Positions 1-64,000 of a stretch of 64,000 nt of DNA are shown in pieces (within the stretch, counting starts at the first letter, position 1; each line of letters begins with the position of its first letter). The stretch lies in contig NZ_BBYK01000071.1 in NCBI RefSeq assembly GCF_001570365.1, forward strand, positions 1 to 64,000, given 5' to 3'. A model generated the notes under the pieces. It searched no databases and was not told the DNA's origin. It saw nothing but the letters and a program-made list of their open reading frames with translations. The position numbers and the translations under genes were made by a program. This DNA is from Microtetraspora fusca. Lineage in GTDB: Bacteria > Actinomycetota > Actinomycetes > Streptosporangiales > Streptosporangiaceae.

Positions 1-579
1 CTGGCCCTGAGAGCTGGTTGCTGCTGGCGGCACTGGTGCGTAGTCGGCGGTGCCTCTGCGCGGTATGTGGCTCCTCGGACGGTTGTGGAGTTGGCCCGGG
101 TGCGGCGGGGGAGGTTGGCGCGGAGGCGGGGGTTGTGGAGGCCGGCGTAGGACCGTGCCATGTACCACCGCGCCTGCGACGGCCGCGGGAGCGGCATCAC
201 CAGAGCGCAACTATCACGGCCGGCCGGAGCAGCCCCCGCCGCAGCGCCTACGGACCTCAGCCCTGCGTACCGCCTTCGGACCTTAGCCATGCGCACCACG
301 GACGGGCATAGCCCTGCGGAGTGCTCAGAAGGCTCAGCCACGGCAGCTCCTATGGCCGCAGGCATGGCAGCATCTGTGGGGCTGGCTCTGCGCACCGCCT
401 ACGGGCTTCAGCCCTGGGGAGCGTCTACGGGCCTTAGCCGTATGAGAGCAGGTTGCGGACTTGGCCCATATGGAGCAAGGACTTCGCTGGTGTGGGCACG
501 ACGATTGCCACGGCCGGCCGTGACAGCAGGGTGAGGGGCTGTCCGGCTGGTTCTGTCACAGATGCGGCCTACGAGGGGG
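1..579. other. Non-coding stretch with degenerate repeats
   Basis: No convincing gene lies here; the open frames have compositions unlike their neighbours and no recognisable domain. Two clusters of a degenerate unit of about 26 bp, resembling cgcctacggaccttagccctg, lie at about 245-325 and 394-475. Their spelling varies from copy to copy. A perfect 14-bp palindrome, cacggccggccgtg, sits at 509-522. The stretch follows the stop codon of the leftward Lrp gene, so it may be decayed sequence or a dispersed repeat. What preceded it lies outside the window. Confidence 0.5.
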
Positions 580-1044
580 TCACGGTGACACGGCGGCGGT
601 GAGCAAGGGGGTGATGCGGTACGGGATCTGGGTGGAGAGGGCGATCGTCGTGTCCGTGCGCTGGACGGCGGGCGAGGCGAGGATGCGGGCGATGATCTCC
701 TGGAGGTGCGGCGTGTTACGGGCGACCACCCGGCAGAGGAGGTCGGCCTGGCCGCTCGTGCCGTACACCTCGAGGATTTCGGGGATCACGTCGAGTGCCT
801 CGACGGCTTCGGAGAGCTTGCCCTGGGCGATCTGGAGCTGCGCGAAGGCGAGGATCGGATAGCCGATCTCCTCGGTCATCACGGTTGGCCCGAAGTCGCC
901 GATCACGCCCCGGGCGGTGAGCTTCTCCAGGCGGGCCTGGACCGTGCCGCGGGCGACGCCGAGGAGGCGGGCGAGCTCGGTCAGACCGATCCTCGGGTTG
1001 TCACGCATCGTGATCAAGAGCTTGCTGTCCAGCGTGTCGAGCAT
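580..1044 (-). CDS. Lrp/AsnC family transcriptional regulator
   Basis: A DNA-binding regulator of the feast/famine family, about 154 residues, the normal length. The N-terminal winged helix-turn-helix is visible as LDSKLLITMRDNPRIGLTEL followed by LLGVARGTVQARLEKL. The C-terminal RAM/AsnC effector domain holds the GTSGQADLLCRVVA strand-loop. A longer frame reaches 1086, but the family's usual beginning, MLDTLDSKLL, starts at 1044, so that start is used. It is divergent from phhA with about 130 bp between them. This suggests, by analogy with Lrp-type control of aromatic amino acid catabolism, that it controls phenylalanine hydroxylase. That role is inferred. Confidence 0.9.
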   Translation of the reverse strand: MLDTLDSKLLITMRDNPRIGLTELARLLGVARGTVQARLEKLTARGVIGDFGPTVMTEEIGYPILAFAQLQIAQGKLSEAVEALDVIPEILEVYGTSGQADLLCRVVARNTPHLQEIIARILASPAVQRTDTTIALSTQIPYRITPLLTAAVSP

Positions 1045-1176
1045 GAAGTCGACGTTACGCCGAGACTGTGCGATTCGACCAGTCAAAAGCGGATAACGAT
1101 GGCGATATTGAACGGTTCGCGTACCTAGACTGGTCGCTCTTGCCAGCGGAAATCCGACTTGCTGTCATAAGGAAGT

Positions 1177-2061
1177 ATGTTCGAGGAAGCCCAATACTTC
1201 GCTCCCGTCGCCAAGCGGGAAGACGGCTCGGTCACCGTCGAGTTGGCGTCCAACCACCCCGGATTCGCCGACGAGGTCTACCGCGAGCGGCGCAACGCCA
1301 TCGCTGCCCTGGCGCTCAACTATCAGCTGGGCGATCCCGTCCCACACGCGGAGTACACCGAGGAAGAGCATCAGGTGTGGGCTCTGGTGTCACGGGAACT
1401 GGCGGTCAAACACCAGCGCTACGCGATCAGGGAGTTCCTGGATGCGGGGGAACGGCTGGGGTTGCCGAAGGATCACATCCCCCAGCTTCAGGAGGTCAGT
1501 GATCGCCTCTACCCGCTCACCGGGTTCCGCTACATCCCGGCGGCGGGTCTCGTCCCGCTACGGGAGTTCTACGGCGTGCTGGCGGACGGATACTTCCACT
1601 CGACCCAGTACATCCGGCACCATTCCGTCCCGTTCTACACTCCGGAACCGGACATCATCCACGAGGTGATAGGTCACGCGAACACGCTGGCCTCGGACCG
1701 GTTCGCGGAGCTGTACCGGCTCGCGGGAGGGGCGGCGCGGAGGGTGGAGAGCGAGGGCGCCCTCCAGTTCGTCTCGAAGGTCTTCTGGTTCACGCTGGAG
1801 TTCGGCGTGATGCGGGAGGCGTCGGAGCTCAAGGCGTACGGTGCGGGGATTCTCAGCTCGTACGGCGAGATCGAGGAGTTCAGGGGCATGGACATCCGGC
1901 CGCTCGATCTCAAGGCCATGGGGACGACCGAGTACGACATCACGAAATATCAGGACGTGTTGTTCGAGGCGATGTCGTTCGACCAGCTCGAAGACGTCGT
2001 GGGGTCCTTCTGGGCGACCTGCGACGACGACAGCATCGCGCGCATCGTCGCCGAGGGCTGA
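1177..2061 (+). CDS. phhA: Phenylalanine 4-monooxygenase
   Basis: Converts phenylalanine to tyrosine using tetrahydropterin, O2 and Fe(II), the first step of phenylalanine breakdown. The 294-residue protein is the bacterial catalytic-domain-only form. The iron-binding facial triad is visible: His162 and His167 in HEVIGH and Glu208 in WFTLEFG. The segment YIPAAGLVPLREFYGVLADG is typical of the family. The start follows a good ribosome site (aaggaagt ATG). A divergent Lrp gene lies upstream and is the likely regulator. No pterin-4a-carbinolamine dehydratase is nearby, so cofactor recycling must be encoded elsewhere. Confidence 0.95.
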   Translation: MFEEAQYFAPVAKREDGSVTVELASNHPGFADEVYRERRNAIAALALNYQLGDPVPHAEYTEEEHQVWALVSRELAVKHQRYAIREFLDAGERLGLPKDHIPQLQEVSDRLYPLTGFRYIPAAGLVPLREFYGVLADGYFHSTQYIRHHSVPFYTPEPDIIHEVIGHANTLASDRFAELYRLAGGAARRVESEGALQFVSKVFWFTLEFGVMREASELKAYGAGILSSYGEIEEFRGMDIRPLDLKAMGTTEYDITKYQDVLFEAMSFDQLEDVVGSFWATCDDDSIARIVAEG

Positions 2062-2092
2062 GCCACCGGAACAGCAGTCGACGCGCCGGAAC

Positions 2093-2247
2093 GGGCGCTC
2101 TGGAGCAGGCGTACTGGAACAAGCGCTCTGGAACAGGCGTACCGGAACGGGCGCACTAGAACAGGCGTACCGGAACGGGCGCACTAGAACAGGCGTACCG
2201 GAACAGGCGTACCGGAACAGGCGTACTGGAACAAGCGGACTAGGAAC
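2093..2247. repeat. 14-bp tandem repeat array, 11 units
   Basis: Eleven consecutive units of a 14-mer, with main spellings aggcgtaccggaac and gggcgcactagaac. The last unit is 15 bp. The two spellings alternate in the middle of the array (2135-2190) and then one repeats. The array lies just after the phhA stop and before the terminator hairpin, in a convergent gap. It translates openly on some frames but shows no sign of being a gene. It is a minisatellite-type array likely to vary in copy number between strains. Confidence 0.95.
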
Positions 2248-2276
2248 AGCGGCTGAGCCGTCGCGAGAAACGGAAA

Positions 2277-2318
2277 GCGGCTCCTCGGGCTCCGGCTGGG
2301 GCCGGTCCGAGGAGCCGC
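2277..2318. terminator. Bidirectional terminator hairpin
   Basis: A perfect 12-bp stem (gcggctcctcgg, 2277-2288, with ccgaggagccgc, 2307-2318) around an 18-bp loop. It lies between the convergent phhA and phosphodiester-glycosidase genes. There is no strong T-run, as is common in high-GC actinobacteria. Confidence 0.8.
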
Positions 2319-2347
2319 CGCGTCGTCGTCAGGGGCTCGTACGGGCC

Positions 2348-3823
2348 TTACTCGGGCACGACGAGCAGGGCGTCGCCGACGCCGCGCTCGACGCCGTCCG
2401 ACGGGTGGTTGACGACCTTGTTGCCGATGACCATGGCGCTCGAACCGCCGCCGTCCAGGTTGATCGCGTCGCGGGCGCCCAGCCAGCGCATGATCTGCGC
2501 CGCCTCGATGAAGGACGCGCCGACGGTCTTGCCCGGGTCCCGGCCGTCGACCACGGCGAGGATCAGCTTCCCGGACGTGGTCACTCCGGCGAGGGTGCGG
2601 GGGTGGCGGCGCAGGATCATGTTGACGTTGGCCATGCCGTCCCGGTTCGCGGTGATCGCGGTCTGGCCACCGCGGACCAGGCCGATCGCGCCGGCGATGA
2701 TGCTGGTGTCCGGGGTGAGCGGGATCGTCCTCTTGGTCCGCAGGTCGGTGACGGTGGTCGCCACCTGGACGGTGGCGCCCTCCTCGGCGTACTCCCACAG
2801 CCAGTCGGCGGCGGCGCCGACGCCGTGCAGGACGCGGGTGCCGCGCATGACGGCGGCGCCGGGGGAGCGCACCGCGATGACCTTGCCCGAGGTGTCGAGC
2901 ACGACTTCGGTGCCGTCGTCCTTGGGGGTCTTGGCACCGAACTCCTCGGTGTACATGACCAGTTCGTCGGGCTTGGCGACCCGGTTCACTCCCGCGACGA
3001 CGGCCTTGGCGCCGCCGGCGGTCGCGACGACGCTGGAGGAGAGCTCGGTGATGTGAGCCGTACGGCCCTTCAGGACGATGCCGATGCGGCCGGCAACGGC
3101 CTCGCTGAGCAGCTTCCCGTTGACGACGGAGAGGCCGGTCGGGTCGCCGCGAAGGTTCTTGAGGGTGTGGATGTCGAAGAACCCGCCGTTGACGGCGATC
3201 TTGGCGCCGGCGGCCTTGGCCATCGAGGACACCGTCTCACGCTTGGCGACGCTGACGCCGAGGGAGGACCGGAACGAGCCGCGGAAGGTGCGCGGGTCGA
3301 TCGTGACCACCCGCATCGACCAGGGGCCGGTGGTCTGGAAGCCGTCGTCGCCGGTGAAGTCGACCTTGGAGCTGATGCCGGCCTTCTTCAGCTCCTTCAC
3401 GACCTTGGCGGCCTCGTCCTTGTCCTTGAGGGACCAGGAGCCGACGCGGACCGACCAGAAGTCGGCGGCGGGGAAGTCGGCGACGGCGGGCCGGGTGAAC
3501 TTCACGACGACGGGCGTCATCCCGGCGTCCTGGACGGCGAGCGCCTGGGCCTGCGCGGTCGCTTCGGACATGAAGTCCTTGCCCCCGGCGATGATGCTGA
3601 CCGTGTAGCCGTCAGTGGAGGTGCCGTGCTTCACGGTGAAGTAGTCGATGCCGGGGCCGAGGGACTTGTGCGCCGACTTGGGGACGCCGGGCTGGCCCAG
3701 GGGGAAGGCGGTCGTGGGCAGGCCGGTGACCGGAGCGGCGACGGCGCTGGACGTGGTCAGCCCGACAAGCGTCGGCATCCCGACGGCCAGGGCGGCGGCG
3801 CCGGCGATCAGGCGGCGTTTCAT
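2348..3823 (-). CDS. Secreted phosphodiester glycosidase (NAGPA domain)
   Basis: About 491 residues. The N-terminus is a Sec signal peptide (MKRRLIAGAAALAVG, ending near SSAVAAP). Next comes a region resembling a SPOR/Ig-like repeat (residues about 85-150). The C-terminal half is the phosphodiester glycosidase domain, with its hallmark boxes AVNGGFFD and INLDGGGSSAMVI. The family removes sugars linked through phosphodiesters. The bacterial substrate here is unknown, possibly cell-wall or exopolymer phosphodiesters. An upstream in-frame ATG at 3838 exists, but the sequence gggagag directly before the ATG at 3823 makes that the better start. The gene is monocistronic and convergent with phhA. 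Confidence 0.88.
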   Translation of the reverse strand: MKRRLIAGAAALAVGMPTLVGLTTSSAVAAPVTGLPTTAFPLGQPGVPKSAHKSLGPGIDYFTVKHGTSTDGYTVSIIAGGKDFMSEATAQAQALAVQDAGMTPVVVKFTRPAVADFPAADFWSVRVGSWSLKDKDEAAKVVKELKKAGISSKVDFTGDDGFQTTGPWSMRVVTIDPRTFRGSFRSSLGVSVAKRETVSSMAKAAGAKIAVNGGFFDIHTLKNLRGDPTGLSVVNGKLLSEAVAGRIGIVLKGRTAHITELSSSVVATAGGAKAVVAGVNRVAKPDELVMYTEEFGAKTPKDDGTEVVLDTSGKVIAVRSPGAAVMRGTRVLHGVGAAADWLWEYAEEGATVQVATTVTDLRTKRTIPLTPDTSIIAGAIGLVRGGQTAITANRDGMANVNMILRRHPRTLAGVTTSGKLILAVVDGRDPGKTVGASFIEAAQIMRWLGARDAINLDGGGSSAMVIGNKVVNHPSDGVERGVGDALLVVPE

Positions 3824-3979
3824 TGCGGTCTCTCCCATTCATGATCTGTGAAATGACCATGGTGGCGAGAAACGCAAAGCGACGGGAGTGAAAACCGGTA
3901 ATTATCGAAAAATGTGGCGAGATTCGCATCGGCCAAATTCCGACAATTGCGACACTTCCCCCTAAAGGGGGACTAAACG

Positions 3980-4210
3980 CTAAGGGCGCTGGGAGTCTAT
4001 CTCGCGGGCCCGCTGCATGAACTCCCGCGCCGAGTGTGCCTCGACGTAGACGAACGCGCCGTCCCGGCGGCGGGAGAGTCCCCAGTAGTGCGAGGTGGAC
4101 TTGCCCCACCAGATCGTCCATCGGGGGAAGCGGGCGGACAGGGCGCGGACCACGGTGTCCGGACTGATCTCAGGTTCGCTGGTCGTCTGCACCCATCGAG
4201 AAAACCACAT
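3980..4210 (-). CDS. Small conserved-looking hypothetical protein
   Basis: A 76-residue protein that I do not recognise as a named family. It is rich in Trp and Arg (RFPRWTIWWGKSTSHYWGL) and has the codon bias of a real gene. It has no signal peptide or membrane segment. The composition, a compact domain with several Trp residues and one Tyr-His-Tyr stretch, resembles the small uncharacterised proteins scattered through actinobacterial genomes. It stands alone between the phosphodiester glycosidase promoter and the cupin gene. Confidence 0.65.
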   Translation of the reverse strand: MWFSRWVQTTSEPEISPDTVVRALSARFPRWTIWWGKSTSHYWGLSRRRDGAFVYVEAHSAREFMQRAREIDSQRP

Positions 4211-4290
4211 CGCACCGTGCGCACATCCCTACGGAACGTGGCCGGTGCGATAGGTCTTACACCCGGGTGGGAAAACCGCTCCCGCCGGGG

Positions 4291-4638
4291 TCAGGATCGG
4301 GAGTGGTAGACCTTCCGGAGCGTCTCGTGGACCGTCCAGGTCGTCTTGGCCCCCTCGGCGAGCAGGCAGACGTCGCCGGGGCCGACCTCGGTGGTCGCCC
4401 CGCCCTCGACCTCGATCGTGGCGCGGCCGGTGAGCACGACGAAGATCTCGTCGGCCTCGACGTCGGTGACCACGCCCGGCGTGATCTCCCACACGCCGCG
4501 ACCCGGGCTGAGCTGCGCCAGCGCCACGCGCGGGTTCCCGGAGACGATCTGGCCCGGGTCCAGTTCGTACGGCTCCAGCTCCACGTCGGCGACGGGGAAG
4601 GCGATGGCCCCGGCGGTGGCCAGGTTGTCAGAAATCAT
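4291..4638 (-). CDS. Cupin-domain protein
   Basis: A 115-residue single-domain cupin. The second half carries the fold's signature: ADEIFVVLTGRATIEVEGG, then EVGPGDVCLLAEG, and a Trp-rich end (KTTWTVHETLRKVYH). Small cupins of this kind bind a metal or a ligand and act as isomerases, hydrolases or sensors; the substrate cannot be read here. It is the last gene of a leftward operon. Its ATG overlaps the peptidase stop as ATGA (4635-4638), so translation is probably coupled to the P1 peptidase upstream. Confidence 0.85.
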   Translation of the reverse strand: MISDNLATAGAIAFPVADVELEPYELDPGQIVSGNPRVALAQLSPGRGVWEITPGVVTDVEADEIFVVLTGRATIEVEGGATTEVGPGDVCLLAEGAKTTWTVHETLRKVYHSRS

Positions 4639-5693
4639 GTGGTCAGTACCTTTGCCAGAGTGGCCCCATCGAGGCCGGTAATGGTCAGATCGTCGGCCCC
4701 GGTCATGGTCTCGGCCGCGACCAGGGCGTTGACGATGGCCTCCTCGGTCGCCTCGATGACCGCGTAGAACAGCGGGTCGATGTGCTCGTCAGAGAGCACG
4801 GTCACCTGGTAGGTGCGTGGCGTGTTCGAGTCCAGGGCCGCCGAGGGGAGGTTTCTGTTGCCGGTGGAGAAGCACAGGAAGCCGTCGCCGCTGAAGTTCT
4901 CGCCGGCGCCACCGGTCCTGGCGACGCCGAGCCCGGCGCGCTGCGCGAGCCGCCTGCACTGGTGGGGGAGGAGCGGCGCGTCGGTCGCCACGATGCCGAT
5001 GATCGAACCGGCGCCCTCGTGCGCCACCGGCTCGGCGGGCAGTCGCGCGCCGACGTTGACCCCGTTGACCGTCAGACGGTCCCTCCTGCCGTGGTTGGCC
5101 TGGACGAGGACGCCGACCGTGTAGCCGTCCACGACCCGTGAGGCCGTACCGATGCCGCCCTTGAAGCCATGGCAGATCATGCCGGTCCCGCCGCCGACCG
5201 AGCCTTCGGCGACCGGGCCGTCGCCGGCCTCGCGGTACGCCTGGAGGACGTGCTCACGCCGGACGTGCTGGCCGCTGATGTCGTTGAGCCGGCCGTCCCA
5301 GGTCTCGGCCACGACCGGCAGGGACCACGCCTGCCTGCCGCTTTCGATCTCGAGCTCCACCAATGTGTCCCTGACCACACCCACCGATGCCGTGTTGGTC
5401 AGGCCGATCGGGGAGGTGAGCATCCCGAACTCCTCGAGGGACGCCGTTCCGGTGATCTCACCGCAGCCGTTGAGCCAGTGGAAGCCGCCGTACAGCGGCT
5501 CGTCGAAGGTCGAACCCTCGTGGGGGAGGATGACCGTCACTCCGGTGCGGATCGGGCCCTGACCGGTGACCCGGGGTCCCTCGCCGCTGATCAGTGTTGT
5601 GTGGCCGACACGCACTCCGGCGACGTCGGTGATGGCGTTGTGCGGTCCGGGCGTTCCCGTGCCGATGACGATGCCGTGCTCGCGAGCCCTCAA
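4635..5693 (-). CDS. P1 family peptidase (DmpA/L-aminopeptidase type)
   Basis: About 352 residues, the usual length for the self-processing DmpA/BapA-type aminopeptidases (Ntn-hydrolase-like, MEROPS S58). N-terminal NAITDVAGVRVGH and the processing box GFKGGIGTASR (about residues 176-186, after GSVGGGTGMICH) are diagnostic. C-terminal GGAGENFSGDGFLCFSTGN is also typical. Such enzymes release N-terminal residues from amides, D-esters or beta-peptides. A longer frame reaches 5750, but the best start is TTG at 5693, preceded by gggagg and overlapping the pucR stop as TTGA. It is translationally coupled with the PucR regulator and the cupin. Confidence 0.92.
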   Translation of the reverse strand: MRAREHGIVIGTGTPGPHNAITDVAGVRVGHTTLISGEGPRVTGQGPIRTGVTVILPHEGSTFDEPLYGGFHWLNGCGEITGTASLEEFGMLTSPIGLTNTASVGVVRDTLVELEIESGRQAWSLPVVAETWDGRLNDISGQHVRREHVLQAYREAGDGPVAEGSVGGGTGMICHGFKGGIGTASRVVDGYTVGVLVQANHGRRDRLTVNGVNVGARLPAEPVAHEGAGSIIGIVATDAPLLPHQCRRLAQRAGLGVARTGGAGENFSGDGFLCFSTGNRNLPSAALDSNTPRTYQVTVLSDEHIDPLFYAVIEATEEAIVNALVAAETMTGADDLTITGLDGATLAKVLTT

Positions 5694-7306
5694 CGGGCCT
5701 CCCTTCGGAAGGATTCCAAGGCAAGCAGTGCCACGTGAAGTGACAGGCACGATTCAACATCGTCCAGGTCGGTGTCCAGAACGCGTTCGAGGCGGCGCAG
5801 CCGGTCGTAGAACGCCGGCCGGGAGAGGTGGGCCTTCTGCGCGGCCACGGCCTTGTTGCGCCCGGCGTCCAGATAGATCCGCAGGATGCGGGTCAGGTCG
5901 CCGTTGCGCTGGGCGTCGTGGGCGAGCAGCGTGCCGAGCTCGCGCTCGGCGAAGGTCTGCAACCGGGAGTCGTCGCGCAGCAGGTGGAGCAGGCCGCGCA
6001 GCCGCAGGTCGGGCAGCCGGTAGAAGGCCCGCCCGTCGGGCTGGCGCACCGCCACGTCCGCCACCTGCTCGGCTTCGAGGAAGCTGCGCCGTACGTCCCT
6101 GATGGACTCGACCACGGAGCCCGCGGCGAGCACGAACGTGCCGGTGTAGGAGGTGCGCAGCCGGTCGGCGAGCGCGTTGAGCGCGGCCTCGGCCGTGAGG
6201 CGCGGAGGCAGGGGGAGCAGCAGGCCGACGTGGTTCTGGTCCAGCGTGCCGACCAGGGCGGGCAGCTTGGCGTCGCGGCACGCGGCCGCGCCCGCCTCGG
6301 CCAGCTCCCCGAGCTGGGCCTGCTCGCCCAGCGCCGTGTCGGTGGGGCCGGTGAGCCGGAAGACGGCGCTGACCAGCTTCCGCCCGGTGAGCGGCACGCC
6401 GACGGCGCGGGCCCGGGCGGCCGCCTCCTCCGGGTCGGCGTACGCGTGGGTCAGGATGCCGGTGATGATCGTGCCGTGGGCCTGGCGCTCCAGGGACTCC
6501 TGGTGGCGTTCGAGCAGGCGGCTGAGCGCCAGCGTGGTGGCGGCCCGCTCGGCGAGGACGATGTCGCGGGGGCTGGGCTCGCCGTCGCAGAGCAGGATCA
6601 GCCGGCCCCAGTCCTGTCCCCGGGCGCCGACCATGGTGATCAGCCAGCCCGAGGCCGCGTCGTACGCGGTGCGCTCGTCGGGGGAGACCGCGCGGGAGCG
6701 GGTCTCCCAGCTCGCCAGCAGCGTCCCCGTATCGCGGCCGGCGGTGTCGCAGGCGAGCACCTGGTGGGCGAGGTTCTCCAGCAGGACCGGGCGGCCGGAG
6801 AAACGGGCGACCTGGCCGAGCACCTCGGCCGGAGACGCGCCCTCGACCGACAGCTCGGTGAACACCTCGTGCAACTGCTCGGACGCCCGCAGCTCCTGGA
6901 GCTGGATGTCGATGATCCGGGCGTGCACCGACTCGGTGATCTGCACGAACGGCGTCTCGCGGGCCAGCACGATCAGGGGCAGGCCGTGTTCCTCCGCCGA
7001 CTTCACGACCAGGCGGGGCAGCTCGCGCACGAACTTGCGTCCGAGCTCGACCACGAGGCCGGAGGCGCCGACCGAGGCCAGGTCGGCGATGTAGTCGGCG
7101 AGCTTGTCGGGCTCGTCGGGCAGGGCGACGCCGGTGGTGAGCACCAGCTCACCGCCGCGGAGCATGGTGGCGATGTCGCTGATCTCGCCGACGTGGACCC
7201 AGCGCACGCGGGTGTCCAGCCGGTCCGCGCCGGCCACCACCCGTGGGTTGCCACGCCGGACGGCGTCGAGCGCGAGCACGTCGGCGACCGTCGGTAGCAT
7301 GCCCAT
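5690..7306 (-). CDS. PucR family transcriptional regulator
   Basis: About 538 residues. The N-terminal PucR domain (VADVLALDAVRRGNPRVVAG, then RWVHVGEISDIATMLRGGEL) precedes a GGDEF-like middle region. The C-terminal PucR helix-turn-helix is at RNKAVAAQKAHLSRPAFYDR. The family senses purine, amide or amino-acid-related metabolites. It is the first gene of the operon pucR-peptidase-cupin, so it probably regulates its own operon. The start could be ATG 7306 or the second ATG at 7300. The adjacent divergent gap toward 7382 is short, so the promoter must lie in about 70 bp. Confidence 0.9.
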   Translation of the reverse strand: MGMLPTVADVLALDAVRRGNPRVVAGADRLDTRVRWVHVGEISDIATMLRGGELVLTTGVALPDEPDKLADYIADLASVGASGLVVELGRKFVRELPRLVVKSAEEHGLPLIVLARETPFVQITESVHARIIDIQLQELRASEQLHEVFTELSVEGASPAEVLGQVARFSGRPVLLENLAHQVLACDTAGRDTGTLLASWETRSRAVSPDERTAYDAASGWLITMVGARGQDWGRLILLCDGEPSPRDIVLAERAATTLALSRLLERHQESLERQAHGTIITGILTHAYADPEEAAARARAVGVPLTGRKLVSAVFRLTGPTDTALGEQAQLGELAEAGAAACRDAKLPALVGTLDQNHVGLLLPLPPRLTAEAALNALADRLRTSYTGTFVLAAGSVVESIRDVRRSFLEAEQVADVAVRQPDGRAFYRLPDLRLRGLLHLLRDDSRLQTFAERELGTLLAHDAQRNGDLTRILRIYLDAGRNKAVAAQKAHLSRPAFYDRLRRLERVLDTDLDDVESCLSLHVALLALESFRREAR

Positions 7307-7381
7307 GAGGCTACCTGATCATTATGTAAGGCCGATGCGGGCCAGCCTGACAGGATGACGTGGCATCGGTCAGCGTCACCG

Positions 7382-8179
7382 CTACTGGGGGGCGGTCCCG
7401 GGCGCGTCCGGAGTGACTCGCTCCCCGCCGACCCGTGCCGTGCCGCCCTCGTCCGGGGTGGCGCCCGGCCGGGGCCGGCGCGCGTCGAGGCCGTCGAGCA
7501 GCGCGACCAGGCCGTAGTCGAAGGCGATCTGCCGAGCGGTCAGCGGGTCCAGGCCGCCGGAGGTGTAGTCCTTGTAGCGTTCGAGCAGGTCGGGGTGCCC
7601 GGCGGCCAGTCCCTCGATCATCGGGATCATCTCGTTCTGGGCCTCGCGCGCGGAGCCGCCCGAACGGCTGAGCATGCCGCGCCACGTCGCCTCCGGCACG
7701 GCGGCGCCCAGGGTGTACGCGATGACGGCTCCAACGGCGAAGTCGATGTCCATGCCCTGGAACCCGGCCTCCTTGCACGCCTTGACCAGCCGGTCCGACA
7801 TCGCCAGTGCGTTCGGCCCGATGCTCGGCAGCACTCCGATGAGCCCGACGCACCACGGGTGCGCGAGGACCGCCCCGCGCAGGCCCCACGCGACGGCCCC
7901 CGCGGTTTCGCGCCAGCTCGCCCCGGCGGGTGTGAGCACCTCGCGGTAGACGTCGTCCAAGGCGAGTTCGAGCAGTTCGTCCTTGTTGGCGACGTGCCAG
8001 TAGAGGCTGGTCGCCCCCGCGCCGAGCCGCGCGCCGAGCTTGCGCATGCTCAGCGCGTTGAGACCCTCCTCGTCGAGCAGTTCGAGGGCGGCGCGGACGA
8101 TCTGGTCGCGGCTGAGCCCTTGCTCGCGCCGCCCCTTGGGTTCCCGGGTCCAGACGGAGGTGAAGGGCTTCGCTGACAT
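7382..8179 (-). CDS. TetR family repressor of the adjacent DHA2 efflux pump
   Basis: About 265 residues. The helix-turn-helix is near the N-terminus (LSRDQIVRAALELLDEEG, then MRKLGARLGAGATSLYWHV). The long C-terminal ligand-binding domain is of the TetR_C (tetracycline-repressor-like) kind. An upstream frame extends to 8272, but the ATG at 8179 lies before the operator, whereas the longer frame would run through it. It is divergent from the MFS gene at 8266, with a perfect inverted repeat between them. It is very likely the local repressor of the pump. Confidence 0.9.
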   Translation of the reverse strand: MSAKPFTSVWTREPKGRREQGLSRDQIVRAALELLDEEGLNALSMRKLGARLGAGATSLYWHVANKDELLELALDDVYREVLTPAGASWRETAGAVAWGLRGAVLAHPWCVGLIGVLPSIGPNALAMSDRLVKACKEAGFQGMDIDFAVGAVIAYTLGAAVPEATWRGMLSRSGGSAREAQNEMIPMIEGLAAGHPDLLERYKDYTSGGLDPLTARQIAFDYGLVALLDGLDARRPRPGATPDEGGTARVGGERVTPDAPGTAPQ

Positions 8180-8197
8180 CGTCCCAGAATATAAAAC

Positions 8198-8254
8198 TCG
8201 CACGGCGTACGAGGTTTGTCGTACAGTGTGCGAGCCCAATCGCACACTGTACGA
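8198..8254. promoter_or_regulatory. TetR operator: perfect 15-bp inverted repeat plus a third half-site
   Basis: tcgtacagtgtgcga (8219-8233) and tcgcacactgtacga (8240-8254) are exact reverse complements separated by gcccaa. A third, imperfect copy, tcgcacggcgtacga (8198-8212, 12/15 identical to the right arm), lies next to them. The cluster fills the gap between the divergent TetR and DHA2 genes and ends 11 bp before the pump ATG. Confidence 0.92.
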
Positions 8255-8265
8255 GAGGAAGATCG

Positions 8266-9753
8266 ATGTCACATCCGCGCCGATGGTGGATCCTCGGCGT
8301 TCTCTGCCTGAGCCTGCTCGTCCTCGTGGTGGACAACACCGTGCTCAACCTGGCGATCCCCGCGCTCATGCGGGACCTGGGAGCCAGTCCGTCGGACGTT
8401 CAATGGATCATCGATTCGTACGTCCTGGTGTTCGCGGGCCTGCTGCTCACCGCCGGAAGCCTCTCCGACCGGTACGGCCGGCGCCGCATGCTCATCGTCG
8501 GCCTGGTCTTCTTCGGCGGGGCCTCTCTGCTGGCGATGCTCGCGGCGCAGCCGTGGCAGCTCATCGGGGCGCGGGCGCTGATGGGCGTCGGAGGCTCGTT
8601 CATCATGCCGTCCACGCTGTCGATCCTGATCACCGTCTTCGACGAGTCGGAGCGGCGCAAGGCCATCGCCGCCTGGAGCGCGGTCGCGATGCTCGGCGTG
8701 ATCGCGGGGCCGACGATCGGCGGGTTCCTGCTCCAGCACTACTACTGGGGCTCGGTCTTCCTGCTCAACGTGCCGATCGCCGTGCTCGCCGTCATCGCCG
8801 CCGTGGTCCTGATGCCCGAGTCGCGCGGCTCGACGCGGAAGATCGACCCTGTGGGCGTCGTCCTGTCGGTCGTCGGAATGGCCGCCCTGGTGTGGGTCGT
8901 CATCGTCATGCCCACCGACGGCCTGGACCCGCTCTCCCTCGCGGTCGCGGTGATCGCGCTCGCCGGGTTCGTGTTCTGGGAGCGCAGGGCCGAGCACCCC
9001 ATGCTTCCGCTCGGGCTGTTCCGCGACCGGTCGTTCAGCGGCGCCTGCTTCTCCATCGTGCTGCTCTCCTTCGGCTCGGGCGCGCTGATGCTGGCGCTCA
9101 CGCAGTACCTCCAGTTCGTCCTCGGCTACGAGCCGATGCGCGCCGGGCTCGCGCTGCTGCCGTACGTCGTGGCCGCGCTCGTGTTCAACGGGCTCGGCGC
9201 CGGGCTGGGCAAGAAGGTCAGCAACCGCACGCTGATCGTGGTCGGCCTGTTCGTCATGGCCGCCGGGTTCGGCGTCCTGTCCACGCTCACCGACGGGTAC
9301 GGCACGCTCATCGCCGGTCTGATCGTCATGGGCGTCGGCGGCGGCCTCGCCGGTCCCGCGGCGTACGCGACGTTGATGGGGGCGGTGCCGGTCGAGCACG
9401 CGGGTGTCGGCTCAGCGCTGAACGACACCGTCCAGCAGGTCGGCATGGCGCTGTCGGTGGCCGTGCTCGGCAGCGTGCTGGCCGGGGCCTACACCGCCGC
9501 GATGCCGGAGTCGGCGCCCGAGGCGGCGCGGGACTCGATCAGCGGAGCGCTGGCCCTCGGAGACCCCTCGATCGTGGCCACGGCCAAGGAGGCGTTCGTG
9601 TCGGCCATGTCCGTCGGCTCCCTCGTCGGGGTCGGGTGCTCGCTGGCCGCCGCGACGGTGGCGCTGCTGGTGCTGCGCCGCTCGGCCGCGGCGGGGACGC
9701 CGGCGGCCGAGGCGCCCGTCGCGGGGGCGCCCACGGCGGACACTCCGGCCTGA
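8266..9753 (+). CDS. MFS efflux transporter, DHA2 family
   Basis: A 495-residue inner-membrane proton-drug antiporter of the 14-helix DHA2 type (QacA/EmrB-like). The first helix and motif are visible as VDNTVLNLAIPALMRDLGAS. Motif A follows at GSLSDRYGRRRMLIVG, and motif C-like GVIAGPTIGGFLL comes later. The C-terminal tail is alanine-rich and carries AGAPTAD-type short repeats. A divergent TetR gene and operator upstream suggest substrate-induced expression. Its substrate is unknown. An imperfect terminator hairpin follows at 9769-9803. Confidence 0.92.
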   Translation: MSHPRRWWILGVLCLSLLVLVVDNTVLNLAIPALMRDLGASPSDVQWIIDSYVLVFAGLLLTAGSLSDRYGRRRMLIVGLVFFGGASLLAMLAAQPWQLIGARALMGVGGSFIMPSTLSILITVFDESERRKAIAAWSAVAMLGVIAGPTIGGFLLQHYYWGSVFLLNVPIAVLAVIAAVVLMPESRGSTRKIDPVGVVLSVVGMAALVWVVIVMPTDGLDPLSLAVAVIALAGFVFWERRAEHPMLPLGLFRDRSFSGACFSIVLLSFGSGALMLALTQYLQFVLGYEPMRAGLALLPYVVAALVFNGLGAGLGKKVSNRTLIVVGLFVMAAGFGVLSTLTDGYGTLIAGLIVMGVGGGLAGPAAYATLMGAVPVEHAGVGSALNDTVQQVGMALSVAVLGSVLAGAYTAAMPESAPEAARDSISGALALGDPSIVATAKEAFVSAMSVGSLVGVGCSLAAATVALLVLRRSAAAGTPAAEAPVAGAPTADTPA

Positions 9754-9768
9754 TTCGTCGCTTCACCC

Positions 9769-9803
9769 GAGGTACGGCCGCCGCGCCCCGGCGGTCGTAC
9801 CTC
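9769..9803 (+). terminator. Terminator after the DHA2 pump
   Basis: A 14-bp stem with one mismatch (gaggtacggccgcc with ggcggtcgtacctc), loop gcgcccc, followed by tctttgt. Confidence 0.75.
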
Positions 9804-9918
9804 TCTTTGTCCGGACATGCGGATGTCCTTGCGGAAGGTTCATCATGTAAGGCAGAACACGAGAACGCCGACATAGTGCCGGTGGGAGCGGAGGGCGCGA
9901 GGCGGGATACTCGACACC

Positions 9919-11214
9919 ATGTCGGACCTTCTTGCCCGCCATCGCGCGGTAATGCCCAACTGGCTCTCCCTGAACTACGCAGAGCCCATTGAGATCGTCA
10001 GCGGCAAGGGCAACCGTGTCGTCGACGCCTCCGGCAAGAGCTACCTCGACTTCTTCATCGGGATCCTGACCAACATGATCGGGTACGACGTGCCCGAGGT
10101 GCGCGAGGCCGTCGAGCGGCAGCTCGCCACCGGTGTGGTCCACACGTCCACGGCGTACCTGCTGCGCGGGCAGATCGAGCTGGCCGAGAAGATCGCCAAG
10201 CTCTCCGGCATCGAGGACGCCAAGGTCTTCTTCACCAACTCCGGCACCGAGGCGAACGAGACCGCCCTGCTGCTCGCCACCTACGCGCGCAAGTCGGACC
10301 AGGTCCTGGCCATGCGGCAGAGCTACCACGGCCGCTCCTTCGGCGCGATCAGCGTCACCAGCAACCGGTCGTGGAAGAACAACTCGCTGTCGCCGCTCAA
10401 CGTGCAGTTCCTGCACGGCACCGACCGGCACCTCGCCCAGTTCCGCGGGATGTCGGACGCCGACTACATCGCGGCCTGCGTCGACGACCTGCGGCACGTG
10501 CTCGCCACCGGCGTGTCGAACAACGTCGCGGCGCTGATCGCCGAGCCGATCCAGGGGGTCGGCGGCTTCACCATGGCCCCCGACGGCCTGTTCGCGGCGT
10601 ACAAGGAGGTCCTGGACGAGGAGGGCATCCTCTTCATCTCCGACGAGGTCCAGACCGGCTGGGGCCGGACCGGCTCCGCGTTCTTCGGCATCCAGAACCA
10701 CGGCGTGACCCCCGACATGATGACCTTCGCCAAGGGGCTCGGCAACGGCTTCGCGGTCGGCGGCGTCGTCGCCCGGCGCGACCTCATGGACGGGCCGCAC
10801 GCGCTCGGCGTGGCCACCTTCGGCGGCAACCCCATCTCGATGGCGGCGGCCAGGGCCACCCTCGACTACGTGCTCGACAACGACCTGCAGGCCAACGCCG
10901 CCAAGACGGGCGAGATCATCATCTCCGGCCTGCGCGAGGCGGCGACCCGGCTGCCGATCGTCAAGGAGGTCCGCGGCAAGGGCCTGATGTTCGCGATCGA
11001 GCTCGTGGACCCGGGCACGAAGGCGCCCGCCCCCGCGCTGGCCGCCCGCTTCATGGAGGAGACCCGTAAGCTCGGCCTGCTCGTCGGCAAGGGCGGCCTG
11101 CAGGGCAGCGCGCTCCGCATGGCCCCGCCGCTCACCCTGACCGAGGACGAGGCCCGGGAGGGCCTGGACATCATGATCACCGCTCTGGAGACCGTCAACG
11201 ATGAAGCACGTTAA
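9919..11214 (+). CDS. Class III (omega) aminotransferase, beta-alanine/BAIBA type
   Basis: A PLP-dependent aminotransferase of 431 residues. The cofactor residues are visible: Asp242 in ISDEVQTG and Lys272 in TFAKGLGNGF. NSGTEANETAL and the YHGRS box are also present. The mmsA gene overlaps its end by 14 bp. The pairing with methylmalonate-semialdehyde dehydrogenase suggests the amine donor is beta-alanine or 3-aminoisobutyrate, giving malonate or methylmalonate semialdehyde. That substrate is inferred from context; other omega-amino acids are possible. Confidence 0.88.
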   Translation: MSDLLARHRAVMPNWLSLNYAEPIEIVSGKGNRVVDASGKSYLDFFIGILTNMIGYDVPEVREAVERQLATGVVHTSTAYLLRGQIELAEKIAKLSGIEDAKVFFTNSGTEANETALLLATYARKSDQVLAMRQSYHGRSFGAISVTSNRSWKNNSLSPLNVQFLHGTDRHLAQFRGMSDADYIAACVDDLRHVLATGVSNNVAALIAEPIQGVGGFTMAPDGLFAAYKEVLDEEGILFISDEVQTGWGRTGSAFFGIQNHGVTPDMMTFAKGLGNGFAVGGVVARRDLMDGPHALGVATFGGNPISMAAARATLDYVLDNDLQANAAKTGEIIISGLREAATRLPIVKEVRGKGLMFAIELVDPGTKAPAPALAARFMEETRKLGLLVGKGGLQGSALRMAPPLTLTEDEAREGLDIMITALETVNDEAR

Positions 11215-12706
11215 CCACTGGATCAACGGGACCCGCGTCTCCGGCGGGGGCCGCACCTCCGAGATCTTCAACCCGGCCACGGGCGAGGTCAGCGGCGCCG
11301 TCGAGCTCGCTGCCGTCGAGGACGTGGACGCCGCCGTCGAGGCGGCGAAGGCGGCGTTCCCCGCCTGGCGTGACGCGTCGCTGGTCAAGCGGGCCCAGAT
11401 CCTCTTCCGCTTCCGCGAGCTGCTGGACCGGCACCGCGACGACCTGGCCGCGCTGATCAGCGCCGAGCACGGCAAGGTGCACTCCGACGCGCTCGGCGAG
11501 GTCGCCCGCGGCATCGAGGTCGTCGAGTTCGCCTGCGGCATCCCGCACCTGCTCAAGGGCGGCTTCTCGGAGAGCGTCTCCACTCGCGTGGACTCGTACT
11601 CCATCCGGCAGCCGCTCGGCGTCGTCGCCGGCATCACGCCGTTCAACTTCCCGGCGATGGTGCCGATGTGGATGTTCCCCGTGGCGATCGCGTGCGGGAA
11701 CACGTTCATCCTCAAGCCGTCGGAGCGCGACCCCTCCGCGTCGCTGCTGATCGCCGAGCTGTGGAAGCAGGCGGGCCTGCCGGACGGCGTGTTCAACGTC
11801 GTCCAGGGCGACAAGGTCGCCGTCGACCGCCTGCTTGAGCACCCCTCCGTCGCGGCCGTCTCCTTCGTCGGCTCGACCCCGATCGCCCGGTACGTGTACG
11901 AGACGGGGACCGCGCACGGCAAGCGGGTCCAGGCGCTGGGCGGCGCCAAGAACCACATGCTCGTGCTGCCCGACGCGGACCTGGACCTGGTCGCGGACTC
12001 CGCCGTGTCGGCGGGCTTCGGCTCGGCCGGCGAGCGGTGCATGGCGATCTCCGTCGTGCTCGCCGTGGACCCGGTCGGCGACGAGCTGGTGAGCAAGATC
12101 GTCGAGCGGGTCGGGAAGCTCACCGTCGGCCCCGGCGACCAGCCGACGTCCGAGATGGGCCCGCTGGTCACCGAGGTCCACCGCGACAAGGTGGCCTCCT
12201 ACATCGACCTCGGTCAGGAGGAGGGCGCCAAGCTCGTGGTCGACGGCCGCGAGACGCCCATCCAGGGCGGGACGACCGCGGCGCAGACCTCCGGCTTCTG
12301 GCTCGGCCCCACCGTGCTCGACCACGTACCGGCCAACTCCCGGGTCCACCGCGAGGAGATCTTCGGCCCGATCCTGTCCATCGTGCGGGTCAAGTCGTAC
12401 GAGGAGGGCCTGGAGCTGATCAACACCGGCGAGTACGGCAACGGCACCGCGATCTTCACCAACGACGGCGGCGCGGCCCGGCGCTTCCAGAACGAGGTGG
12501 AGGTCGGCATGGTCGGCATCAACGTGCCGATCCCCGTGCCGATGGCGTTCTACAGCTTCGGCGGCTGGAAGGCGTCGCTGTTCGGCGACACGCACGTCCA
12601 CGGCACCGAGGGCGTGCACTTCTACACCCGCGGCAAGGTCGTGACGTCGCGCTGGCTCGACCCCTCGCACGGGGGCGTGAACCTCGGCTTCCCGACCAAC
12701 AAGTAA
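11201..12706 (+). CDS. mmsA: CoA-acylating methylmalonate-semialdehyde dehydrogenase
   Basis: A 501-residue NAD-dependent dehydrogenase that converts methylmalonate or malonate semialdehyde plus CoA to propionyl- or acetyl-CoA with CO2 release (valine, thymine/uracil and inositol breakdown). ITPFNFPAMVPMWMFP and the catalytic Cys280 in GSAGERCMAIS are typical of MMSDH. In the family the usual general-base Glu of ALDH is replaced by Asn, and here GGAKNHMLVLPDAD shows that Asn. The start ATG lies inside the end of the aminotransferase, so the two genes form one operon. Confidence 0.94.
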   Translation: MKHVNHWINGTRVSGGGRTSEIFNPATGEVSGAVELAAVEDVDAAVEAAKAAFPAWRDASLVKRAQILFRFRELLDRHRDDLAALISAEHGKVHSDALGEVARGIEVVEFACGIPHLLKGGFSESVSTRVDSYSIRQPLGVVAGITPFNFPAMVPMWMFPVAIACGNTFILKPSERDPSASLLIAELWKQAGLPDGVFNVVQGDKVAVDRLLEHPSVAAVSFVGSTPIARYVYETGTAHGKRVQALGGAKNHMLVLPDADLDLVADSAVSAGFGSAGERCMAISVVLAVDPVGDELVSKIVERVGKLTVGPGDQPTSEMGPLVTEVHRDKVASYIDLGQEEGAKLVVDGRETPIQGGTTAAQTSGFWLGPTVLDHVPANSRVHREEIFGPILSIVRVKSYEEGLELINTGEYGNGTAIFTNDGGAARRFQNEVEVGMVGINVPIPVPMAFYSFGGWKASLFGDTHVHGTEGVHFYTRGKVVTSRWLDPSHGGVNLGFPTNK

Positions 12707-12722
12707 CGGGCATACCGGCCGG

Positions 12723-12764
12723 ACGCGCGCCGGGGACGTGGGAACACGCCCCGGCGCGCGTTTT
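12723..12764 (+). terminator. Strong terminator after mmsA
   Basis: A perfect 13-bp stem (acgcgcgccgggg with ccccggcgcgcgt), followed by tttt. It closes the aminotransferase-mmsA operon. Confidence 0.88.
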
Positions 12765-12776
12765 CGCGCCGGACAT

Positions 12777-12822
12777 GGAACGGCGCCCGCCGCACGCGTA
12801 CGCGAGCGAGGGGCGCCGTTCC
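12777..12822 (-). terminator. Terminator for the leftward methyltransferase gene
   Basis: A perfect 12-bp stem (ggaacggcgccc with gggcgccgttcc) located just beyond the stop of the DUF574 gene in its direction of transcription. Confidence 0.75.
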
Positions 12823-12851
12823 CGTCGGGACTGGACTTCTCGGGCGCGGCT

Positions 12852-13643
12852 CTACTTGACGCTGCCGACGCCGCAGAGGAAGTAGGACTTCACCTTCTCC
12901 AGGGGCGGCGCGAGCACCGGGCTGTCCGGCCGCCACTCGTGCAGGTTGACCACGCCCGGCTCGGCCACGTCCAGGCCGTCGAAGAACGGCTCGATCTCGC
13001 TGGACATGCGCGCCACGAACTGCGCGGACGCGCTCCGGTAGATGCCCTCGACCGGAGGGGCGGCCTCGGGGCGTTCGTCCACCGCCACGTGCGACATGAC
13101 CATGTAGCTGCCCTCGGGCAGCGCGCCCCGGATCCCGCCGATGATGCCGAGGGGGTCGTCGGAGTCCGGGATGAAGTGGAGGATCGCCAGCAGCAGCACG
13201 GCGATCGGCTCGTCGAAGTTCAGGTGAGCGCGGACCTCGGGGTGGTCCATGATCTCGCCCGGCTGCCGTAGGTCGCCCTCCACGACGAGCACCTGGGGGC
13301 TGTCCTGCAACAGGGCACGGGCGTGGACGAGCACCTGCGGGTCGTTGTCCACGTAGACGGTGCGTGCCTCGGGGTCGATCTCGGCGACGACCTGGTGCAC
13401 GTTCTGCTGGGTGGGCAGGCCGGCGCCGATGTCGAGGAACTGGCGGACGCCCTGCTCGGCGAGGAACCGCACCGCGCGCTGCAGGAAGGCGCGGTTCTCC
13501 CTGATCCCGATCGGGATCTCCGGCACGTAGCGCAGGACCTGGTCGGCCGCCGCGCGGTCGGCGGGGAAGTTGTCCTTGCCGCCCAGGTAATAGTCGTACA
13601 TCCGTGCCGCATTGGGAGTATTCGGGTCAAACTCGACGCCCAT
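12852..13643 (-). CDS. SAM-dependent methyltransferase, DUF574/PF04672 family
   Basis: About 263 residues. The family is expanded in actinomycetes. The N-terminal NAARMYDYYLGGKDNFPADR is its hallmark. The SAM-binding GxG loop follows (FLDIGAGLPTQQNVH), then the acidic VYVDNDPQVL strand. Substrate unknown; structural work on relatives shows a Rossmann methyltransferase fold. GTG 13646 and ATG 13643 are adjacent; gggg sits a few bases before the pair. The gene stands alone, divergent from the MFS gene at 13760. Confidence 0.93.
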   Translation of the reverse strand: MGVEFDPNTPNAARMYDYYLGGKDNFPADRAAADQVLRYVPEIPIGIRENRAFLQRAVRFLAEQGVRQFLDIGAGLPTQQNVHQVVAEIDPEARTVYVDNDPQVLVHARALLQDSPQVLVVEGDLRQPGEIMDHPEVRAHLNFDEPIAVLLLAILHFIPDSDDPLGIIGGIRGALPEGSYMVMSHVAVDERPEAAPPVEGIYRSASAQFVARMSSEIEPFFDGLDVAEPGVVNLHEWRPDSPVLAPPLEKVKSYFLCGVGSVK

Positions 13644-13708
13644 CACGTCCCCTATTCATCGCTGATCCTCGCGCGCCGCGTACCGGGCTGAATTCACTGG
13701 AAAAGCTG

Positions 13709-13724
13709 AGATATCCGGATATCT
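13709..13724. promoter_or_regulatory. 16-bp palindrome flanked by aaaagct repeats
   Basis: agatatccggatatct is a perfect palindrome. It is flanked by direct repeats aaaagct on each side (about 13701-13707 and 13729-13735). It lies in the short gap between the divergent methyltransferase and MFS genes. It is a plausible regulator-binding site, but no cognate regulator is adjacent. Confidence 0.55.
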
Positions 13725-13759
13725 GAGGAAAAGCTAGCTTATCGAGGTTTTGCGGTGCC

Positions 13760-15097
13760 ATGATCAGTCCCGTGACTTCCCCGCCTCGCGTGCTGGGCGC
13801 ACAGCTTGCGGACGGCATCTCCAAGGGAAACATGTGGGCGCTGCTGTTCCTCGCGACCGCGGGAACGGCAGTGGTCTCTTTCCTGCCGTCGACCCAGCCG
13901 CACATCCTCACCACCATCCTCGGCATGCCCGAGTCGGAGCAGGGCACGATCGTTGGCCTGTTGACCTCGTCCGCCGAACTCGCGATGATCCTCAGCCTCG
14001 CCTGGTACGGCGCGCTCGCCGACCGGTTCGGCCGCCGCCTCATCGTGGTCGGCGGTCTGGCATTGTGCGCGATCGGTGCCCTGCTGTTCCCCTTCGCCGG
14101 CAACACCACCGTCCTTGTCACTCTGAGGGTGATCTTCGGGCTCGGCGTCGCGGCCATCAACGCCATGCTCTCGACGATCGCCATCGACTACGTGCGTGAA
14201 CGGTCGCGCGGCAAGTCGTACGGGCTCATCGGTGTCTTCGGCGGGCTCGGCGCATTGATCGCGGTGCTGGTCGTGGCCAAACTGCCGCAGACCATGGAGA
14301 AGCGCGGCCTGGATCCGGTGGCGGCGACCCGGGTGTCGTTCCTGCTGATCGCGGTGGGCATCCTGCTCGTGGCCGGCCTCCTCTGGGCGACGCTCTCCCG
14401 GGTTCCGGTGGTGGCCACCACCGAGCGCACGCCGCTGACCCGCCTGGTCCGCGAAGGGCTCGTGCTCGGACGCGATCCCGGCGTCGCACTCTCCTACGCC
14501 GCCTCGTTCGTCGCGCGCGCCGACCTTGCCATCGTCGTGAGCTTCCTGTCGCTCTGGATCGTCAAGTACGCGACCGCCGAGGGCGGGCTGTCGAGCGCCG
14601 AGGCGCTGGCGAAGGCGGGCGCGGTGGTCGGCATCTCGCAGACCGTCGCGCTGGTGTTCGCGCCCCTCTTCGGCTGGCTCGGCGACCGCATGCGCCGCGA
14701 GGACCTGCTCATCCTGGCCCAGCTCATCGGCGCGGGCGCCTACCTGTCGACGCTGCTCGTCAGCGATCCCCTCGGCCCGGGCATGATGATCGTCGCCGTG
14801 CTCATCGGCATCGGCGAGATCGCCGGCATCACGACCGCGGGGCCCTTGCTGGCACAACAGGTTCCCGCCGCGGTGCGAGGGGCGGCGTTCGGGGTGCACA
14901 CCCTCTGCGGAGCCCTCGGCGTCATGATCATCTCGGCGCTCGGCGGGGCACTCCACGACGCGTGGCGTCCCGCGGGGCCGTTCGTGGTCGCCGGCGTTTT
15001 CGGCCTGCTCGTCGCCGTCTTCGGCCTCGTCGTACGGCACCGCATCAAGGCCAGGGCCGACGAGGGGCCCGCGCGCGAGGCGCTCTCCACGGTCTGA
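13760..15097 (+). CDS. MFS transporter, 12-helix metabolite type
   Basis: A 445-residue inner-membrane permease. The first cytoplasmic loop carries motif A (GALADRFGRRLIVVGG). The second half repeats it as WLGDRMRREDLLIL, typical of 12-helix sugar/acid permeases. About 12 hydrophobic segments can be counted. Substrate unknown, and no metabolic gene is linked. The N-terminal 20 residues are polar. ATG 13760 is used; a GTG in frame at 13772 is an alternative because the ribosome site is weak. Confidence 0.85.
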   Translation: MISPVTSPPRVLGAQLADGISKGNMWALLFLATAGTAVVSFLPSTQPHILTTILGMPESEQGTIVGLLTSSAELAMILSLAWYGALADRFGRRLIVVGGLALCAIGALLFPFAGNTTVLVTLRVIFGLGVAAINAMLSTIAIDYVRERSRGKSYGLIGVFGGLGALIAVLVVAKLPQTMEKRGLDPVAATRVSFLLIAVGILLVAGLLWATLSRVPVVATTERTPLTRLVREGLVLGRDPGVALSYAASFVARADLAIVVSFLSLWIVKYATAEGGLSSAEALAKAGAVVGISQTVALVFAPLFGWLGDRMRREDLLILAQLIGAGAYLSTLLVSDPLGPGMMIVAVLIGIGEIAGITTAGPLLAQQVPAAVRGAAFGVHTLCGALGVMIISALGGALHDAWRPAGPFVVAGVFGLLVAVFGLVVRHRIKARADEGPAREALSTV

Positions 15098-15114
15098 GGG
15101 ACGGCCTCGGGGAA

Positions 15115-15153
15115 GGCGGGACGGGACGGCGTCGCGAACGGCGTCGTCCCGCC
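15115..15153 (+). terminator. Hairpin after the MFS gene
   Basis: A 9-bp stem (ggcgggacg with cgtcccgcc) with an internal loop containing ggacggcgt. It lies shortly before the GTG of the lipoprotein gene. Confidence 0.5.
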
Positions 15154-15198
15154 GCCGCGCCAGTAGGCTCGTGACGTCCGTTTCCTAAGGGGGTCCGA

Positions 15199-16503
15199 GT
15201 GGCGATCCGTCCTGCCCGCCCTTCCCGCCGTGCCCACCCCGCCGTGCCGTGCGCCGCCGCCCTCATCGGACTGCTCGCCGCGGCCTGCGGCGCGACGGAG
15301 ACGACGACGGCCGAGATGGCCGCGACCACGGCCGCCACCCCGACGGTGACAGCCACGGCGACGCCGCATTCCCAGGGAGCGAAGACCCCGGCGGTCGGGT
15401 CCGGGGCCGCGCCGCGGGCGCGCGCGACCGGCCCCTCGCCGAGCCCCGCCTCGGCCACGCCGTCCAAGCCGGAGAAGACCCCCACGCCGGTCGCCTCGAC
15501 CGGACCTGGGGAGGGCGCGGTCAACGTTCTCGCGCTCCCCGGATACGTCGAATGGGGCGGCACCGACCCCAAGGTCAACTGGGTGACGCCGTTCATGGCG
15601 CGGACCGGCTGCAAGGTGAACCTGCGCACCTACGACGCCGCGACGGCCGCCGGGCCGCGGCCGCTCGACCCCGGCTCGTTCGACGTGGTCGTCGCCCCAC
15701 CCGAGGTGGCGGGCAAGCTGATCGACGAGGGCTCCGTCGCCCCGCTGAACACCTCGTTGATCGCGGCCTACCGCGACATCCCCAAGCGGCTGCGCCGACT
15801 GGAAACCCGCAAGGGCGACGCGTACGGCGTGCCGTACCTGTGGGGGGTCAACGAGGTCCTCTACGACTCCTCCAAGGAGGGGCCGAAGACGGCGGCGGCC
15901 CTCTACGGCGGCACCGGCAAGGTCATGCTCAAGGACAGCCCGCTGACGATCGCGGACGCCGCCCTCGTGCTGAAGCGGCGCGGAGCCGACATCGAGGACC
16001 CCTTCCAGCTCACGCCGTCCCAGTTCGACGACGCGATCGAGTTGCTGTCGCGCGGGAAGTCGGCCGACCGTGTCTACTGGCGCGACCCCATCGAGGTCGT
16101 CCAGGGGTTCGCCTCCGGGTCCGTACGGCTCGCCCAGGGCACGCCGTTCCAGCGGGACGTGCTGGCCCAGGGCGACCGGCCGGTGAAGGCGGCGAGCGGG
16201 CCGGTGACCGGCTGGGCGGACGCGTGGATGGTCTCCTCGGCGGCCGCCCACCCCTCATGCGCGTACGAGTGGCTCGACTGGGTCAGCTCGGTGACGGTGC
16301 AGAAGGACGCGGCCGAGTGGGTGGGGCTGGCCCCGGTCAACAACGAGGCGTGCACCGGCCGTATGCGGCGGATCTGTGCGGACCACGAGTCGTTCGACGA
16401 CGTCTACTTCGCCTCACGCCCGGCGAAGAACTGCGCGGGCGCGGACGGGGAGTGCGTGCCCTACGGCCAGTGGGTCGAGCGCTGGAAGCGCCTCGTGGAC
16501 TGA
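15199..16503 (+). CDS. Extracellular solute-binding lipoprotein (PotD-like)
   Basis: A 434-residue lipoprotein. The GTG start follows aaggggg. The signal peptide ends in the lipobox LLAAAC. A long Ala/Thr/Pro/Ser-rich linker (about residues 35-110) tethers the binding domain. The binding domain begins NVLALPGYVEWGG and includes WGVNEVLYDS and VPYGQW, resembling polyamine-binding PotD/PotF. No permease or ATPase genes lie beside it, so it is an orphan. It could serve the PotBCA permease at 56-59.6 kb, which lacks its own binding protein here. That link is inference. Confidence 0.85.
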   Translation: MAIRPARPSRRAHPAVPCAAALIGLLAAACGATETTTAEMAATTAATPTVTATATPHSQGAKTPAVGSGAAPRARATGPSPSPASATPSKPEKTPTPVASTGPGEGAVNVLALPGYVEWGGTDPKVNWVTPFMARTGCKVNLRTYDAATAAGPRPLDPGSFDVVVAPPEVAGKLIDEGSVAPLNTSLIAAYRDIPKRLRRLETRKGDAYGVPYLWGVNEVLYDSSKEGPKTAAALYGGTGKVMLKDSPLTIADAALVLKRRGADIEDPFQLTPSQFDDAIELLSRGKSADRVYWRDPIEVVQGFASGSVRLAQGTPFQRDVLAQGDRPVKAASGPVTGWADAWMVSSAAAHPSCAYEWLDWVSSVTVQKDAAEWVGLAPVNNEACTGRMRRICADHESFDDVYFASRPAKNCAGADGECVPYGQWVERWKRLVD

Positions 16504-16539
16504 CCCCTGACTCACCTTCCCGGGAACGGCAAGCGGGGT

Positions 16540-16752
16540 TCAGGAGAACGCCCGGCTGCGGCGCTGGAGCGGCACCGCGCCCTCCGGAACGGGCAGCAGC
16601 GCCTCGGCGCAGTCGTCGCACGCGTGGACGGGCGCGTCGTCGGGAAGCCGACCCACCAGAACCCGGGGGCGCGGCCACTTCTTGTGGCACACCACGCAGG
16701 CGTCACCTTCGAGTTGGGTCGTGGTCAGGCCCGCGGGGTCGAACGTCGGCAT
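16540..16752 (-). CDS. Small zinc-ribbon-like protein
   Basis: About 70 residues. CVVCHKKW followed by HACDDCAEALL gives a four-Cys pattern (CxxC...CxxC), suggesting one zinc. The family is not recognised by name. A longer frame to 16803 exists, but the ATG at 16752 (MPTFDPAGL) is preferred because it begins at the compact domain. It has no signal peptide and is likely cytoplasmic. It stands between the lipoprotein gene and the gabT terminator. Confidence 0.75.
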   Translation of the reverse strand: MPTFDPAGLTTTQLEGDACVVCHKKWPRPRVLVGRLPDDAPVHACDDCAEALLPVPEGAVPLQRRSRAFS

Positions 16753-16902
16753 GAGCCTTCCGGCCCCTTTCGAATCCCACCCCATCGCGTTCCCCCTTCG
16801 CATACCCGAACCGTTATAACGCGGTTACGGCGTGTGATCGATTAGGGAGATGTCAAGCACGGGTTAAATCGCAGGCATGTGGCAGACCGTATAACAACAA
16901 AA

Positions 16903-16931
16903 GGGACACCCGGCGTGAAGCCGGGTGTCCC
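16903..16931 (-). terminator. Intrinsic terminator of gabT
   Basis: A perfect 12-bp stem, gggacacccggc with gccgggtgtccc and loop gtgaa. On the minus strand it is followed by ttttgtt. This is one of the best intrinsic terminators in the window. Confidence 0.9.
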
Positions 16932-16948
16932 CGTCTAAACCTTGTTCC

Positions 16949-18304
16949 CTACGCCACCGCGGCGATGGCCTTCTCCAGAATGGACAGGCCCTCCTCCAGC
17001 AGCTCGTCCGAGATGACGAGCGGCGGCAGGAAGCGCAGGACGTTCCCGTACGTGCCGGCGGTCAGCACGAGCAGGCCCTCGACGTGGCACCGGCGCGCGA
17101 TCTCGGCGGTGGCCGCCGCGTTCGGCTCCTTGCCGCCGGGCAGCACCAGCTCGATCGCGACCATGGCGCCCCGGCCGCGGACGTCGCCGACGATCTCGAA
17201 GCGCTCCTTGAAGGCGTTGAGGCGGGAGAGCATGACCTCGCCGATGTGCGCGGCGCGCTCGACGAGCTTCTCCTCCTCGATGGTCTCCAGCACGCCGAGC
17301 GCCGCCTCGCAGGCGAGCGGGTTGCCGCCGTACGTGCCGCCGAGGCCGCCGCCGTGGACGGCGTCGAGCAGCTCGGCCCGGCCGGTCACGGCCGCCAGCG
17401 GGAGGCCGCCCGCGATGCCCTTGGCCGTGACGATGATGTCCGGGACGATGCCCTCGTACTCGCAGGCGAACAGGTGGCCGGTGCGGGCGAAGCCGGTCTG
17501 CACCTCGTCGGCGATGAAGACGATGCCGTTGGCCTTGCAGAACTCGACGATCTTGGGCAGGAAGCCGGGGGCCGGCTCGATGAAGCCGCCCTCACCCTGG
17601 ATCGGCTCGATGACGACGGCCGCGACGTTCTCCGCGCCGATCTGCTTGTTGATCATGTCGATCGCCTGGGCCGCCGCCTCGTCGGCGCAGTTCTCCGGCC
17701 CCGTCGGCCAGCGGAACGGGTAGGCCAGCGGCGCCCGGTACACCTCGGGAGCGAACGGCCCGAACCGGTGCTTGTACGGCATGTTCTTGGCGGTCAGCGT
17801 CATCGTGAGCAGCGTCCGGCCGTGGTAGCCGTGGTCGAACACGACGACCGCCTGGCGGCCGGTGGCGTTCCTGGCGACCTTGACGGCGTTCTCGACGGCC
17901 TCGGCGCCGCTGTTCACCAGGAACGTGCGCTTCTCGTGGTCGCCGGGGGTGAGCGCGTTGAGCTTCTCGCACACCGCCACGTACGACTCGTACGGCGTGA
18001 CCATGAAACAGGTGTGGGTGAAGTCGGCGACCTGCTTCTGGACCCGCTCGACGACGCGCGGCGCGGCGTTGCCGACGCTCGTCACGGCGATGCCCGAACC
18101 GAAGTCGATCAGGGAGTTGCCGTCCACGTCCACGACCACGCCGCCGCCGGCCTGGGTGATGAAGACGGGCAGAGTCGTGCCGACGCCGGAGGGCACGGCG
18201 GACTGCTTGCGCGAGAACAGCTCGCGCGACTTGGGGCCGGGGATCTCGGTGACGAGGCGGCGCTCCTGGGGAAGTCCGGGGCCGCCGTGCGTGGCAGTGC
18301 TCAT
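16949..18304 (-). CDS. gabT: 4-aminobutyrate aminotransferase
   Basis: A 451-residue PLP enzyme that transfers the amino group of GABA to 2-oxoglutarate, giving succinate semialdehyde. The cofactor residues are Asp266 in IADEVQTGF and Lys295 in VTAKGIAGGLPLAAVTG. TFLVNSGAEAVENAVK is the family's substrate-loop motif. A much longer frame reads upstream through the divergent PucR gene to 19708; only the part from ATG 18304 is protein-like. It is divergent from the PucR regulator and ends in a strong terminator. It probably works with the aldehyde dehydrogenase at 20704 as a GABA shunt. Confidence 0.95.
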   Translation of the reverse strand: MSTATHGGPGLPQERRLVTEIPGPKSRELFSRKQSAVPSGVGTTLPVFITQAGGGVVVDVDGNSLIDFGSGIAVTSVGNAAPRVVERVQKQVADFTHTCFMVTPYESYVAVCEKLNALTPGDHEKRTFLVNSGAEAVENAVKVARNATGRQAVVVFDHGYHGRTLLTMTLTAKNMPYKHRFGPFAPEVYRAPLAYPFRWPTGPENCADEAAAQAIDMINKQIGAENVAAVVIEPIQGEGGFIEPAPGFLPKIVEFCKANGIVFIADEVQTGFARTGHLFACEYEGIVPDIIVTAKGIAGGLPLAAVTGRAELLDAVHGGGLGGTYGGNPLACEAALGVLETIEEEKLVERAAHIGEVMLSRLNAFKERFEIVGDVRGRGAMVAIELVLPGGKEPNAAATAEIARRCHVEGLLVLTAGTYGNVLRFLPPLVISDELLEEGLSILEKAIAAVA

Positions 18305-18400
18305 GCCATCGACGGTACGGCCCGCGCCCCGGCCTGCCGATGTGTCGCCGTGGCACAATGGTGATGTTCGTTTGTACCAGGTGGATAAGTCGAGGACGAC

Positions 18401-19816
18401 ATGGCGCCGACGCTGCGCAGGGTGACGGCGATGGCCCCGCTCCATCTGGAGGTCCTGGCGGGCGCGGCGGCGCTCGACCGGCAGGTCCGCTGGGTGGCGG
18501 TGAGTGAGCTCGAGGATCCCACACCCTTCCTTGAGGGCGGCGAGTTGGTCCTCACCACCGGCATGCGGCTCGACGCCGGCAACGCCCTGCCGTACGTGTC
18601 GCGGCTGGTCGCCAGGGGCGTCACCGGGCTCGGCTTCGGCGTCGGCCTGACCCACGAGGATGTGCCCGCCGATCTGATCGAGGCGGCGGCCGAGGCCGGG
18701 CTTCCTCTCGTCGAGGTGCCGCGGGACACCCCGTTCATCGCGATCGGCAAGGCGGTCAGCGAGCTGCTCGCGGCCGAGCAGTACGAGGAGATCAGCCGCG
18801 CGTTCGCCGCCCAGGGCCGGCTCACCAGGGCCGCGCTCCAGCCGGAGGGCATGAGCGCCGTCATCGAGCGGCTCGCCCGTGAGATCGACGGCTGGGCGCT
18901 GCTCCTCGACCCCGCGGGGGCGGTGCGCCACGCCGCGCGCACGGGACAGCCGGCCGCGCGGGCCCGCGCGCTGGAGCCGGAGCTGGCGCGGCTGCGCGCC
19001 CCAGGAGCACCCTCCAGCATCGCTCTGTCCGTGCCGGGCGAGCACGTGATCGTGCAGCCGCTCGGCCGCCGCGGCTTCTTCGCGGTGGGCTCCACGCGGC
19101 CGTTCACCCCCGTCGGCCACACCATCGTCAACGCGGCCGGATCGCTGCTGACCCTCGGCCTGGAGCAGGGGCGCGAGCAGCGGGCGGCCGAGCGGCGGGT
19201 GCACGCCGCCGTGCTGCGGCTGCTGCTCGCGGGGGAGCGCGCGGCGGCGGGCGAGACCCTCGCCGCGATGGACGAGGAACTGCCCGCCGAGCCGTTCGTC
19301 GTCCTCGCCTGCGACACCGACGAGCCTCCCGCCCACGGCTTGCCGTACGGCGGGCTGACCGTGGTGCTGGCCGACCAGGAGGAGGCCGAGGGCGTGATCG
19401 CGCGGGTGGCCCGGCGGGGACGGGTCGGCGCCAGCGGGCCGGTGGCGTACGCGGAGCTGGCCCTGGGGCTCGACCAGGCGGAACGCGCGCTGGCGTCGGC
19501 CGCTCCGATCGCCCGGTTCCCCGAGCTGGCCGGGCAGGGCCTGCTCTCCCTGCTCGACCCGGCCGCCGCCGCGGCGTTCTCCGCCGCGCTGCTCGCGCCG
19601 CTGCGCGAGTACGGTTCGCGCGCCGATCTCATCGAGTCGCTCCGCGCGTATCTCGCCTGCAACGGGCACTGGGACGCGGCGGCGCAGCGGCTCGGCGTTC
19701 ACCGGCACACGCTGCGATATCGGATGAAGCGGGTGAGCGAGTTGCTCGGGCGGGACCTCGACGACCCCGCCGCGCGCGCCGAGCTGTGGATCGCGCTCAG
19801 CTACGGATCCGTCTGA
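18401..19816 (+). CDS. PucR family regulator, GABA-locus type
   Basis: About 471 residues. The N-terminal PucR domain is shown by DRQVRWVAVSELEDPTPF and EGGELVLTTGMRLDAG. The C-terminal helix-turn-helix is DAAAQRLGVHRHTLRYRMKR. Start ATG follows gaggacgac. It is divergent from gabT across about 96 bp, an arrangement that commonly holds the GABA-responsive activator. It likely activates gabT and perhaps the aldehyde dehydrogenase, though no binding site is evident. An 18-residue-class gap separates its stop (19816) from the leftward TetR gene, which is convergent. Confidence 0.9.
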   Translation: MAPTLRRVTAMAPLHLEVLAGAAALDRQVRWVAVSELEDPTPFLEGGELVLTTGMRLDAGNALPYVSRLVARGVTGLGFGVGLTHEDVPADLIEAAAEAGLPLVEVPRDTPFIAIGKAVSELLAAEQYEEISRAFAAQGRLTRAALQPEGMSAVIERLAREIDGWALLLDPAGAVRHAARTGQPAARARALEPELARLRAPGAPSSIALSVPGEHVIVQPLGRRGFFAVGSTRPFTPVGHTIVNAAGSLLTLGLEQGREQRAAERRVHAAVLRLLLAGERAAAGETLAAMDEELPAEPFVVLACDTDEPPAHGLPYGGLTVVLADQEEAEGVIARVARRGRVGASGPVAYAELALGLDQAERALASAAPIARFPELAGQGLLSLLDPAAAAAFSAALLAPLREYGSRADLIESLRAYLACNGHWDAAAQRLGVHRHTLRYRMKRVSELLGRDLDDPAARAELWIALSYGSV

Positions 19817-19831
19817 CGAGGTCAGGCGAGG

Positions 19832-20479
19832 TCAGCGGAACGATGCCGGTGCGTCGGGCCGGCGGGTCATGAAGGAGCTGATCGTGGCGGTGGTCACGGT
19901 CTCGTACGTCTTGGCGTCGCGCAGGTGCCCGGCACGCTCCAAACTGAGCGCTCCCTGGGCGGCCGCCCACACCGCGTCGGCGATCTTCCTGGGCTGGGTG
20001 GGGATGAGATATCCGGCGGCGATGCAGTCCGCGATCACCCGGTCGAGGATGTTCAGCGCGGCGCGGGCCAGCGTCCTCGCCCGCTCACTCGGCACGAAAC
20101 CGGGGATCGCCTGCTCGAACATCAGGCTGTAGTACCCGGGGTCGGTGAGCGCGGCCTCCCGGTACGCGGGCCCGAGCGCGACGAGGAACTCGAGCGGGTC
20201 GGCGCGCGGCGGGACGGCGGCCAGGCGACGGCGGAACCGCTCGAACCCTTCGAGGTAGAGCGCCTCGGCCAGCCCCTCCTTGCTGCCGAACATCGTGTAG
20301 ATCACGGTCGTCGAGCAGCCGGCCTCCGCCGCGATCCTGCGGACGGTGAGGCTCTCCGGGCCGGTGGTGGCGAGCAGCTTGCTCGCGACGTCGAGGAGCC
20401 GGGTGCGCAGCTCGTCGTTGCTATTACGCTGCCCGAGGGCGTAGGCGCCCTGAAGTCCCAGAGGCGCCGGCGTACTCAT
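19832..20479 (-). CDS. TetR family regulator of the adjacent aldehyde dehydrogenase
   Basis: About 215 residues. The helix-turn-helix is LTVRRIAAEAGCSTTVIYTMFGS. The remainder is the variable helical effector domain (FVPSERARTLARAALNILD). The ATG at 20479 is taken; a longer frame to 20971 would run through the regulatory palindromes, so it was not used. It is divergent from the aldehyde dehydrogenase with 224 bp of intergenic DNA that contains two palindromes. Confidence 0.85.
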   Translation of the reverse strand: MSTPAPLGLQGAYALGQRNSNDELRTRLLDVASKLLATTGPESLTVRRIAAEAGCSTTVIYTMFGSKEGLAEALYLEGFERFRRRLAAVPPRADPLEFLVALGPAYREAALTDPGYYSLMFEQAIPGFVPSERARTLARAALNILDRVIADCIAAGYLIPTQPRKIADAVWAAAQGALSLERAGHLRDAKTYETVTTATISSFMTRRPDAPASFR

Positions 20480-20503
20480 CAGCGACGAGCCCTTCCATCG
20501 ATG

Positions 20504-20535
20504 GGGTCCGCGACGGACCCGGTTGAGACTTAACC
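20504..20535. promoter_or_regulatory. Candidate TetR operators upstream of the aldehyde dehydrogenase
   Basis: gggtccgcgacggaccc (20504-20520) is a perfect inverted repeat with 7-bp arms. ggttgagacttaacc (20521-20535) directly abuts it and is nearly palindromic. ccatcgatgg (20495-20504) overlaps its left end. The cluster is 25 bp upstream of the TetR start, in the divergent gap. Confidence 0.6.
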
Positions 20536-20703
20536 ATGCCGTTGCGCTTTCAAACCGCTCCGAAACTGAATTCATCGCGAAATCGCGCCATATCTGTGAC
20601 ATAGCGTGGCAACAGGGTGTTGTCCACATTGGCCAGTCATCGCCCGGTGATTGTGCGCCCCGGAGTAGGGCCGTCCCCGACCGGTTGGCATAGCGTCGTG
20701 GGC

Positions 20704-22152
20704 ATGGACAGCAGCGCGAACGCCACCTCACCGATCCCCTTCTGGCTGGCCGGTCGTCCCGCGACGGGAGACGCCGAGCTGGAGGTGACCAACTCCCATG
20801 ACGGCCGTGTCGTCGGGGTCTACTCCGTGCCGACGGCCGAGCAGGTCGAGCAGGCCGTCGCGGCCGCGGACGCGGTGCGCAAGGAGGCGGCGGCGCTGCC
20901 CATCCACGTCCGCGCCGACGCGCTCTCCCACGTCGCGCGCCGCCTCGCCGAGCGCGCCGAGGAGATCGCACAGCTGATCAGCGGTGAGAACGGCAAGCCC
21001 ATCTTCTGGGCCCGCGGCGAGGTCAACCGGGCGGTCTCCACGTTCCGGTTCGCCGCCGAGGAGGTCCGCCGGTTCAGCGGCGCCGTCCAGCGCCTCGACA
21101 CCGAGCCCGCCGCCCAGGGCCGCATCGCCTACGTCTCCCGCGTGCCGCACGGCCCGGTGCTCGCGATCACGCCGTTCAACTTCCCGCTGAACCTGGTCGC
21201 CCACAAGGTCGCCCCGGCCATCGCCGTCGGCGCCCCGGTCATCGTCAAGCCCGCCCCGGCGACGCCGCTGTCCGCGCTGCTGCTCGGCGAGATCCTGGCC
21301 GAGACGAACCTGCCCGAGGGCATGTTCTCCGTGCTGCCCGTGCCGAACGACCGGGCCGGCGCGCTCGTCGAGGACCCCCGCCTGCCGATCGTCTCCTTCA
21401 CCGGCTCCGGCCCCGTGGGCTACGCCCTCATGGACCAGGTCCCGCGCAAGCACGTCACGCTGGAGTTGGGCGGCAACGGCGCCGCGGTCGTGCTGGCCGA
21501 CGCCGACCTCGACTGGGCCGCGGCGCGCGCGGCGCTGTTCTCCAACTACCAGGCCGGTCAGAGCTGCATCTCCGTGCAGCGCGTGATCGTCGAGGAGTCG
21601 GTGCTCGCGCCGTTCACCGAGAAGCTCCTCGCCGCCGTGGACGCCCTCGTCACCGGCGACCCGTCCGACGAGAAGACCCAGGTCGGGCCGCTCGTGTCGG
21701 TCGCGGCCGCCGAGCGGGTCGAGCAGTGGGTGAAGGAGGCCGTCGAGGCCGGCGCCCGGGTCCTCGCCGGCGGCACCAGGGACGGCGCGACGGTGGCCCC
21801 GACCGTGCTCACCGACGTCCCCGCGGACGCCAAGCTGTCCTGCGAGGAGGTCTTCGGCCCTGTCATGATCATCCAGCCGGTGGCCTCGGTGGACGAGGCG
21901 TTCGCCGCCGTCAACGACTCCAAGTACGGCCTGCAGGCGGGCATCTTCACCCGGAACCTCGACATCGCGTTCCGGGCCAACCGCGAGCTGGAGGTCGGCG
22001 GTGTGATCATTGGCGACGTCCCGTCGTTCCGTGCCGACCAGATGCCGTACGGCGGAGTGAAGCAGTCCGGTGTGGGCCGCGAGGGCGTGCTCTCGGCGAT
22101 GAACGACTTCACCTACGAGAAGGTCATGGTCATCACCGGCGTGACCCTCTAG
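20704..22152 (+). CDS. NAD(P)-dependent aldehyde dehydrogenase, possibly succinate-semialdehyde dehydrogenase
   Basis: A 482-residue ALDH-family enzyme. ITPFNFPLNL, the general base Glu254 in LELGGNGAAVV and the nucleophile Cys288 in NYQAGQSCISVQRV are present. The GQSC/GGNG spellings resemble the GAPN/lactaldehyde-dehydrogenase clade rather than textbook GabD, so the substrate is uncertain. Its place near gabT suggests succinate semialdehyde. Start ATG 20704 (MDSSANATS) is preferred over the longer frame to 20617. It is divergent from the TetR at 20479. Confidence 0.8.
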   Translation: MDSSANATSPIPFWLAGRPATGDAELEVTNSHDGRVVGVYSVPTAEQVEQAVAAADAVRKEAAALPIHVRADALSHVARRLAERAEEIAQLISGENGKPIFWARGEVNRAVSTFRFAAEEVRRFSGAVQRLDTEPAAQGRIAYVSRVPHGPVLAITPFNFPLNLVAHKVAPAIAVGAPVIVKPAPATPLSALLLGEILAETNLPEGMFSVLPVPNDRAGALVEDPRLPIVSFTGSGPVGYALMDQVPRKHVTLELGGNGAAVVLADADLDWAAARAALFSNYQAGQSCISVQRVIVEESVLAPFTEKLLAAVDALVTGDPSDEKTQVGPLVSVAAAERVEQWVKEAVEAGARVLAGGTRDGATVAPTVLTDVPADAKLSCEEVFGPVMIIQPVASVDEAFAAVNDSKYGLQAGIFTRNLDIAFRANRELEVGGVIIGDVPSFRADQMPYGGVKQSGVGREGVLSAMNDFTYEKVMVITGVTL

Positions 22153-22186
22153 GTCTCGCGAGACGCGCCTGGAGATCTAGAGGGTC
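22143..22186. terminator. Convergent terminator containing both stop codons
   Basis: gaccctctag (22143-22152) and ctagagggtc (22177-22186) are perfect reverse complements. Each arm ends in the stop codon of its gene, so the aldehyde dehydrogenase and the leftward GNAT both end Thr-Leu-stop. Confidence 0.7.
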
Positions 22187-22629
22187 TTCTCGAAGCAGAC
22201 GCTCTCCGGCAGGTCCGCGTACGCCCCGAAACGGGGGATGCTCGCGTAACCGCTGGAGGTGTAGAGGCCGACGGCCTCCGTGAAGATCCGCCCGGTCTCC
22301 AGGCGCAGCGCGTTCAGCCCGTCCTCCCGGGCGAGCCGCTCGATCTCGGCGAGCAGCGCCCGGGACACGCCCCGCCCGCGATGGGCGGGGCGCACGTACA
22401 TCCGCTTGACCTCGCCGACGCCGGGTTCGAGCGGCTGGAGCCCCGCGCAGCCGACGGCCGCGCCGTCCCGCCACGCCACCACGAACGCGATGCGCGGGTC
22501 GAGGCGCTTGGGCACGTCGTGCACGATGTCCCGATCCTGCTCCCGGCTGGCCAGCTCCGCCTGCTGTGCCGCGCACAGCTCCATCACCAGCGGGTCGGTC
22601 GCGCCCGCACGCGTCAGTTCCAGCACCAT
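22177..22629 (-). CDS. GNAT family N-acetyltransferase
   Basis: A 150-residue acetyl-CoA-dependent transferase. The fold is recognisable from the beta-strand VGCAGLQPLEPG and the acetyl-CoA loop VRPAHRGRGVSRALLAEIE. LRLETGRIFTEAVGLY follows, as in amino-acid and small-molecule acetyltransferases. Substrate unknown. It stands alone, convergent with the aldehyde dehydrogenase and overlapping its terminator. Confidence 0.88.
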   Translation of the reverse strand: MVLELTRAGATDPLVMELCAAQQAELASREQDRDIVHDVPKRLDPRIAFVVAWRDGAAVGCAGLQPLEPGVGEVKRMYVRPAHRGRGVSRALLAEIERLAREDGLNALRLETGRIFTEAVGLYTSSGYASIPRFGAYADLPESVCFEKTL

Positions 22630-22690
22630 GCCGGGAAACCGTAGCCGGGTGCCTGTTTCACGCGTATTACGCCTCTTTTGCGGCTATTGT

Positions 22691-23698
22691 TCACGCCTGC
22701 TGGGCGGTGTCGAAGACCTGCTTGACCTCGTCGCCGAAGTACGGGCCGTACATGCTGCCGCTGTCGTTGCTGTACTTGAAGCTGCTCACCGAGGTCAGCT
22801 GGCCCTGGCCGGTCACGGGGTCGAAGCCGCTGAACCACGGGCCCCCGCTCGCTCCGGCGGTGAGATCGCACTTCAGGCCCTGGTCCTGGGTCTTCTTGTA
22901 CGGGTCGTCGGACGGCATGCCGGCGCAGTAGAGCAGGTGCTCGCCGTTGTAGGGCGGGTCGGCCGGGAATCCGAAGGTGTACGTCTGCCGGCCGCGCACG
23001 GCGTTCCAGCCGATGGCATGGGCTCCGACGGCGTCCGTGAGGTGCTGCCCCCCGCGGTCGCTCACCGCGACCATGCCGACGTCGTAGCCGTCGTTCGCGT
23101 CCCGCGCCCACGGTCCGGCGACGAACATCCGCCGTGCCGGATAGCTGCCGTACGGCTGCCGCCCCGACTCGTAGCCGGGGACGAACGTCCAGTTCTCCGC
23201 CCAGGCGCCGGTGCCGTCCTTGACGCAGTGGCCGGCGGTCGCCACGACGTCCCTGTTGGCGCTGCGCACCGCGGTGCCCGAGCAGACGAAGTCGACGCCG
23301 TTCAGTGTGAGGAACACCCTGCCGACGGTCGTCGTGACGGCCCCGCCGCCGGCCCATCGGGAGCCGCTGGTCACCGTATCCATCGTCATGCTCGCCGGGC
23401 GGCCGACGGCGGAGCGCCGGGCGATCGTCCGCTGGTCCACGCCCAGCGGGCGCACCGCGCTGAGCGGGACGGACCGCGGAGAGACCAGCCGCCCCGCGAG
23501 CGCGCCGACGCGCGTGACGGTGGAGGAGAGCAGGTCGAACGGGAGCGCTCGGGCCATCCGCTCGGGCGTCCAGTACGCGGCCGGCGCGGCGGCCGCGGTG
23601 TGATCGACGACGTCGGCGGGCGGGTTCGCCGGGGCGGGCACCCCGAGGAGCTCGGCGACGAGGGTGGAGGTGGTGAGGAGAAGGAGGCTCGGGGTCAT
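22691..23698 (-). CDS. Secreted trypsin-like serine peptidase
   Basis: A 335-residue exported protease of the S1 type. The signal peptide is MTPSLLLLTTSTLVAELLG. The catalytic His lies in VVATAGHC, the Asp in YDVGMVAV, and the Ser in TAGASGGPW. The AAYWTPERMARALP pro-region precedes the catalytic domain, as in actinobacterial secreted V8/trypsin-like peptidases. A long frame continues upstream to 24940 across dxr; it is a shadow. ATG 23698 is the start. It is divergent from dxr. Confidence 0.9.
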   Translation of the reverse strand: MTPSLLLLTTSTLVAELLGVPAPANPPADVVDHTAAAAPAAYWTPERMARALPFDLLSSTVTRVGALAGRLVSPRSVPLSAVRPLGVDQRTIARRSAVGRPASMTMDTVTSGSRWAGGGAVTTTVGRVFLTLNGVDFVCSGTAVRSANRDVVATAGHCVKDGTGAWAENWTFVPGYESGRQPYGSYPARRMFVAGPWARDANDGYDVGMVAVSDRGGQHLTDAVGAHAIGWNAVRGRQTYTFGFPADPPYNGEHLLYCAGMPSDDPYKKTQDQGLKCDLTAGASGGPWFSGFDPVTGQGQLTSVSSFKYSNDSGSMYGPYFGDEVKQVFDTAQQA

Positions 23699-23818
23699 GG
23701 AACGCGATTTTGCACTACACATTGTATTTCTGTCGCTACTTTTGGTGAACGTCGGCGCGTCGCCGCGCCCGCGTTCCCCTGACGTCCCGGGCGACGGCGA
23801 TGGCGAGACAATGGGACG

Positions 23819-25024
23819 ATGACTCCTGAATGCAGCCCGCGCCCCGTCGTCCTTCTCGGCTCCACCGGCTCCGTCGGCACCCAGGCGCTCGACGTCGTCG
23901 CCCGGAACCCCGAGCGGCTCCGGATCACCGCGCTCGCCGCCGGCGGAGGTCGGGTCGGTCTGCTCGCCCGCCAGGCCGCCGAGTTCCGCGCGGAGGCCGT
24001 GGCCGTCGCCGACCCGTCGGCCGTACCGGCCCTGAAGGACGCGCTGGCCGCGCACGGAGCGGCGCCCACGGTCCTCGCGGGCGCCGAGGGGGTGGCCGAG
24101 GTCGCCGCGTGGCCGTCCGGCGGCGCGGACGGGGCGGACCGGCCCATCGTCCTGAACGCGATCACCGGCGCGCTCGGCCTGACCTCGACGCTGGCCGCGC
24201 TGGAGGCGGGCCGGGACCTGGCCCTGGCCAACAAGGAGTCGCTGATCGTCGGCGGGCCGCTCGTCAAGCGGCTGGCCAAGCCGGGCCAGATCCTCCCGGT
24301 GGACTCGGAGCACTCCGCGCTCGCGCAGTGTCTGTGGGCGGCCGGTCCCTCGGGAGCGGACGCGCGAACGGTCCGGCGGCTCGTCGTCACGGCGAGCGGC
24401 GGGCCGTTCCGCGGCAGGAAGCGCGCGGAGCTGTGGGACGTCACGCCCGAGATGGCGCTCGACCACCCGACCTGGAACATGGGGCCGGTGATCACGATCA
24501 ACTCGGCGACCCTGGTCAACAAGGGCCTCGAGGTGATCGAGGCGCATCTGCTCTTCGACATCGGGTTCGACCGCATCGACGTCGTGGTCCACCCGCAGTC
24601 GGTGATCCACTCGATGGTCGAGTTCGTGGACGGCTCGACGATCGCGCAGGCGAGCCCGCCCGACATGCGGCTGCCGATCTCGCTGGCCCTGGGGTACCCC
24701 GAGCGCGTGCCCGGCGCGGCGTTCCCCGTCGACTGGACCCAGGCGCACACCTGGACCTTCGAGCCGCTCGACGACGAGGCGTTCCCGGCGGTCTCGCTGG
24801 CCCGCCAGGTCGGCGCCCAGGGCGGCACGGCCCCCGCCGTCTACAACGCGGCCAACGAGGTGTGCGTGGAGGCGTTCCTGAAGGGTGCGCTGCCGTTCCC
24901 CGGGATCGTGGACACGGTCGCCCAGGTGGTGTCCGAGCACGTGACCGGCCAGGCGTCCACCATGGAAGAGGTGCTGGCGGCCGACGAGTGGGCCCGCTCC
25001 CGTGCCGCCGAGCTGACGGCCTGA
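23819..25024 (+). CDS. dxr: 1-deoxy-D-xylulose-5-phosphate reductoisomerase
   Basis: A 401-residue NADPH enzyme that makes 2-C-methyl-D-erythritol 4-phosphate, the committed step of the MEP isoprenoid route. [18 protein letters not shown] is the nucleotide-binding motif. [12 protein letters not shown] carries the metal and substrate acidic residues, and [18 protein letters not shown] forms the active-site loop. In most actinobacteria dxr is followed by the M50 protease gene rseP and then ispG. Here the LPMO gene on the opposite strand takes that place. Confidence 0.96.
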
Positions 25025-25025
25025 G

Positions 25026-25061
25026 GGACCCGGGAGCGGTGCTCGCGCCCGTCCCGGGTCC
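25026..25061. terminator. Terminator between dxr and the LPMO gene
   Basis: ggacccggga (25026-25035) pairs perfectly with tcccgggtcc (25052-25061), in the convergent gap. Confidence 0.75.
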
Positions 25062-25080
25062 CCGCGCCTCCGTCAGGCGG

Positions 25081-26214
25081 TCAGGCCGCCGTACAGGTGA
25101 CGCTCGAAGGAGCGGTGACCGCGCCCGAGGCGTTGCCCAGGAAGCCGAACGTCGTCGAGGCGTTCGGGGCCAGGGAGCCGTTGTAGCTCTCGTTCTTCAC
25201 CGTCACCGAGGCGCCCGTCTGACTACTGATGCCGTTCCAAACCTGGGTGATCGTCTGGCCGGACGGGAGCGTCCAGCCGACCGTCCAGCGCGTGGTCGAC
25301 GAGGTCCCGGTGTTGCGCACCGTCACCTCGCCCTGGAAACCGCCCTGCCACTGGTTCGTGATCGCGTACGTCGCGGTGCAGCGGCCCGTTCCCGGAGAGG
25401 TCGAGGGGCTCGGCGAGGGGGAGGGGCTGGGGCTCGCCGACGGGCTGGAGGACGGGCTGGAGGACGGGCTCGGCGAGGGGGACGAGCCACCCGGCCCCAC
25501 CCCGGTCACCTCGCCGTGGCCGCCGTCGAACACGACGTCCGAGCAGCTGTAGAACGTCTCGTTGCTGTCCGACCGCTGCCACACGGTGTAGATGATGTGG
25601 CGGCCGCTCTTGCCTGACGGCAGCGTGGCGTTCCAGTAGTAGTACGCGTCCTCGTTGCCGGGGGAGCCGACGCTCGGCGGGTCGGTGACGCTGTAGAAGG
25701 GCGTGGACTCCAGGTCGCTCCAGGCGAGTGGCCTGGTCGGGCTCCACGAGTCCTTCGTGATGTACGAGCGGAACGAGCCGGGGTGGGCCGCCCACTTGTT
25801 GTACTTGAACTGCAGCGCCGCGCCGGAGGTCAGGTGCGTCACCGGCCAGTCGGCGCGTGGCAGGTCGAAGCCGCTGAAGTCGTAGACGACCGCGGCGCCG
25901 CTGCACAGCTTGCCGTCGGGGATGAAGCCCGACGTGCGGCCCACGCCGTCCGAGCGCAGGACGGCGAACCAGTTGTAGAGCGCGTTCGTCCCGCTCTGGG
26001 CGACCGCGGCCGCGCAGGCCGGGTTGTTGGGGACGATGCCGCCGCTCTGGGTCAGGCCGTCCTTCCAGCACAGGTACGTGCGGCTGCCCGGGACCATCGG
26101 CGCCCCGTGCGCGGACGCGGGGGAGGCGATGAGCACGGCGGCGACGAGGGCGGACAGGGCGGTGACGACGGTGGCGACGGTCACTCGTGACCGTGTTCTT
26201 CGTGGTGCTCCCAC
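25081..26214 (-). CDS. Lytic polysaccharide monooxygenase, AA10 with CBM2
   Basis: A 377-residue secreted copper enzyme that oxidatively cuts crystalline cellulose or chitin. The signal peptide ends ASPASA, leaving His36 (HGAPM) as the histidine-brace N-terminus. The second brace His is His144 in WAAHPGSFRSY. A Ser/Pro linker follows at about residues 240-275. The C-terminal CBM2 carries WQGGFQGEVTVRNTG and SYNGSLAPNASTTFGFLG. GTG start follows aaaggg. It is transcribed against dxr and ispG and sits where the M50 protease gene rseP usually lies. Confidence 0.93.
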   Translation of the reverse strand: MGAPRRTRSRVTVATVVTALSALVAAVLIASPASAHGAPMVPGSRTYLCWKDGLTQSGGIVPNNPACAAAVAQSGTNALYNWFAVLRSDGVGRTSGFIPDGKLCSGAAVVYDFSGFDLPRADWPVTHLTSGAALQFKYNKWAAHPGSFRSYITKDSWSPTRPLAWSDLESTPFYSVTDPPSVGSPGNEDAYYYWNATLPSGKSGRHIIYTVWQRSDSNETFYSCSDVVFDGGHGEVTGVGPGGSSPSPSPSSSPSSSPSASPSPSPSPSPSTSPGTGRCTATYAITNQWQGGFQGEVTVRNTGTSSTTRWTVGWTLPSGQTITQVWNGISSQTGASVTVKNESYNGSLAPNASTTFGFLGNASGAVTAPSSVTCTAA

Positions 26215-26580
26215 GGGTTACCCTTTCGCGTGGTCAAGGCTGCCGCACTCGTGGCGCGGCACGGCACCGCGGGCGATGCGAAGCCCGCCGGCCGGGGGAC
26301 AGCCGCTGACATACCGGACCATTTGCGCGTAAGCGCTCACGCGCTCCGGACACTAACCCCGGCCCGCGCGCCCGCCCAGGACGGCGGCGGCCGCCGTACC
26401 GGCCGCTCCGCGTCCTCGCAGTTCAGGCGGCCGTACGCGGACGCCGGGTGATGAAACCTTCATTGGCCGCGCCCTGCTTCGCAGATCCGGACAATCCGAC
26501 CACCGGGCCGGAGATCTTGGCGGACTCCCTAGACTGGGAGAGCCCGCACGCGGCCGTCGACCAGAACCCAAGGTGCTGAA
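26215..26580. promoter_or_regulatory. LPMO and ispG divergent promoter region with a 20-bp palindrome
   Basis: No gene is visible in these 366 bp, and no remnant of an M50 protease. A near-perfect palindrome, gcgcgtaagcgctcacgcgc (26325-26344, 18 of 20 positions symmetrical), lies about 110 bp before the LPMO start. Its AGCGCT core resembles LacI-family operators. LacI-type repressors (CebR-like) control many cellulose and chitin genes of actinobacteria. The palindrome is therefore a reasonable control site for the LPMO. Confidence 0.65.
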
Positions 26581-27744
26581 ATGTCTGTTGATCTCGGGAT
26601 TCCCACCGTCAGGACCCAGCCGATCGCCCAGCGGCGGGTGTCGCGGCAGATCATGGTCGGCTCGGTCCCGGTCGGAGGGGACGCTCCGATCTCGGTGCAG
26701 TCGATGACCACCACGCTCACCGCGGACGTCAACGCCACGCTCCAGCAGATCGCGGAGCTCACCGCGGCGGGCTGCCAGATCGTCCGCGTCGCGGTGCCCT
26801 CCCAGGACGACGCCGACGCGCTCCCCCTGATCGCCAGGAAGTCGCAGATCCCGGTGATCGCCGACATCCACTTCCAGCCCAAGTACGTCTTCGCCGCCAT
26901 CGAGGCCGGCTGCGCCGCCGTACGCGTCAACCCGGGCAACATCAAGAAGTTCGACGACAAGGTCGGCGAGATCGCCAAGGCGGCGTCCGACCACGGCGTG
27001 CCGATCCGCATCGGCGTCAACGCGGGCTCCCTCGACCCCCGCCTCCTCAGGAAGTACGGCAAGGCCACCCCCGAGGCGCTGGTCGAGTCGGCCCTGTGGG
27101 AGTGCTCGCTGTTCGAGGAGCACGGCTTCCGTGACATCAAGATCTCGGTGAAGCACAACGACCCGGTCGTCATGATCCAGGCGTATCGGCTGCTCGCGCA
27201 GAAGTGCGACTACCCCCTCCACTTGGGCGTCACCGAGGCCGGTCCGGCGTTCCAGGGCACGATCAAGTCCGCGGTGGCGTTCGGCGCGCTGCTCGCCGAG
27301 GGCATCGGCGACACGATCCGCGTATCGCTCTCCGCTCCGCCGGTCGAGGAGATCAAGGTCGGCTGCCAGATCCTTGAGTCGCTGAACCTGCGCGAGCGCG
27401 GCCTGGAGATCGTCTCCTGCCCCTCCTGCGGCCGGGCCCAGGTGGACGTCTACACCTTGGCCGAGCAGGTCCACGCCGGTCTCGACGGCCTGAAGGTCCC
27501 GCTGCGGGTGGCCGTGATGGGCTGCGTCGTCAACGGCCCCGGCGAGGCGCGGGAGGCCGACCTCGGCGTCGCCTCCGGCAACGGCAAGGGCCAGATCTTC
27601 GTGAAGGGGCAGGTCATCAAGACCGTGCCCGAGTCGCAGATCGTCGAGACCCTCATCGAGGAGGCGCTGCGCCTCGCCGAGGAGATGGGCGTGGACGTCG
27701 ACCTCGACGACGACGCCCCGGGCCCCCAGATCGTCGTCGGCTGA
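26581..27744 (+). CDS. ispG: 4-hydroxy-3-methylbut-2-en-1-yl diphosphate synthase
   Basis: A 387-residue [4Fe-4S] enzyme converting MEcPP to HMBPP in the MEP pathway. The cluster ligands are Cys280 and Cys283 ([11 protein letters not shown]) and Cys315 (GCVVNGPGE), with Glu322 completing the set. The N-terminal TIM barrel starts with [29 protein letters not shown]. It is separated from dxr by the oppositely oriented LPMO gene, so it must have its own promoter in 26345-26580. Confidence 0.96.
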
Positions 27745-27862
27745 TCGTTACACTCCGCAATACCTCGATTACACCCTGACAGGCATCCTCGGATGCGCTG
27801 AGTGACCGTGTGGTGACCCACGCCAAGCTGGCCTCTGCCGTTTGAGCAGAGGGAGCGTACGG

Positions 27863-29557
27863 GTGAGGCGAATCATCGGGATGGTCGCGGGTGCGACGGT
27901 GCTCGTCACCGGAGCGGCGGTCACCGGAGCCGGCGGGGCCGGGGCGACGAGCGCCCGGGCCCGCACGGCGATGCCGGAGGCGATCACGTGGCGGGCGTGC
28001 GAGGAGGCCAGGCCGGCCACCGGCGCGCTCGGCCAGACGCTCGGCCGGATCGGCGACGCGGGCGCGCACGTCACCCGGCGGGTGGCCGGGCAGCGGCAGG
28101 CGCCCGTCGGCGAGGTCGAGTGCGGCACCCTGCGCGTCCCCCTCGACTACGCCGTGCCGGAGGGGCAGCAGATCTCGCTGGCGCTCAACCGGATCAAGGG
28201 GACCGCTCCGCGTGACGGCAACCACCTCGGCGTGATGCTGGTCAACCCGGGCGGGCCCGGCGCGTCCGGGCGCTCGCTGGCCACGTTCGTCGCGGGCTCG
28301 CTCCCGCGGGACGTGGCCGCGCGGTACGACGTGATCGGCTTCGACCCGCGTGGGGTGGGGGCCAGCGAGCCCGCGCTCAGCTGTGTGGACCCCGCCCGCT
28401 TCTTCGCCCCGCCACGGCTGGACAACGTGCCGCGCGACGCCGCGGAGGAGCGGGCGCTGGTCGGCCGCGCCCGCGAGTACGCCGACGCGTGCGGCAATCG
28501 CTGGGCCTGGTTCCTGCCCTACCTCACGACGGAGAACTCCGCGCGCGACATGGACGCGATCCGGAGCGCCCTCGGCGAGGACAAGATCAGCTATCTCGGT
28601 TACTCGTACGGCACCTATCTGGGGGCGGTCTACGCGACGCTCTTCCCGCAGCGGGTCAGGCGGCTCGTGCTCGACAGCGTCGTCGATCCCGCGGGCGTGT
28701 GGTACGACGCCAACATCACGCAGGACTACGCCTTCGACCAGCGCCACCGGGACTTCCTCGACTGGGTCGCCCGGCACGACGATGTGTACGGCCTGGGACG
28801 CACCGGGTCCGGGCTCGGCTTCGCCTGGTACTCCATGCGTTCCCGGCTGCGGAGCCGTCCGGCGGGCGGCGTGGTCGGGCCGAGCGAGCTGGACGACCTG
28901 TACACCGTGGGCGGCTATTCGAGCTCCGTCTGGCCCGTCCTGGCCCAGGTCTTCTCCGACTACGTCAAGAAGGGCGACACCACGGGGCTCGTCTCCGCCT
29001 ACCACGCGCTGGTCGACAACGACGCCGCCGAGGAGAACAGCTACGCCGTCTACCTGGGCGTCCAGTGCCGCGACGCCGCGTGGCCGCGCGACTGGACCCG
29101 CTGGCACACGGACACGACGCGGGTCGCCGCGCAGGCGCCGTTCCTCACCTGGCCGAACGCCGTCTACAACGCGCCGTGCGCCTTCTGGTCCGAGCGCGGC
29201 GGGACCCCGCCCAGAGTGGGGACGGCGAAGCTGCCGCCGGTCCTGCTGTTCCAGGCCCGGCGCGACGCGGCCACGCCGCAGGCGGGCGCGCTGCGCGTCC
29301 GCGGCCTGTTCCCGACCGCGCGGCTGGTCACCGTGCCGGGTGGCGACCACGGCGTGGCGCTGGCCGGGAACGGCTGCGTGGACCGCTACCTCGCCGCCTA
29401 TCTGCGGGACGGGACCACGCCACCGCGCCGGATCGGTCAGGGGGCCGACGCCGCGTGCGACGGCGCGACCGAGCCGCGTCCCGTCACCCCGATGGCGGCG
29501 GGCGGGCCGAGCGGCCACGCGCTCCTGACCGAGCTGCTGCTGGGACGCGTCCGCTAA
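27863..29557 (+). CDS. Secreted alpha/beta hydrolase, tripeptidyl-aminopeptidase-like
   Basis: About 564 residues. The GTG start at 27863 follows agagggag and gives a normal signal peptide (VRRIIGMVAGATVLVTGAAV). A TTG further upstream (27842) would lengthen it awkwardly. The nucleophile elbow is Ser248 in GYSYGTYLGAVYATLFP. FDPRGVGASEPAL, MLVNPGGPGASGRS and a C-terminal PGGDHGVALAGNGCVDRYLAAYL tail match the TAP/S33 proteases of actinomycetes. It probably trims extracellular peptides. It is placed between ispG and the GNAT gene that in other actinobacteria directly follows ispG. Confidence 0.88.
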   Translation: MRRIIGMVAGATVLVTGAAVTGAGGAGATSARARTAMPEAITWRACEEARPATGALGQTLGRIGDAGAHVTRRVAGQRQAPVGEVECGTLRVPLDYAVPEGQQISLALNRIKGTAPRDGNHLGVMLVNPGGPGASGRSLATFVAGSLPRDVAARYDVIGFDPRGVGASEPALSCVDPARFFAPPRLDNVPRDAAEERALVGRAREYADACGNRWAWFLPYLTTENSARDMDAIRSALGEDKISYLGYSYGTYLGAVYATLFPQRVRRLVLDSVVDPAGVWYDANITQDYAFDQRHRDFLDWVARHDDVYGLGRTGSGLGFAWYSMRSRLRSRPAGGVVGPSELDDLYTVGGYSSSVWPVLAQVFSDYVKKGDTTGLVSAYHALVDNDAAEENSYAVYLGVQCRDAAWPRDWTRWHTDTTRVAAQAPFLTWPNAVYNAPCAFWSERGGTPPRVGTAKLPPVLLFQARRDAATPQAGALRVRGLFPTARLVTVPGGDHGVALAGNGCVDRYLAAYLRDGTTPPRRIGQGADAACDGATEPRPVTPMAAGGPSGHALLTELLLGRVR

Positions 29558-29593
29558 CTTCCAAAATCGAGGCAGTCGCGTAGGCTTGGCCCC

Positions 29594-30439
29594 GTGATGC
29601 TGCGTACTTCGGCGTCGCGCGTCCTCGACGACAACGATCGCGAAGAGGTGCTGGCGCTCCTCGACTCCGATCCCGTCGCCAACGTCTTCGTCGCCTCCCG
29701 GATCAGGTCCGTCGGGCTGAGTCCGTCCCGGCTCGGGGGGCAGATGTGGGGATACGGCCCGCGCGGCGGGCTGATCTCGCTCTGCTACGCCGGGGCCAAC
29801 CTGGTCCCGGTGAACGCAGGCCGCGAGGCCGTGCACGCGTTCGCCGACCGCGCCCGCAAGCAGGGCCGCCGGTGCTCGTCGATCGTGGGCCCCGCGACCG
29901 CGGTCGAGCAGCTCTGGGAGCGGCTGGAGCCGCACTGGGGCCCGGCCCGGGCGATCCGCCGGGCCCAGCCGGTGATGGCCACCAGCTCCGCCCCCGCCGT
30001 CGAGCCGGACCCGCTGGTACGGCGGGTCAAGCCCGAGGAGTTCGGCCTCCTGCTGCCCGCCTGCGTGGCGATGTTCACCGAGGAGGTGGGCGTCTCCCCG
30101 GACAATGGGGACGGCGGCGCGCTCTACCGCTCGCGGGTCGCCGAGCTGATCCGCATCGGCAGGTCGCTCGCCCGCATCGACGACGGCCGGGTGGTCTTCA
30201 AGGCCGAGATCGGCGCGGTCACCCCGCAGGCGTGCCAGATCCAGGGCGTCTGGGTCGACCCGGAGCTGCGCGGGCGCGGTCACGCCTCGGCCGGGATGGC
30301 CGCCGTCGTGGAGCAGGCGCTGAAGTATTTCGCGCCGCTGGTCAGCCTCTACGTGAATGACTACAACATGCCGGCGCGGGCGGTCTATCGCCGGGTCGGC
30401 TTCCGCGAGGTCGACACTTTCATGTCCGTGCTGTTCTGA
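29594..30439 (+). CDS. GNAT acetyltransferase with N-terminal DUF4081-like domain
   Basis: A 281-residue protein. The N-terminal half (DNDREEVLALLDSDPVANVF...LSPSRLGGQMWGYG) matches the DUF4081-type domain. The C-terminal half is a GNAT fold with VWVDPELRGRGHASAGMAA for acetyl-CoA binding and YVNDYNMPARAVYRRVGF. The mycobacterial homologue also lies just after ispG. Substrate unknown. GTG 29594 and ATG 29597 are adjacent and either could be used. It overlaps the convergent DUF3037 gene by 20 bp. Confidence 0.88.
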   Translation: MMLRTSASRVLDDNDREEVLALLDSDPVANVFVASRIRSVGLSPSRLGGQMWGYGPRGGLISLCYAGANLVPVNAGREAVHAFADRARKQGRRCSSIVGPATAVEQLWERLEPHWGPARAIRRAQPVMATSSAPAVEPDPLVRRVKPEEFGLLLPACVAMFTEEVGVSPDNGDGGALYRSRVAELIRIGRSLARIDDGRVVFKAEIGAVTPQACQIQGVWVDPELRGRGHASAGMAAVVEQALKYFAPLVSLYVNDYNMPARAVYRRVGFREVDTFMSVLF

Positions 30440-30806
30440 CCAGCCGCTCCATCAGGTGGTCGAGCTCGGCCGCCGGGTCGAAGGTCAGGCCCGCGTGGAC
30501 CGGGCCGGTCTGCACGATCGTGCTGCGCGGGGCGGTCAGCCACCGGAACCTGCTGCCCGGGGCCTCGCCGTCGAGCGGTCCGGCGTCGTCGGTGCAGGCC
30601 TGCTCGTAGGCGTCCAGTGCGTGCCGTACGCCGGCGAGGTCGACGGAGGAGCTGAGCGCGCGCAGCCGGGCCTCGTCCAGTTCGACCCGGGCGCACAGGT
30701 AGCCGCGGGGCTGGCAGTAGAGGATCACCCCGACGTTGATCACTTCGCCCCGCTCGACGCTGGGTATCACCCGGATCACGGCGTACTCGTAGACGTCGCG
30801 GCTCAT
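30420..30806 (-). CDS. DUF3037 family protein
   Basis: A 128-residue protein of a family of unknown function, marked by YEYAVIRVIPSVERGEVINVGVILYC. No signal or membrane segment. It is encoded downstream of a HipA-like kinase, the ATG overlapping that gene's stop as ATGA (30803-30806). This tight coupling is a known association and suggests that the two act together. What they act on is unknown. The gene converges with the GNAT gene and overlaps it by 20 bp. Confidence 0.85.
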   Translation of the reverse strand: MSRDVYEYAVIRVIPSVERGEVINVGVILYCQPRGYLCARVELDEARLRALSSSVDLAGVRHALDAYEQACTDDAGPLDGEAPGSRFRWLTAPRSTIVQTGPVHAGLTFDPAAELDHLMERLVRTART

Positions 30807-31627
30807 CGGCCCTCCTCCCGCGCCGCCCGCCAGAAGCGGCCGATCGAGCCCTGCCGTTCGCGCTCCGGCGGAGGCGCGGCGGCCGGGCTCGGCACCCAGT
30901 CGCGCGGGCCGTGCACGCGGGCGAGGAGGTGCTCGACGTATCCGTCGCGTACGGCTTGCGCGCCGTCGAACCCGGGCTCGTCCTCCAGCCACTCGTCGGG
31001 GATCAGCGCGGTCACCTTGTCGAGCAGGTCGCGGGTGATGCGCGGGGCCAGGTCGGCGTCGGCCGCGTCCATCTCGGTGGCGTACGGCGCGAGGACGTGG
31101 TCGCTGCCGTCGAAGTCGCGCCGGGGGTTGGCGGACCGCCAGTTGTGGTGGAACCAGAGGGCGGCGCCGTGGTCGATCAGCCACACGTCGCCGTGCCAGA
31201 CGAGGAGGTTGGGGTTGCGCCAGCTCCGGTCGACGTTGTGGATCAGGGCGTCGAACCAGAGCAACCGGGAGGCGAAGCCGGGGTCGGGCCGCCAGCCGAG
31301 CGGGTCGAAGCCGAGCGCTCCCGGGAGGAAGTCGATCGCCAGGTTGTGCCCGGCGCTCGCGGTCAGCAGGTCCTGGATCTCCTCGTCGGGCTCGCGCGCG
31401 CCGAGCTGCGGGTCGATGTCGATGATCTTCAGCTCGGGGGTGGCGAAGCCGAGGCTCCGGGCCAGCTCGGCGCAGATGATCTCGGCGACGAGGACCCGCC
31501 GCCCCTGCCCGGCTCCCCGGAACTTCACGACATAGGTGCCGAGGTCGTCGGCCTCCACGACACCGGGAAGCGACCCGCCCTCCCTGAGCGGCGTCACGTA
31601 TCGCGTCGCCGTGATCTGTTCCAGCAC
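30803..31627 (-). CDS. HipA-like (PI3/4-kinase-fold) kinase
   Basis: A 274-residue protein with the active-site map of HipA-type kinases. The nucleotide-binding Lys35 lies in YVVKFRG. The catalytic loop is Asp133 in HNVDRSWRNPNLL with a following Asn. The metal-binding Asp152 is in WLIDHG. It lacks the long HipA N-terminal subdomain 1. It is coupled to DUF3037 and has no HipB-like HTH partner in front. Function unknown; phosphorylation of a protein or a small molecule is possible. Confidence 0.85.
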   Translation of the reverse strand: MLEQITATRYVTPLREGGSLPGVVEADDLGTYVVKFRGAGQGRRVLVAEIICAELARSLGFATPELKIIDIDPQLGAREPDEEIQDLLTASAGHNLAIDFLPGALGFDPLGWRPDPGFASRLLWFDALIHNVDRSWRNPNLLVWHGDVWLIDHGAALWFHHNWRSANPRRDFDGSDHVLAPYATEMDAADADLAPRITRDLLDKVTALIPDEWLEDEPGFDGAQAVRDGYVEHLLARVHGPRDWVPSPAAAPPPERERQGSIGRFWRAAREEGR

Positions 31628-31683
31628 GCCGTAAAGGCTATCGGCTGCCGGCTCCGTCCCCTGCGCCCACCGAAGTCGGGGCG

Positions 31684-31824
31684 TGGGGCCTGCGGGAGAA
31701 CCGCGGCGCGTACGACGCTCTCTACGTCGCGCTCGCGGAGACCTTGGACCGCCCCCTGGTCACCAGCGACGCGAGGATCGCGAAGGCGGGGTCGGCGCGC
31801 TGCCCGATCGAGGTCGTCGGATAG
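31684..31824 (+). pseudogene. Remnant of a PIN-domain (VapC-like) toxin
   Basis: Reading from 31684 gives WGLRENRGAYDALYVALAE, then LDRPLVTSDARIAKA, ending at TAG 31824. YDALYVALAE and TSDARI match the third and fourth acidic motifs of PIN-domain endonucleases. There is no start codon and the N-terminal half is gone, so this is a C-terminal remnant of about 46 codons. No VapB antitoxin was found beside it. It lies between the HipA-like pair and the kinase gene. Confidence 0.65.
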
Positions 31825-31878
31825 AGGGGGCGCCGTCCTGGTTGGGGGCGTCTGGGGTGATCGTGGTAGGTATGGCGG

Positions 31879-33450
31879 GTGTCGCGGCTTTCCCCCCTAC
31901 GGCCCGAAGATCCACAGCAGCTCGGCGGCTACCTCCTGAACGGTCGCATCGGCGCGGGTGGGCAGGGCGTGGTCTTCCACGCCACCGGGCCTGACGGTTC
32001 GCCGGTGGCGGTGAAACTGCTCCGCGCCCGCCTGACCGGCGACGGCGGCGACCGGCGTAGGTTCGTCGGAGAGGTCCAGGCCGTGCGGCGGGTGGCCCCC
32101 TTCTGCACCGCGCAGGTCCTGGACGCCGATCTCGACGGCGACCGGCCCTACATCGTCAGCGAGTACATCGACGGCGTCTCGCTCCAGGAGTACGTCCGGG
32201 CGTACGGCCCGAGGTCGGACGGCGCGCTGGACCGGGTCGCGGTGGGGACCGCGACGGCGCTCGCCGCGATCCACCGGGCGGGTGTGATCCACCGCGACTT
32301 CAAGCCGGCGAACGTCCTCATCGGCGCGGACGGGCCGCGCGTCATCGACTTCGGCATCTCGCGCCTGCTCGACGCCACCACGACCACCGGCGGTCCGGTC
32401 GGCACACCCGCCTATCTCGCGCCCGAGCAGCTCAGGGCCGAGCCCGTCGGACCCGCGTGCGACATGTTCAGCTGGGCGCTCACCGTGGCGTTCGCCGCGA
32501 GCGGGCGGCACGCCTTCGCCGCCGACACGTACGGCGCCATCCTCGCCCGGATCCTGTACGGCACGCCGGACCTCGGGCCTCTCGACGGCCCGCTCCGCGA
32601 GATCGTGGTCGCCTGTCTGGCGAGCGAGCCGCGCGACCGGCCGACCGCGGAGGAGGTGCTCGGCCGGCTGCTCGGCGGGGGAGGGGCGGCGGTCCCGGCC
32701 CCCGCTCAGGCGTTCGCCGCGCCCCCCGCACAGGCGTCCGCCGCGCCCGCCGCCCAGGCGCAGCAGTCGTACGGGCCGATGGGCGGCCGGGACGATGCGC
32801 CGGTCCTCGCGTATGGGGACGATGGCGCGCGGGGCTCCGCGACCGTCCCCCGGGGGATCGATCGCACCCTTCCGGGGAGCGGCGGTACGGCGGCGGGCTT
32901 CCCGACGGCGGACGGCGAGGCGCGGGGCGAGGGGGCGGCGGGTCGGGCGGGTGCTCCGGCTGTTCCGGAGGGCGCTCCGGTGCAGAGGTCGGGCGGGCTC
33001 CGGCGGCGGTGGCCTCTTCTGGCGGCCGGGATCGCCGTGGTGGCCGCCCTCGCGGGGGGAGCGGTCTTCCTGGCGCCGCAGGGTGGCCATGTGCGGGGCG
33101 GCGGCGACGTGCGGGCGGACGGCGGCGGCGGGGCCGCGGCCGCGCACGACGGCATGTGGATCGGGGTGGCCCGCTATCCCGCGGCCTCCCGGACGTTCCC
33201 GATCGAGATCTATCTGTCCGGGTCGTCCCGAATGCGATGGGGCGCGGACCTGCACTGCGAGGGACGGCTCACCCGGCGCAAGGAGACGGGAGGCGACCTC
33301 GTCCTGCGGCTGGACCAGGTGACGGGGAAGAGCTGCTATGCCGGGACCGTCGTGTTCCGGACGAAGGACGACCGGCAGGCCACGGTCGATGTGATCAAGA
33401 GTGGGTCGGACGAGGTCGCCTACACCGGCCGCCTCGCCCGCGACTCCTGA
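31879..33450 (+). CDS. Receptor-type serine/threonine protein kinase
   Basis: A 523-residue Pkn-type kinase. The Gly-rich loop GAGGQGVVF (24-33), Lys46, HRDFKPANV (catalytic Asp140) and DFG 157-159 form a complete kinase. After an Ala/Pro-rich juxtamembrane region, one membrane helix (about 377-399) leads to an extracellular domain of about 110 residues. That domain begins with Gly/Ala-rich sequence and ends in a Cys-containing sensor-like region (DLHCEGRL, GKSCYAGTVVFRTKDD). GTG start. The ligand is unknown. It faces the TetR at 33521 in convergence. Confidence 0.92.
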   Translation: MSRLSPLRPEDPQQLGGYLLNGRIGAGGQGVVFHATGPDGSPVAVKLLRARLTGDGGDRRRFVGEVQAVRRVAPFCTAQVLDADLDGDRPYIVSEYIDGVSLQEYVRAYGPRSDGALDRVAVGTATALAAIHRAGVIHRDFKPANVLIGADGPRVIDFGISRLLDATTTTGGPVGTPAYLAPEQLRAEPVGPACDMFSWALTVAFAASGRHAFAADTYGAILARILYGTPDLGPLDGPLREIVVACLASEPRDRPTAEEVLGRLLGGGGAAVPAPAQAFAAPPAQASAAPAAQAQQSYGPMGGRDDAPVLAYGDDGARGSATVPRGIDRTLPGSGGTAAGFPTADGEARGEGAAGRAGAPAVPEGAPVQRSGGLRRRWPLLAAGIAVVAALAGGAVFLAPQGGHVRGGGDVRADGGGGAAAAHDGMWIGVARYPAASRTFPIEIYLSGSSRMRWGADLHCEGRLTRRKETGGDLVLRLDQVTGKSCYAGTVVFRTKDDRQATVDVIKSGSDEVAYTGRLARDS

Positions 33451-33520
33451 CCATCGACGGACCATCGACGGATCGTCGACTGAGCATCGACGCCGACGAG
33501 CCGATACGGGCGTCCCGGTC

Positions 33521-34063
33521 TCAGGATTGGTAGACCGCGAGCGCGGCGCGGACGACGGCCTCCTCGACCGGCTCGGCGGGCAGTTCGGTGGTCTTGACGA
33601 CGGCGGCCTGCACGCAGCCGAGCACCGCCCAGGCGCGTATGCGGTTGGTGTGGTCCGGGTCGTCCCCGGCCAGCCGCCGGTACAGCTCGTCGCGGAAGGT
33701 CCTGATCGCCTCGCCCGTGGTGCCGGGAGCGGCGTCGTCGGCGCCGCCGATGTCCTCCATGAGCAGCCGGATGACGGTGCGGTGCCGTACGGCGAAGGAG
33801 ACGAAGGCGCGGATGTAGGCGGCGCGGTCGTCGCCGAAGTCCATGCCCAGTAGTCGCAGCACGTCCTCGGCGGCGGGCGTGATGAGCTCGGCGGCCAGGC
33901 GGTCCTTCGGATGGAAGTGGTAGGCCACGGCGGTCTTGGTCAGGCCCACCGCCGCCGCGATGTCGGCCAGCGACGTGCCGGCGTACCCCCGCTCCGCGAA
34001 CAGTTCGCGGGCGGCGGCCAGGATGCGGGATCGGGTGTCGTTCCCGGGGTCGAATGTGGTCAT
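33521..34063 (-). CDS. TetR family repressor of the MMPL exporter
   Basis: About 180 residues. The helix-turn-helix is SLADIAAAVGLTKTAVAYHFHPK, typical of TetR. A longer frame to 34153 crosses the operator; the ATG at 34063 keeps the gene outside it. A 24-bp inverted repeat lies between it and the MMPL gene. It is the likely local repressor. Confidence 0.88.
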   Translation of the reverse strand: MTTFDPGNDTRSRILAAARELFAERGYAGTSLADIAAAVGLTKTAVAYHFHPKDRLAAELITPAAEDVLRLLGMDFGDDRAAYIRAFVSFAVRHRTVIRLLMEDIGGADDAAPGTTGEAIRTFRDELYRRLAGDDPDHTNRIRAWAVLGCVQAAVVKTTELPAEPVEEAVVRAALAVYQS

Positions 34064-34114
34064 CGTCTCATTTCCAGTGAGCCGCGGCATTCGAGGTGAT
34101 TTGCGTCTTACGCT

Positions 34115-34138
34115 CGTCCTGTACGACCGTACAGGACG
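34115..34138. promoter_or_regulatory. TetR operator upstream of the MMPL gene
   Basis: cgtcctgtacg (34115-34125) and cgtacaggacg (34128-34138) are perfect reverse complements separated by ac. The site lies 30 bp before the MMPL ATG and between the divergent genes. Confidence 0.9.
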
Positions 34139-34168
34139 GCGTTTCAGGGACATGGCGGGGCGGATCCC

Positions 34169-36415
34169 ATGAGTTCGTTGCTAGGACGTCTCGGCGGCTG
34201 GTGCGCCCGGCACGGGCGGCTCGTACTCGCTCTCTGGGTGCTCGCGGCCGGCCTGCTCACCGGCCTCACCATGGTCTTCGGCAGCCCGGTCAGCAACGAC
34301 GTCGCCATCCCCGGAACGGACGCGCAGCGCGCTCACGAGCTGATGCGCGAGGGGTTCGGCCCCGGCTACGACTCCGGCGGCACCGTCCAGCTCGTCCTGT
34401 ACACCGAGAAGGGCACCCTCCTGTCGAAGGAGCGCGAGAAGGCGGTCGGCGACGCCCTCGCCCGGATACGGCAGGTCCCCCACGTCGTCGAGGCGCAGAC
34501 GCCGTACCGCATGGGCGGCATGGCGTCCAACCAGCGCATCGGCATGATCTCGGTGAAGCTGGCGGGCCAGAACAGCGCCAAGCAGGGCGAGACCGCGAGC
34601 GAGCTCGTCGCGGCGGCGGCGCCCGCGGTGGAGGCGGGCATCGAGGTGGTGCCCGCGACCTCCGGCTCGCCGGCCGACAAGGAGATCAAGACCGGCGCCA
34701 GCGAGATCATCGGTGTGTCTGTGGCGCTGCTGGTCCTGTTGTTCGCCTTCGGCACGCTGGTCGCCGCGCTGATCCCGATCTTCACCGCGTTGATCAGCAT
34801 CGGCGTCGGGCTCGGCGTGATCGGCCTCCTGGGGCACGTGGTCGACGTCCCCAAGTCCGCCTCGATCATGGCCACGATGATCGGGCTCGGCGTCGGCATC
34901 GACTACGCGCTGTTCCTGCTGTCGCGGCACCGCCGGCTGCTCGCCGACGGCGTGCCGGTACGGGAGTCGGTCCGGCGTACGGTGGCGAGCTCCGGCGGCG
35001 CGGTCCTCTTCGCGGGCGGCACGGTCGTCATCGCGCTGAGCGCCCTGATGCTGGCCGGGTTCCCGATGCTGCGCACGCTCGGCTGGATCACCGGCATCTC
35101 CGTCGTGTCCGCCGTGCTCACGTCGATCACCCTGGTGCCCGCGCTGCTCGGCCTGCTCGGGCACCGCGTCAACGCGCTCCGGCTGCCGCTGGTGGGGCGG
35201 GTGGCGGGCCGCCGCGGCCACGGACCCGCCACCGGCTGGGCCGCGCTCGGCGCCTGGGTCGCCAAGCGCCCGTGGCGCGTGCTCACGGCCACCGTGGTCG
35301 TGCTCGCCGCGCTGGCCGCCCCGGCGACGGCGCTGAAGCTGGGCGCGCTCGACCAGGGCTACTCGGACCAGGGCACCGCCGAGCGCCGGGCGTACGAGCT
35401 GGTGTCGGTCGGGTTCGGGCCCGGGGCGAACGGGCCGCTCATCGTCGTCGCTGAACTGGACCGCGCGATCGCCGACACCGATCCGGCCGACCCCCTCGTA
35501 CGGGAGCTGACCCGGAGGCTGGGGGACACCTCCGGCGTCGCGCACGTGTCACCGCACAAGGTCAACGAGAACGGCAGGTCCGTGCTCGTCCAGGTGATCC
35601 CCGAGTACGCGCCGAGCGACCCGCGCGCCCTCGACGTCGTGTCACAGGTACGCGCGATCCGGATCCCGGGCGTACGTGTCCACGTGGGCGGCGAGGTCGC
35701 CGGGCTCGCGGACGCGGGGGACCGCATCATGGGGCGGACCCCGCTGGTGGTCGCGGTCGTCGTGCTGCTCAGCGCGCTGCTCCTGCTGCTCGCGTTCCGC
35801 GCCCCGCTGGTGGCGATCAAGGCGGCCGTGATGAACCTGGTGTCCCTCGGCACCGCGTTCGGGGCCCTGGCCGTCGTGTTCTCGATGGGCCTGGGCAGCC
35901 GGCTCGTCGGCATGGACCCGCCCTTCTCCCCCGAGGGCACCTTCGTGCATACGCTGTTCTTCTCGGTGCCGATCGACAACTACGTCCCGCTGATGCTGTT
36001 CGCGGTCCTCTTCGGGCTGTCGATGGACTACGAGGTGTTCCTGCTCACCGCGGTACGGCAGGCGTACACGCGGACCGGGGACAATCGGGCGGCCGTGGCC
36101 GAGGGGCTGGGGACGACCGGGCGCGTGATCACCTCGGCGGCGCTGATCATGGTGGCGGTGTTCACCGCGTTCGTCGCCTATCCCGACCCGCTGGTGAAGG
36201 TGTTCGGCGTCGGGCTGGCGGTGGCGATCGCCGTGGACGCCACGATCATCCGCGGCTTCCTGGTGCCCGCGACGATGGTCCTGCTCGGGCGGCTCAACTG
36301 GTGGATCCCGCGCTGGCTGGACCGCGTCCTGCCGAACATCTCGATCGAGGGTCGCGAGGAGGAGCCGGCGGCCGAGGCGCCGGATCGGGACCTCACGACG
36401 GCCGGGCGTCACTGA
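34169..36415 (+). CDS. MMPL family transporter
   Basis: A 748-residue RND-superfamily membrane exporter. Two similar halves each have a large loop and a membrane bundle. The motifs GLGVGIDYALFLLSRHRR and FGLSMDYEVFLLTAVRQ are the MMPL signatures. Relatives export lipids or hydrophobic compounds, or resistance determinants. The substrate is not known. The divergent TetR and palindromic operator predict induction by the substrate. Confidence 0.93.
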   Translation: MSSLLGRLGGWCARHGRLVLALWVLAAGLLTGLTMVFGSPVSNDVAIPGTDAQRAHELMREGFGPGYDSGGTVQLVLYTEKGTLLSKEREKAVGDALARIRQVPHVVEAQTPYRMGGMASNQRIGMISVKLAGQNSAKQGETASELVAAAAPAVEAGIEVVPATSGSPADKEIKTGASEIIGVSVALLVLLFAFGTLVAALIPIFTALISIGVGLGVIGLLGHVVDVPKSASIMATMIGLGVGIDYALFLLSRHRRLLADGVPVRESVRRTVASSGGAVLFAGGTVVIALSALMLAGFPMLRTLGWITGISVVSAVLTSITLVPALLGLLGHRVNALRLPLVGRVAGRRGHGPATGWAALGAWVAKRPWRVLTATVVVLAALAAPATALKLGALDQGYSDQGTAERRAYELVSVGFGPGANGPLIVVAELDRAIADTDPADPLVRELTRRLGDTSGVAHVSPHKVNENGRSVLVQVIPEYAPSDPRALDVVSQVRAIRIPGVRVHVGGEVAGLADAGDRIMGRTPLVVAVVVLLSALLLLLAFRAPLVAIKAAVMNLVSLGTAFGALAVVFSMGLGSRLVGMDPPFSPEGTFVHTLFFSVPIDNYVPLMLFAVLFGLSMDYEVFLLTAVRQAYTRTGDNRAAVAEGLGTTGRVITSAALIMVAVFTAFVAYPDPLVKVFGVGLAVAIAVDATIIRGFLVPATMVLLGRLNWWIPRWLDRVLPNISIEGREEEPAAEAPDRDLTTAGRH

Positions 36416-36467
36416 CCCCCGGCTCGCACGTCGCGCGGTACGGCACGTCGTCACAGAGTCCGGAGAG

Positions 36468-37127
36468 TCACATCCGGGAGCGTGCCGACGGCCGCCCGCC
36501 GAGGATGCGTGCGCGGACGCGGCGGCGGGCCCGCATGACGCCGACGGCGAGCGCGGCGACCACGACGGAGGCGACGACCGCCTGCGAGCTCACGTCGTAC
36601 GGAGGGGTCGTGACGAGTTGTTGCGCGGACGCCTTGGTCGCGGAGATCGTCTGCCCCTTCTCCATCCGCTCCTTGATCTTCTCGGGGTATCCGTAGCCGA
36701 CGACGGAGTTCTGGCCGCGGACCTTGATGCTCACCCGGCCGCCGTCGATGTTGCCCTCGATCGTCTGGATCTTGTCGCCCATGACCTTGGTCACGATGCC
36801 CACGTGGTCGATGCCGCTGATCGTGCCGGTGCCGTTCCAGTCGTAGAACACGAGGGCGCCGGGAGCGGGCCGGTTACCCCAGGCGCCCTGCTCCTTGAAC
36901 CACTCGGCGTGGCGGACGGTCCAGGCGAACTGGCCGAACCAGTCGCCGTAGCCGAGTTGGCGCGCGCCCCAGGACAGGAACATGTCGCACCAGGGCTGGT
37001 CGGAGTAGTCGGCGTCCTGCTCCACGTTGTTGTACCACTGGCCGAACTTGGTGTAGCCATTGCCTTGCGCGCTGTAACCGACCTGGGAGCGCAGCAGTTC
37101 CAGCAGCTTCGTCATCTCGGGGCTCAT
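36468..37127 (-). CDS. CHAP-domain protein with C-terminal membrane anchor
   Basis: A 219-residue protein. The CHAP amidase/endopeptidase domain has the nucleophile Cys47 in PWCDMFLSWGARQLGY and His108 in ISGIDHVGIVTKV. IQTIEGNIDGGRV gives the third polar residue. A hydrophobic helix (about residues 176-198, SQAVVASVVVAALAVGV) near a basic C-terminus may anchor it. No signal peptide is seen at the N-terminus, which is odd for a cell-wall enzyme. The catalytic domain could stay cytoplasmic or be inserted post-translationally. The substrate, peptidoglycan or a peptide, is inferred. Confidence 0.85.
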   Translation of the reverse strand: MSPEMTKLLELLRSQVGYSAQGNGYTKFGQWYNNVEQDADYSDQPWCDMFLSWGARQLGYGDWFGQFAWTVRHAEWFKEQGAWGNRPAPGALVFYDWNGTGTISGIDHVGIVTKVMGDKIQTIEGNIDGGRVSIKVRGQNSVVGYGYPEKIKERMEKGQTISATKASAQQLVTTPPYDVSSQAVVASVVVAALAVGVMRARRRVRARILGGRPSARSRM

Positions 37128-37297
37128 GGGGATGGGGCCTCTGTTCGGTCGTTTGGGCTCGTACGTGACGAGGGAGGCTAGCCATCCAAAAAGGGATGTT
37201 CAATGCAAAATATGCACAAACCAAAGCTTCTTTACCCAAACATGGTGAAATCACCCCAAATGCTGAGATGGATGGAACACGTTCTACAATCACGGGC

Positions 37298-37924
37298 ATG
37301 ACGATGGATCTCGCCCCCGAGTACGACGAGGAGGCGCGGCTCTCGGCTCAGGCCGTGCTCGCCCAGCAGGTCAGAGAGCTGATGGACGCGGTGGTGCTCA
37401 CCGACGTGTCCGAGGATGAGATGACCGCCGTCACCGCCGAACTCGTGGCGCTCACCGAGCGGCTCAAGGCGGCCCGCCGCGACCGTCCGCCGGTCCCGGA
37501 GCTCACGCGGAACGGCTTCCGCCACCTCGGCAACGCCGTCACCGGCGCGTGCAACCCGCATGCCCTGCCGCTCGTGATCGAGCGCGACGCCGACGGCTCC
37601 CGCGCCGATCTGGAGTTCCGGCCCACGCACGAGGGGCCGCCCGACAGCGTGCACGGCGGCGTCAGCGCCATGATCCTCGATCACCTGCTCGGCGACGCCG
37701 TCGCGGCGGCGGGCCGGGCGGGCATGACCGGCACGCTGACGATCCGCTATCGCCGGCGCGTGCCGTACGGGGAGCCGGTCGTCGGCCGGGCCACCGCGAC
37801 TCGCGCGGAGGGGCGCAAGACCTGGGTGGACGGCACGATCAGCCTGCCCGACGGCACCGTGTTGGTGGAGGCGACCGGCCTGTTCATCACGCCGACTCCC
37901 TGGGTGAACGCGATCCCCGAGTGA
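37298..37924 (+). CDS. PaaI-family hotdog thioesterase
   Basis: About 208 residues. The C-terminal half is the hotdog domain: PPDSVHGGVSAMILDHLLGDA with the HGG box and catalytic Asp, then TLTIRYRRRVPYGEPV and VDGTISLPDGTVLVEATGLF. The N-terminal helices (residues 1-75) are an extra coiled segment not found in minimal thioesterases. The acyl-CoA substrate is unknown. ATG 37298 is chosen over the longer frame to 37196. The upstream gap is unusually AT-rich, consistent with promoters. Confidence 0.87.
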   Translation: MTMDLAPEYDEEARLSAQAVLAQQVRELMDAVVLTDVSEDEMTAVTAELVALTERLKAARRDRPPVPELTRNGFRHLGNAVTGACNPHALPLVIERDADGSRADLEFRPTHEGPPDSVHGGVSAMILDHLLGDAVAAAGRAGMTGTLTIRYRRRVPYGEPVVGRATATRAEGRKTWVDGTISLPDGTVLVEATGLFITPTPWVNAIPE

Positions 37925-37937
37925 GCCGGCGGGGGCG

Positions 37938-38687
37938 TCAGTAGCCGGCGCCGGTCAGGAGGCCGCCGTCGATCGTGAACTCGCTGCCGGTGCAGTAGCC
38001 GGCCCGGTCGGAGGCGAGGAACGCCACGACGTGCGAGACCTCCACCGGCTCGGCGAAGCGCTTGATCACCATCGACTTGACGAACTGCTCGCCGTCCACC
38101 TCGGCCATGAGCTCGGGGTTGCTCGTCATGGACGTGTTGATCGCACCGGGGTGCACCGAGTTGACCCGGATCTTGAAGGGGGCCAGCTCGCGCGCCGCCG
38201 CCTTGGTGAGGCCGCGTACCCCGAACTTCGACGCGGAGTAGGCCGACAGCCCGGCGGCCCCGATGAAGCCCTCGATCGAGGAGATGTTCACGATCGATCC
38301 GGCCCCGGCCGCCTTCATCGGCTCGATCACCGACTTGATGCCCAGGAACGTGCCCTTGAGGTTCACGTCGAGGACCCGCTGGTACTCCTCGACCGCCATG
38401 TCGGCGATCCGGCGGAACATCAGGATGCCGGCGTTGTTGACCAGCACGTCGAGCCGGCCGTACGCCTCGACCGCCGTGCCCACCGCGCGCTCCCAGTCGG
38501 CGGGCTGGGTGACGTCGTGGTGGAGGTAGAGCGCGCCGGTCTCGTCGGCCAGCGCCTTGCCCTCCTCGTCGATCACATCGCCGAAGACCACCCGGGCGCC
38601 CTCCTGGAGGAAGAGCCGGACGTGTGACGCGCCCATCCCGCGCGCCCCACCGGTGATCAGCGCGACCTTGCCGTCGAGCATGCCCAT
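37938..38687 (-). CDS. Short-chain dehydrogenase/reductase
   Basis: A 249-residue classical SDR. The Rossmann motif is TGGARGMGASH. The catalytic residues are Ser137 (NISSIEGF), Tyr150 and Lys154 (SAYSASKFG). It resembles the hydroxysteroid-dehydrogenase/3-oxoacyl-reductase group. Substrate unknown. ATG 38687 follows ggagg, better than the longer frame to 38711. It is the last leftward gene after the receptor kinase and may be co-transcribed. Confidence 0.88.
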   Translation of the reverse strand: MGMLDGKVALITGGARGMGASHVRLFLQEGARVVFGDVIDEEGKALADETGALYLHHDVTQPADWERAVGTAVEAYGRLDVLVNNAGILMFRRIADMAVEEYQRVLDVNLKGTFLGIKSVIEPMKAAGAGSIVNISSIEGFIGAAGLSAYSASKFGVRGLTKAAARELAPFKIRVNSVHPGAINTSMTSNPELMAEVDGEQFVKSMVIKRFAEPVEVSHVVAFLASDRAGYCTGSEFTIDGGLLTGAGY

Positions 38688-38725
38688 GGCTTCCTCCCGC
38701 CTAGCGCCCAACCTGTGATCTCAAC

Positions 38726-40966
38726 CTAGCGAACGCTTGGTTGACGGACAAGATCCGCGTCCTCGCCGTCCTTCGGCGTGTCGGCGCTCGGCGTCTCCTC
38801 GGGATCCGGGCACGGCGGCCCGTGCAGCGTGACCGACCTCGTCGCGCCGCTCCCGCCGGGCGACAGGGTGACGCTCACGCTCCTGACATCCTCGACGCCG
38901 CACCCCGCCTGCTTGAACGACACCGAGAACGACGGCGTGTAGACCTTGTCCCCCTCCAGGATCTCTCGCCGGGTCTGCTCGGAGGTCGTCGTCCCCTCCG
39001 CGCCGCGCAGCCGCTGGGTGAAGGTCGCGACGACGGTCACCGGCCCGGTGGAGCCGGAGGTGACCCGCAGGCCCAGCGCGGTGCCGTCCCAGGAGGCGAT
39101 CGAGACGGACGGCGGGGCGCAGGCGGGGCCGGTGACGCGGGTCTCCTTCGCCTGCGCGCCGTTGGCCGCGGCGGGTTCGGTCCGGATCCGCACCCCCAGC
39201 ACGGCGGTCGTTCCGCACTCCACCTTGATCGGGTCGGGCGTCAGCTCGACGGCGTACGACGTGCGTCCCGACAGGGTGCGCGTCTCGCGTGCCACGGTCG
39301 CGCCGTCCCGGGTGAACTCGGCGACCACCTTGACCGGTCCGGTTCCTCCGGCTCCCTCGGTACCGACCTCGACGGCCGCCGCGACGCCGTCCCAGCGGGT
39401 GATCGCCACGCTCCGCACGGCGGGCGCCGGGCACGGCGGCCCCTTCACCTGGACGGTCGCGGCGGCGGCGCCCCCGTGCGCTCCGGGAACGGTCGCCGCC
39501 TCGACGCGACGGTAGACGGACGTGCCGCAGGCGGGGTCGGCGAAGGCGTGCTGGACGGCGGGGGAGTAGAAGGTCGCGCCCTGCAGCGGCACGGTCTGCG
39601 CCGTCACCGGGCGCAGGTCGTCGGGCGACGGCCCCTCGGAGAACCTGACGCTCAGCGTCACCGCCCCGCCGGTGGTCGTACGCACCCGGACGACGGCCGA
39701 CCGTCCGTCCCACTCGGTGACGCCGAGATCGGTGACCGAGAGCGGTGCGGGGCGCGGCGTCGGACCCGTGTCCGGCGTGGTCGGCCTGCCGTTCGCGCCG
39801 CCCGTCGTGCTGCCGGGCGGCGTGTCCGGCGGCTCTCGCGACGGCTCCTCCGCCGGCCGCTGAGATGCCTTCGGCGTGTGCGGCACGGCCGGAGCGGACG
39901 CGGCGGGCGTCGTCGCGGCGGGCGGCAGCCGGCTGTCGTCCGCCACCGTCGCCTGCCGGTTCGCCGCCACCACCACGGCCACCATGACGGCGGACAACGC
40001 CGTCGCGCCGATCGCGAACCTGGGGGCGAAGTGGGCGAACCGGTCCGACAGCACGGTACGCGCCAGCGAGGTGCCCGCCTCGGACGGCCGGGCCGGCTGC
40101 GCCAGCGGGAACAGCAGGGCGAGCAGGGTCGCCAGCTCCGCGAGGTGCCGCCGTCCGCGCTGCTCCCACTCGGGCCCGTACGCGGCCGCGGCGGCGGCCT
40201 CCAGGTCGGCGATGAACGCACGGGCGGTGGGCGGGCGGTCCGCCGGATTCTTGGCCAGGCCCCGTCCGACCAGCCCGCGCACCGAGGCGGGCACCTCCGC
40301 GACGGGCAGGGGTGCGCTCTGGTGCAGGCGCCGTAGCCCCGCCGCGTGCTCCGCGCGGTACGGCCTGTGCCCGGTCAGGCATTCGAAGAACACGCAGGTC
40401 GCGGCGTACACGTCGGCCGCCGGACCGGCCGGGGCGCCCTCCCACTGCTCCGGCGCCATGTACGGGGGCGTCCCGGCGGGCAGGCCGGGGACGCCGCTCG
40501 GGGCCGCGATGCCGAAGTCGGACAGCTTGCTCGTGCCGTCCGCCTGGACCAGCACGTTCTCCGGCTTGTAGTCCCGGTGGACCACCCCGGACGAATGCGC
40601 GGCCGACAGGCCGGCCAGCGATCCCTTCAGTACGACGAGCGCCGCCTCGGGGCTGGTCGTGCCGTGCTCGGCGAGGATCCGGCGCAGCGAGACGCCGTCG
40701 ACCAGCTCCATGACGATCGCCGCCCCGGCCGCCGTCTCGACGTACTCGTAGAGCCGGACGATGTTGGGGTCGTTGATCTCGACCATGACGCGGGCCTCGT
40801 CCCGGAACCCGACGAGGAAGCGCGGGTCCTCCCGGAGCTCGGAACGGAGGTATTTGACCGCGACCAGGGCGCCGGTCGCCTCGTAGGTCGCCAGCACCAC
40901 CCGCCCGGCGCCGCCGGCGCCGAGCTCGCGCACCTCCCGGTATCCCGGAACCGTCCAGGCATTCAT
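38726..40966 (-). CDS. Receptor Ser/Thr kinase with three extracellular repeats
   Basis: A 746-residue kinase. The catalytic domain has GAGGAGRV, Lys38, HRDYKPENV (Asp132) and DFG 150-152. The membrane helix lies at about 315-337 (ALSAVMVAVVVAAN). A Pro/Thr-rich linker leads to three repeats starting near residues 407, 512 and 618. Each is about 105 residues, begins with a V/I-T/S-x-WDG strand, has a Cys in its second half and ends GPxC(P/A)xP. They look like a beta-sandwich ligand-binding array. The gene continues the pxp/DUF1445 leftward cluster, 32 bp after DUF1445. ATG 40966 follows a good ribosome site (gaagg). Confidence 0.9.
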   Translation of the reverse strand: MNAWTVPGYREVRELGAGGAGRVVLATYEATGALVAVKYLRSELREDPRFLVGFRDEARVMVEINDPNIVRLYEYVETAAGAAIVMELVDGVSLRRILAEHGTTSPEAALVVLKGSLAGLSAAHSSGVVHRDYKPENVLVQADGTSKLSDFGIAAPSGVPGLPAGTPPYMAPEQWEGAPAGPAADVYAATCVFFECLTGHRPYRAEHAAGLRRLHQSAPLPVAEVPASVRGLVGRGLAKNPADRPPTARAFIADLEAAAAAAYGPEWEQRGRRHLAELATLLALLFPLAQPARPSEAGTSLARTVLSDRFAHFAPRFAIGATALSAVMVAVVVAANRQATVADDSRLPPAATTPAASAPAVPHTPKASQRPAEEPSREPPDTPPGSTTGGANGRPTTPDTGPTPRPAPLSVTDLGVTEWDGRSAVVRVRTTTGGAVTLSVRFSEGPSPDDLRPVTAQTVPLQGATFYSPAVQHAFADPACGTSVYRRVEAATVPGAHGGAAAATVQVKGPPCPAPAVRSVAITRWDGVAAAVEVGTEGAGGTGPVKVVAEFTRDGATVARETRTLSGRTSYAVELTPDPIKVECGTTAVLGVRIRTEPAAANGAQAKETRVTGPACAPPSVSIASWDGTALGLRVTSGSTGPVTVVATFTQRLRGAEGTTTSEQTRREILEGDKVYTPSFSVSFKQAGCGVEDVRSVSVTLSPGGSGATRSVTLHGPPCPDPEETPSADTPKDGEDADLVRQPSVR

Positions 40967-40998
40967 CCTTCCGAACTTCTCACCGGAAGGGGGTTTTG

Positions 40999-41805
40999 TC
41001 ACCGATTGAGTAATGTCACCTCGGGGTTGTAGTGGTAGACGCCGTCCCGGACGTCGGTGATCGCCATGTGGCCGGGGGCGTGCCCGATGGCGAACGGCGG
41101 ACGCGACCGCATCACCGCCGCCTGCGGCGTCACCCCGCAGGCCCAGAAGACCGGTACCTCGCCGGGACGCACCTCCACCGGGTCGCCGAAGTCGGGCCGG
41201 TCGAGGTCGGCGATGCCGAGCGCGCCGGGGTCACCGACGTGCACCGGAGCCCCGTGTACGGCCGGGTAGCGCCCGGTGATCCGCACCGCGGTGTCGACCA
41301 GGTCGGCGGGGACCGGCCGCATCGACACCACGAGCGGCCCGGACAGCTCGCCCGCCGGGCGGCAGTCGCGGGCGGTGCGGTACATCGGCACGTTGGTCCC
41401 GGCCTCGATGTGGCGCACGGGCACGCCCGCCTCCAGCAGCGCCGCCTCGAACGTGAAGCTGCAGCCGATGAGGAAGCAGACAAGGTCGTCACGCCAGTGC
41501 TCCACGACGTCGGTCACCTCGGAGACCGGCTCGCCGTTCTCGTACACGCGGTAGGCGGGCAGGTCGGTGCGCAGGTCGCCGGCGAAGATCGACGCGCCGG
41601 TCTCCCCGGGTTCCGTCACGTCCAGCACCGGGCACGCCTGCGGGTTGCGCTGCGCGAACAGCAGGAAGTCGTACGCGCTGTCTCTGGGCAGGGCGATCAG
41701 GTTCGCCTGGGTCCAGCCGCGGCACCAGCCGGAGGTGGGCGTGACGAGCCCCTGGCGGAAGAGCTCACGCGCCTCGGAGGGGGTCAGCAGGGCCGGATCG
41801 CGCAT
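40999..41805 (-). CDS. DUF1445 family putative hydro-lyase
   Basis: A 268-residue protein of the DUF1445 (YcsI-like) family. Its relatives are linked to D-glutamate/pyroglutamate handling. [35 protein letters not shown] and [29 protein letters not shown] are hallmarks. It lies 13 bp after pxpC, within the 5-oxoproline operon. A lyase or glutamate-cyclising role in that pathway is likely but unproven. The length fits the family. Confidence 0.9.
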
Positions 41806-41818
41806 GGTGGTCTCCGTT

Positions 41819-42751
41819 CTAGGCGGTATGCGAGGACAGGGCCGGGGACGCGTTCGGGGGCGCGAGGTCTCCCGCGATCCGGAAGCGGATCCGCTGGCCG
41901 GGGCGGGCCTGGGCGGCGCGGTCCACGTCCCGGGTGCGGACCACCGCGATCACCGGATAGCCGCCCGTCAGCGGATGGTCGGCGAGGAAGAGCGTGGGCC
42001 GCCCCGACGGAGGCACCTGGATCGCCCCCGGCACCATGCCCTCGCTCGGCAGCTCTCCCTCACGCGCCCGTTCGAGAACCGGCCCGCGCAGCCGGATGCC
42101 CACCCGGTTGCTGTCGGTCGTCACCTCGTACGGCTCGGCGCACAGCACGCGCAGCGCGTCGGGGGTGAACCAGTCGTCGCGCGGGCCGGGCAGGATCTCC
42201 AGGACGAGGTCGCCGCCGGCGGGCTCGGGCACCGGGGCGAGATCGACGGCGGGGAACGCGTCGGGCGGCGGCCCGACCGGCAGCAGCGCTCCCGGCGCGG
42301 GCAGGTCGGGTCCCAGACCGGCGAGGATGTCCGTGGCCCTGGAGCCCAGCACCGGCGGCACGTCCACGCCGCCCCGCACAGCGAGGTACGTCCGCACGCC
42401 GCGGGCCGGAGCTCCGAGCTGGAGCGTGGCCCAGCACGGCAGGCGTTCGACCGAGTGGTGCCCGATCGGCCATCGGGTGCCCAGCGGGCCGGTCACGGTC
42501 GCCGGGCAGGCGGCGCCCGCGAGCGCGATCAGCAGGTTCCCGTGCGCGCGCACGCACAGGCCGCCGAACGTCACCTCCAGCGCGGCCGCGCCCTCGGAGT
42601 TGCCGACGAGCCGGTTGGCCAGCCGTAGTGCGCCCCGGTCGGCGGCGCCCGAGCGCCCCACGCCGAGGTCGCCGCGTCCCGGTCGCCCGAGATCCTGCAC
42701 CGTGGTCATCGGCCCGGTCGCCACCACCTCAAGCAGCCCGTACCGACTCAT
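41819..42751 (-). CDS. pxpC: 5-oxoprolinase subunit PxpC
   Basis: About 310 residues of the KipA/biotin-dependent carboxyltransferase-like fold. [19 protein letters not shown] and [15 protein letters not shown] with [17 protein letters not shown] are typical. PxpC acts with PxpA and PxpB to open 5-oxoproline to glutamate with ATP. The real start is ATG 42751; a longer frame to 42784 is a shadow inside the mini-ORF repeat. The ATG overlaps the stop of the third mini-ORF (42748-42751). DUF1445 follows 13 bp later. Confidence 0.92.
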
Positions 42752-42831
42752 GCCCTGTCCTCGCCTGGCGGCTCGGACCGGCATTCGCCGAAGACGCTGT
42801 GCCTATTGATTCGCTCGCTTCGCTCGCTCAT
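42748..42831 (-). CDS. Mini-ORF 3, adjoining pxpC
   Basis: 27 codons from ATG 42831 to TGA 42748, reading MSERSERINRH at the start and EPPGEDRA at the end. Its ATG overlaps the stop of mini-ORF 2 and its TGA overlaps the pxpC ATG, both as ATGA. It differs from copy 1 by K-to-R (AAG to AGG), synonymous CGC-to-CGG and synonymous GAA-to-GAG; the last is shared with copy 2. It has no known domain. It may be a coupling device, a real peptide or a repeat that merely reads open. Confidence 0.45.
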   Translation of the reverse strand: MSERSERINRHSVFGECRSEPPGEDRA

Positions 42832-42902
42832 GCCCTGTCCTCGCCTGGCGGCTCGGAGCGGCATTCGCCGAAGACGCTGTGCTTATTGATTCGCTCGCTC
42901 AT
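42828..42902 (-). CDS. Mini-ORF 2
   Basis: 24 codons from ATG 42902 to TGA 42828, start MSERINKH and end EPPGEDRA. It lacks one in-frame SER (9 bp) relative to the neighbouring copies but keeps the reading frame. It overlaps mini-ORF 1 and mini-ORF 3 by ATGA on each side. Its Glu codon in the PPGED region's upstream arm is GAG, as in copy 3. Confidence 0.45.
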   Translation of the reverse strand: MSERINKHSVFGECRSEPPGEDRA

Positions 42903-42982
42903 GCCCTGTCCTCGCCTGGCGGTTCGGAGCGGCATTCGCCGAAGACGCTGTGCTTATTGATTCGCTCGCTTCGCTCGCTCAT
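42899..42982 (-). CDS. Mini-ORF 1, adjoining pxpB
   Basis: 27 codons from ATG 42982 to TGA 42899. It begins inside the pxpB stop (ATGA at 42979-42982). The three mini-ORFs therefore form an unbroken chain of overlaps from pxpB to pxpC. Copies are nearly identical in DNA. Three substitutions and one 9-bp indel separate them, all of which keep the frame, and two of the three substitutions are silent. Confidence 0.45.
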   Translation of the reverse strand: MSERSERINKHSVFGECRSEPPGEDRA

Positions 42983-43587
42983 GTCGCCTCCGTGAACCTG
43001 ACCCTGGTGCCCGGACGCAGCAGGGCGGGCGGGTCGGCGTCCAGATCCCACACCACCGCCTCCGTACGGCCGATGAGCTGCCAGCCACCGGGGGACTCGC
43101 GCGGGTAGACGGCGCTGAACCCGGCCGCCAGCGCCACCGATCCGGCGGGCACGCGGACCCGCGACTCGGCCCGCCGGGGGACGGCCAGCCGCGGGTCGCC
43201 GCCGGTCAGGTACCCGAAACCGGGAGAGAAGCCGCAGAACGCGACCGTCCAGGGAGTGGCCGTGTGCGCGGCCACGATCTCGCGCTCCGCCAGCCCGGTC
43301 AGCGCGGCCACGTCCTTGAGATCCGCGCCGTCGTAGACCACCGGAATCCGCACCTCGCCCGCGTCACCGCGCGCCCCGGGTGTGGGCCGTACGGAACGTA
43401 GCGCGGACTCGATCGCCCGCGGCGTCGCCGGGGGCTCGAACCGGACCAGCAGCGTTCGGGCCGCCGGGACGATGTCGACGACGCCCTCCGGCGGGCTCGC
43501 GACGAGGGCGTCGTAGAACGCGACGACCTCGCCGAGGTCGTCCAGTTCGGCGAGCAGGGCACGGTCGCCGCAGTGGCGCAGCCGCAT
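42979..43587 (-). CDS. pxpB: 5-oxoprolinase subunit PxpB
   Basis: A 202-residue protein of the KipI/PxpB family. MRLRHCGDRALLAELDD at the N-terminus and FCGFSPGFGYLTGGDPRLAVPRR near the centre are diagnostic. It partners PxpC to activate 5-oxoproline with ATP, and PxpA finishes ring opening. The start follows gaggaggcccg. Its stop overlaps the first mini-ORF, not pxpC itself. In simpler operons pxpB and pxpC are directly adjacent. Confidence 0.92.
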   Translation of the reverse strand: MRLRHCGDRALLAELDDLGEVVAFYDALVASPPEGVVDIVPAARTLLVRFEPPATPRAIESALRSVRPTPGARGDAGEVRIPVVYDGADLKDVAALTGLAEREIVAAHTATPWTVAFCGFSPGFGYLTGGDPRLAVPRRAESRVRVPAGSVALAAGFSAVYPRESPGGWQLIGRTEAVVWDLDADPPALLRPGTRVRFTEAT

Positions 43588-43599
43588 CGGGCCTCCTCG

Positions 43600-44376
43600 T
43601 CAGACCCGGCTGAACGGCGTGAGGTCGATGCCCGCCGCCTCCAGCGCGGCGCGGACGCCGCGCGCGATGGCCACCGCGTCCGGGCTGTCGCCGTGCACGC
43701 AGATCGAGTCGCCGCGCACGACCAGGGGGTCTCCGGCCACGTCGGTGATGGGCTCGCCGCGCGCCATCCGCACGCACCGCTCGGCCACGACGCCGGGGTC
43801 GTGGACGAGGGCGCCCGGCCGGTCGCGCGGCACGAGCGTTCCCTCCGGCGTGTACGCCCGGTCGGCGAAGCACTCGGTGACCGCGGTCAGCCCGGCCCGC
43901 TCGGCGCGGCGCAGCCAGGCGGAGCCGGGCAGGCCGAGCACCGGCAGCCCGGGGTCGAAGGCGCGTACGGCGGCCACGACGGCGGCGGCCTGCTCCTCGT
44001 GCCGGACGATGGCGTTGTAGAGCGCGCCGTGCGGCTTCACGTAGCCGACCCGGCCGCCGGCCGCGCGGGCGAACGCCTCGAGGGCGCCGATCTGGTAGAG
44101 CACGTCGTCGGCGAGCTCGCCGGGCGGCACCTCGATGAAGCGCCGCCCGAAACCGGCCAGGTCGCGGTATCCGACCTGGGCGCCGATCGCCACGCCGCGC
44201 TCGACCGCGGTCTCGCACGTGCGGCGCATGATCGAGGGGTCCCCGGCGTGGAAGCCGCAGGCCACGTTGGCGCTGGTGACGATCGTCAGCAGGGCGTCGT
44301 CGTCGCCGAGGGGCCACCGGCCGAAGCCCTCGCCGAGGTCGGAGTTGAGGTCGATGCGAGTGGTCGGGTCAGCCAC
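43600..44376 (-). CDS. pxpA: 5-oxoprolinase subunit PxpA (LamB/YcsF)
   Basis: About 258 residues. [16 protein letters not shown] and [18 protein letters not shown] are the family motifs, and VKPHGALYN contributes to the active site. GTG 44376 after ggagctgacc is chosen because it gives the family's usual length; the frame is open to 44451 with weaker signals. First gene of the leftward pxpABC operon. A GntR operator lies about 55 bp upstream of the start. Confidence 0.93.
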
Positions 44377-44429
44377 GGTCAGCTCCAGAGGGCGGCTTGT
44401 CGGGTTGATCGCCCTCATAGCGAACGTAA

Positions 44430-44446
44430 GGATTGTTGAACAATCC
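44430..44446. promoter_or_regulatory. GntR (FCD) operator for the pxp operon
   Basis: ggattgttgaacaatcc is a perfect palindrome with one central base. It contains the TTGTnnAACAA-like core that FCD-type GntR regulators use. It sits between the divergent pxpA and GntR genes. Confidence 0.85.
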
Positions 44447-44556
44447 GGCAATCCCTCTGTGGGTAGATTCTTCGATCGCCAGAGTTATCGGGGAGTCCCG
44501 TCGCGTCCTAAGCTCGGGGTTCCAGGTCCTGCGCGTTTCCTGAGAGAAGGGCTGCG

Positions 44557-45258
44557 GTGATGACCGCGACGGCGGAGTGGGCGAGCCGGCTGAGCGCCGC
44601 CAGGCCGGCGCTCGAACGGGCCAGCACCGCCGAACTGGTCGCCGGCGTCCTGCGCGAGAGCGTCATCGAGGGCTCACTCCCCCCGGGCACGCGCCTGTCG
44701 GAAGAGGTCATCGGCCAGGCGCTCGGCGTCTCGCGCAACACGCTCCGCGAGGCGTTCCGACTGCTCTCCCACGAGAACCTGCTCGTCCACGAGTTCCATC
44801 GCGGGATGTTCGTCCGCAGGCTGACCGCCGCCGACGTGGCCGACATCTACCGGATGCGCCGCCCGCTCGAAGCCGCCGGCTTGCGCGCCGCGGGCTCCGC
44901 CCCGGCGGAAGCCGTACGCGAGGTGGCACGCCGGATCGAGGAGGGCCGGGCGGCGGCCGAGGCAGGCGACTGGGTCGGGGTCGGCACGGCCAACATGCGC
45001 TTCCACGCGGCCGTCGCCGCGCTGCTCGGCAGCCGCCGGGTGGACGAGGCCATGGCCCGCATCCTGGCCGAGCTGCGCCTGGCCTTCCACATGATGGGCG
45101 AGCCCCGGCCGTTCCACGAGCCGTATCTCGACGACAACGCGCGGATCGCCGCCCTGCTCGCCGAGGGGGAGTACGAGCGGGCGGCGGACGTGCTGCTCGC
45201 CTATCTCGACGCCGCCGAGGCCCAGCTTCTCGCGACGTACGACGAACGATCCTCCTGA
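44557..45258 (+). CDS. GntR family regulator, FCD type
   Basis: About 233 residues. The winged helix is PPGTRLSEEVIGQALGVSRN followed by TLREAFRLL. The FCD domain follows (YRMRRPLEAAGLRAAG, NMRFHAAVAALLGSRRVDEA, with metal-binding His in FHAAVA). It likely represses or controls the pxpABC operon in response to a carboxylate such as 5-oxoproline. The GTG-ATG start (44557/44560) follows gagaagggctgc. It is divergent from pxpA across a gap holding its putative operator. Confidence 0.9.
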   Translation: MMTATAEWASRLSAARPALERASTAELVAGVLRESVIEGSLPPGTRLSEEVIGQALGVSRNTLREAFRLLSHENLLVHEFHRGMFVRRLTAADVADIYRMRRPLEAAGLRAAGSAPAEAVREVARRIEEGRAAAEAGDWVGVGTANMRFHAAVAALLGSRRVDEAMARILAELRLAFHMMGEPRPFHEPYLDDNARIAALLAEGEYERAADVLLAYLDAAEAQLLATYDERSS

Positions 45259-45267
45259 CCGGGCGGG

Positions 45268-45609
45268 TCATGCGGCGGCCCGGACCAGCCGCTCGCCGGA
45301 TCGCCTGGCCAGGCCGAGGACGCGCGGCAGGTCCACGCCGACCAGGCGCCCGCCCCGCTTGACCACCTCGCCCCCGACGATCACCGTGTCCACGTTGCGC
45401 ACGCCGGCGGCCGTGGCGACCGCCCCGACCGCGTCGAGCATCGGGGCGAGGTTGGGCAGATTGGTGTCGAGCACCACCACGTCGGCCCGCATGACGGCGA
45501 ACATGTCGCCCGGCACCGCCGCCACTGTGTCAACGCCGAGCCCGGTCGGGATGCCGAACCGGCGCAGCCGTCCGATCTCGGGTGAGCCGTGGCCCATCAG
45601 CGACTCCAC
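45268..45609 (-). pseudogene. Amidohydrolase remnant
   Basis: Protein homology runs from VESLMGHGSPEIGRL through GLGVDTVAAVPGDMFAVMR and then jumps to ADVVVLDTNLPNLAPMLDAV and VDTVIVGGEVVKRGG. In intact amidohydrolases about 90 residues lie between the MFAVMR and ADVVVL segments, so there is an internal deletion at about 45487. The N-terminal half, with its metal-binding HxH, is absent. Homology stops at about 45609, where a MarR fragment begins on the other strand. It is a decayed gene. Confidence 0.75.
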
Positions 45610-45610
45610 G

Positions 45611-45742
45611 GCGCACCGGGAGCTGTTCGCGCCCGTCCCCGAGGCATCCGTGCGCGCGCTCGCCGACGTGCTGCGCGACGTCCTGCTCGCGCTCGGGGAC
45701 CGGCCCGACGACACGTCCTGCCGGAGAGCGCGGCCGGCCTGA
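45611..45742 (+). pseudogene. MarR-type regulator C-terminal remnant
   Basis: From 45611 the forward frame reads AHRELFAPVPEASVRALADV, then LRDVLLALGDRPDD, ending at TGA 45742. This resembles the last two helices of MarR-family regulators. No start codon or DNA-binding helix precedes it. It abuts the amidohydrolase remnant within two bases, marking a rearrangement join. Confidence 0.55.
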
Positions 45743-45755
45743 TCGGCCGGGTTTT

Positions 45756-47000
45756 CTAGGTGAGGGAGTCGTAGACGGCTTCGGCGAGACGGTAGGCCCG
45801 GAGGTTGCCGGCCACCGACCCGGCCATGCGGTTCATCGTGTACGCCATGGCGAGGCCATGCTCGACGTCCCCGAGGCCCAGGGAGCCGCCCATGCCGGTG
45901 TGGCCGAACGCCGACTCCACCCCGCGCGCGGGCGTGAGGAAGGTCATCGCCGGACGCATGTAGCCGAGGCCGAAGGCGCTGTCCACGTACAGGACCCGGT
46001 CGAGACCGCCGACACGCGAGCGCATCGCGTCGCTCAGAGTGGAGGGTGCGAGGATCTCGCCGGCGACCAGAGCACGGTAGAAACCGGCCAGCGCCCGCGC
46101 GGTGGTGACCATGCCGAGCGCGGGCCAGCCCGCGCGCAGGATCACCGGGTGGTTGCCGCCGCCGGGCAGCTTGTGGATGGGCGGGTTGCCGAGCGCCCGG
46201 TTCATCAGGCTGTCCTTGTCCTGTGCCGCGGCGGCCACCGCGGCCATCGGGTCGTCCGCGACACCGGCTCCGCCCGCAGGTGCCGTACGCTCTCCCGCCC
46301 GGGGCGCTTGCTCTCCGGCCGGGGCCGTACGCTCTCCCACACGCTCTCCGGCAGAGAGGCGGGCGGCGCGAGCCGCGACGTCGGGTGGGGCGCCGAGCCA
46401 GAGGTCGAGCTCGCGAGGCACGGCGATCTCCGCCGCGACCAACTCTCCCGTGGACATGCCGGTGACCCTGCGGATGAGCTCGTCGACCAGGAAGCCGTAC
46501 GTCACGGCGTGGTAGCCGTGCGCCGTTCCGGGCTCCCAGAGCGGTGCCTGCGTGGCGAGCCGGTCCGCGATCGCGGGCAGGTCCTCGAACTCCTCCAGAG
46601 GGACCGGCTCCTCGATCACGGGCAGGCCGGCCTGATGGGTGAGCACGTGCTCGACGGTCACACGGGCCTTATCGTTGCGGGCGAACTCCGGCCAGTACGC
46701 GCTGACGGGGGAGTGGACGTCGACCAGGCCCCGCTCCACGAGCAGCAGCAGGCCGGTGGCCGCGACGGCCTTGGTGCACGAGTAGGCGAGCACCGGTGTG
46801 TCGGCCTCCCAGGGGCGCCCCGTGTGCCGGTCGGCCACGCCGCCCCAGAGGTCGACGACGGGCTCGCCGTCGAGGAAGACCGCGAAGGCCGCGCCCAACT
46901 CCTCGCCGTCGGAGAAATGCCGGTCGAAGACCTCGCGTACCCGGGAGAATCGCGGGTCGCAGTGTCCGGACGTGGTCATGCGGTGATCGCCAACTGTCAT
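45756..47000 (-). CDS. Serine hydrolase, beta-lactamase/esterase (EstB) family
   Basis: About 414 residues, a penicillin-binding-protein fold with catalytic Ser74-x-x-Lys77 in LAYSCTKAVAATG. GYHAVTYGFLVDELI supplies the Tyr motif, and FGHTGMGGSLGLG the third motif. It probably acts as a carboxylesterase or D-aminopeptidase. No signal peptide is seen. Residues about 240-270 contain GERTAPAGEQAPRAGERTAP, a repeated insert not common to the family. ATG 47000 after cagggacgg is preferred over 46979. It is preceded by the ArsR gene. Confidence 0.87.
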   Translation of the reverse strand: MTVGDHRMTTSGHCDPRFSRVREVFDRHFSDGEELGAAFAVFLDGEPVVDLWGGVADRHTGRPWEADTPVLAYSCTKAVAATGLLLLVERGLVDVHSPVSAYWPEFARNDKARVTVEHVLTHQAGLPVIEEPVPLEEFEDLPAIADRLATQAPLWEPGTAHGYHAVTYGFLVDELIRRVTGMSTGELVAAEIAVPRELDLWLGAPPDVAARAARLSAGERVGERTAPAGEQAPRAGERTAPAGGAGVADDPMAAVAAAAQDKDSLMNRALGNPPIHKLPGGGNHPVILRAGWPALGMVTTARALAGFYRALVAGEILAPSTLSDAMRSRVGGLDRVLYVDSAFGLGYMRPAMTFLTPARGVESAFGHTGMGGSLGLGDVEHGLAMAYTMNRMAGSVAGNLRAYRLAEAVYDSLT

Positions 47001-47156
47001 GGCCGTCCCTGGTCGAGAAGCGCTCGCTCGGCAACCGACCCTAACAAGGACGGCCCCTCCCTCCCAGAGGGCCGGACGACCCGCCCCCATGGGGGCGACG
47101 ATCATGGCCTGGCACGGCCGGACCAGCGCCACCCTTCCGGACGTTGAGGAGCAGCG

Positions 47157-47492
47157 TCACAACGTGCCGTTGTTCGACGACTCGGCCACGGCGAGGCGCA
47201 GGATCGGGTCGAGCAGGCCGGGGAAGCGGTCGCTCAGGTCGTCGGCGCGTGGCCGGATCCGCCGGTGCCGGCCGTCGACGGTCATGCTGATCAGTCCGGC
47301 CTCGCGCATGATCCGCCAATGGTTGGAAAGCGTCGACATCGGCACATTCAAACCGTCGGCGAGAGCCGAACAGGTCGACTCGGGCTTGGCCCAGGCGCGT
47401 CGCATCAACTCCAAACGCACCGGATCACCCAGCGCGTGCAGCACTGGCGCGAGCGTCAGTGACTCGCAAGCGGGCTCCGGTAGTGGTCGCAT
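47157..47492 (-). CDS. ArsR family helix-turn-helix regulator
   Basis: A 111-residue winged-helix protein: GDPVRLELMRRAWAKPEST, SALADGLNVPMSTLSNHWRI and GLISMTVDGRHRRIRPR. There is a Cys in the recognition-helix region (ESTCSALAD) but no full metal-binding set, so it may not sense metal. It is divergent from an MFS transporter, with a GTTCGA/TCGAAC inverted repeat between. It is the probable repressor of the transporter. Confidence 0.9.
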   Translation of the reverse strand: MRPLPEPACESLTLAPVLHALGDPVRLELMRRAWAKPESTCSALADGLNVPMSTLSNHWRIMREAGLISMTVDGRHRRIRPRADDLSDRFPGLLDPILRLAVAESSNNGTL

Positions 47493-47511
47493 GCCTCGAT
47501 GTTACCGCATT

Positions 47512-47536
47512 GTTCGACATTTCGGGATTATCGAAC
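47512..47536. promoter_or_regulatory. Candidate ArsR operator
   Basis: gttcga (47512-47517) and tcgaac (47531-47536) form an inverted repeat spaced by 13 bp in the ArsR/MFS gap. Confidence 0.65.
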
Positions 47537-47576
47537 TATCGTCTGCGGGAGCATCCGCCTCAGGGAGGGAACAGGG

Positions 47577-49049
47577 GTGACCGCACACGAAGGTGCAACG
47601 AAAGCCGGATCGTATGAGGCCGCAGGCATTCGATCGAACCGGGCAGCGTTGCTTACAGCGACCTGCCTGGGTCAGTTCATGGTGCTGCTCGACAGCACGA
47701 TTGTCGGCGCGGCGCTACCCGATATGCAGCAGCGGTTGCACACCCAACTGACCGGTTTGCAATGGATTGTCGACGCCTACGTGCTGCTGGTCGCCATGCT
47801 GTTGTTGTCCGGTGGCGTCTTCGCCGACCGCTTCGGCCGCAAGCGGGTGTTCCTGGCCGGCGTCATGGTGTTCACCGTCGCGTCCGTGCTGTGCTCCGTC
47901 GCGCCGTCGATCGGTTGGCTGATCACCGGACGGGTGGTGCAGGGCATCGGGGCCGCGGCGCTGAGCCCCGCCTCGCTGGCCTTGCTCGCCGCTGCGTATC
48001 CCGTTCCGCAGGAACGCGTCAAGGCCATCGGGCTGTGGGCCGGATTCAGCGGAATCGGCCTGGCCGCCGGGCCGTTGGCCGGTGGCATTCTGGTGGATGT
48101 CTTTGGCTGGCCCGCCATCTTCCTCGTCAATGTGCCCATCGGCGGGGCCCTGCTGCTGGCGGGTCTGCGCGCGCTGGGCGAGTCCCGCAATCCGAGCGCG
48201 CCGGCGATCGATATCCCGGGGACGGTCCTGTCCGTCGTGGGTGTGGGGGCGCTGACCTTTGGGCTGATCGAGGGCGGCTCTCGTGGCTGGACCTCGCCGG
48301 TGATTTTGGGCAGCTTCGCCGTCGCGGCGGTGCTCCTCGCCGTCTTCGTCGTCGTCGAAGGACGTGGGTCGGCGCCGATGCTGCCGCTGCGGCTGTTCCG
48401 GCAGCGGCTGTTCACGGTGTCCAACGCAGCGATGGCCGTGGTGGGTTTCGCGCTCATGGGTTCGTCGTTCTTCTTCTCCCAGTTCTTCGTGTACGTCCAG
48501 GGCAGTTCGATTCTGCGCGCCGGCCTGCAAACCTTGCCTATTTCGCTCGCCATGGTGATCGTCAGCCCGTTCGCGGGCCGGTTCGCCGCCAGGTACAGCT
48601 TTCGGATCGTGGTCACCGTCGGCCTGGCGCTGGCCGGGCTGGGGTTGCTGGCGCTGGGCTTCGTGCATGCGGACACCGGCTACGGGAACGTGTGGTGGCG
48701 GCTGGCGATCGTCGGCGTCGGTTTCGCTCTGACCATGTCCCCGCTGACCGGCGCCGCCATCCAGGCGGTCAGCCCGCGGGAGGGGGGCCTCGCATCGGGT
48801 ATCAGCAGCACCACCCGGCAGATCGGCGCGGTGCTCGGCGTGGCGGTGCTCGGAGCCATCGTCCGTACCCGGGAATCCGGTGGCGCGTCCTTCGAGGCCG
48901 GCCTCAACAGCGCCTTCGTCGCGGCCGGCGCCGTCACCTTGGCCGGCGCCGTGTTCACCGGCCTGTGGCTGGTGAGGTCCAAGCCCGCGGAAGTCTCCGG
49001 ACCGCAGGCGCAAACCACCGACTCACCCACGATCACGACACCGTCCTGA
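47577..49049 (+). CDS. MFS efflux transporter, DHA2 family
   Basis: About 490 residues with 14 predicted helices. The GTG start at 47577 after agggaggg is better than the longer frame to 47499. MVLLDSTIVGAALPDMQQRL and GVFADRFGRKRVFLAGVMVF (motif A) are typical of the drug-efflux type. Codon use is slightly unlike its neighbours (more TTG and ATT codons), suggesting a different history. The divergent ArsR gene suggests regulated expression. Substrate unknown. Confidence 0.9.
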   Translation: MTAHEGATKAGSYEAAGIRSNRAALLTATCLGQFMVLLDSTIVGAALPDMQQRLHTQLTGLQWIVDAYVLLVAMLLLSGGVFADRFGRKRVFLAGVMVFTVASVLCSVAPSIGWLITGRVVQGIGAAALSPASLALLAAAYPVPQERVKAIGLWAGFSGIGLAAGPLAGGILVDVFGWPAIFLVNVPIGGALLLAGLRALGESRNPSAPAIDIPGTVLSVVGVGALTFGLIEGGSRGWTSPVILGSFAVAAVLLAVFVVVEGRGSAPMLPLRLFRQRLFTVSNAAMAVVGFALMGSSFFFSQFFVYVQGSSILRAGLQTLPISLAMVIVSPFAGRFAARYSFRIVVTVGLALAGLGLLALGFVHADTGYGNVWWRLAIVGVGFALTMSPLTGAAIQAVSPREGGLASGISSTTRQIGAVLGVAVLGAIVRTRESGGASFEAGLNSAFVAAGAVTLAGAVFTGLWLVRSKPAEVSGPQAQTTDSPTITTPS

Positions 49050-49128
49050 CCCGTCTGGCTCGCACTCACGCCCAACCACCGGGGTGGCCGGGCGCCCGGG
49101 TCTTACTCGCCGAAGCGGGTGTGGCGGC

Positions 49129-49821
49129 TCAAGCGTCGCGATGGGCACCCTGGCGGGTCACCTTCGACGCGCCGTCGTCGGAGCAGGGGGTCACGTCGAG
49201 GATGCGGGTGGACTCCGACTCCTGGGCCAGGCGGCGCAACACGTCGAACGCCTTGCCGTACAGCACCTCACAGATCACCAGCGTCTCGACGGCGACATCT
49301 CGGGGGCCGTCGAAGGGGATCTTGGTGATGTCGAGGTCGCGGACGAGGTCGTGCGCGGCCGACGCGTACGGCAGCAGGTCCTCCTGGGAGGTGGGCATCC
49401 CGAGGCGCTTCAGTGTGACGACGGTCTGCGCCAGCTCGTTCCGCGTGGGAGCCAGCGGGTGGACGCCCCAGCCGAGGTCCGCGATCATGCGGTCGACCAG
49501 CTCTCTGGCCTCGCGCCAGTCCTCGTCCTCCGGGTGCGGCTCGACCGGCGTGGAGAGCGCGTAGTGCGCGGTGCCGAGCATGTCGTGGAAGTCGATCCGC
49601 TCGTCGTCCACGGCGGCGATGACCTGGCGGATCGCCGCGACCGGCAGCCGGCCGACCTCCAGTAGCGCCCTGATCAGCCGCAGCCGGCGCAGGTGCTCCT
49701 GGTCGTACTCCGCCCGAGTGGCCGACGTCTGGTCGCCCTGGGGGAGCAGCCCCTCGCGCAGGTAGTACTTGATCGTCGGGATCGGGACCCCGGATTCGGC
49801 GCTGAGCTGGGAGATTCGCAT
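49129..49821 (-). CDS. MerR family transcriptional regulator
   Basis: About 230 residues. The MerR helix-turn-helix is MRISQLSAESGVPIPTIKYYL followed by REGLLP. The dimerisation helix is RLRLIRALLEVGRLPVAAIRQVI. The rest is a helical effector-binding region of a kind not recognised. ATG 49821 is used. It is divergent from DUF4188, and the gap has several TATCCA motifs, likely its binding sites. Confidence 0.88.
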   Translation of the reverse strand: MRISQLSAESGVPIPTIKYYLREGLLPQGDQTSATRAEYDQEHLRRLRLIRALLEVGRLPVAAIRQVIAAVDDERIDFHDMLGTAHYALSTPVEPHPEDEDWREARELVDRMIADLGWGVHPLAPTRNELAQTVVTLKRLGMPTSQEDLLPYASAAHDLVRDLDITKIPFDGPRDVAVETLVICEVLYGKAFDVLRRLAQESESTRILDVTPCSDDGASKVTRQGAHRDA

Positions 49822-49824
49822 GGC

Positions 49825-49894
49825 TGGATAGTACTGCTTGCCAATATCCATCGATAGCTTTACTATCCAATTATTAGGTAGCTGGGCTATCCAA
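49825..49894. promoter_or_regulatory. Repeated CTATCCA motifs in the MerR/DUF4188 gap
   Basis: ctatccaa occurs at 49863-49870 and at 49887-49894, 24 bp apart. An inverse copy, tggatag, is at 49825-49831, and atatcca lies between. Regular spacing fits a regulator that contacts several turns, as MerR does. Confidence 0.6.
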
Positions 49895-49906
49895 TGGGAG
49901 GGTGTC

Positions 49907-50362
49907 ATGCGCATGAGCGCGCGTATGGAGGGCGACTTCGTCGTCTTTCTGATCGGCATGCGGATCAACAGGTTCCGGTCCCTGCGCAGGTGGCTGCCGG
50001 TCGCCATGGCCATGCCGCCGATGATCAAGGAGTTGCGGGCGGATCCCGCGCACGGCCTGCTCGGCTTCGAGAGCTTCGTCAACGGGCGCACCACGCTCAT
50101 GGTCCAGTACTGGCGCAGCACCGAGCATCTGATGGCGTACGCGCGGGACCGCGAGGCGAGCCACTGGCCCGCCTGGAAGCGCTTCTTCCGTGAGGCGTAC
50201 AAGAGCAAGGCCGTCGGTGTCTGGCACGAGACGTACACGGTGAGCGGGTACGAGACCGTCTACGTGAACATGCCGGCGTTCGGTCTCGGCGGGGCGGGTG
50301 AGCTGGTCCCGACCAACAAGATCGGCGAGGGGGCGGCCGAGCGGCTCGCGAGTCTCCGCTGA
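49907..50362 (+). CDS. DUF4188 protein, monooxygenase-like
   Basis: About 151 residues. GLLGFESFVNGRTTLMVQYW and LMAYARDREASHWPAWKRF mark DUF4188, a family with a dimeric alpha+beta-barrel fold similar to phenylacetaldoxime dehydratase and small heme proteins. No heme-binding His motif can be confidently assigned here. ATG 49907 after gggaggg is used. It is controlled by the divergent MerR. The metabolic role is not clear. Confidence 0.85.
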   Translation: MRMSARMEGDFVVFLIGMRINRFRSLRRWLPVAMAMPPMIKELRADPAHGLLGFESFVNGRTTLMVQYWRSTEHLMAYARDREASHWPAWKRFFREAYKSKAVGVWHETYTVSGYETVYVNMPAFGLGGAGELVPTNKIGEGAAERLASLR

Positions 50363-50488
50363 CGCCGAGCGGCCGCCCGAGGTGATCGTGAACCACGAGT
50401 CAAGGATCTGTCGCGCCGTGATGTCACTAGGTTACTCTCCGTACAAGTTCGGCACACCACCGGTCAACCGGAGCACGGAGAAGCAGCC

Positions 50489-50737
50489 ATGGGCAGGCAT
50501 AGGCGCGACAGGAGCCGGCGCGACGGGGCGGGCATCGAGACCGTGTCCGATCTCATCGAGACCCTGGAGCGGTTCGACCCGGAGCTGGAGGTCCGGTTCG
50601 TGGTCCAGCCCCGGCTGCCGATGAGCTACGTGATCGGGCCGGTGACGGAGTACGACGACATCCTGTGGATCGGCGAGGCGGGGTTCGACGGCTACGTCCC
50701 GGACGATGCCGCCTTCCGGCTCGGCTGGCAGGGCTGA
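50489..50737 (+). CDS. Small hypothetical protein
   Basis: An 82-residue protein with an N-terminal basic region (MGRHRRDRSRRDG), then SDLIETLERFDPELEVRFVV and IGEAGFDGYVPDDAAFRLG. The pattern is a small globular domain with an acidic centre. It matches no family that I recognise. Codon use is that of a real gene. It follows a 126-bp gap with promoter-like spacing and stands alone. Confidence 0.7.
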   Translation: MGRHRRDRSRRDGAGIETVSDLIETLERFDPELEVRFVVQPRLPMSYVIGPVTEYDDILWIGEAGFDGYVPDDAAFRLGWQG

Positions 50738-50825
50738 GGCGCGACGGCCGGGTGCCCACGCGACGCCGGGGTCCCACCGCACGCGACGGCCGGGTTCTCG
50801 CCGCACGCGGCGGTGGTCGCGCCGC

Positions 50826-51290
50826 TCAGGTCGCGTCCGGCCGCCAGACGTAACGGACGTCCGGCTCGCGCTCCTCGTTTTCGCGGCCGTCGGTGTGCTC
50901 GACCGCGACGAACCCGTGCCGCTCGTAGAAGCGGCGGGCCGGGCCGTTGACCTGGAACGTCCACAGCTCCAGCCCGTCCGGGCAGCGTTCCTTCGCCAGC
51001 GCGACGAACCGGTCGCCGATGCCGCTCCCGCGCCGGTCGGGATCGAGGTAGAGCTGGCTGAGGAGGCCCTCGTTGAGCACCATCATCCCGACCACCGCGC
51101 CGTCCAGCGTGGCGACCCAGGTCTCGCGTGCGGGCACGACGACCTCGCGGAAGTAGGCCCGGATCTCGTCGTCGGTGTGCGCCCGGCGCACCCCCGGCAG
51201 GGCGGCGTCGTACGAGCGCAGCCACACGTCGGCCACGGCGGAGGCGTCGGCGTCGGTCGCCCGGCGCAGGATGACATCGTCGATGGTCAT
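50826..51290 (-). CDS. GNAT family N-acetyltransferase
   Basis: A 154-residue GNAT protein. LSQLYLDPDRRGSGIGDRFVALAK is the acetyl-CoA site, and TFQVNGPARRFYERHGFVAVEHTDG the C-terminal segment. Close to the amino-acid/small-molecule acetyltransferase group. The start ATG 51290 is clear; the frame upstream of it runs into the M48 protease gene as a shadow. It stands between a small hypothetical gene and the M48 gene. Confidence 0.9.
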   Translation of the reverse strand: MTIDDVILRRATDADASAVADVWLRSYDAALPGVRRAHTDDEIRAYFREVVVPARETWVATLDGAVVGMMVLNEGLLSQLYLDPDRRGSGIGDRFVALAKERCPDGLELWTFQVNGPARRFYERHGFVAVEHTDGRENEEREPDVRYVWRPDAT

Positions 51291-51355
51291 GGCGGCCACC
51301 TTCTCAGCCGGCCTCGCCCCGGCGCACCCGGAATTCCCGCCGGGGACGCGGGCCG

Positions 51356-53197
51356 TCAGCCGATCTCGGCCAGAATCCGGGCGAGGCGATCCCGGCTGCC
51401 CTTGTCGATCTCCTCGCCGGTCCATTTCTGCTCGATCGAGACGGTCGCGCCGCCGTGGAGGGTGAGGTCGGCGCACAACGGGATCTCCTTGGTCACCTTC
51501 GCGGCGGCGATCTCCTCGTACGAAAGGAAGCGGTACCACTCGGCGAGCTTGGCCGCGGGCGTCGACCCGACGAGCCGGCGCATCCGCTCCCTGCCCTCGG
51601 AGGCGGAGCCCGCGCCGGACACCAGGACGAGGCCCGTGTTCAGCACGATCAGGTCGTACTCCGTGCCGTCCACCCGGACGTTGGCGAGGCCGGCGAGGAC
51701 GGCGGAGCCGAACGTGCTCGGCGCCCGCTCGGCCTGCGCGGCCCGGCCGACGTCGATGCCGAGCAGCTCCAGCTCGGCGCGGGCCTTCTCGACACCGCCC
51801 GGCGTGACCGCCAGCTTGGCGACCTCCTCCAGTGCGGCGACCACCCCGTCCCCGCCGGTGAACTCGGCGGGGCCGCTCCATGAGTGCTGCCATCCGGCGA
51901 CGCCGGACCGTACGGCGGCGAGTCGCAGCACGGTCTCCAGCGGGCCGGCGAACAGCTCGCCGACCTCGCGGCGGGTGGCGGTGGGAAAGAACGGCTGGGC
52001 GATCTCGATGAGCCGGCCGGCGGAGAGCAGGTCGAACACATCGGCCAGCCCGACTTCCGGGCGCCCGGTGGTCCGTGCGACCGTGCGGAAGATCGCGTCG
52101 GCGTCCCGCTGGAGCTCCGCGCCCAGCGCCGCCGCGGTGAACATCGGCCAGGGGAGCACCGTGCGCTCGCCGGTCTCGACCACCTCTTCCTGCAGCGCCC
52201 GCCCCGCCTCGGCCAGATCGCCGACCAGTACGGCCGCGGGGCGTTCATCGGGCATGACGGGCGTGCGGGAGAGGGCGCGGATGGCAGCGATCCGCTCGTT
52301 CAGCGGCGGATGCGTGTCCCACCGGGACCCCTTCTCCTCCGGAGTGCTCGCGCGCAGCTCGTCCAGCTCGCCTCCGCGGCCCGCGACCAGCGCGCCGAAC
52401 CCGGCGAACAGGTCGTCAGGGGCGAAGCCGGATTCCCAGCCGAGCTGGACGTACTCGTTCAGGAAGAAGTGCCATGCGGCGTCCAGGACGCGGACCTCGT
52501 GCAGCGCGCTCGCCGCGGCCTCGACCCCGGCGACTCGCGCGGACGCCCGGTCCGCCTCGAACTCCTGCCTCCGCGAGACCGCGTTGTCCGCCAGCAGATA
52601 GAGCTGGGCGTACCCCTTGAAGATCCATCCGGACAGGTTGTACGGCCCGATCTGCCGCAGCGTGTGCGCGATCATCAGCCGCCCCCGGTAGGCGGGCGCG
52701 GACAGCCGTGTGTGCTTCCCGGAGTAGTGGCCCAGCTCGTGCGCGAGCACGGCGCGCACCTGCGCGACCGTCATCGTGTGCAGCAGCGGCAGCCCGAGGC
52801 AGAGGCGGCGCCGCCTGCCGATCAGGCCGAGCAGCCGCGACTCCTCCTGGACGCACGCGTTGACCTCGGGGATCAGCCAGATCTCGTCCGGAGCCCGGGT
52901 GCCCGCCTCGGCCGCCAACTCCCGTACGGTCGCCCAGAGGAGCGGCGCGCGGTCGGCGGTCAGCGGCAGCCCGGAGGGCGGCTCGGGACGCGACCGCATC
53001 GCCCGCCATGTGCCCCGGCCGACGGCCAGGGTACTCGCGGCGAAGCAGGACCAGACGAGCTTCACCGCGAGGGCGCCGGCGATGACCGTGGACAGCCAGA
53101 AGGCGAGTGCGACGGCGGCCGCGACCTGGGCGGCCGCGACCACGAAGAACCCGGCGAGCATGGCGAGGGAGAGCCCGGCGCGCATCGTGCTGACCAC
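51356..53197 (-). CDS. M48-family membrane metalloprotease
   Basis: A 613-residue protein. Two N-terminal membrane helices (residues 8-55) precede the zinc site HELGH (His153, Glu154, His157), with the third ligand in QEFEAD (about 214). The zinc site is followed by a membrane-associated region and a large C-terminal domain of about 300 residues not common in short HtpX proteins. The GTG start at 53197 gives the two helices. It faces away from the small gene at 53233. It may act in membrane-protein quality control; its substrates are unknown. Confidence 0.88.
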   Translation of the reverse strand: MVSTMRAGLSLAMLAGFFVVAAAQVAAAVALAFWLSTVIAGALAVKLVWSCFAASTLAVGRGTWRAMRSRPEPPSGLPLTADRAPLLWATVRELAAEAGTRAPDEIWLIPEVNACVQEESRLLGLIGRRRRLCLGLPLLHTMTVAQVRAVLAHELGHYSGKHTRLSAPAYRGRLMIAHTLRQIGPYNLSGWIFKGYAQLYLLADNAVSRRQEFEADRASARVAGVEAAASALHEVRVLDAAWHFFLNEYVQLGWESGFAPDDLFAGFGALVAGRGGELDELRASTPEEKGSRWDTHPPLNERIAAIRALSRTPVMPDERPAAVLVGDLAEAGRALQEEVVETGERTVLPWPMFTAAALGAELQRDADAIFRTVARTTGRPEVGLADVFDLLSAGRLIEIAQPFFPTATRREVGELFAGPLETVLRLAAVRSGVAGWQHSWSGPAEFTGGDGVVAALEEVAKLAVTPGGVEKARAELELLGIDVGRAAQAERAPSTFGSAVLAGLANVRVDGTEYDLIVLNTGLVLVSGAGSASEGRERMRRLVGSTPAAKLAEWYRFLSYEEIAAAKVTKEIPLCADLTLHGGATVSIEQKWTGEEIDKGSRDRLARILAEIG

Positions 53198-53232
53198 GGT
53201 TGTTCACTCCCGGTGGATGAATTGGATCACTT

Positions 53233-53706
53233 ATGTACCATGCGCACCATGCCTTTTTCGCTCTTCTCGGGAAGAACGCGCAAACCGGTCGTTCCGCGAA
53301 GTGGTTCGGCAGCGAGGAGGAGATGTTCGCCTTCGCGAGGAAGGCGGCCGCCGCAGCGCCCTCCGGCGGCCCGCTGCCGCTGGTCGTCGTGTCCGCGCAC
53401 ATCGAGCAGTGGCTCTCGCTGAGCGAGGAGGAGGACGACGGGTACTTCAAGCAGCCCGACGTGCTGGCCGAGCTGCACGCCGCCGCGGACCGGTCCGTAC
53501 GGCATCCGGCCTTCCGGCGCCGTCCCGGCTGGCCGGCCGGGCACAACGCGCTCGCGTTCGCCTTCGCGCTGGCCGGGGACCACGCCGCCGCCAAGGAGCA
53601 GTTCACGGCGGTCGGCGACCTCGTGACCGACTGGCCGTGGTGCTACCTCGGCGACGAGTCGACGGCCTTCGCCGAAATGCGCAAGGTCTCGCTCAAGTAC
53701 GGCTGA
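53233..53706 (+). CDS. Hypothetical protein
   Basis: A 157-residue protein starting MYHAHHAFFALLG. Its sequence has EEEMFAFARKAAAAA and LAFALAGDHAAAKEQFTAVGDLV, which suggests a helical, TPR-like repeat region. Cytoplasmic; no signal peptide. It matches no family that I recognise. It is divergent from the M48 protease with 35 bp between starts. It converges with the SIS-domain gene, with a terminator between. Confidence 0.75.
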   Translation: MYHAHHAFFALLGKNAQTGRSAKWFGSEEEMFAFARKAAAAAPSGGPLPLVVVSAHIEQWLSLSEEEDDGYFKQPDVLAELHAAADRSVRHPAFRRRPGWPAGHNALAFAFALAGDHAAAKEQFTAVGDLVTDWPWCYLGDESTAFAEMRKVSLKYG

Positions 53707-53735
53707 CGTCGCCCGCGGCCGGGCACACGAGCACA

Positions 53736-53762
53736 GGCTCCCGGCGGACGTCGCCGGGAGCC
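53736..53762. terminator. Bidirectional terminator hairpin
   Basis: ggctcccggcg with cgccgggagcc, loop gacgt: a perfect 11-bp stem between convergent genes. Confidence 0.85.
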
Positions 53763-53797
53763 CCGCGCTGGTACGGCCCGTGCCGCGGTCTGTCGCG

Positions 53798-54748
53798 TCA
53801 GGCCCGGGCCCACCAGGAGGCCGCGAGCAACTCGGCGACCAGCGTCTCGGTGAGCAGGGCGACCTCCGGGTCGTCGTCGTGGCGGTACCGGATGGATGCG
53901 GCCTGGCCGTCCAGCTCGCCGCCGACCGCGAGCACCGTGGAGCCCCGCTGCCGGATCCACTCCATGGCCTGCTCGTCGTAACGGGAGCCGGGGAACATCA
54001 GCGCACGGTAGTCGTAGGTCTTGGTGAGGTAGACGTCCACGTGCGCCCAGTCGCCGGTCTCGCACGCGTCCGCCTGGCGGCGCGGGCCCTCGCGGAACAT
54101 CAGCGCGGACTGCTCCGCCGACGAGAGCCGCTCCGCGGGGGCGATCGCGTACACGCCGTGCGGTCCGTCGAGCACGTCGGAGGCCGTCTTCAGCCAGTCG
54201 TCGCGCCGGTCGAGCAGGTCCGCGGTGGCCTCGGCCGCGCGGCGGACCAGCGCGGGGACGTCGCCGCCGCCCGCGAGCCGGGACTTCAGCGCGAGCAGCA
54301 GCGCGAGGGTGTGCTGGAACGTCCGGCACGCGACGCCGCCACGCTCCTCGCCCGCGGACATGGGTACGACCAGGTCGGCGCCCTCGGTCACCGCGGAGCC
54401 CGGCTTGTTGGTCATGGCCAGTACGAACGAGGTCCCGGTGTAGCGGGTGAGCGCGTCGAGGGTCTCCCTGCTGCCGCCGGTCGCGGAGATGGCGACCACC
54501 AGCGTCCCCGGCCCCGGCACGGTGTGCGCGGCGGAGGCGTACTCGGCCACGGCGTCGATCCCGGAGGCGCGCAGCCGCGACGCGACGACGCCGGCGGCGT
54601 ACCGGGAGCTGCCCATCCCGAGGAAGACCACCCGGTCGATGCGCTCGGGCAGGCCCTCGAACGGGTCACCGGCCTCCAGCGATTCGGCCAGCGCGCCCAG
54701 CGCCTCCGGCTTGGCCAGCAGGTCGGCCTCGAACAGCCCCGCGTCCAC
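53798..54748 (-). CDS. SIS-domain sugar isomerase-like protein
   Basis: A 316-residue protein with two SIS domains like the isomerase half of GlmS. DRVVFLGMGSSRYAAGVVASRL, VVAISATGGSRETLDALTRY and NKPGSAVTEGADLVVPMS are the phosphosugar-binding segments. The N-terminal glutaminase domain of GlmS is absent. It may isomerise or bind glucosamine 6-phosphate. It is downstream of the kinase-like gene in a 2-gene leftward operon, which fits a glucosamine use pathway. GTG start at 54748 after aggag. Confidence 0.88.
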   Translation of the reverse strand: MDAGLFEADLLAKPEALGALAESLEAGDPFEGLPERIDRVVFLGMGSSRYAAGVVASRLRASGIDAVAEYASAAHTVPGPGTLVVAISATGGSRETLDALTRYTGTSFVLAMTNKPGSAVTEGADLVVPMSAGEERGGVACRTFQHTLALLLALKSRLAGGGDVPALVRRAAEATADLLDRRDDWLKTASDVLDGPHGVYAIAPAERLSSAEQSALMFREGPRRQADACETGDWAHVDVYLTKTYDYRALMFPGSRYDEQAMEWIRQRGSTVLAVGGELDGQAASIRYRHDDDPEVALLTETLVAELLAASWWARA

Positions 54749-54789
54749 AATGCACTCCTATCTTTCTTTTTGTCCTATTTTGTCGTGAC

Positions 54790-55929
54790 TTACTTCGTAA
54801 AGGCGGGATCGGTGCCGTACCAGGAACGAAGCACGCCCATCGGTGCGTAGCGCCAGCGCGGCAGGTGCCGGGCGGCGTAAATCAACTCGCGACACTCCTG
54901 CTCGACCTCGAATGGCCGCACCAGCGATCGGTCGAGCAGGTCGGAGCGTCCTGCCTCTGTGAGCCCGGCGGCGTACGCGGCGTCGATCGCGGCCCGCGCC
55001 TCGGCGACCCACTCCGCGACGCGCTCGGGGTTGGCGCCCCTGCGGAGGATCGCCACCTGGCCGACGTGATCGACGCTCGTGGTGAGCTGGGCGAGGTCCC
55101 GGGCGGCCGGCTGGTAGGCGCCGCCGCCCGGCGCCTCGGCCGACACCGTCGGGTTCCCGTCGAAGTCCACCACCGCGTAGCCGTCGCGCCACCGCAGGAT
55201 CTGGCCGACGTGCAGGTCGCCGTGGATGCGGATCAGCGGGGTCGGGCCGGCCGTCGCCAGGGGCGCCAGTTCGCGGCGCAGCTCGTCGGCCCGGGAGGTC
55301 AGCCACGCGCCGTCCTCGCCGTCGGTCAGTGCGAGCGCGTCGCGCAGCGCCTCCTCCGCGCGCTCCGCCCACGCGCCCGCGTCGCTCTTGCCGTCGGGCG
55401 CGAGCCGTACCGGCTCGGGGAACACGGGGGACGGGGTCGCCATGGCGAGGTGCAGTTCGGCGGCCAGCGCGCCCAGCTCGGCGGCGAAGCCGGTGCGCCC
55501 GGCCTCGGCCTCGTCCACGCACCACTCCCAGCCGTCCCTGGCCTCCGGCAGGTACGCGGTCACCAGCGCGACCAGCGCGTCCTTCCAGTAGACGGCGGCG
55601 TACGGCGTGGCGGTGCGGGAGAAAGCGGACAGATGTGCCAGCAGGTCGGGCGCCGGCTGCGGCGCGCGGGACGGCCGCGGGAACCACTTGACGACCACGC
55701 TCTCGCCGGCGATCACCGAGTGGTTCGTCTGATCCACCGTGATCGCCCGCTCGCCGGGAGGCGGCGTGGGCAGCGGGCGGAAGGCGCGGACGGAGAAGGG
55801 GTGCGGCGGCGTGACGCCCTCCGCGAGCGCCCGGACGACGGCCCCCGTGACGCCTTCTCCTACGGCCAACGTGAGCGAACCGTCCGGTTCCTCGCGAAGG
55901 GTTGGCCAATGCCGTGCTTCGACCTGCAT
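54790..55929 (-). CDS. Maltokinase-like aminoglycoside phosphotransferase, probable glucosamine kinase
   Basis: A 379-residue kinase. IRIHGDLHVGQILRW and YAVVDFDGNP hold the catalytic Asp and metal ligands. QTNHSVIAGESVVVKWFPRP is the nucleotide-binding Lys segment. The pattern fits the actinobacterial glucosamine-kinase branch of maltokinase-like proteins. With the SIS protein it could convert glucosamine to glucosamine 6-phosphate and beyond. No clear ribosome site precedes ATG 55929, which lies 4 bp from a TTGAATC inverted repeat, so translation may be leaderless. Confidence 0.82.
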   Translation of the reverse strand: MQVEARHWPTLREEPDGSLTLAVGEGVTGAVVRALAEGVTPPHPFSVRAFRPLPTPPPGERAITVDQTNHSVIAGESVVVKWFPRPSRAPQPAPDLLAHLSAFSRTATPYAAVYWKDALVALVTAYLPEARDGWEWCVDEAEAGRTGFAAELGALAAELHLAMATPSPVFPEPVRLAPDGKSDAGAWAERAEEALRDALALTDGEDGAWLTSRADELRRELAPLATAGPTPLIRIHGDLHVGQILRWRDGYAVVDFDGNPTVSAEAPGGGAYQPAARDLAQLTTSVDHVGQVAILRRGANPERVAEWVAEARAAIDAAYAAGLTEAGRSDLLDRSLVRPFEVEQECRELIYAARHLPRWRYAPMGVLRSWYGTDPAFTK

Positions 55930-55932
55930 CTG

Positions 55933-55948
55933 TTGAATCTCGATTCAA
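55933..55948. promoter_or_regulatory. TTGAATC inverted repeat (site A)
   Basis: ttgaatctcgattcaa: 7-bp arms around tc. The same motif occurs at 60337. It lies between the leftward glucosamine-kinase gene and the pot operon. It is a likely binding site for the TetR at 59646-60254. Confidence 0.75.
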
Positions 55949-56048
55949 TAAGGCTTGTATCGCCAATGCTCACAATGCCCGGGAAAGTCTTGTCTAAGTT
56001 GACTTATCCTGCAACACTCTAAGCTCCCCACCGGAAGGAAGCTCTCGC

Positions 56049-56090
56049 ATGTCATTTCGCGTGCCCGCCTTTGGGGCGATGGCACCATGA
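56049..56090 (+). CDS. 13-residue leader peptide overlapping potB
   Basis: ATG 56049 follows ggaaggaag by 7 nt, a much better ribosome site than that of potB. It encodes MSFRVPAFGAMAP and stops at TGA 56088-56090, which overlaps the potB ATG (ATGA). The configuration suggests that potB is translated by re-initiation. Whether the peptide senses polyamines, as leader peptides can, is a hypothesis. Confidence 0.5.
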   Translation: MSFRVPAFGAMAP

Positions 56091-56941
56091 AGTCCACCGT
56101 ACGAGCACGGGTGGTCGGTCGGCTCGCCACCATGGGGCCGGGCTTCGGTTTTCTGATCGTCTTCCTGGCGGTCCCGCTCGCCCTCGTGCTCAGCTACACG
56201 GTGTTCCGCCGCGGCAGGTTCGGCGGGGTCGTCTATGAGGCGACGGGGGAGAACTTCACCCGGCTGATCGACCCGCTCTACCTGGACGTGGTCATCGGGT
56301 CGGTGAAGCTGGCGACGATCACCACGCTCCTCGCCCTGCTGCTCGCGTACCCGACCGCGTACATGATCGCCCGGCTGCCGGCCAAGTGGAAGGTCATCGC
56401 GCTGGTCGCCGTCGTGCTGCCGTTCTGGACCAACTTCCTGATCCGCACGTACGCGTGGATCGTGCTGCTGAACTCGGAAGGTCTGGTCAACTCGGGACTC
56501 GACGCGCTTGGTCTCGGCAAGCTCGAGCTCCTCTATTCGGACGGCGCCATCGTCGCCGGCCTGCTCTACGCGTACCTGCCGCTGATGATCCTGCCCCTGT
56601 ACTCGGCCATCGAGCGGCTGGACCCGCAGCTCCGCGAGGCGTCGTCGAACCTCGGCGCCCGCCCCATCAGGACCTTCTGGTCGGTCACCCTGCCCCTCTC
56701 GCTGCCCGGCGTGCTGACCGGCTGCGTCTTCGTCTTCGTCCCGAGCCTGGGCAACTTCGTGATCCCCGAGCTGCTCGGCGGCGGTCGCCGGATCATGGTG
56801 GGGAACCTGATCCGCGACCAGTTCCTCAAGGCCCGTGACTGGCCGTTCGGCTCGGTGCTGGCCCTGTCCGTGATCGGCGTCCTGGTGCTTCTGCTCTTCG
56901 CCCAGGCCTGGGCCAGCCGGAGGGTGGGCCGCGATGCGTAG
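56087..56941 (+). CDS. potB: Polyamine ABC transporter permease PotB
   Basis: A 284-residue inner-membrane permease with six helices. The cytoplasmic EAA loop is LREASSNLGARPIRTFWSVTLP. FWTNFLIRTYAWIVLLNSEGLVN is typical of spermidine/putrescine permeases. It begins inside the leader-peptide stop and overlaps potC by 8 bp. It forms the operon potBCA. No potD is present in the operon. Confidence 0.92.
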   Translation: MKSTVRARVVGRLATMGPGFGFLIVFLAVPLALVLSYTVFRRGRFGGVVYEATGENFTRLIDPLYLDVVIGSVKLATITTLLALLLAYPTAYMIARLPAKWKVIALVAVVLPFWTNFLIRTYAWIVLLNSEGLVNSGLDALGLGKLELLYSDGAIVAGLLYAYLPLMILPLYSAIERLDPQLREASSNLGARPIRTFWSVTLPLSLPGVLTGCVFVFVPSLGNFVIPELLGGGRRIMVGNLIRDQFLKARDWPFGSVLALSVIGVLVLLLFAQAWASRRVGRDA

Positions 56942-57722
56942 GAACCGCAAGCAGGGGAACGGCTGGCTGCGCCTCCCCTTCTGGCTGACATACGTCTTCC
57001 TGTACGTGCCGATCGGCGTCGTCGTGCTCATGTCGTTCAACCGGAACAAGTCGCCGTACGCGTGGGGCGGGTTCTCGCTGCGCTGGTACGGCCAGCTCTT
57101 CGGGAACGAGAAGATCCGCGAAGGCCTCATCAACACCCTGATCGTGGCGTTCGGCGCGACGGTCCTCTCGACGGTGCTGGGCACGCTGCTCGCGGTCGGC
57201 CTGGCACGCTACAACAAGTCGCGGCTGCTCGACGCGCTCTCGACGATGCCCGCGATCCTGCCCGACCTGGTCCTCGCGATCGGCCTCCTCATCTTCTACG
57301 CGGCGGTCAAGATGACGCTCGGACTGCACTCGGTGCTGATCGCGCACACCGTGTTCGGCATGGCCTTCGTGACGGCCGTCGTACGGGCCAGGCTCAACCA
57401 TGCCGACACCTCGATGGAGGAGGCGTCCCGCGACCTCGGCGCGACCCCGGTGACGACGTTCATGCGGATCACGCTGCCGACCCTGGCGCCGGGCATCCTG
57501 GCGGGCGCCCTGCTGGCGTTCACGCTCTCCATCGACGAGTTCGTGATCGCGTTCTTCACCGCCGCGCCCACCCAACCGACCCTGCCGATCGTCATCTACT
57601 CCATGGTGCGGTTCGGCGTGACCCCCGAGATCAACGCGTTGGCCACCCTGCTGCTCGCGGTGAGCTTCACCGTCGTGATCGCGGCCCAGCGCATGACCAA
57701 GCTCACCGAGGCACTCTCATGA
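56934..57722 (+). CDS. potC: Polyamine ABC transporter permease PotC
   Basis: A 262-residue permease. The EAA loop is MEEASRDLGATPVTTFMRITLP. YVPIGVVVLMSFNRNKSPYAWGGFSLRWY is the typical PotC N-terminus. It overlaps PotB by 8 bp and PotA by 4 bp (ATGA at 57719-57722). With PotB it forms the channel for putrescine and/or spermidine. Confidence 0.93.
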   Translation: MRRNRKQGNGWLRLPFWLTYVFLYVPIGVVVLMSFNRNKSPYAWGGFSLRWYGQLFGNEKIREGLINTLIVAFGATVLSTVLGTLLAVGLARYNKSRLLDALSTMPAILPDLVLAIGLLIFYAAVKMTLGLHSVLIAHTVFGMAFVTAVVRARLNHADTSMEEASRDLGATPVTTFMRITLPTLAPGILAGALLAFTLSIDEFVIAFFTAAPTQPTLPIVIYSMVRFGVTPEINALATLLLAVSFTVVIAAQRMTKLTEALS

Positions 57723-59659
57723 CACTTATCTCCATCGATGGCGTGAGCCGGCGCTTCGGCGATGTGACCGCGCTTGACTCGGTCAGCCTGGAGATCCGGC
57801 AGGGCGAGTTCTTCGCGCTGCTCGGCCCCTCCGGCTGTGGGAAGACCACGCTGCTCCGCATCCTCGCCGGATTCGAACAGCCGGACGACGGCGCGGTCAG
57901 CCTGGACGGCGAGGACCTGCTCAAGATTGCCCCGCACCGCCGCCCGATCAACCTCATGTTCCAGTCGTACGCGCTGTTCCCGCACATGACGGTGGAGCGG
58001 AACATCGCCTACGGCCTGGAACGGGAGAAGCTGCCGAAGAAGGAGATCCGGGAGCGCGTCGCCGAGGTCCTGGAGACCGTCGGCCTCTCCACGCAGGCCC
58101 GCCGCAAGCCGCACCAGCTCTCCGGCGGCCAGCGTCAGCGCGTCGCCCTCGCCCGGGCGATCGTCAAGCGTCCGCGCCTGCTGCTGCTCGACGAGCCGCT
58201 GTCCGCGCTGGACAAGAAGGTGCGCGCCGAGATGCAGCTCGAACTCAAGCGGCTGCAGCACGAGGTCGGCATCACCTTCGTGGTCGTCACCCACGACCAG
58301 GAGGAGGCCATGTCGCTCGCGGACCGCATCGCGGTCATGCAGGGCGGCAAGGTCGAGCAGGTGGACGCGCCCATCGAGCTGTACGACCGGCCGCGCACGC
58401 CGTTCGTCGCGGGCTTCATCGGCGCCAACAACATCTTCTCCGGCAAGGTCACCGAGGGCGGCGTCCACGTGGACGGCATCGGCCTGCTGCCCGCGCCTAA
58501 GGGCGTGGACGGCGACACCGCGCTCCTCGCCGTACGCCCGGAGAAGGTCCGGCTCACCCAGATCGCCCCCAAGGCGGAGGAAGCCGTCGAGGCCGTCGAG
58601 GCCAAGGCCGACGCCGAGGCCACGTCCGAGAGCGCCGACGAGTCCAAGGACGAGGCGACGGCGGACAACACCGACGAGGCCAAGGATGAGGCCAAGGACG
58701 AGTCCGAGGCCAAGGATGAGGCGACGTCGGAGGAGGCCGCCGACGCCGCCGAGGCGAAGACCGACGCCGAGGCCACGTCTGAGAGCGCCGCCGAGACCAA
58801 GGACGAGGCGACGTCGGAGGAGGCCGCCGAGTCCACCGCTGAGGCGGAGGTGAAGGAAGGCCCGGTCAAGACCGACGAGGGCGCCGAGCCCAAGGCCCCC
58901 GAGCCCGTCGTGCCCGCCGATGAGGCTGAGTCCGCCGAGCCGTCCGATGAGGTTCAGGCCGACGAGTCCAAGGGCGAAGCGGACGCCGAGGCCGACAGCG
59001 AGCCCGTCGCCGCGGACTCGGACGAAGCCGAGCCGCAGGGCGACGCGGTGTCCGAGGCCGAGCCGAAGCCGGAGACCGAGGGGGAGGCCCCCGCCGAGGC
59101 CGAGGCCGATGGCGGGACCGATCTCCGGGTCGTCGTGAAGGACGCCATGTCCGGCGAGCTCGACGCCGAGGCGATGGCAGAGGTGGTCTCCAAGGCCGTC
59201 GCCGGAGTCGTGGCCAAGGTGGTCGCGGAGGTCGTGGCCGAGGTCATCGCCGACAACGACGCCAAGGCCAGGGCGAAGACCGAGGAGAAGGACGAGACCG
59301 CGCCCGAGGCCGAGGTCGCCGCCGAGACCGAGACCACCCGGGAACCCGCGCCGGAGACGAGCGACGCCCCCGAGACCGCCCCCGAGACCGTGGCCGAGGC
59401 CGTCCCCGTCCAGAAGCAGGAGGTCGTGGCCGAGTCAGGTGACGAGGACAAGGCGGACGCCGAGCCCGAGGCCGAGAGCCCGCTGCGCGGCACGGTCGTG
59501 GACGTGAGCTTCTACGGCGGCACGTCGCACATCGTGCTGCGCGTGGAGGGGCACGAGGGGCACGTGCTGGCGGCGACCCAGGGGTCGGCGCGGGTCGAGC
59601 CCGGCACCGAGGTCGCGATCGGCTGGGACGCCGCCGACGCCGTGCTCATTCCGGCCTGA
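57719..59659 (+). CDS. potA: Polyamine ABC transporter ATPase PotA with a ~300-residue insertion
   Basis: A 646-residue ATPase. Walker A GPSGCGKT (36-43), signature LSGGQ (134-138), Walker B LLLLDEP (154-160, Glu159) and the H-loop His192 make a complete nucleotide-binding domain. The TOBE domain starts at VRPEKVRL (about 273), is interrupted from about 285 to 585 and resumes at LRGTVVDVSFYGGTSH. Ordinary PotA proteins are about 370 residues. The 3' end overlaps the convergent TetR gene by 14 bp. Confidence 0.95.
   Translation: MTLISIDGVSRRFGDVTALDSVSLEIRQGEFFALLGPSGCGKTTLLRILAGFEQPDDGAVSLDGEDLLKIAPHRRPINLMFQSYALFPHMTVERNIAYGLEREKLPKKEIRERVAEVLETVGLSTQARRKPHQLSGGQRQRVALARAIVKRPRLLLLDEPLSALDKKVRAEMQLELKRLQHEVGITFVVVTHDQEEAMSLADRIAVMQGGKVEQVDAPIELYDRPRTPFVAGFIGANNIFSGKVTEGGVHVDGIGLLPAPKGVDGDTALLAVRPEKVRLTQIAPKAEEAVEAVEAKADAEATSESADESKDEATADNTDEAKDEAKDESEAKDEATSEEAADAAEAKTDAEATSESAAETKDEATSEEAAESTAEAEVKEGPVKTDEGAEPKAPEPVVPADEAESAEPSDEVQADESKGEADAEADSEPVAADSDEAEPQGDAVSEAEPKPETEGEAPAEAEADGGTDLRVVVKDAMSGELDAEAMAEVVSKAVAGVVAKVVAEVVAEVIADNDAKARAKTEEKDETAPEAEVAAETETTREPAPETSDAPETAPETVAEAVPVQKQEVVAESGDEDKADAEPEAESPLRGTVVDVSFYGGTSHIVLRVEGHEGHVLAATQGSARVEPGTEVAIGWDAADAVLIPA
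58568..59475 (+). other. Acidic low-complexity insertion inside PotA
   Basis: About 300 codons. Most are Glu, Ala, Asp, Lys, Ser and Thr, with repeated units such as DAEATSES and KDEATSEEAA (near 58610 and 58765). Part of the DNA repeats closely, evidence of internal duplication. At about residues 465-520 the run is broken by AEVVSKAVAGVVAKVVAEVV, a regular Ala/Val amphipathic helix. The reading frame stays open and rejoins the TOBE domain, so it is likely real protein. Confidence 0.9.
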
Positions 59660-60254
59660 GTTCGTGTCCTGTCGCGAGGCGGGCGTAGTCGAGGATGAGC
59701 TCCACGGCTTCGTTCGGGCCGATCGAGTGATGCCTGGCGATGATGCGGTAGCCGTAGGCGTCCTCGAGGGCGACGAGCGTGCGGCTGATCGTCTCGGAGG
59801 ACTGGGCGAGCGTGAAGATGCCCTGGGCGGCCCCGGTTTCGAGGATCGTCTGGTACATCGACACCTGCCGGTCGAACAGCGTCGTCAGCAGCGTGCCGTA
59901 CACCCGGTTGCGACCGGCGGCGCCGCCCAGCTCGCAGAGCAGGCGCACGCCGGCGTCCTCGGGCCCCTCGGGCAGGCCGGACCTGATCGTGGTGATGAGT
60001 TTCTGGGCGGGGTCGGCGATGCCGCTGATCTTCTTGATCCGCTGCTCGTAGAAGCGTTCCATCCCGGCGTGGTGGGCCTCGATCAGCAGGTCCCTCAGGT
60101 CGGGATAGTGGTACAGCACGGCGCCGGAGGTGAGCCCGGCCTCCTCGGCTATCTGGTTGAGGTGGACACCCTCCGCGCCGTGTTGGATCATCGCCCGGCG
60201 GGCGGCATCGATGAGGTCCATCCGCCGGTCCGCTCTGCTCTTGCGCTGGGCCAT
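59646..60254 (-). CDS. TetR family regulator of the polyamine locus
   Basis: About 202 residues. The helix-turn-helix is HLNQIAEEAGLTSGAVLYHY, with the rest a TetR_C helical domain (QKLITTIRSGLPEG...ARLATGHEL). ATG 60254 is chosen over 60287. It is divergent from the glycosyltransferase and convergent with potA, which it overlaps by 14 bp. The TTGAATC repeat at 60337 and its copy at 55933 would let it control catabolism and transport together. Confidence 0.9.
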   Translation of the reverse strand: MAQRKSRADRRMDLIDAARRAMIQHGAEGVHLNQIAEEAGLTSGAVLYHYPDLRDLLIEAHHAGMERFYEQRIKKISGIADPAQKLITTIRSGLPEGPEDAGVRLLCELGGAAGRNRVYGTLLTTLFDRQVSMYQTILETGAAQGIFTLAQSSETISRTLVALEDAYGYRIIARHHSIGPNEAVELILDYARLATGHELRPE

Positions 60255-60336
60255 TCCATCCCATCCGATTTGAACGCACGACAACAACTGGCCTACCCAT
60301 AATGTCCCAGCTATTGACGGCGCGCTAGATACCTAT

Positions 60337-60352
60337 TTGAATCACGGTTCAA
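60337..60352. promoter_or_regulatory. TTGAATC inverted repeat (site B)
   Basis: ttgaatcacggttcaa matches site A (55933) at 14 of 16 positions. It lies 20 bp before the glycosyltransferase ATG, near a ttgacg element (60314-60319). Confidence 0.8.
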
Positions 60353-60371
60353 CAAGTCAGGGAGTCCGGAG

Positions 60372-61649
60372 ATGACAGACAAGCAGCTGACTATCCTCTT
60401 CATGCCCGAGAGCGCGTACGGGCCGACGAACAACTGCATCGGGATCGGAGACGTCCTGCGCAAGCGCGGTCACCGCGTGGTTTTCGCTGCGGAGGCGTCG
60501 TGGAAGGGCAAGCTGGAGGCCCTCGGCTTCGAGGAGGACCTGGTCGACCTCGCGCCGCCGGCCGAGGAGGAGCAGGACGCGGGGCAGTTCTGGAAGGACT
60601 TCATCCGTGACACCGCGCCGGAGTACCGGAAGAGCACCTTCGAGCAGCAGGAGACGGTCACCAAGCCGATCTGGGACGCCCTGATCGACGGCGCGAAGTA
60701 CTGCGAGCCGCAGCTCAAGGCCATCATCGAGCGCGTCCAGCCGGACGTGATCGTCGAGGACAACGTCATCTCCTTCCCCGCGCTGCTCACGGCCGGCAAG
60801 CCGTTCGTGCGCATCGTCTCCTGCAACCCCCTCGAGGTGAAGGGCGCCGACATCGCTCCGGCCTTCTCCGGCCTGCCCGCCGACGACAGGAGCGAGTGGG
60901 ACGCCTTCCGCGCCGAGTACGACCGGACCCACCGCGAGATCTACACCGCGTTCAACGAGTGGGTCGTCGAGCAGGGCGCTCCGCCGCTGCCCGACCTGGA
61001 GTTCATCCACGAGGGCGACGCGAACCTGTACGTGTATCCGGAGATCGTGGACTATACCGACGAGCGTCCCCTCGGCCCGACGTGGACCCGGCTCGACTCG
61101 TCGGTGCGCGAGACGGACGACGAGTTCACCTTTCCCGAGGTCCCGGGTGACGGCCCCTGGGTCTACTTCTCGCTCGGCTCGCTGGGCTCCGCCGACGTCG
61201 AGCTCATGCGCCGCGTGATCTCGGTACTGGCCACGACGCCGTACCGGTTCATCGTCTCCAAGGGCCCGCTGCACGAGGAGATCGAGCTGGCCCCGAACAT
61301 GTGGGGCGCCGAGTTCGTGCCGCAGGCGGCGATCATCCCGCAGGTGGACCTCGTCATCACCCACGGCGGCAACAACACCACCACCGAGGCGCTGCACTTC
61401 GGCAAGCCGATGATCCTGCTGCCGCTGTTCTGGGACCAGTACGACAACGCCCAGCGGGTGCACGAGAAGGGCTACGGCGTCCGCCTCGACACCTACAAGT
61501 TCACCGACGAGGAGCTGACCGGCGCCCTCGACCGCCTGCTGGGCGACACCGAGCTGCGCGAGCGGCTGGCCGCCCACGGCGCGGAGATCCGGCGCAGGGA
61601 CGGCCTGCGCGTCGCCGCCGACGTAATTGAGAAGATCGCTGCCAAGTGA
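60372..61649 (+). CDS. GT1-family glycosyltransferase
   Basis: A 425-residue UDP-sugar transferase of the macrolide-glycosyltransferase type. The C-terminal donor motif is VITHGGNNTTTEALHFGKPM followed by LLPLFWDQYDNAQR. No signal peptide or membrane helix is present. It overlaps the oxidase gene by 4 bp (GTGA), so the two are co-translated. A sugar transferase in a polyamine catabolic operon is unexpected. It might tag a polyamine or its aldehyde, or be an accessory to an unknown step. The acceptor cannot be inferred from sequence. Confidence 0.9.
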   Translation: MTDKQLTILFMPESAYGPTNNCIGIGDVLRKRGHRVVFAAEASWKGKLEALGFEEDLVDLAPPAEEEQDAGQFWKDFIRDTAPEYRKSTFEQQETVTKPIWDALIDGAKYCEPQLKAIIERVQPDVIVEDNVISFPALLTAGKPFVRIVSCNPLEVKGADIAPAFSGLPADDRSEWDAFRAEYDRTHREIYTAFNEWVVEQGAPPLPDLEFIHEGDANLYVYPEIVDYTDERPLGPTWTRLDSSVRETDDEFTFPEVPGDGPWVYFSLGSLGSADVELMRRVISVLATTPYRFIVSKGPLHEEIELAPNMWGAEFVPQAAIIPQVDLVITHGGNNTTTEALHFGKPMILLPLFWDQYDNAQRVHEKGYGVRLDTYKFTDEELTGALDRLLGDTELRERLAAHGAEIRRRDGLRVAADVIEKIAAK

Positions 61650-63019
61650 AAGCACTGAAGGACGCCGCTCCCCGGGTCTTCTGGACCGACAGGCCCGGGG
61701 CGCCGGCGTATCACCCGCTTGACGGACGTACCACCGCCGACCTGCTCATCGTCGGCGGTGGTTTCACCGGCCTCTGGGCCGCCGTTCTGGCGAAGGAGGA
61801 GAACCCCGCCTGTGACGTGGTCCTGGTCGAGGCGCATTCGATCGCGTACGGCGGGACCGGGCGCAACGGCGGGTTCATCTCCGACTCGCTCACCCATGGG
61901 CTCAGCCAGGGCCTGAAGCTGTGGCCCGACGAGATGCGCACGCTGCTCGCGCTCGGCCGGGAGAACCTCGCGGCCATCGCCGCGTTCGTCGAGGCCCACG
62001 ACATCGACGCCGATCTGCGCCTGGTGGGCAAGACGACGGTCGCGGTCGCCGCGCACCACGTCGCCGAGCTCAAGGAGGCCCAGCGGCTGCACCACGAGCA
62101 CGGTGAGGACGCGGTCTTCCTCAACCGTGACGAGATGCGCGCCGACGTGGACTCGCCGACGTACCTCGGCGGGCTGCGGCTGCGCGGCACCGGCGGCATC
62201 CTGGACCCGGCCAAGCTGGCCTGGGGCCTGGTCAGGGTCGCCGAGCGGCTCGGCGTCCGGGTCTACGAGAAGACGGCGGTCACGGGTCTGGAACGTTCCG
62301 GAGCCAAGGTCCGCGTCACCACCGGCTCCGGTGTGATCGACGCGGCGCAGGTGCTGCTGGCCACCAACGCGTTCCCGCCGCCGCTGCGCAGGTTGAGCAA
62401 CTTCGTGCTGCCGGTCTGGGACTACGTGCTGGTCACCGAGCCGCTGTCGGAGTCGCAGCGCGCGTCGCTGCGCTGGGCGGAGGGGCAGGGCCTCACCGAC
62501 GCGGGCAACCAGTTCCACTACTACCGCCTGACGGCCGACGGCCGGGTCCTGTGGGGCGGCTACGACGCCATCTACAACTTCGGCGGCGCGGGGGCCGAGC
62601 AGCGCGACGCCACTCACGAGCTGCTCGCGCGGCACTTCTTCGAGACGTTCCCGCAGCTCGACGGGGTGCGGTTCACCCACAAGTGGGGCGGCGCGATCGA
62701 CTCGACCAGCAGGTTCACCCCGTTCTTCGGCACCGCCATGGGCGGCAGGGTGGCGTACGCGCTGGGCTACACGGGCCTGGGTGTCGGCGCCTCCCGGTTC
62801 GGCGCGCTGGTCGGCCTCGACCTGCTGGCCCGCCGCTCGACGCGGCGGACCGGGCTGCGGATGGTGCGCCGCCTGCCGGTCCCGTTCCCGCCGGAGCCGC
62901 TGCGCTGGCCGGTGGTCGAGATCACCCGGCGGGCGCTGGCCCGGGCGGACGAGAACGCGGGCCGTCGCGGGCCGTGGCTGAGCCTGCTCGACCGCTTCGG
63001 CGTCGGGTTCGACAGTTGA
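61646..63019 (+). CDS. FAD-dependent amine oxidoreductase, PuuB-like
   Basis: A 457-residue flavoprotein of the DAO fold. ADLLIVGGGFTGLWAAVLAK is the dinucleotide-binding site. AYGGTGRNGGFISDS is characteristic of gamma-glutamylputrescine oxidase (PuuB)/OrdL-type enzymes. It likely oxidises a polyamine derivative to an aldehyde. GTG start overlaps the glycosyltransferase stop. The aldehyde dehydrogenase begins 97 bp later, after an inverted repeat. Confidence 0.9.
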   Translation: MKALKDAAPRVFWTDRPGAPAYHPLDGRTTADLLIVGGGFTGLWAAVLAKEENPACDVVLVEAHSIAYGGTGRNGGFISDSLTHGLSQGLKLWPDEMRTLLALGRENLAAIAAFVEAHDIDADLRLVGKTTVAVAAHHVAELKEAQRLHHEHGEDAVFLNRDEMRADVDSPTYLGGLRLRGTGGILDPAKLAWGLVRVAERLGVRVYEKTAVTGLERSGAKVRVTTGSGVIDAAQVLLATNAFPPPLRRLSNFVLPVWDYVLVTEPLSESQRASLRWAEGQGLTDAGNQFHYYRLTADGRVLWGGYDAIYNFGGAGAEQRDATHELLARHFFETFPQLDGVRFTHKWGGAIDSTSRFTPFFGTAMGGRVAYALGYTGLGVGASRFGALVGLDLLARRSTRRTGLRMVRRLPVPFPPEPLRWPVVEITRRALARADENAGRRGPWLSLLDRFGVGFDS

Positions 63020-63052
63020 TATCCACGGTGAACGTATAACTAAGGCGATTTG

Positions 63053-63082
63053 CGACATTTGCCGTATTTGTGGCGAATGTCG
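63053..63082. promoter_or_regulatory. Inverted repeat upstream of the aldehyde dehydrogenase
   Basis: cgacatttgcc (63053-63063) pairs with ggcgaatgtcg (63072-63082) with one mismatch. It could be an operator or a processing hairpin. It differs from the TTGAATC motif. Confidence 0.55.
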
Positions 63083-63115
63083 GCAGGTTCATCGTGACCG
63101 ATGAAAGAGGATGGC

Positions 63116-64000
63116 ATGGCTACCCTGATCAATCCCGCGAACGGCCGGCCCATCGAGGACGTGCCGGACACGTCGCCCGACGGCGTGGCGGCGGCCGTAC
63201 GAGCCGCGCGTGCGGCCTTCGAGGAGTGGCGGGAGAGCACCCCGGCCGAGCGGGCGCGGGTGCTGCTGCGCTTCGCCGACCTGGTGGAGCAGGACGCTGA
63301 GGAGCTGACCCGGCTGGAGGTCGAGGAGACCGGAAAGCCGGCCCCGGTGTTCCGTGACGGCGAGCTGCCGTTCGGCGTGGACAACCTGCGGTTCTTCGCG
63401 GGGGCCGGACGCTCGCTCGACGGGACCGGCGCGGGCGTGCTCAGCGCCGGCTACACCTCTGTGCTGATCAGGCGGCCGGTCGGCGTCGTCGGCTCGATCG
63501 CGCCGTGGAACTTCCCCTTCATCATGGGGATCTGGAAGATCGGTCCGGCCCTCGCCGCCGGCAACGCGGTCGTCATCAAGCCCGCGCCGCAGACGCCGCG
63601 CAGCACGCTCCGGCTGGCCGAACTGTTCGCCAAGGCGGGCGCCCCCGAGGGGCTGCTGCAGGTGGTGACCGGAGACGCCGAAGTCGGGCAGGCCCTGGTC
63701 ACCGACCCCGGCGTGGACATGGTCAGCGTCACCGGCTCCACGGCGACCGGCCGGGCCGTCATGCAGGGCGCGGTGGACGGTCTCAAGCGCGTCCACCTCG
63801 AGCTCGGCGGCAAGGCGCCCGCGCTGGTGTTCGCCGACGCCTCCCTTGAGGACATGGCGTTCGGTGTCGCCATGGGCGCCACGTACAACACCGGGCAGGA
63901 CTGCACCGCCGCCACCCGCGTCTACATCGAGCGCTCGCGGTACGCCGAGGGCGTCGAGGCGCTGCGCGACGCGCTCTCCCGGGTGCGGCCCGGCGACCCG
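63116..64000 (+). CDS. Gamma-aminobutyraldehyde dehydrogenase-like ALDH (partial)
   Basis: The first 295 residues; the gene runs off the window. SIAPWNFPFIMGIWKIGPAL, the base Glu229 in LELGGKAPALVF and the nucleophile Cys263 in YNTGQDCTAATR are present. GQDCTA is typical of betaine-aldehyde/aminobutyraldehyde dehydrogenases (PuuC/YdcW-like). It should oxidise the aldehyde produced by the oxidase to GABA or gamma-glutamyl-GABA. ATG 63116 follows aaagagg. Confidence 0.9.
   Translation, partial: MATLINPANGRPIEDVPDTSPDGVAAAVRAARAAFEEWRESTPAERARVLLRFADLVEQDAEELTRLEVEETGKPAPVFRDGELPFGVDNLRFFAGAGRSLDGTGAGVLSAGYTSVLIRRPVGVVGSIAPWNFPFIMGIWKIGPALAAGNAVVIKPAPQTPRSTLRLAELFAKAGAPEGLLQVVTGDAEVGQALVTDPGVDMVSVTGSTATGRAVMQGAVDGLKRVHLELGGKAPALVFADASLEDMAFGVAMGATYNTGQDCTAATRVYIERSRYAEGVEALRDALSRVRPGDP

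Follow-up and report, generated by a model that had tools for sequence, protein, structure and literature searches.

Mycobacterial interspersed repetitive units (MIRUs), reportedly described by Supply et al. in 1997, serve for tuberculosis typing. To our knowledge, neither the way in which they move nor the reason for their tolerance by operons is settled. REP/BIME-type repeats are likewise short, dispersed and non-autonomous; they are intergenic and occur in many copies. In one paper (PMC4473831), MIRUs are characterized as short dispersed repeats without dyad symmetry, containing small ORFs that have the orientation of the flanking ORFs and overlap them at both ends. According to a 2025 review (PMC12548453), they appear to be mobile, insert at start codons and couple at a spacing of -4 nt. 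The same review treats the ordinary RTGA stop/start overlap, at which termination is followed by reinitiation; each junction of the array presented here has that 4-nt overlap, and unlike the ordinary case a repeat is interposed, which remakes the overlap at both of its own ends. Searches of the open-access literature, several of which gave mostly unrelated papers, listed nothing recognised as such an element outside mycobacteria.

On our best reading, the repeats analysed here constitute a MIRU-type, coupling-preserving family that is new in sequence and host range and has been tandemly amplified in a pxp operon.

Three repeat units between pxpB and pxpC

The window (the whole stretch of DNA that was analysed, 64,000 nt) carries pxpA, pxpB and pxpC in succession on the minus strand. 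Its features are listed below, with bit scores from R1, a sequence-only profile built from 29 units.

43600..44451, minus strand: pxpA (LamB/YcsF family), start codon uncertain; ORF, Pfam PF03746, E 7.3e-100
42979..43587, minus strand: pxpB, with its TGA stop within the first ATGA; ORF, Pfam PF02682, E 1.5e-62
42987..42991, minus strand: GGAGG at the pxpB end, which has become the Shine-Dalgarno-like site for mini-ORF 1; sequence and duplex energies
42903..42982, minus strand: repeat unit 1, 80 nt, ORF 42899-42982, 27 aa; R1 74 bits, not independent, as the unit belongs to the R1 training set
42832..42902, minus strand: repeat unit 2, 71 nt, without 9 nt of the 5' core, ORF 42828-42902, 24 aa; R1 56.8 bits, not independent for the same reason
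42752..42831, minus strand: repeat unit 3, 80 nt, ORF 42748-42831, 27 aa; R1 68.2 bits
42759..42762, minus strand: GAGG at the end of unit 3, Shine-Dalgarno-like site now before pxpC; sequence and duplex energies
41819..42751, minus strand: pxpC, its ATG overlapping the stop of mini-ORF 3 (ATGA 42748-42751); Pfam PF02626, E 2.6e-83

The 3' end of pxpB reads ...GGAGGCGACATGA and is followed by the three units and then by pxpC, the ORF of which extends in frame to an earlier ATG at 42784 in the ORF list. Each unit opens with an ATGA that holds the stop of the previous frame, and the fourth ATGA is the start of pxpC; these 4-nt stop/start overlaps lie, on the minus strand, at 42979-42982, 42899-42902, 42828-42831 and 42748-42751, with unit starts spaced 80 and 71 nt apart. 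Between the units there are three substitutions (GAA/GAG for E and CGC/CGG for R, both silent, and one changing K to R) and a single 9-nt indel, located within the near-repeat GAGCGAGCGAAGCGAGCGAA. A 5' end shortened as in unit 2 also occurs in units from two other genomes of the genus (G001 and G003), and the indel may therefore recur. The sequence agrees on every count with the first-pass annotation of this DNA, which had claimed three mini-ORFs of 24-27 residues, four ATGA junctions, three substitutions of which two are silent, and a 9-bp indel.

When up to 3 mismatches are allowed, a 22-nt core of the unit is found two times in the window, compared to a mean of 0.01 in shuffles, and in an R1 scan of the window only the three array units score well, the next matches having E values of 0.27 and 0.7. 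No inverted repeats were found within 42600-43100.

A role as RNA structure was considered and rejected. With E values up to 1 admitted, the Rfam search of 42500-43200 yielded a single match, which lies over the pxpB end and is far below the cut-off, and in the alignment of 29 units no conserved structure was found, the consensus folding to -0.6 kcal/mol with 3 pairs.

A dispersed repeat family

The unit is a member of a dispersed repeat family and is not special to pxp. In the following, G000 denotes the genome of the window, G001, G002 and G003 other genomes of the genus, and G064 a close relative. With a single unit as query, matches were obtained in 9 of 60 genomes, the own genome included; the copies of G001, G002 and G003 are 72-92% identical over the aligned part, and each of these three genomes has copies at several junctions. 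The profile R1 matches at E <= 0.01 in 96 of 200 genomes of the taxonomic family (own included) and in 29 of 68 genera; copy numbers in this survey are lower bounds, as about 22 candidates were scored per genome. Deeper scoring at E <= 0.1 gave 32, 19, 21, 31 and 17 matches in G000, G001, G002, G003 and G064, respectively, with a weak tail that is surely mixed.

Copies also occur in other families of the class, beyond the Streptosporangiaceae. A strict, exact 5' pattern occurs at 85 places, which come from 20 of 296 genomes of the class; the reversed pattern gave none. An exact core pattern identified named carriers in 13 stretches: five species of Microbispora, Nonomuraea guangzhouensis, Kutzneria viridogrisea, Kribbella catacumbae, a Blastococcus, a Streptosporangiaceae bacterium and a Pseudonocardiales MAG. 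The genes downstream of the copies include some that, by their N-termini, we take to resemble nuoE, ilvN, murJ, sdhB, lipB and trpC.

Two further observations were made. A different repeat (GGGGCGCGGCGGTGTCTGGACTGAGGAGCGAG... in most cases) ends in a GCGAGCGAAGCGAGCGC core that is without start codon (L004, L031 and L033 in G000; L159 and L164 in G064). In L157, L162 and L149 the GTG of the element follows a promoter-like TAGCCTTCAAACC, as if at the start of a leaderless mRNA, and the next gene is presumably, by its N-terminus, an ArsA-like ATPase.

Architecture and phase of the copies

A unit, mostly 77-107 nt long, runs from an RTGA start (R = A or G) over a Shine-Dalgarno-like site to another RTGA, which is the start of the next gene, with the consensus [A/G]TGAGCGAGCGNAGCGAGCGAATCAATAAGCACAGC ... 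CCGAGCCGCCAGGCGAGGAGGNGGC[A/G]TGA. For the terminal 18 nt of 122 distinct units, the mean energy of pairing with the anti-SD is -11.6 kcal/mol (sd 3.5); shuffles of the same letters reach -7.4, the interior of the unit -2.8 and the sequence immediately before it -8.5. Pairing better than -5 is reached by 94% of the unit ends and also by 85% of the shuffles, so that the ribosome-binding signal is partly a matter of composition. GAGG or AGGA precedes the terminal start codon by 4-7 nt in 105 of the 122 units.

Conservation of phase was assessed with 38 copies, picked by the exact 5' pattern alone in 50 loci taken from the 85 class-wide places; this pattern says nothing on the downstream end of the copies. 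At that end, the mini-ORF of 33 out of 37 terminal copies stops within an RTGA that shares the frame of the following gene; of the remainder, two stop on an RTGA with weak coding signal and two (L118, L136) run into the gene as a new N-terminus. At the other end, the upstream stop has an overlap of exactly 4 nt (+1) in 31 of 35 copies with a clear coding frame and lies away from +1 in 4, two more copies being too weak to call; about one third of such upstream overlaps would be expected by chance, because the 5' pattern itself holds that TGA. From the same counts (31/35 upstream, 33/37 downstream, the strand of the unit being scored), the mini-ORFs have the orientation of the adjoining ORFs. 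In L028, L118, L136, L161 and L176 a copy is in frame with the downstream gene and gives it an N-terminal extension of the MSERSER type.

A larger set comprises the 137 distinct copies that match a 5' pattern, which leaves out two early-stop copies at glyS (L025) and the fused L161. ATGA or GTGA terminates 130 of them, three are fused, two end in GTAA, one ends in CTGA and one runs off the locus end; since copies are related by descent, these raw counts overstate independence. The ORFs derived from 129 of the 130 RTGA-ending copies have 19 different lengths, from 11 to 54 codons and mostly 26-27, the longest representing fused units. The 3' GCGAGG block is present in 101 copies and is read in the three frames 91, 5 and 5 times; L195, in the last group, is an artefact of the pattern. 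Copies that read this block in another frame still reach the next start in register, and copies in other families have unrelated C-terminal halves, yet end on the next start. A single frame in most of the 3' blocks is what shared descent would give, and descent suffices.

These data also bear on the possibility that the repeats encode a functional peptide that is kept for its own sequence; a real peptide was among the readings put forward in the first-pass annotation. Such a function would give one frame in 91 of the 101 blocks as well; the first residues M/V-S-E-R-S-E-R recur in the listed copies, and a copy before trpC is identical in four genomes. However, the 5' residues are demanded by the search patterns and lie in shared DNA, nine copies (10 counted, less the artefact L195) use a different frame for the 3' block, and neither the range of mini-ORF lengths nor the unrelated C-terminal halves fit a conserved product. 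A real peptide is thus unsupported as a general function, and we consider it very unlikely.

The frame is not always kept. L025 (G003:C29:87610-87800) contains two copies in tandem, and in both the seventh codon is a TGA. The downstream gene, which we take to be glyS-like, seems by eye to start independently, and this would be an uncoupled place with relaxed constraint. Overall, the copies at many other operon junctions give strong support to the first-pass view of a maintained phase with maintained overlaps. The opposite picture, a scattered repeat without reading-frame conservation, is right as to the scatter and wrong as to the frame.

Empty sites and the probable origin of the array

The number of units at pxpB-pxpC differs among the relatives: G000 has three units and G001 two, while G002, G003 and G064 have none. 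The G003 junction (locus L041), GAGGTGACATGAGCCGG, is an empty site with a plain ATGA overlap and with a like GGAGG site directly before pxpC. G002 has a 15-nt mini-ORF and no unit, and G064 has a stretch GCGAGGAACCGGCATGA that, as a guess, could be the remnant of a unit end. In other genera (L051, L053, L057, L060, L061), short RTGA-like chains stand at pxpB-pxpC, often 14-15 nt apart and not recognised as the element; the pxpC start region seems prone to small duplications.

Clean, empty RTGA junctions were found at 5 of 10 other loci, the junctions being located by their flanks. With gene names that we assume from the N-termini, these are an ABC transporter junction (empty in G000, G002 and G064), a manA-like one (G001), nuoE (G002 and G064), c7_569 (G000) and c18 (G003); at c18, the copy in the filled site (L161, G002) has diverged and is joined to the gene. 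Other short inserts are present at nuoE in G001, at iclR in G000 and G064, at c39 in G003 and at c18 in G000 and G064. For murJ, liv and lipB, no relative junction was found among the 19 loci compared. The filled/empty pairs at pxp, at other junctions and at trpC fit insertion at start codons.

A target-site duplication longer than RTGA is not claimed. For 73 distinct downstream genes, the flank agrees with the unit end beyond shuffles at -2, -3, -6 and R (0, 6, 2 and 0 of 1000). With a stricter filter and a split by lineage (41 / 25 genes), these values became 19 / 8 at -2, 168 / 9 at -3, 4 / 160 at -6 and 71 / 93 at R, a weaker and uneven signal.

The three pxp units of G000 have pairwise identities of 0.963-0.986 and form one clade (support 100/99). 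Their identity is 0.65-0.85 to four other G000 copies, 0.79-0.83 to the pxp units of G001 and up to 0.89 to a G002 copy. The pxp units of G000 and G001 are no closer to each other than to some copies elsewhere, and the tree is compatible with a shared as well as with independent insertions. The simplest account of the array would be a single insertion followed by tandem duplication in its own lineage. Tandem amplification is common in the family, since in 11 of 13 other tandem sets the units are 0.97-1.00 identical (the other two being L018, 0.859, and L015, 0.92). The near-identity and the single clade confirm one half of a further suggestion of the first-pass annotation, namely that of a young tandem repeat that simply reads open: the array is young. 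Its frame, on the other hand, is not accidental, for dozens of other junctions have the unit too, with the phase kept likewise; this already contradicts the chance reading, to which we attach practically no credence.

The empty site also makes it possible to consider whether the mini-ORFs are a regulatory or rate-setting device specific to pxp and selected to tune the PxpB:PxpC ratio. The duplex energy before pxpC is -7.1 in the window (17 nt given) versus -13.8 in the empty site of G003. PxpC may therefore depend more on coupling than before the insertion, and its level could have been lowered; furthermore, arrays occur at pxpB-pxpC in two species of the genus. Against this, the pxp unit also precedes many unrelated genes, among them the nuoE-, ilvN-, murJ-, sdhB-, lipB- and trpC-like genes mentioned above, and in G003 as well as in G002 and the close relative G064 the junction does without it. 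As an origin of the units, a device for the subunit ratio is therefore unsupported, and we regard it as improbable, if somewhat less so than a conserved peptide.

The copy before trpC

One copy stands before a gene that, by its N-terminus, we take to be trpC (L158, G000:C63:7216-7299). Over 84 nt, the four genomes G000, G001, G064 and G002 have it in identical form. Among the 30 best loci of a search of 100 genomes (L325-L354), the pattern detects a leader ORF in 21, and every one of these ORFs ends exactly on the trpC start. The leaders are 35, 56, 68, 71, 77 or 80 nt long, all 2 modulo 3. In L337 and L353 the leader ORF was missed by the pattern. Seven of the 30 loci have no mini-ORF, and in five of these trpC directly follows the same GGAGGGA-type site. 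Start-codon insertion seems not to need an upstream stop, because no overlapping upstream gene is apparent at trpC. Rfam gave only sub-threshold matches for the trpC leader. The copy, which many of the 30 loci have in diverged form and with varying length, may have been domesticated.

Comparison with MIRUs and REP/BIME repeats

For a direct comparison, MIRU loci were searched with a core that occurs in MIRU292 (PMC7977185). Within a single genus, presumed to be Mycobacterium, this core matches in 15 of 31 genomes, and the reversed pattern in none. Several of the loci have the form ATGA-18 codons-ATGA, and others read through or end otherwise. One unit of this form is found in L281, where the following gene is presumably, by its N-terminus, RegX3-like. 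Tandem copies occur among these loci as well; in L271 and L285-L289, among others, periods of 51, 52, 54 and 57 nt break the ATGA phase and periods of 50 and 53 nt keep it.

Like MIRUs, the present family is dispersed within one genome and has small ORFs that overlap both neighbours in the same orientation, it is without dyad symmetry, and its tandem copy number varies among relatives. By eye, it shares with MIRUs a short GAGCGMAGCGA string and a GAGGAGG..ATGA ending. It differs in size, with units mostly of the length given above versus periods of 50-57 nt for most MIRUs seen, and in its hosts, which are Streptosporangiaceae and other actinobacterial families and not Mycobacterium. Sequence homology was not detected either: R1 gave no match at E <= 1 in the 20 MIRU loci compared, of 30 collected. 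Our best reading is that the family has the structure by which MIRUs are defined and works like a MIRU, a likeness of architecture, the profile being without a sequence match. With REP/BIME-type repeats, it has in common that it is short, dispersed, non-autonomous and present in many copies. Unlike them, it shows no inverted repeat at the array and no conserved RNA structure in the 29 units aligned, and it contains an ORF in the phase of the operon.

Proposed model: a portable cistron

Taken together, the units very probably represent a non-autonomous dispersed repeat that is built as a portable cistron, rests at RTGA starts, keeps coupling and was duplicated at pxp. It consists of an RTGA start, followed by 11-54 open codons, a GAGG(AGG) that resembles a Shine-Dalgarno site and, at the end, another RTGA. 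The element presumably moves or has moved, and would settle at RTGA start codons, mostly where the start overlaps the stop of the preceding gene. After insertion, the old ribosome-binding site would start the mini-ORF, and the stop of the mini-ORF would overlap an RTGA that has become the start of the downstream gene and is preceded by the ribosome-binding site of the element itself. Coupling would survive the insert because the left end is a start overlap, and the right end a ribosome-binding site with a start.

In the pxp operon, one unit would have entered the ancestral ATGA and would then have been duplicated in tandem to three. The mini-ORFs are probably translated and coupled: a ribosome finishing pxpB would re-start at the overlapping ATG, translate the three mini-ORFs of 27, 24 and 27 codons in turn, initiating anew at every ATGA, and arrive at pxpC. 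Copies that break the phase would be lost unless the downstream gene is independent of coupling, and we infer that out-of-phase copies were removed by selection against lost coupling.

Concluding remarks

On a wider scale, it may be speculated that actinobacterial start codons are insertion sites for class-wide mobile mini-cistrons of the RTGA-ORF-ribosome-binding site-RTGA type, of which MIRUs would be one branch. Operons might be reshaped by such elements without breaking translation, and some might become permanent leader cistrons, as at trpC, or new protein N-termini of the MSERSER kind. We put this forward tentatively, as a possibility that is rather less probable than its contrary.

A warning for annotation follows, as MSERSER... 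N-termini and 25-codon junction ORFs can derive from a repeat. Finally, a second family in other actinomycetes, distinct in sequence, variable in copy number and with clean sites of both kinds, empty as well as filled, makes the movement of MIRUs and their tolerance by operons testable, including the insertion target, the requirement for coupling, and the cost or gain in expression that is brought by a leader mini-cistron.
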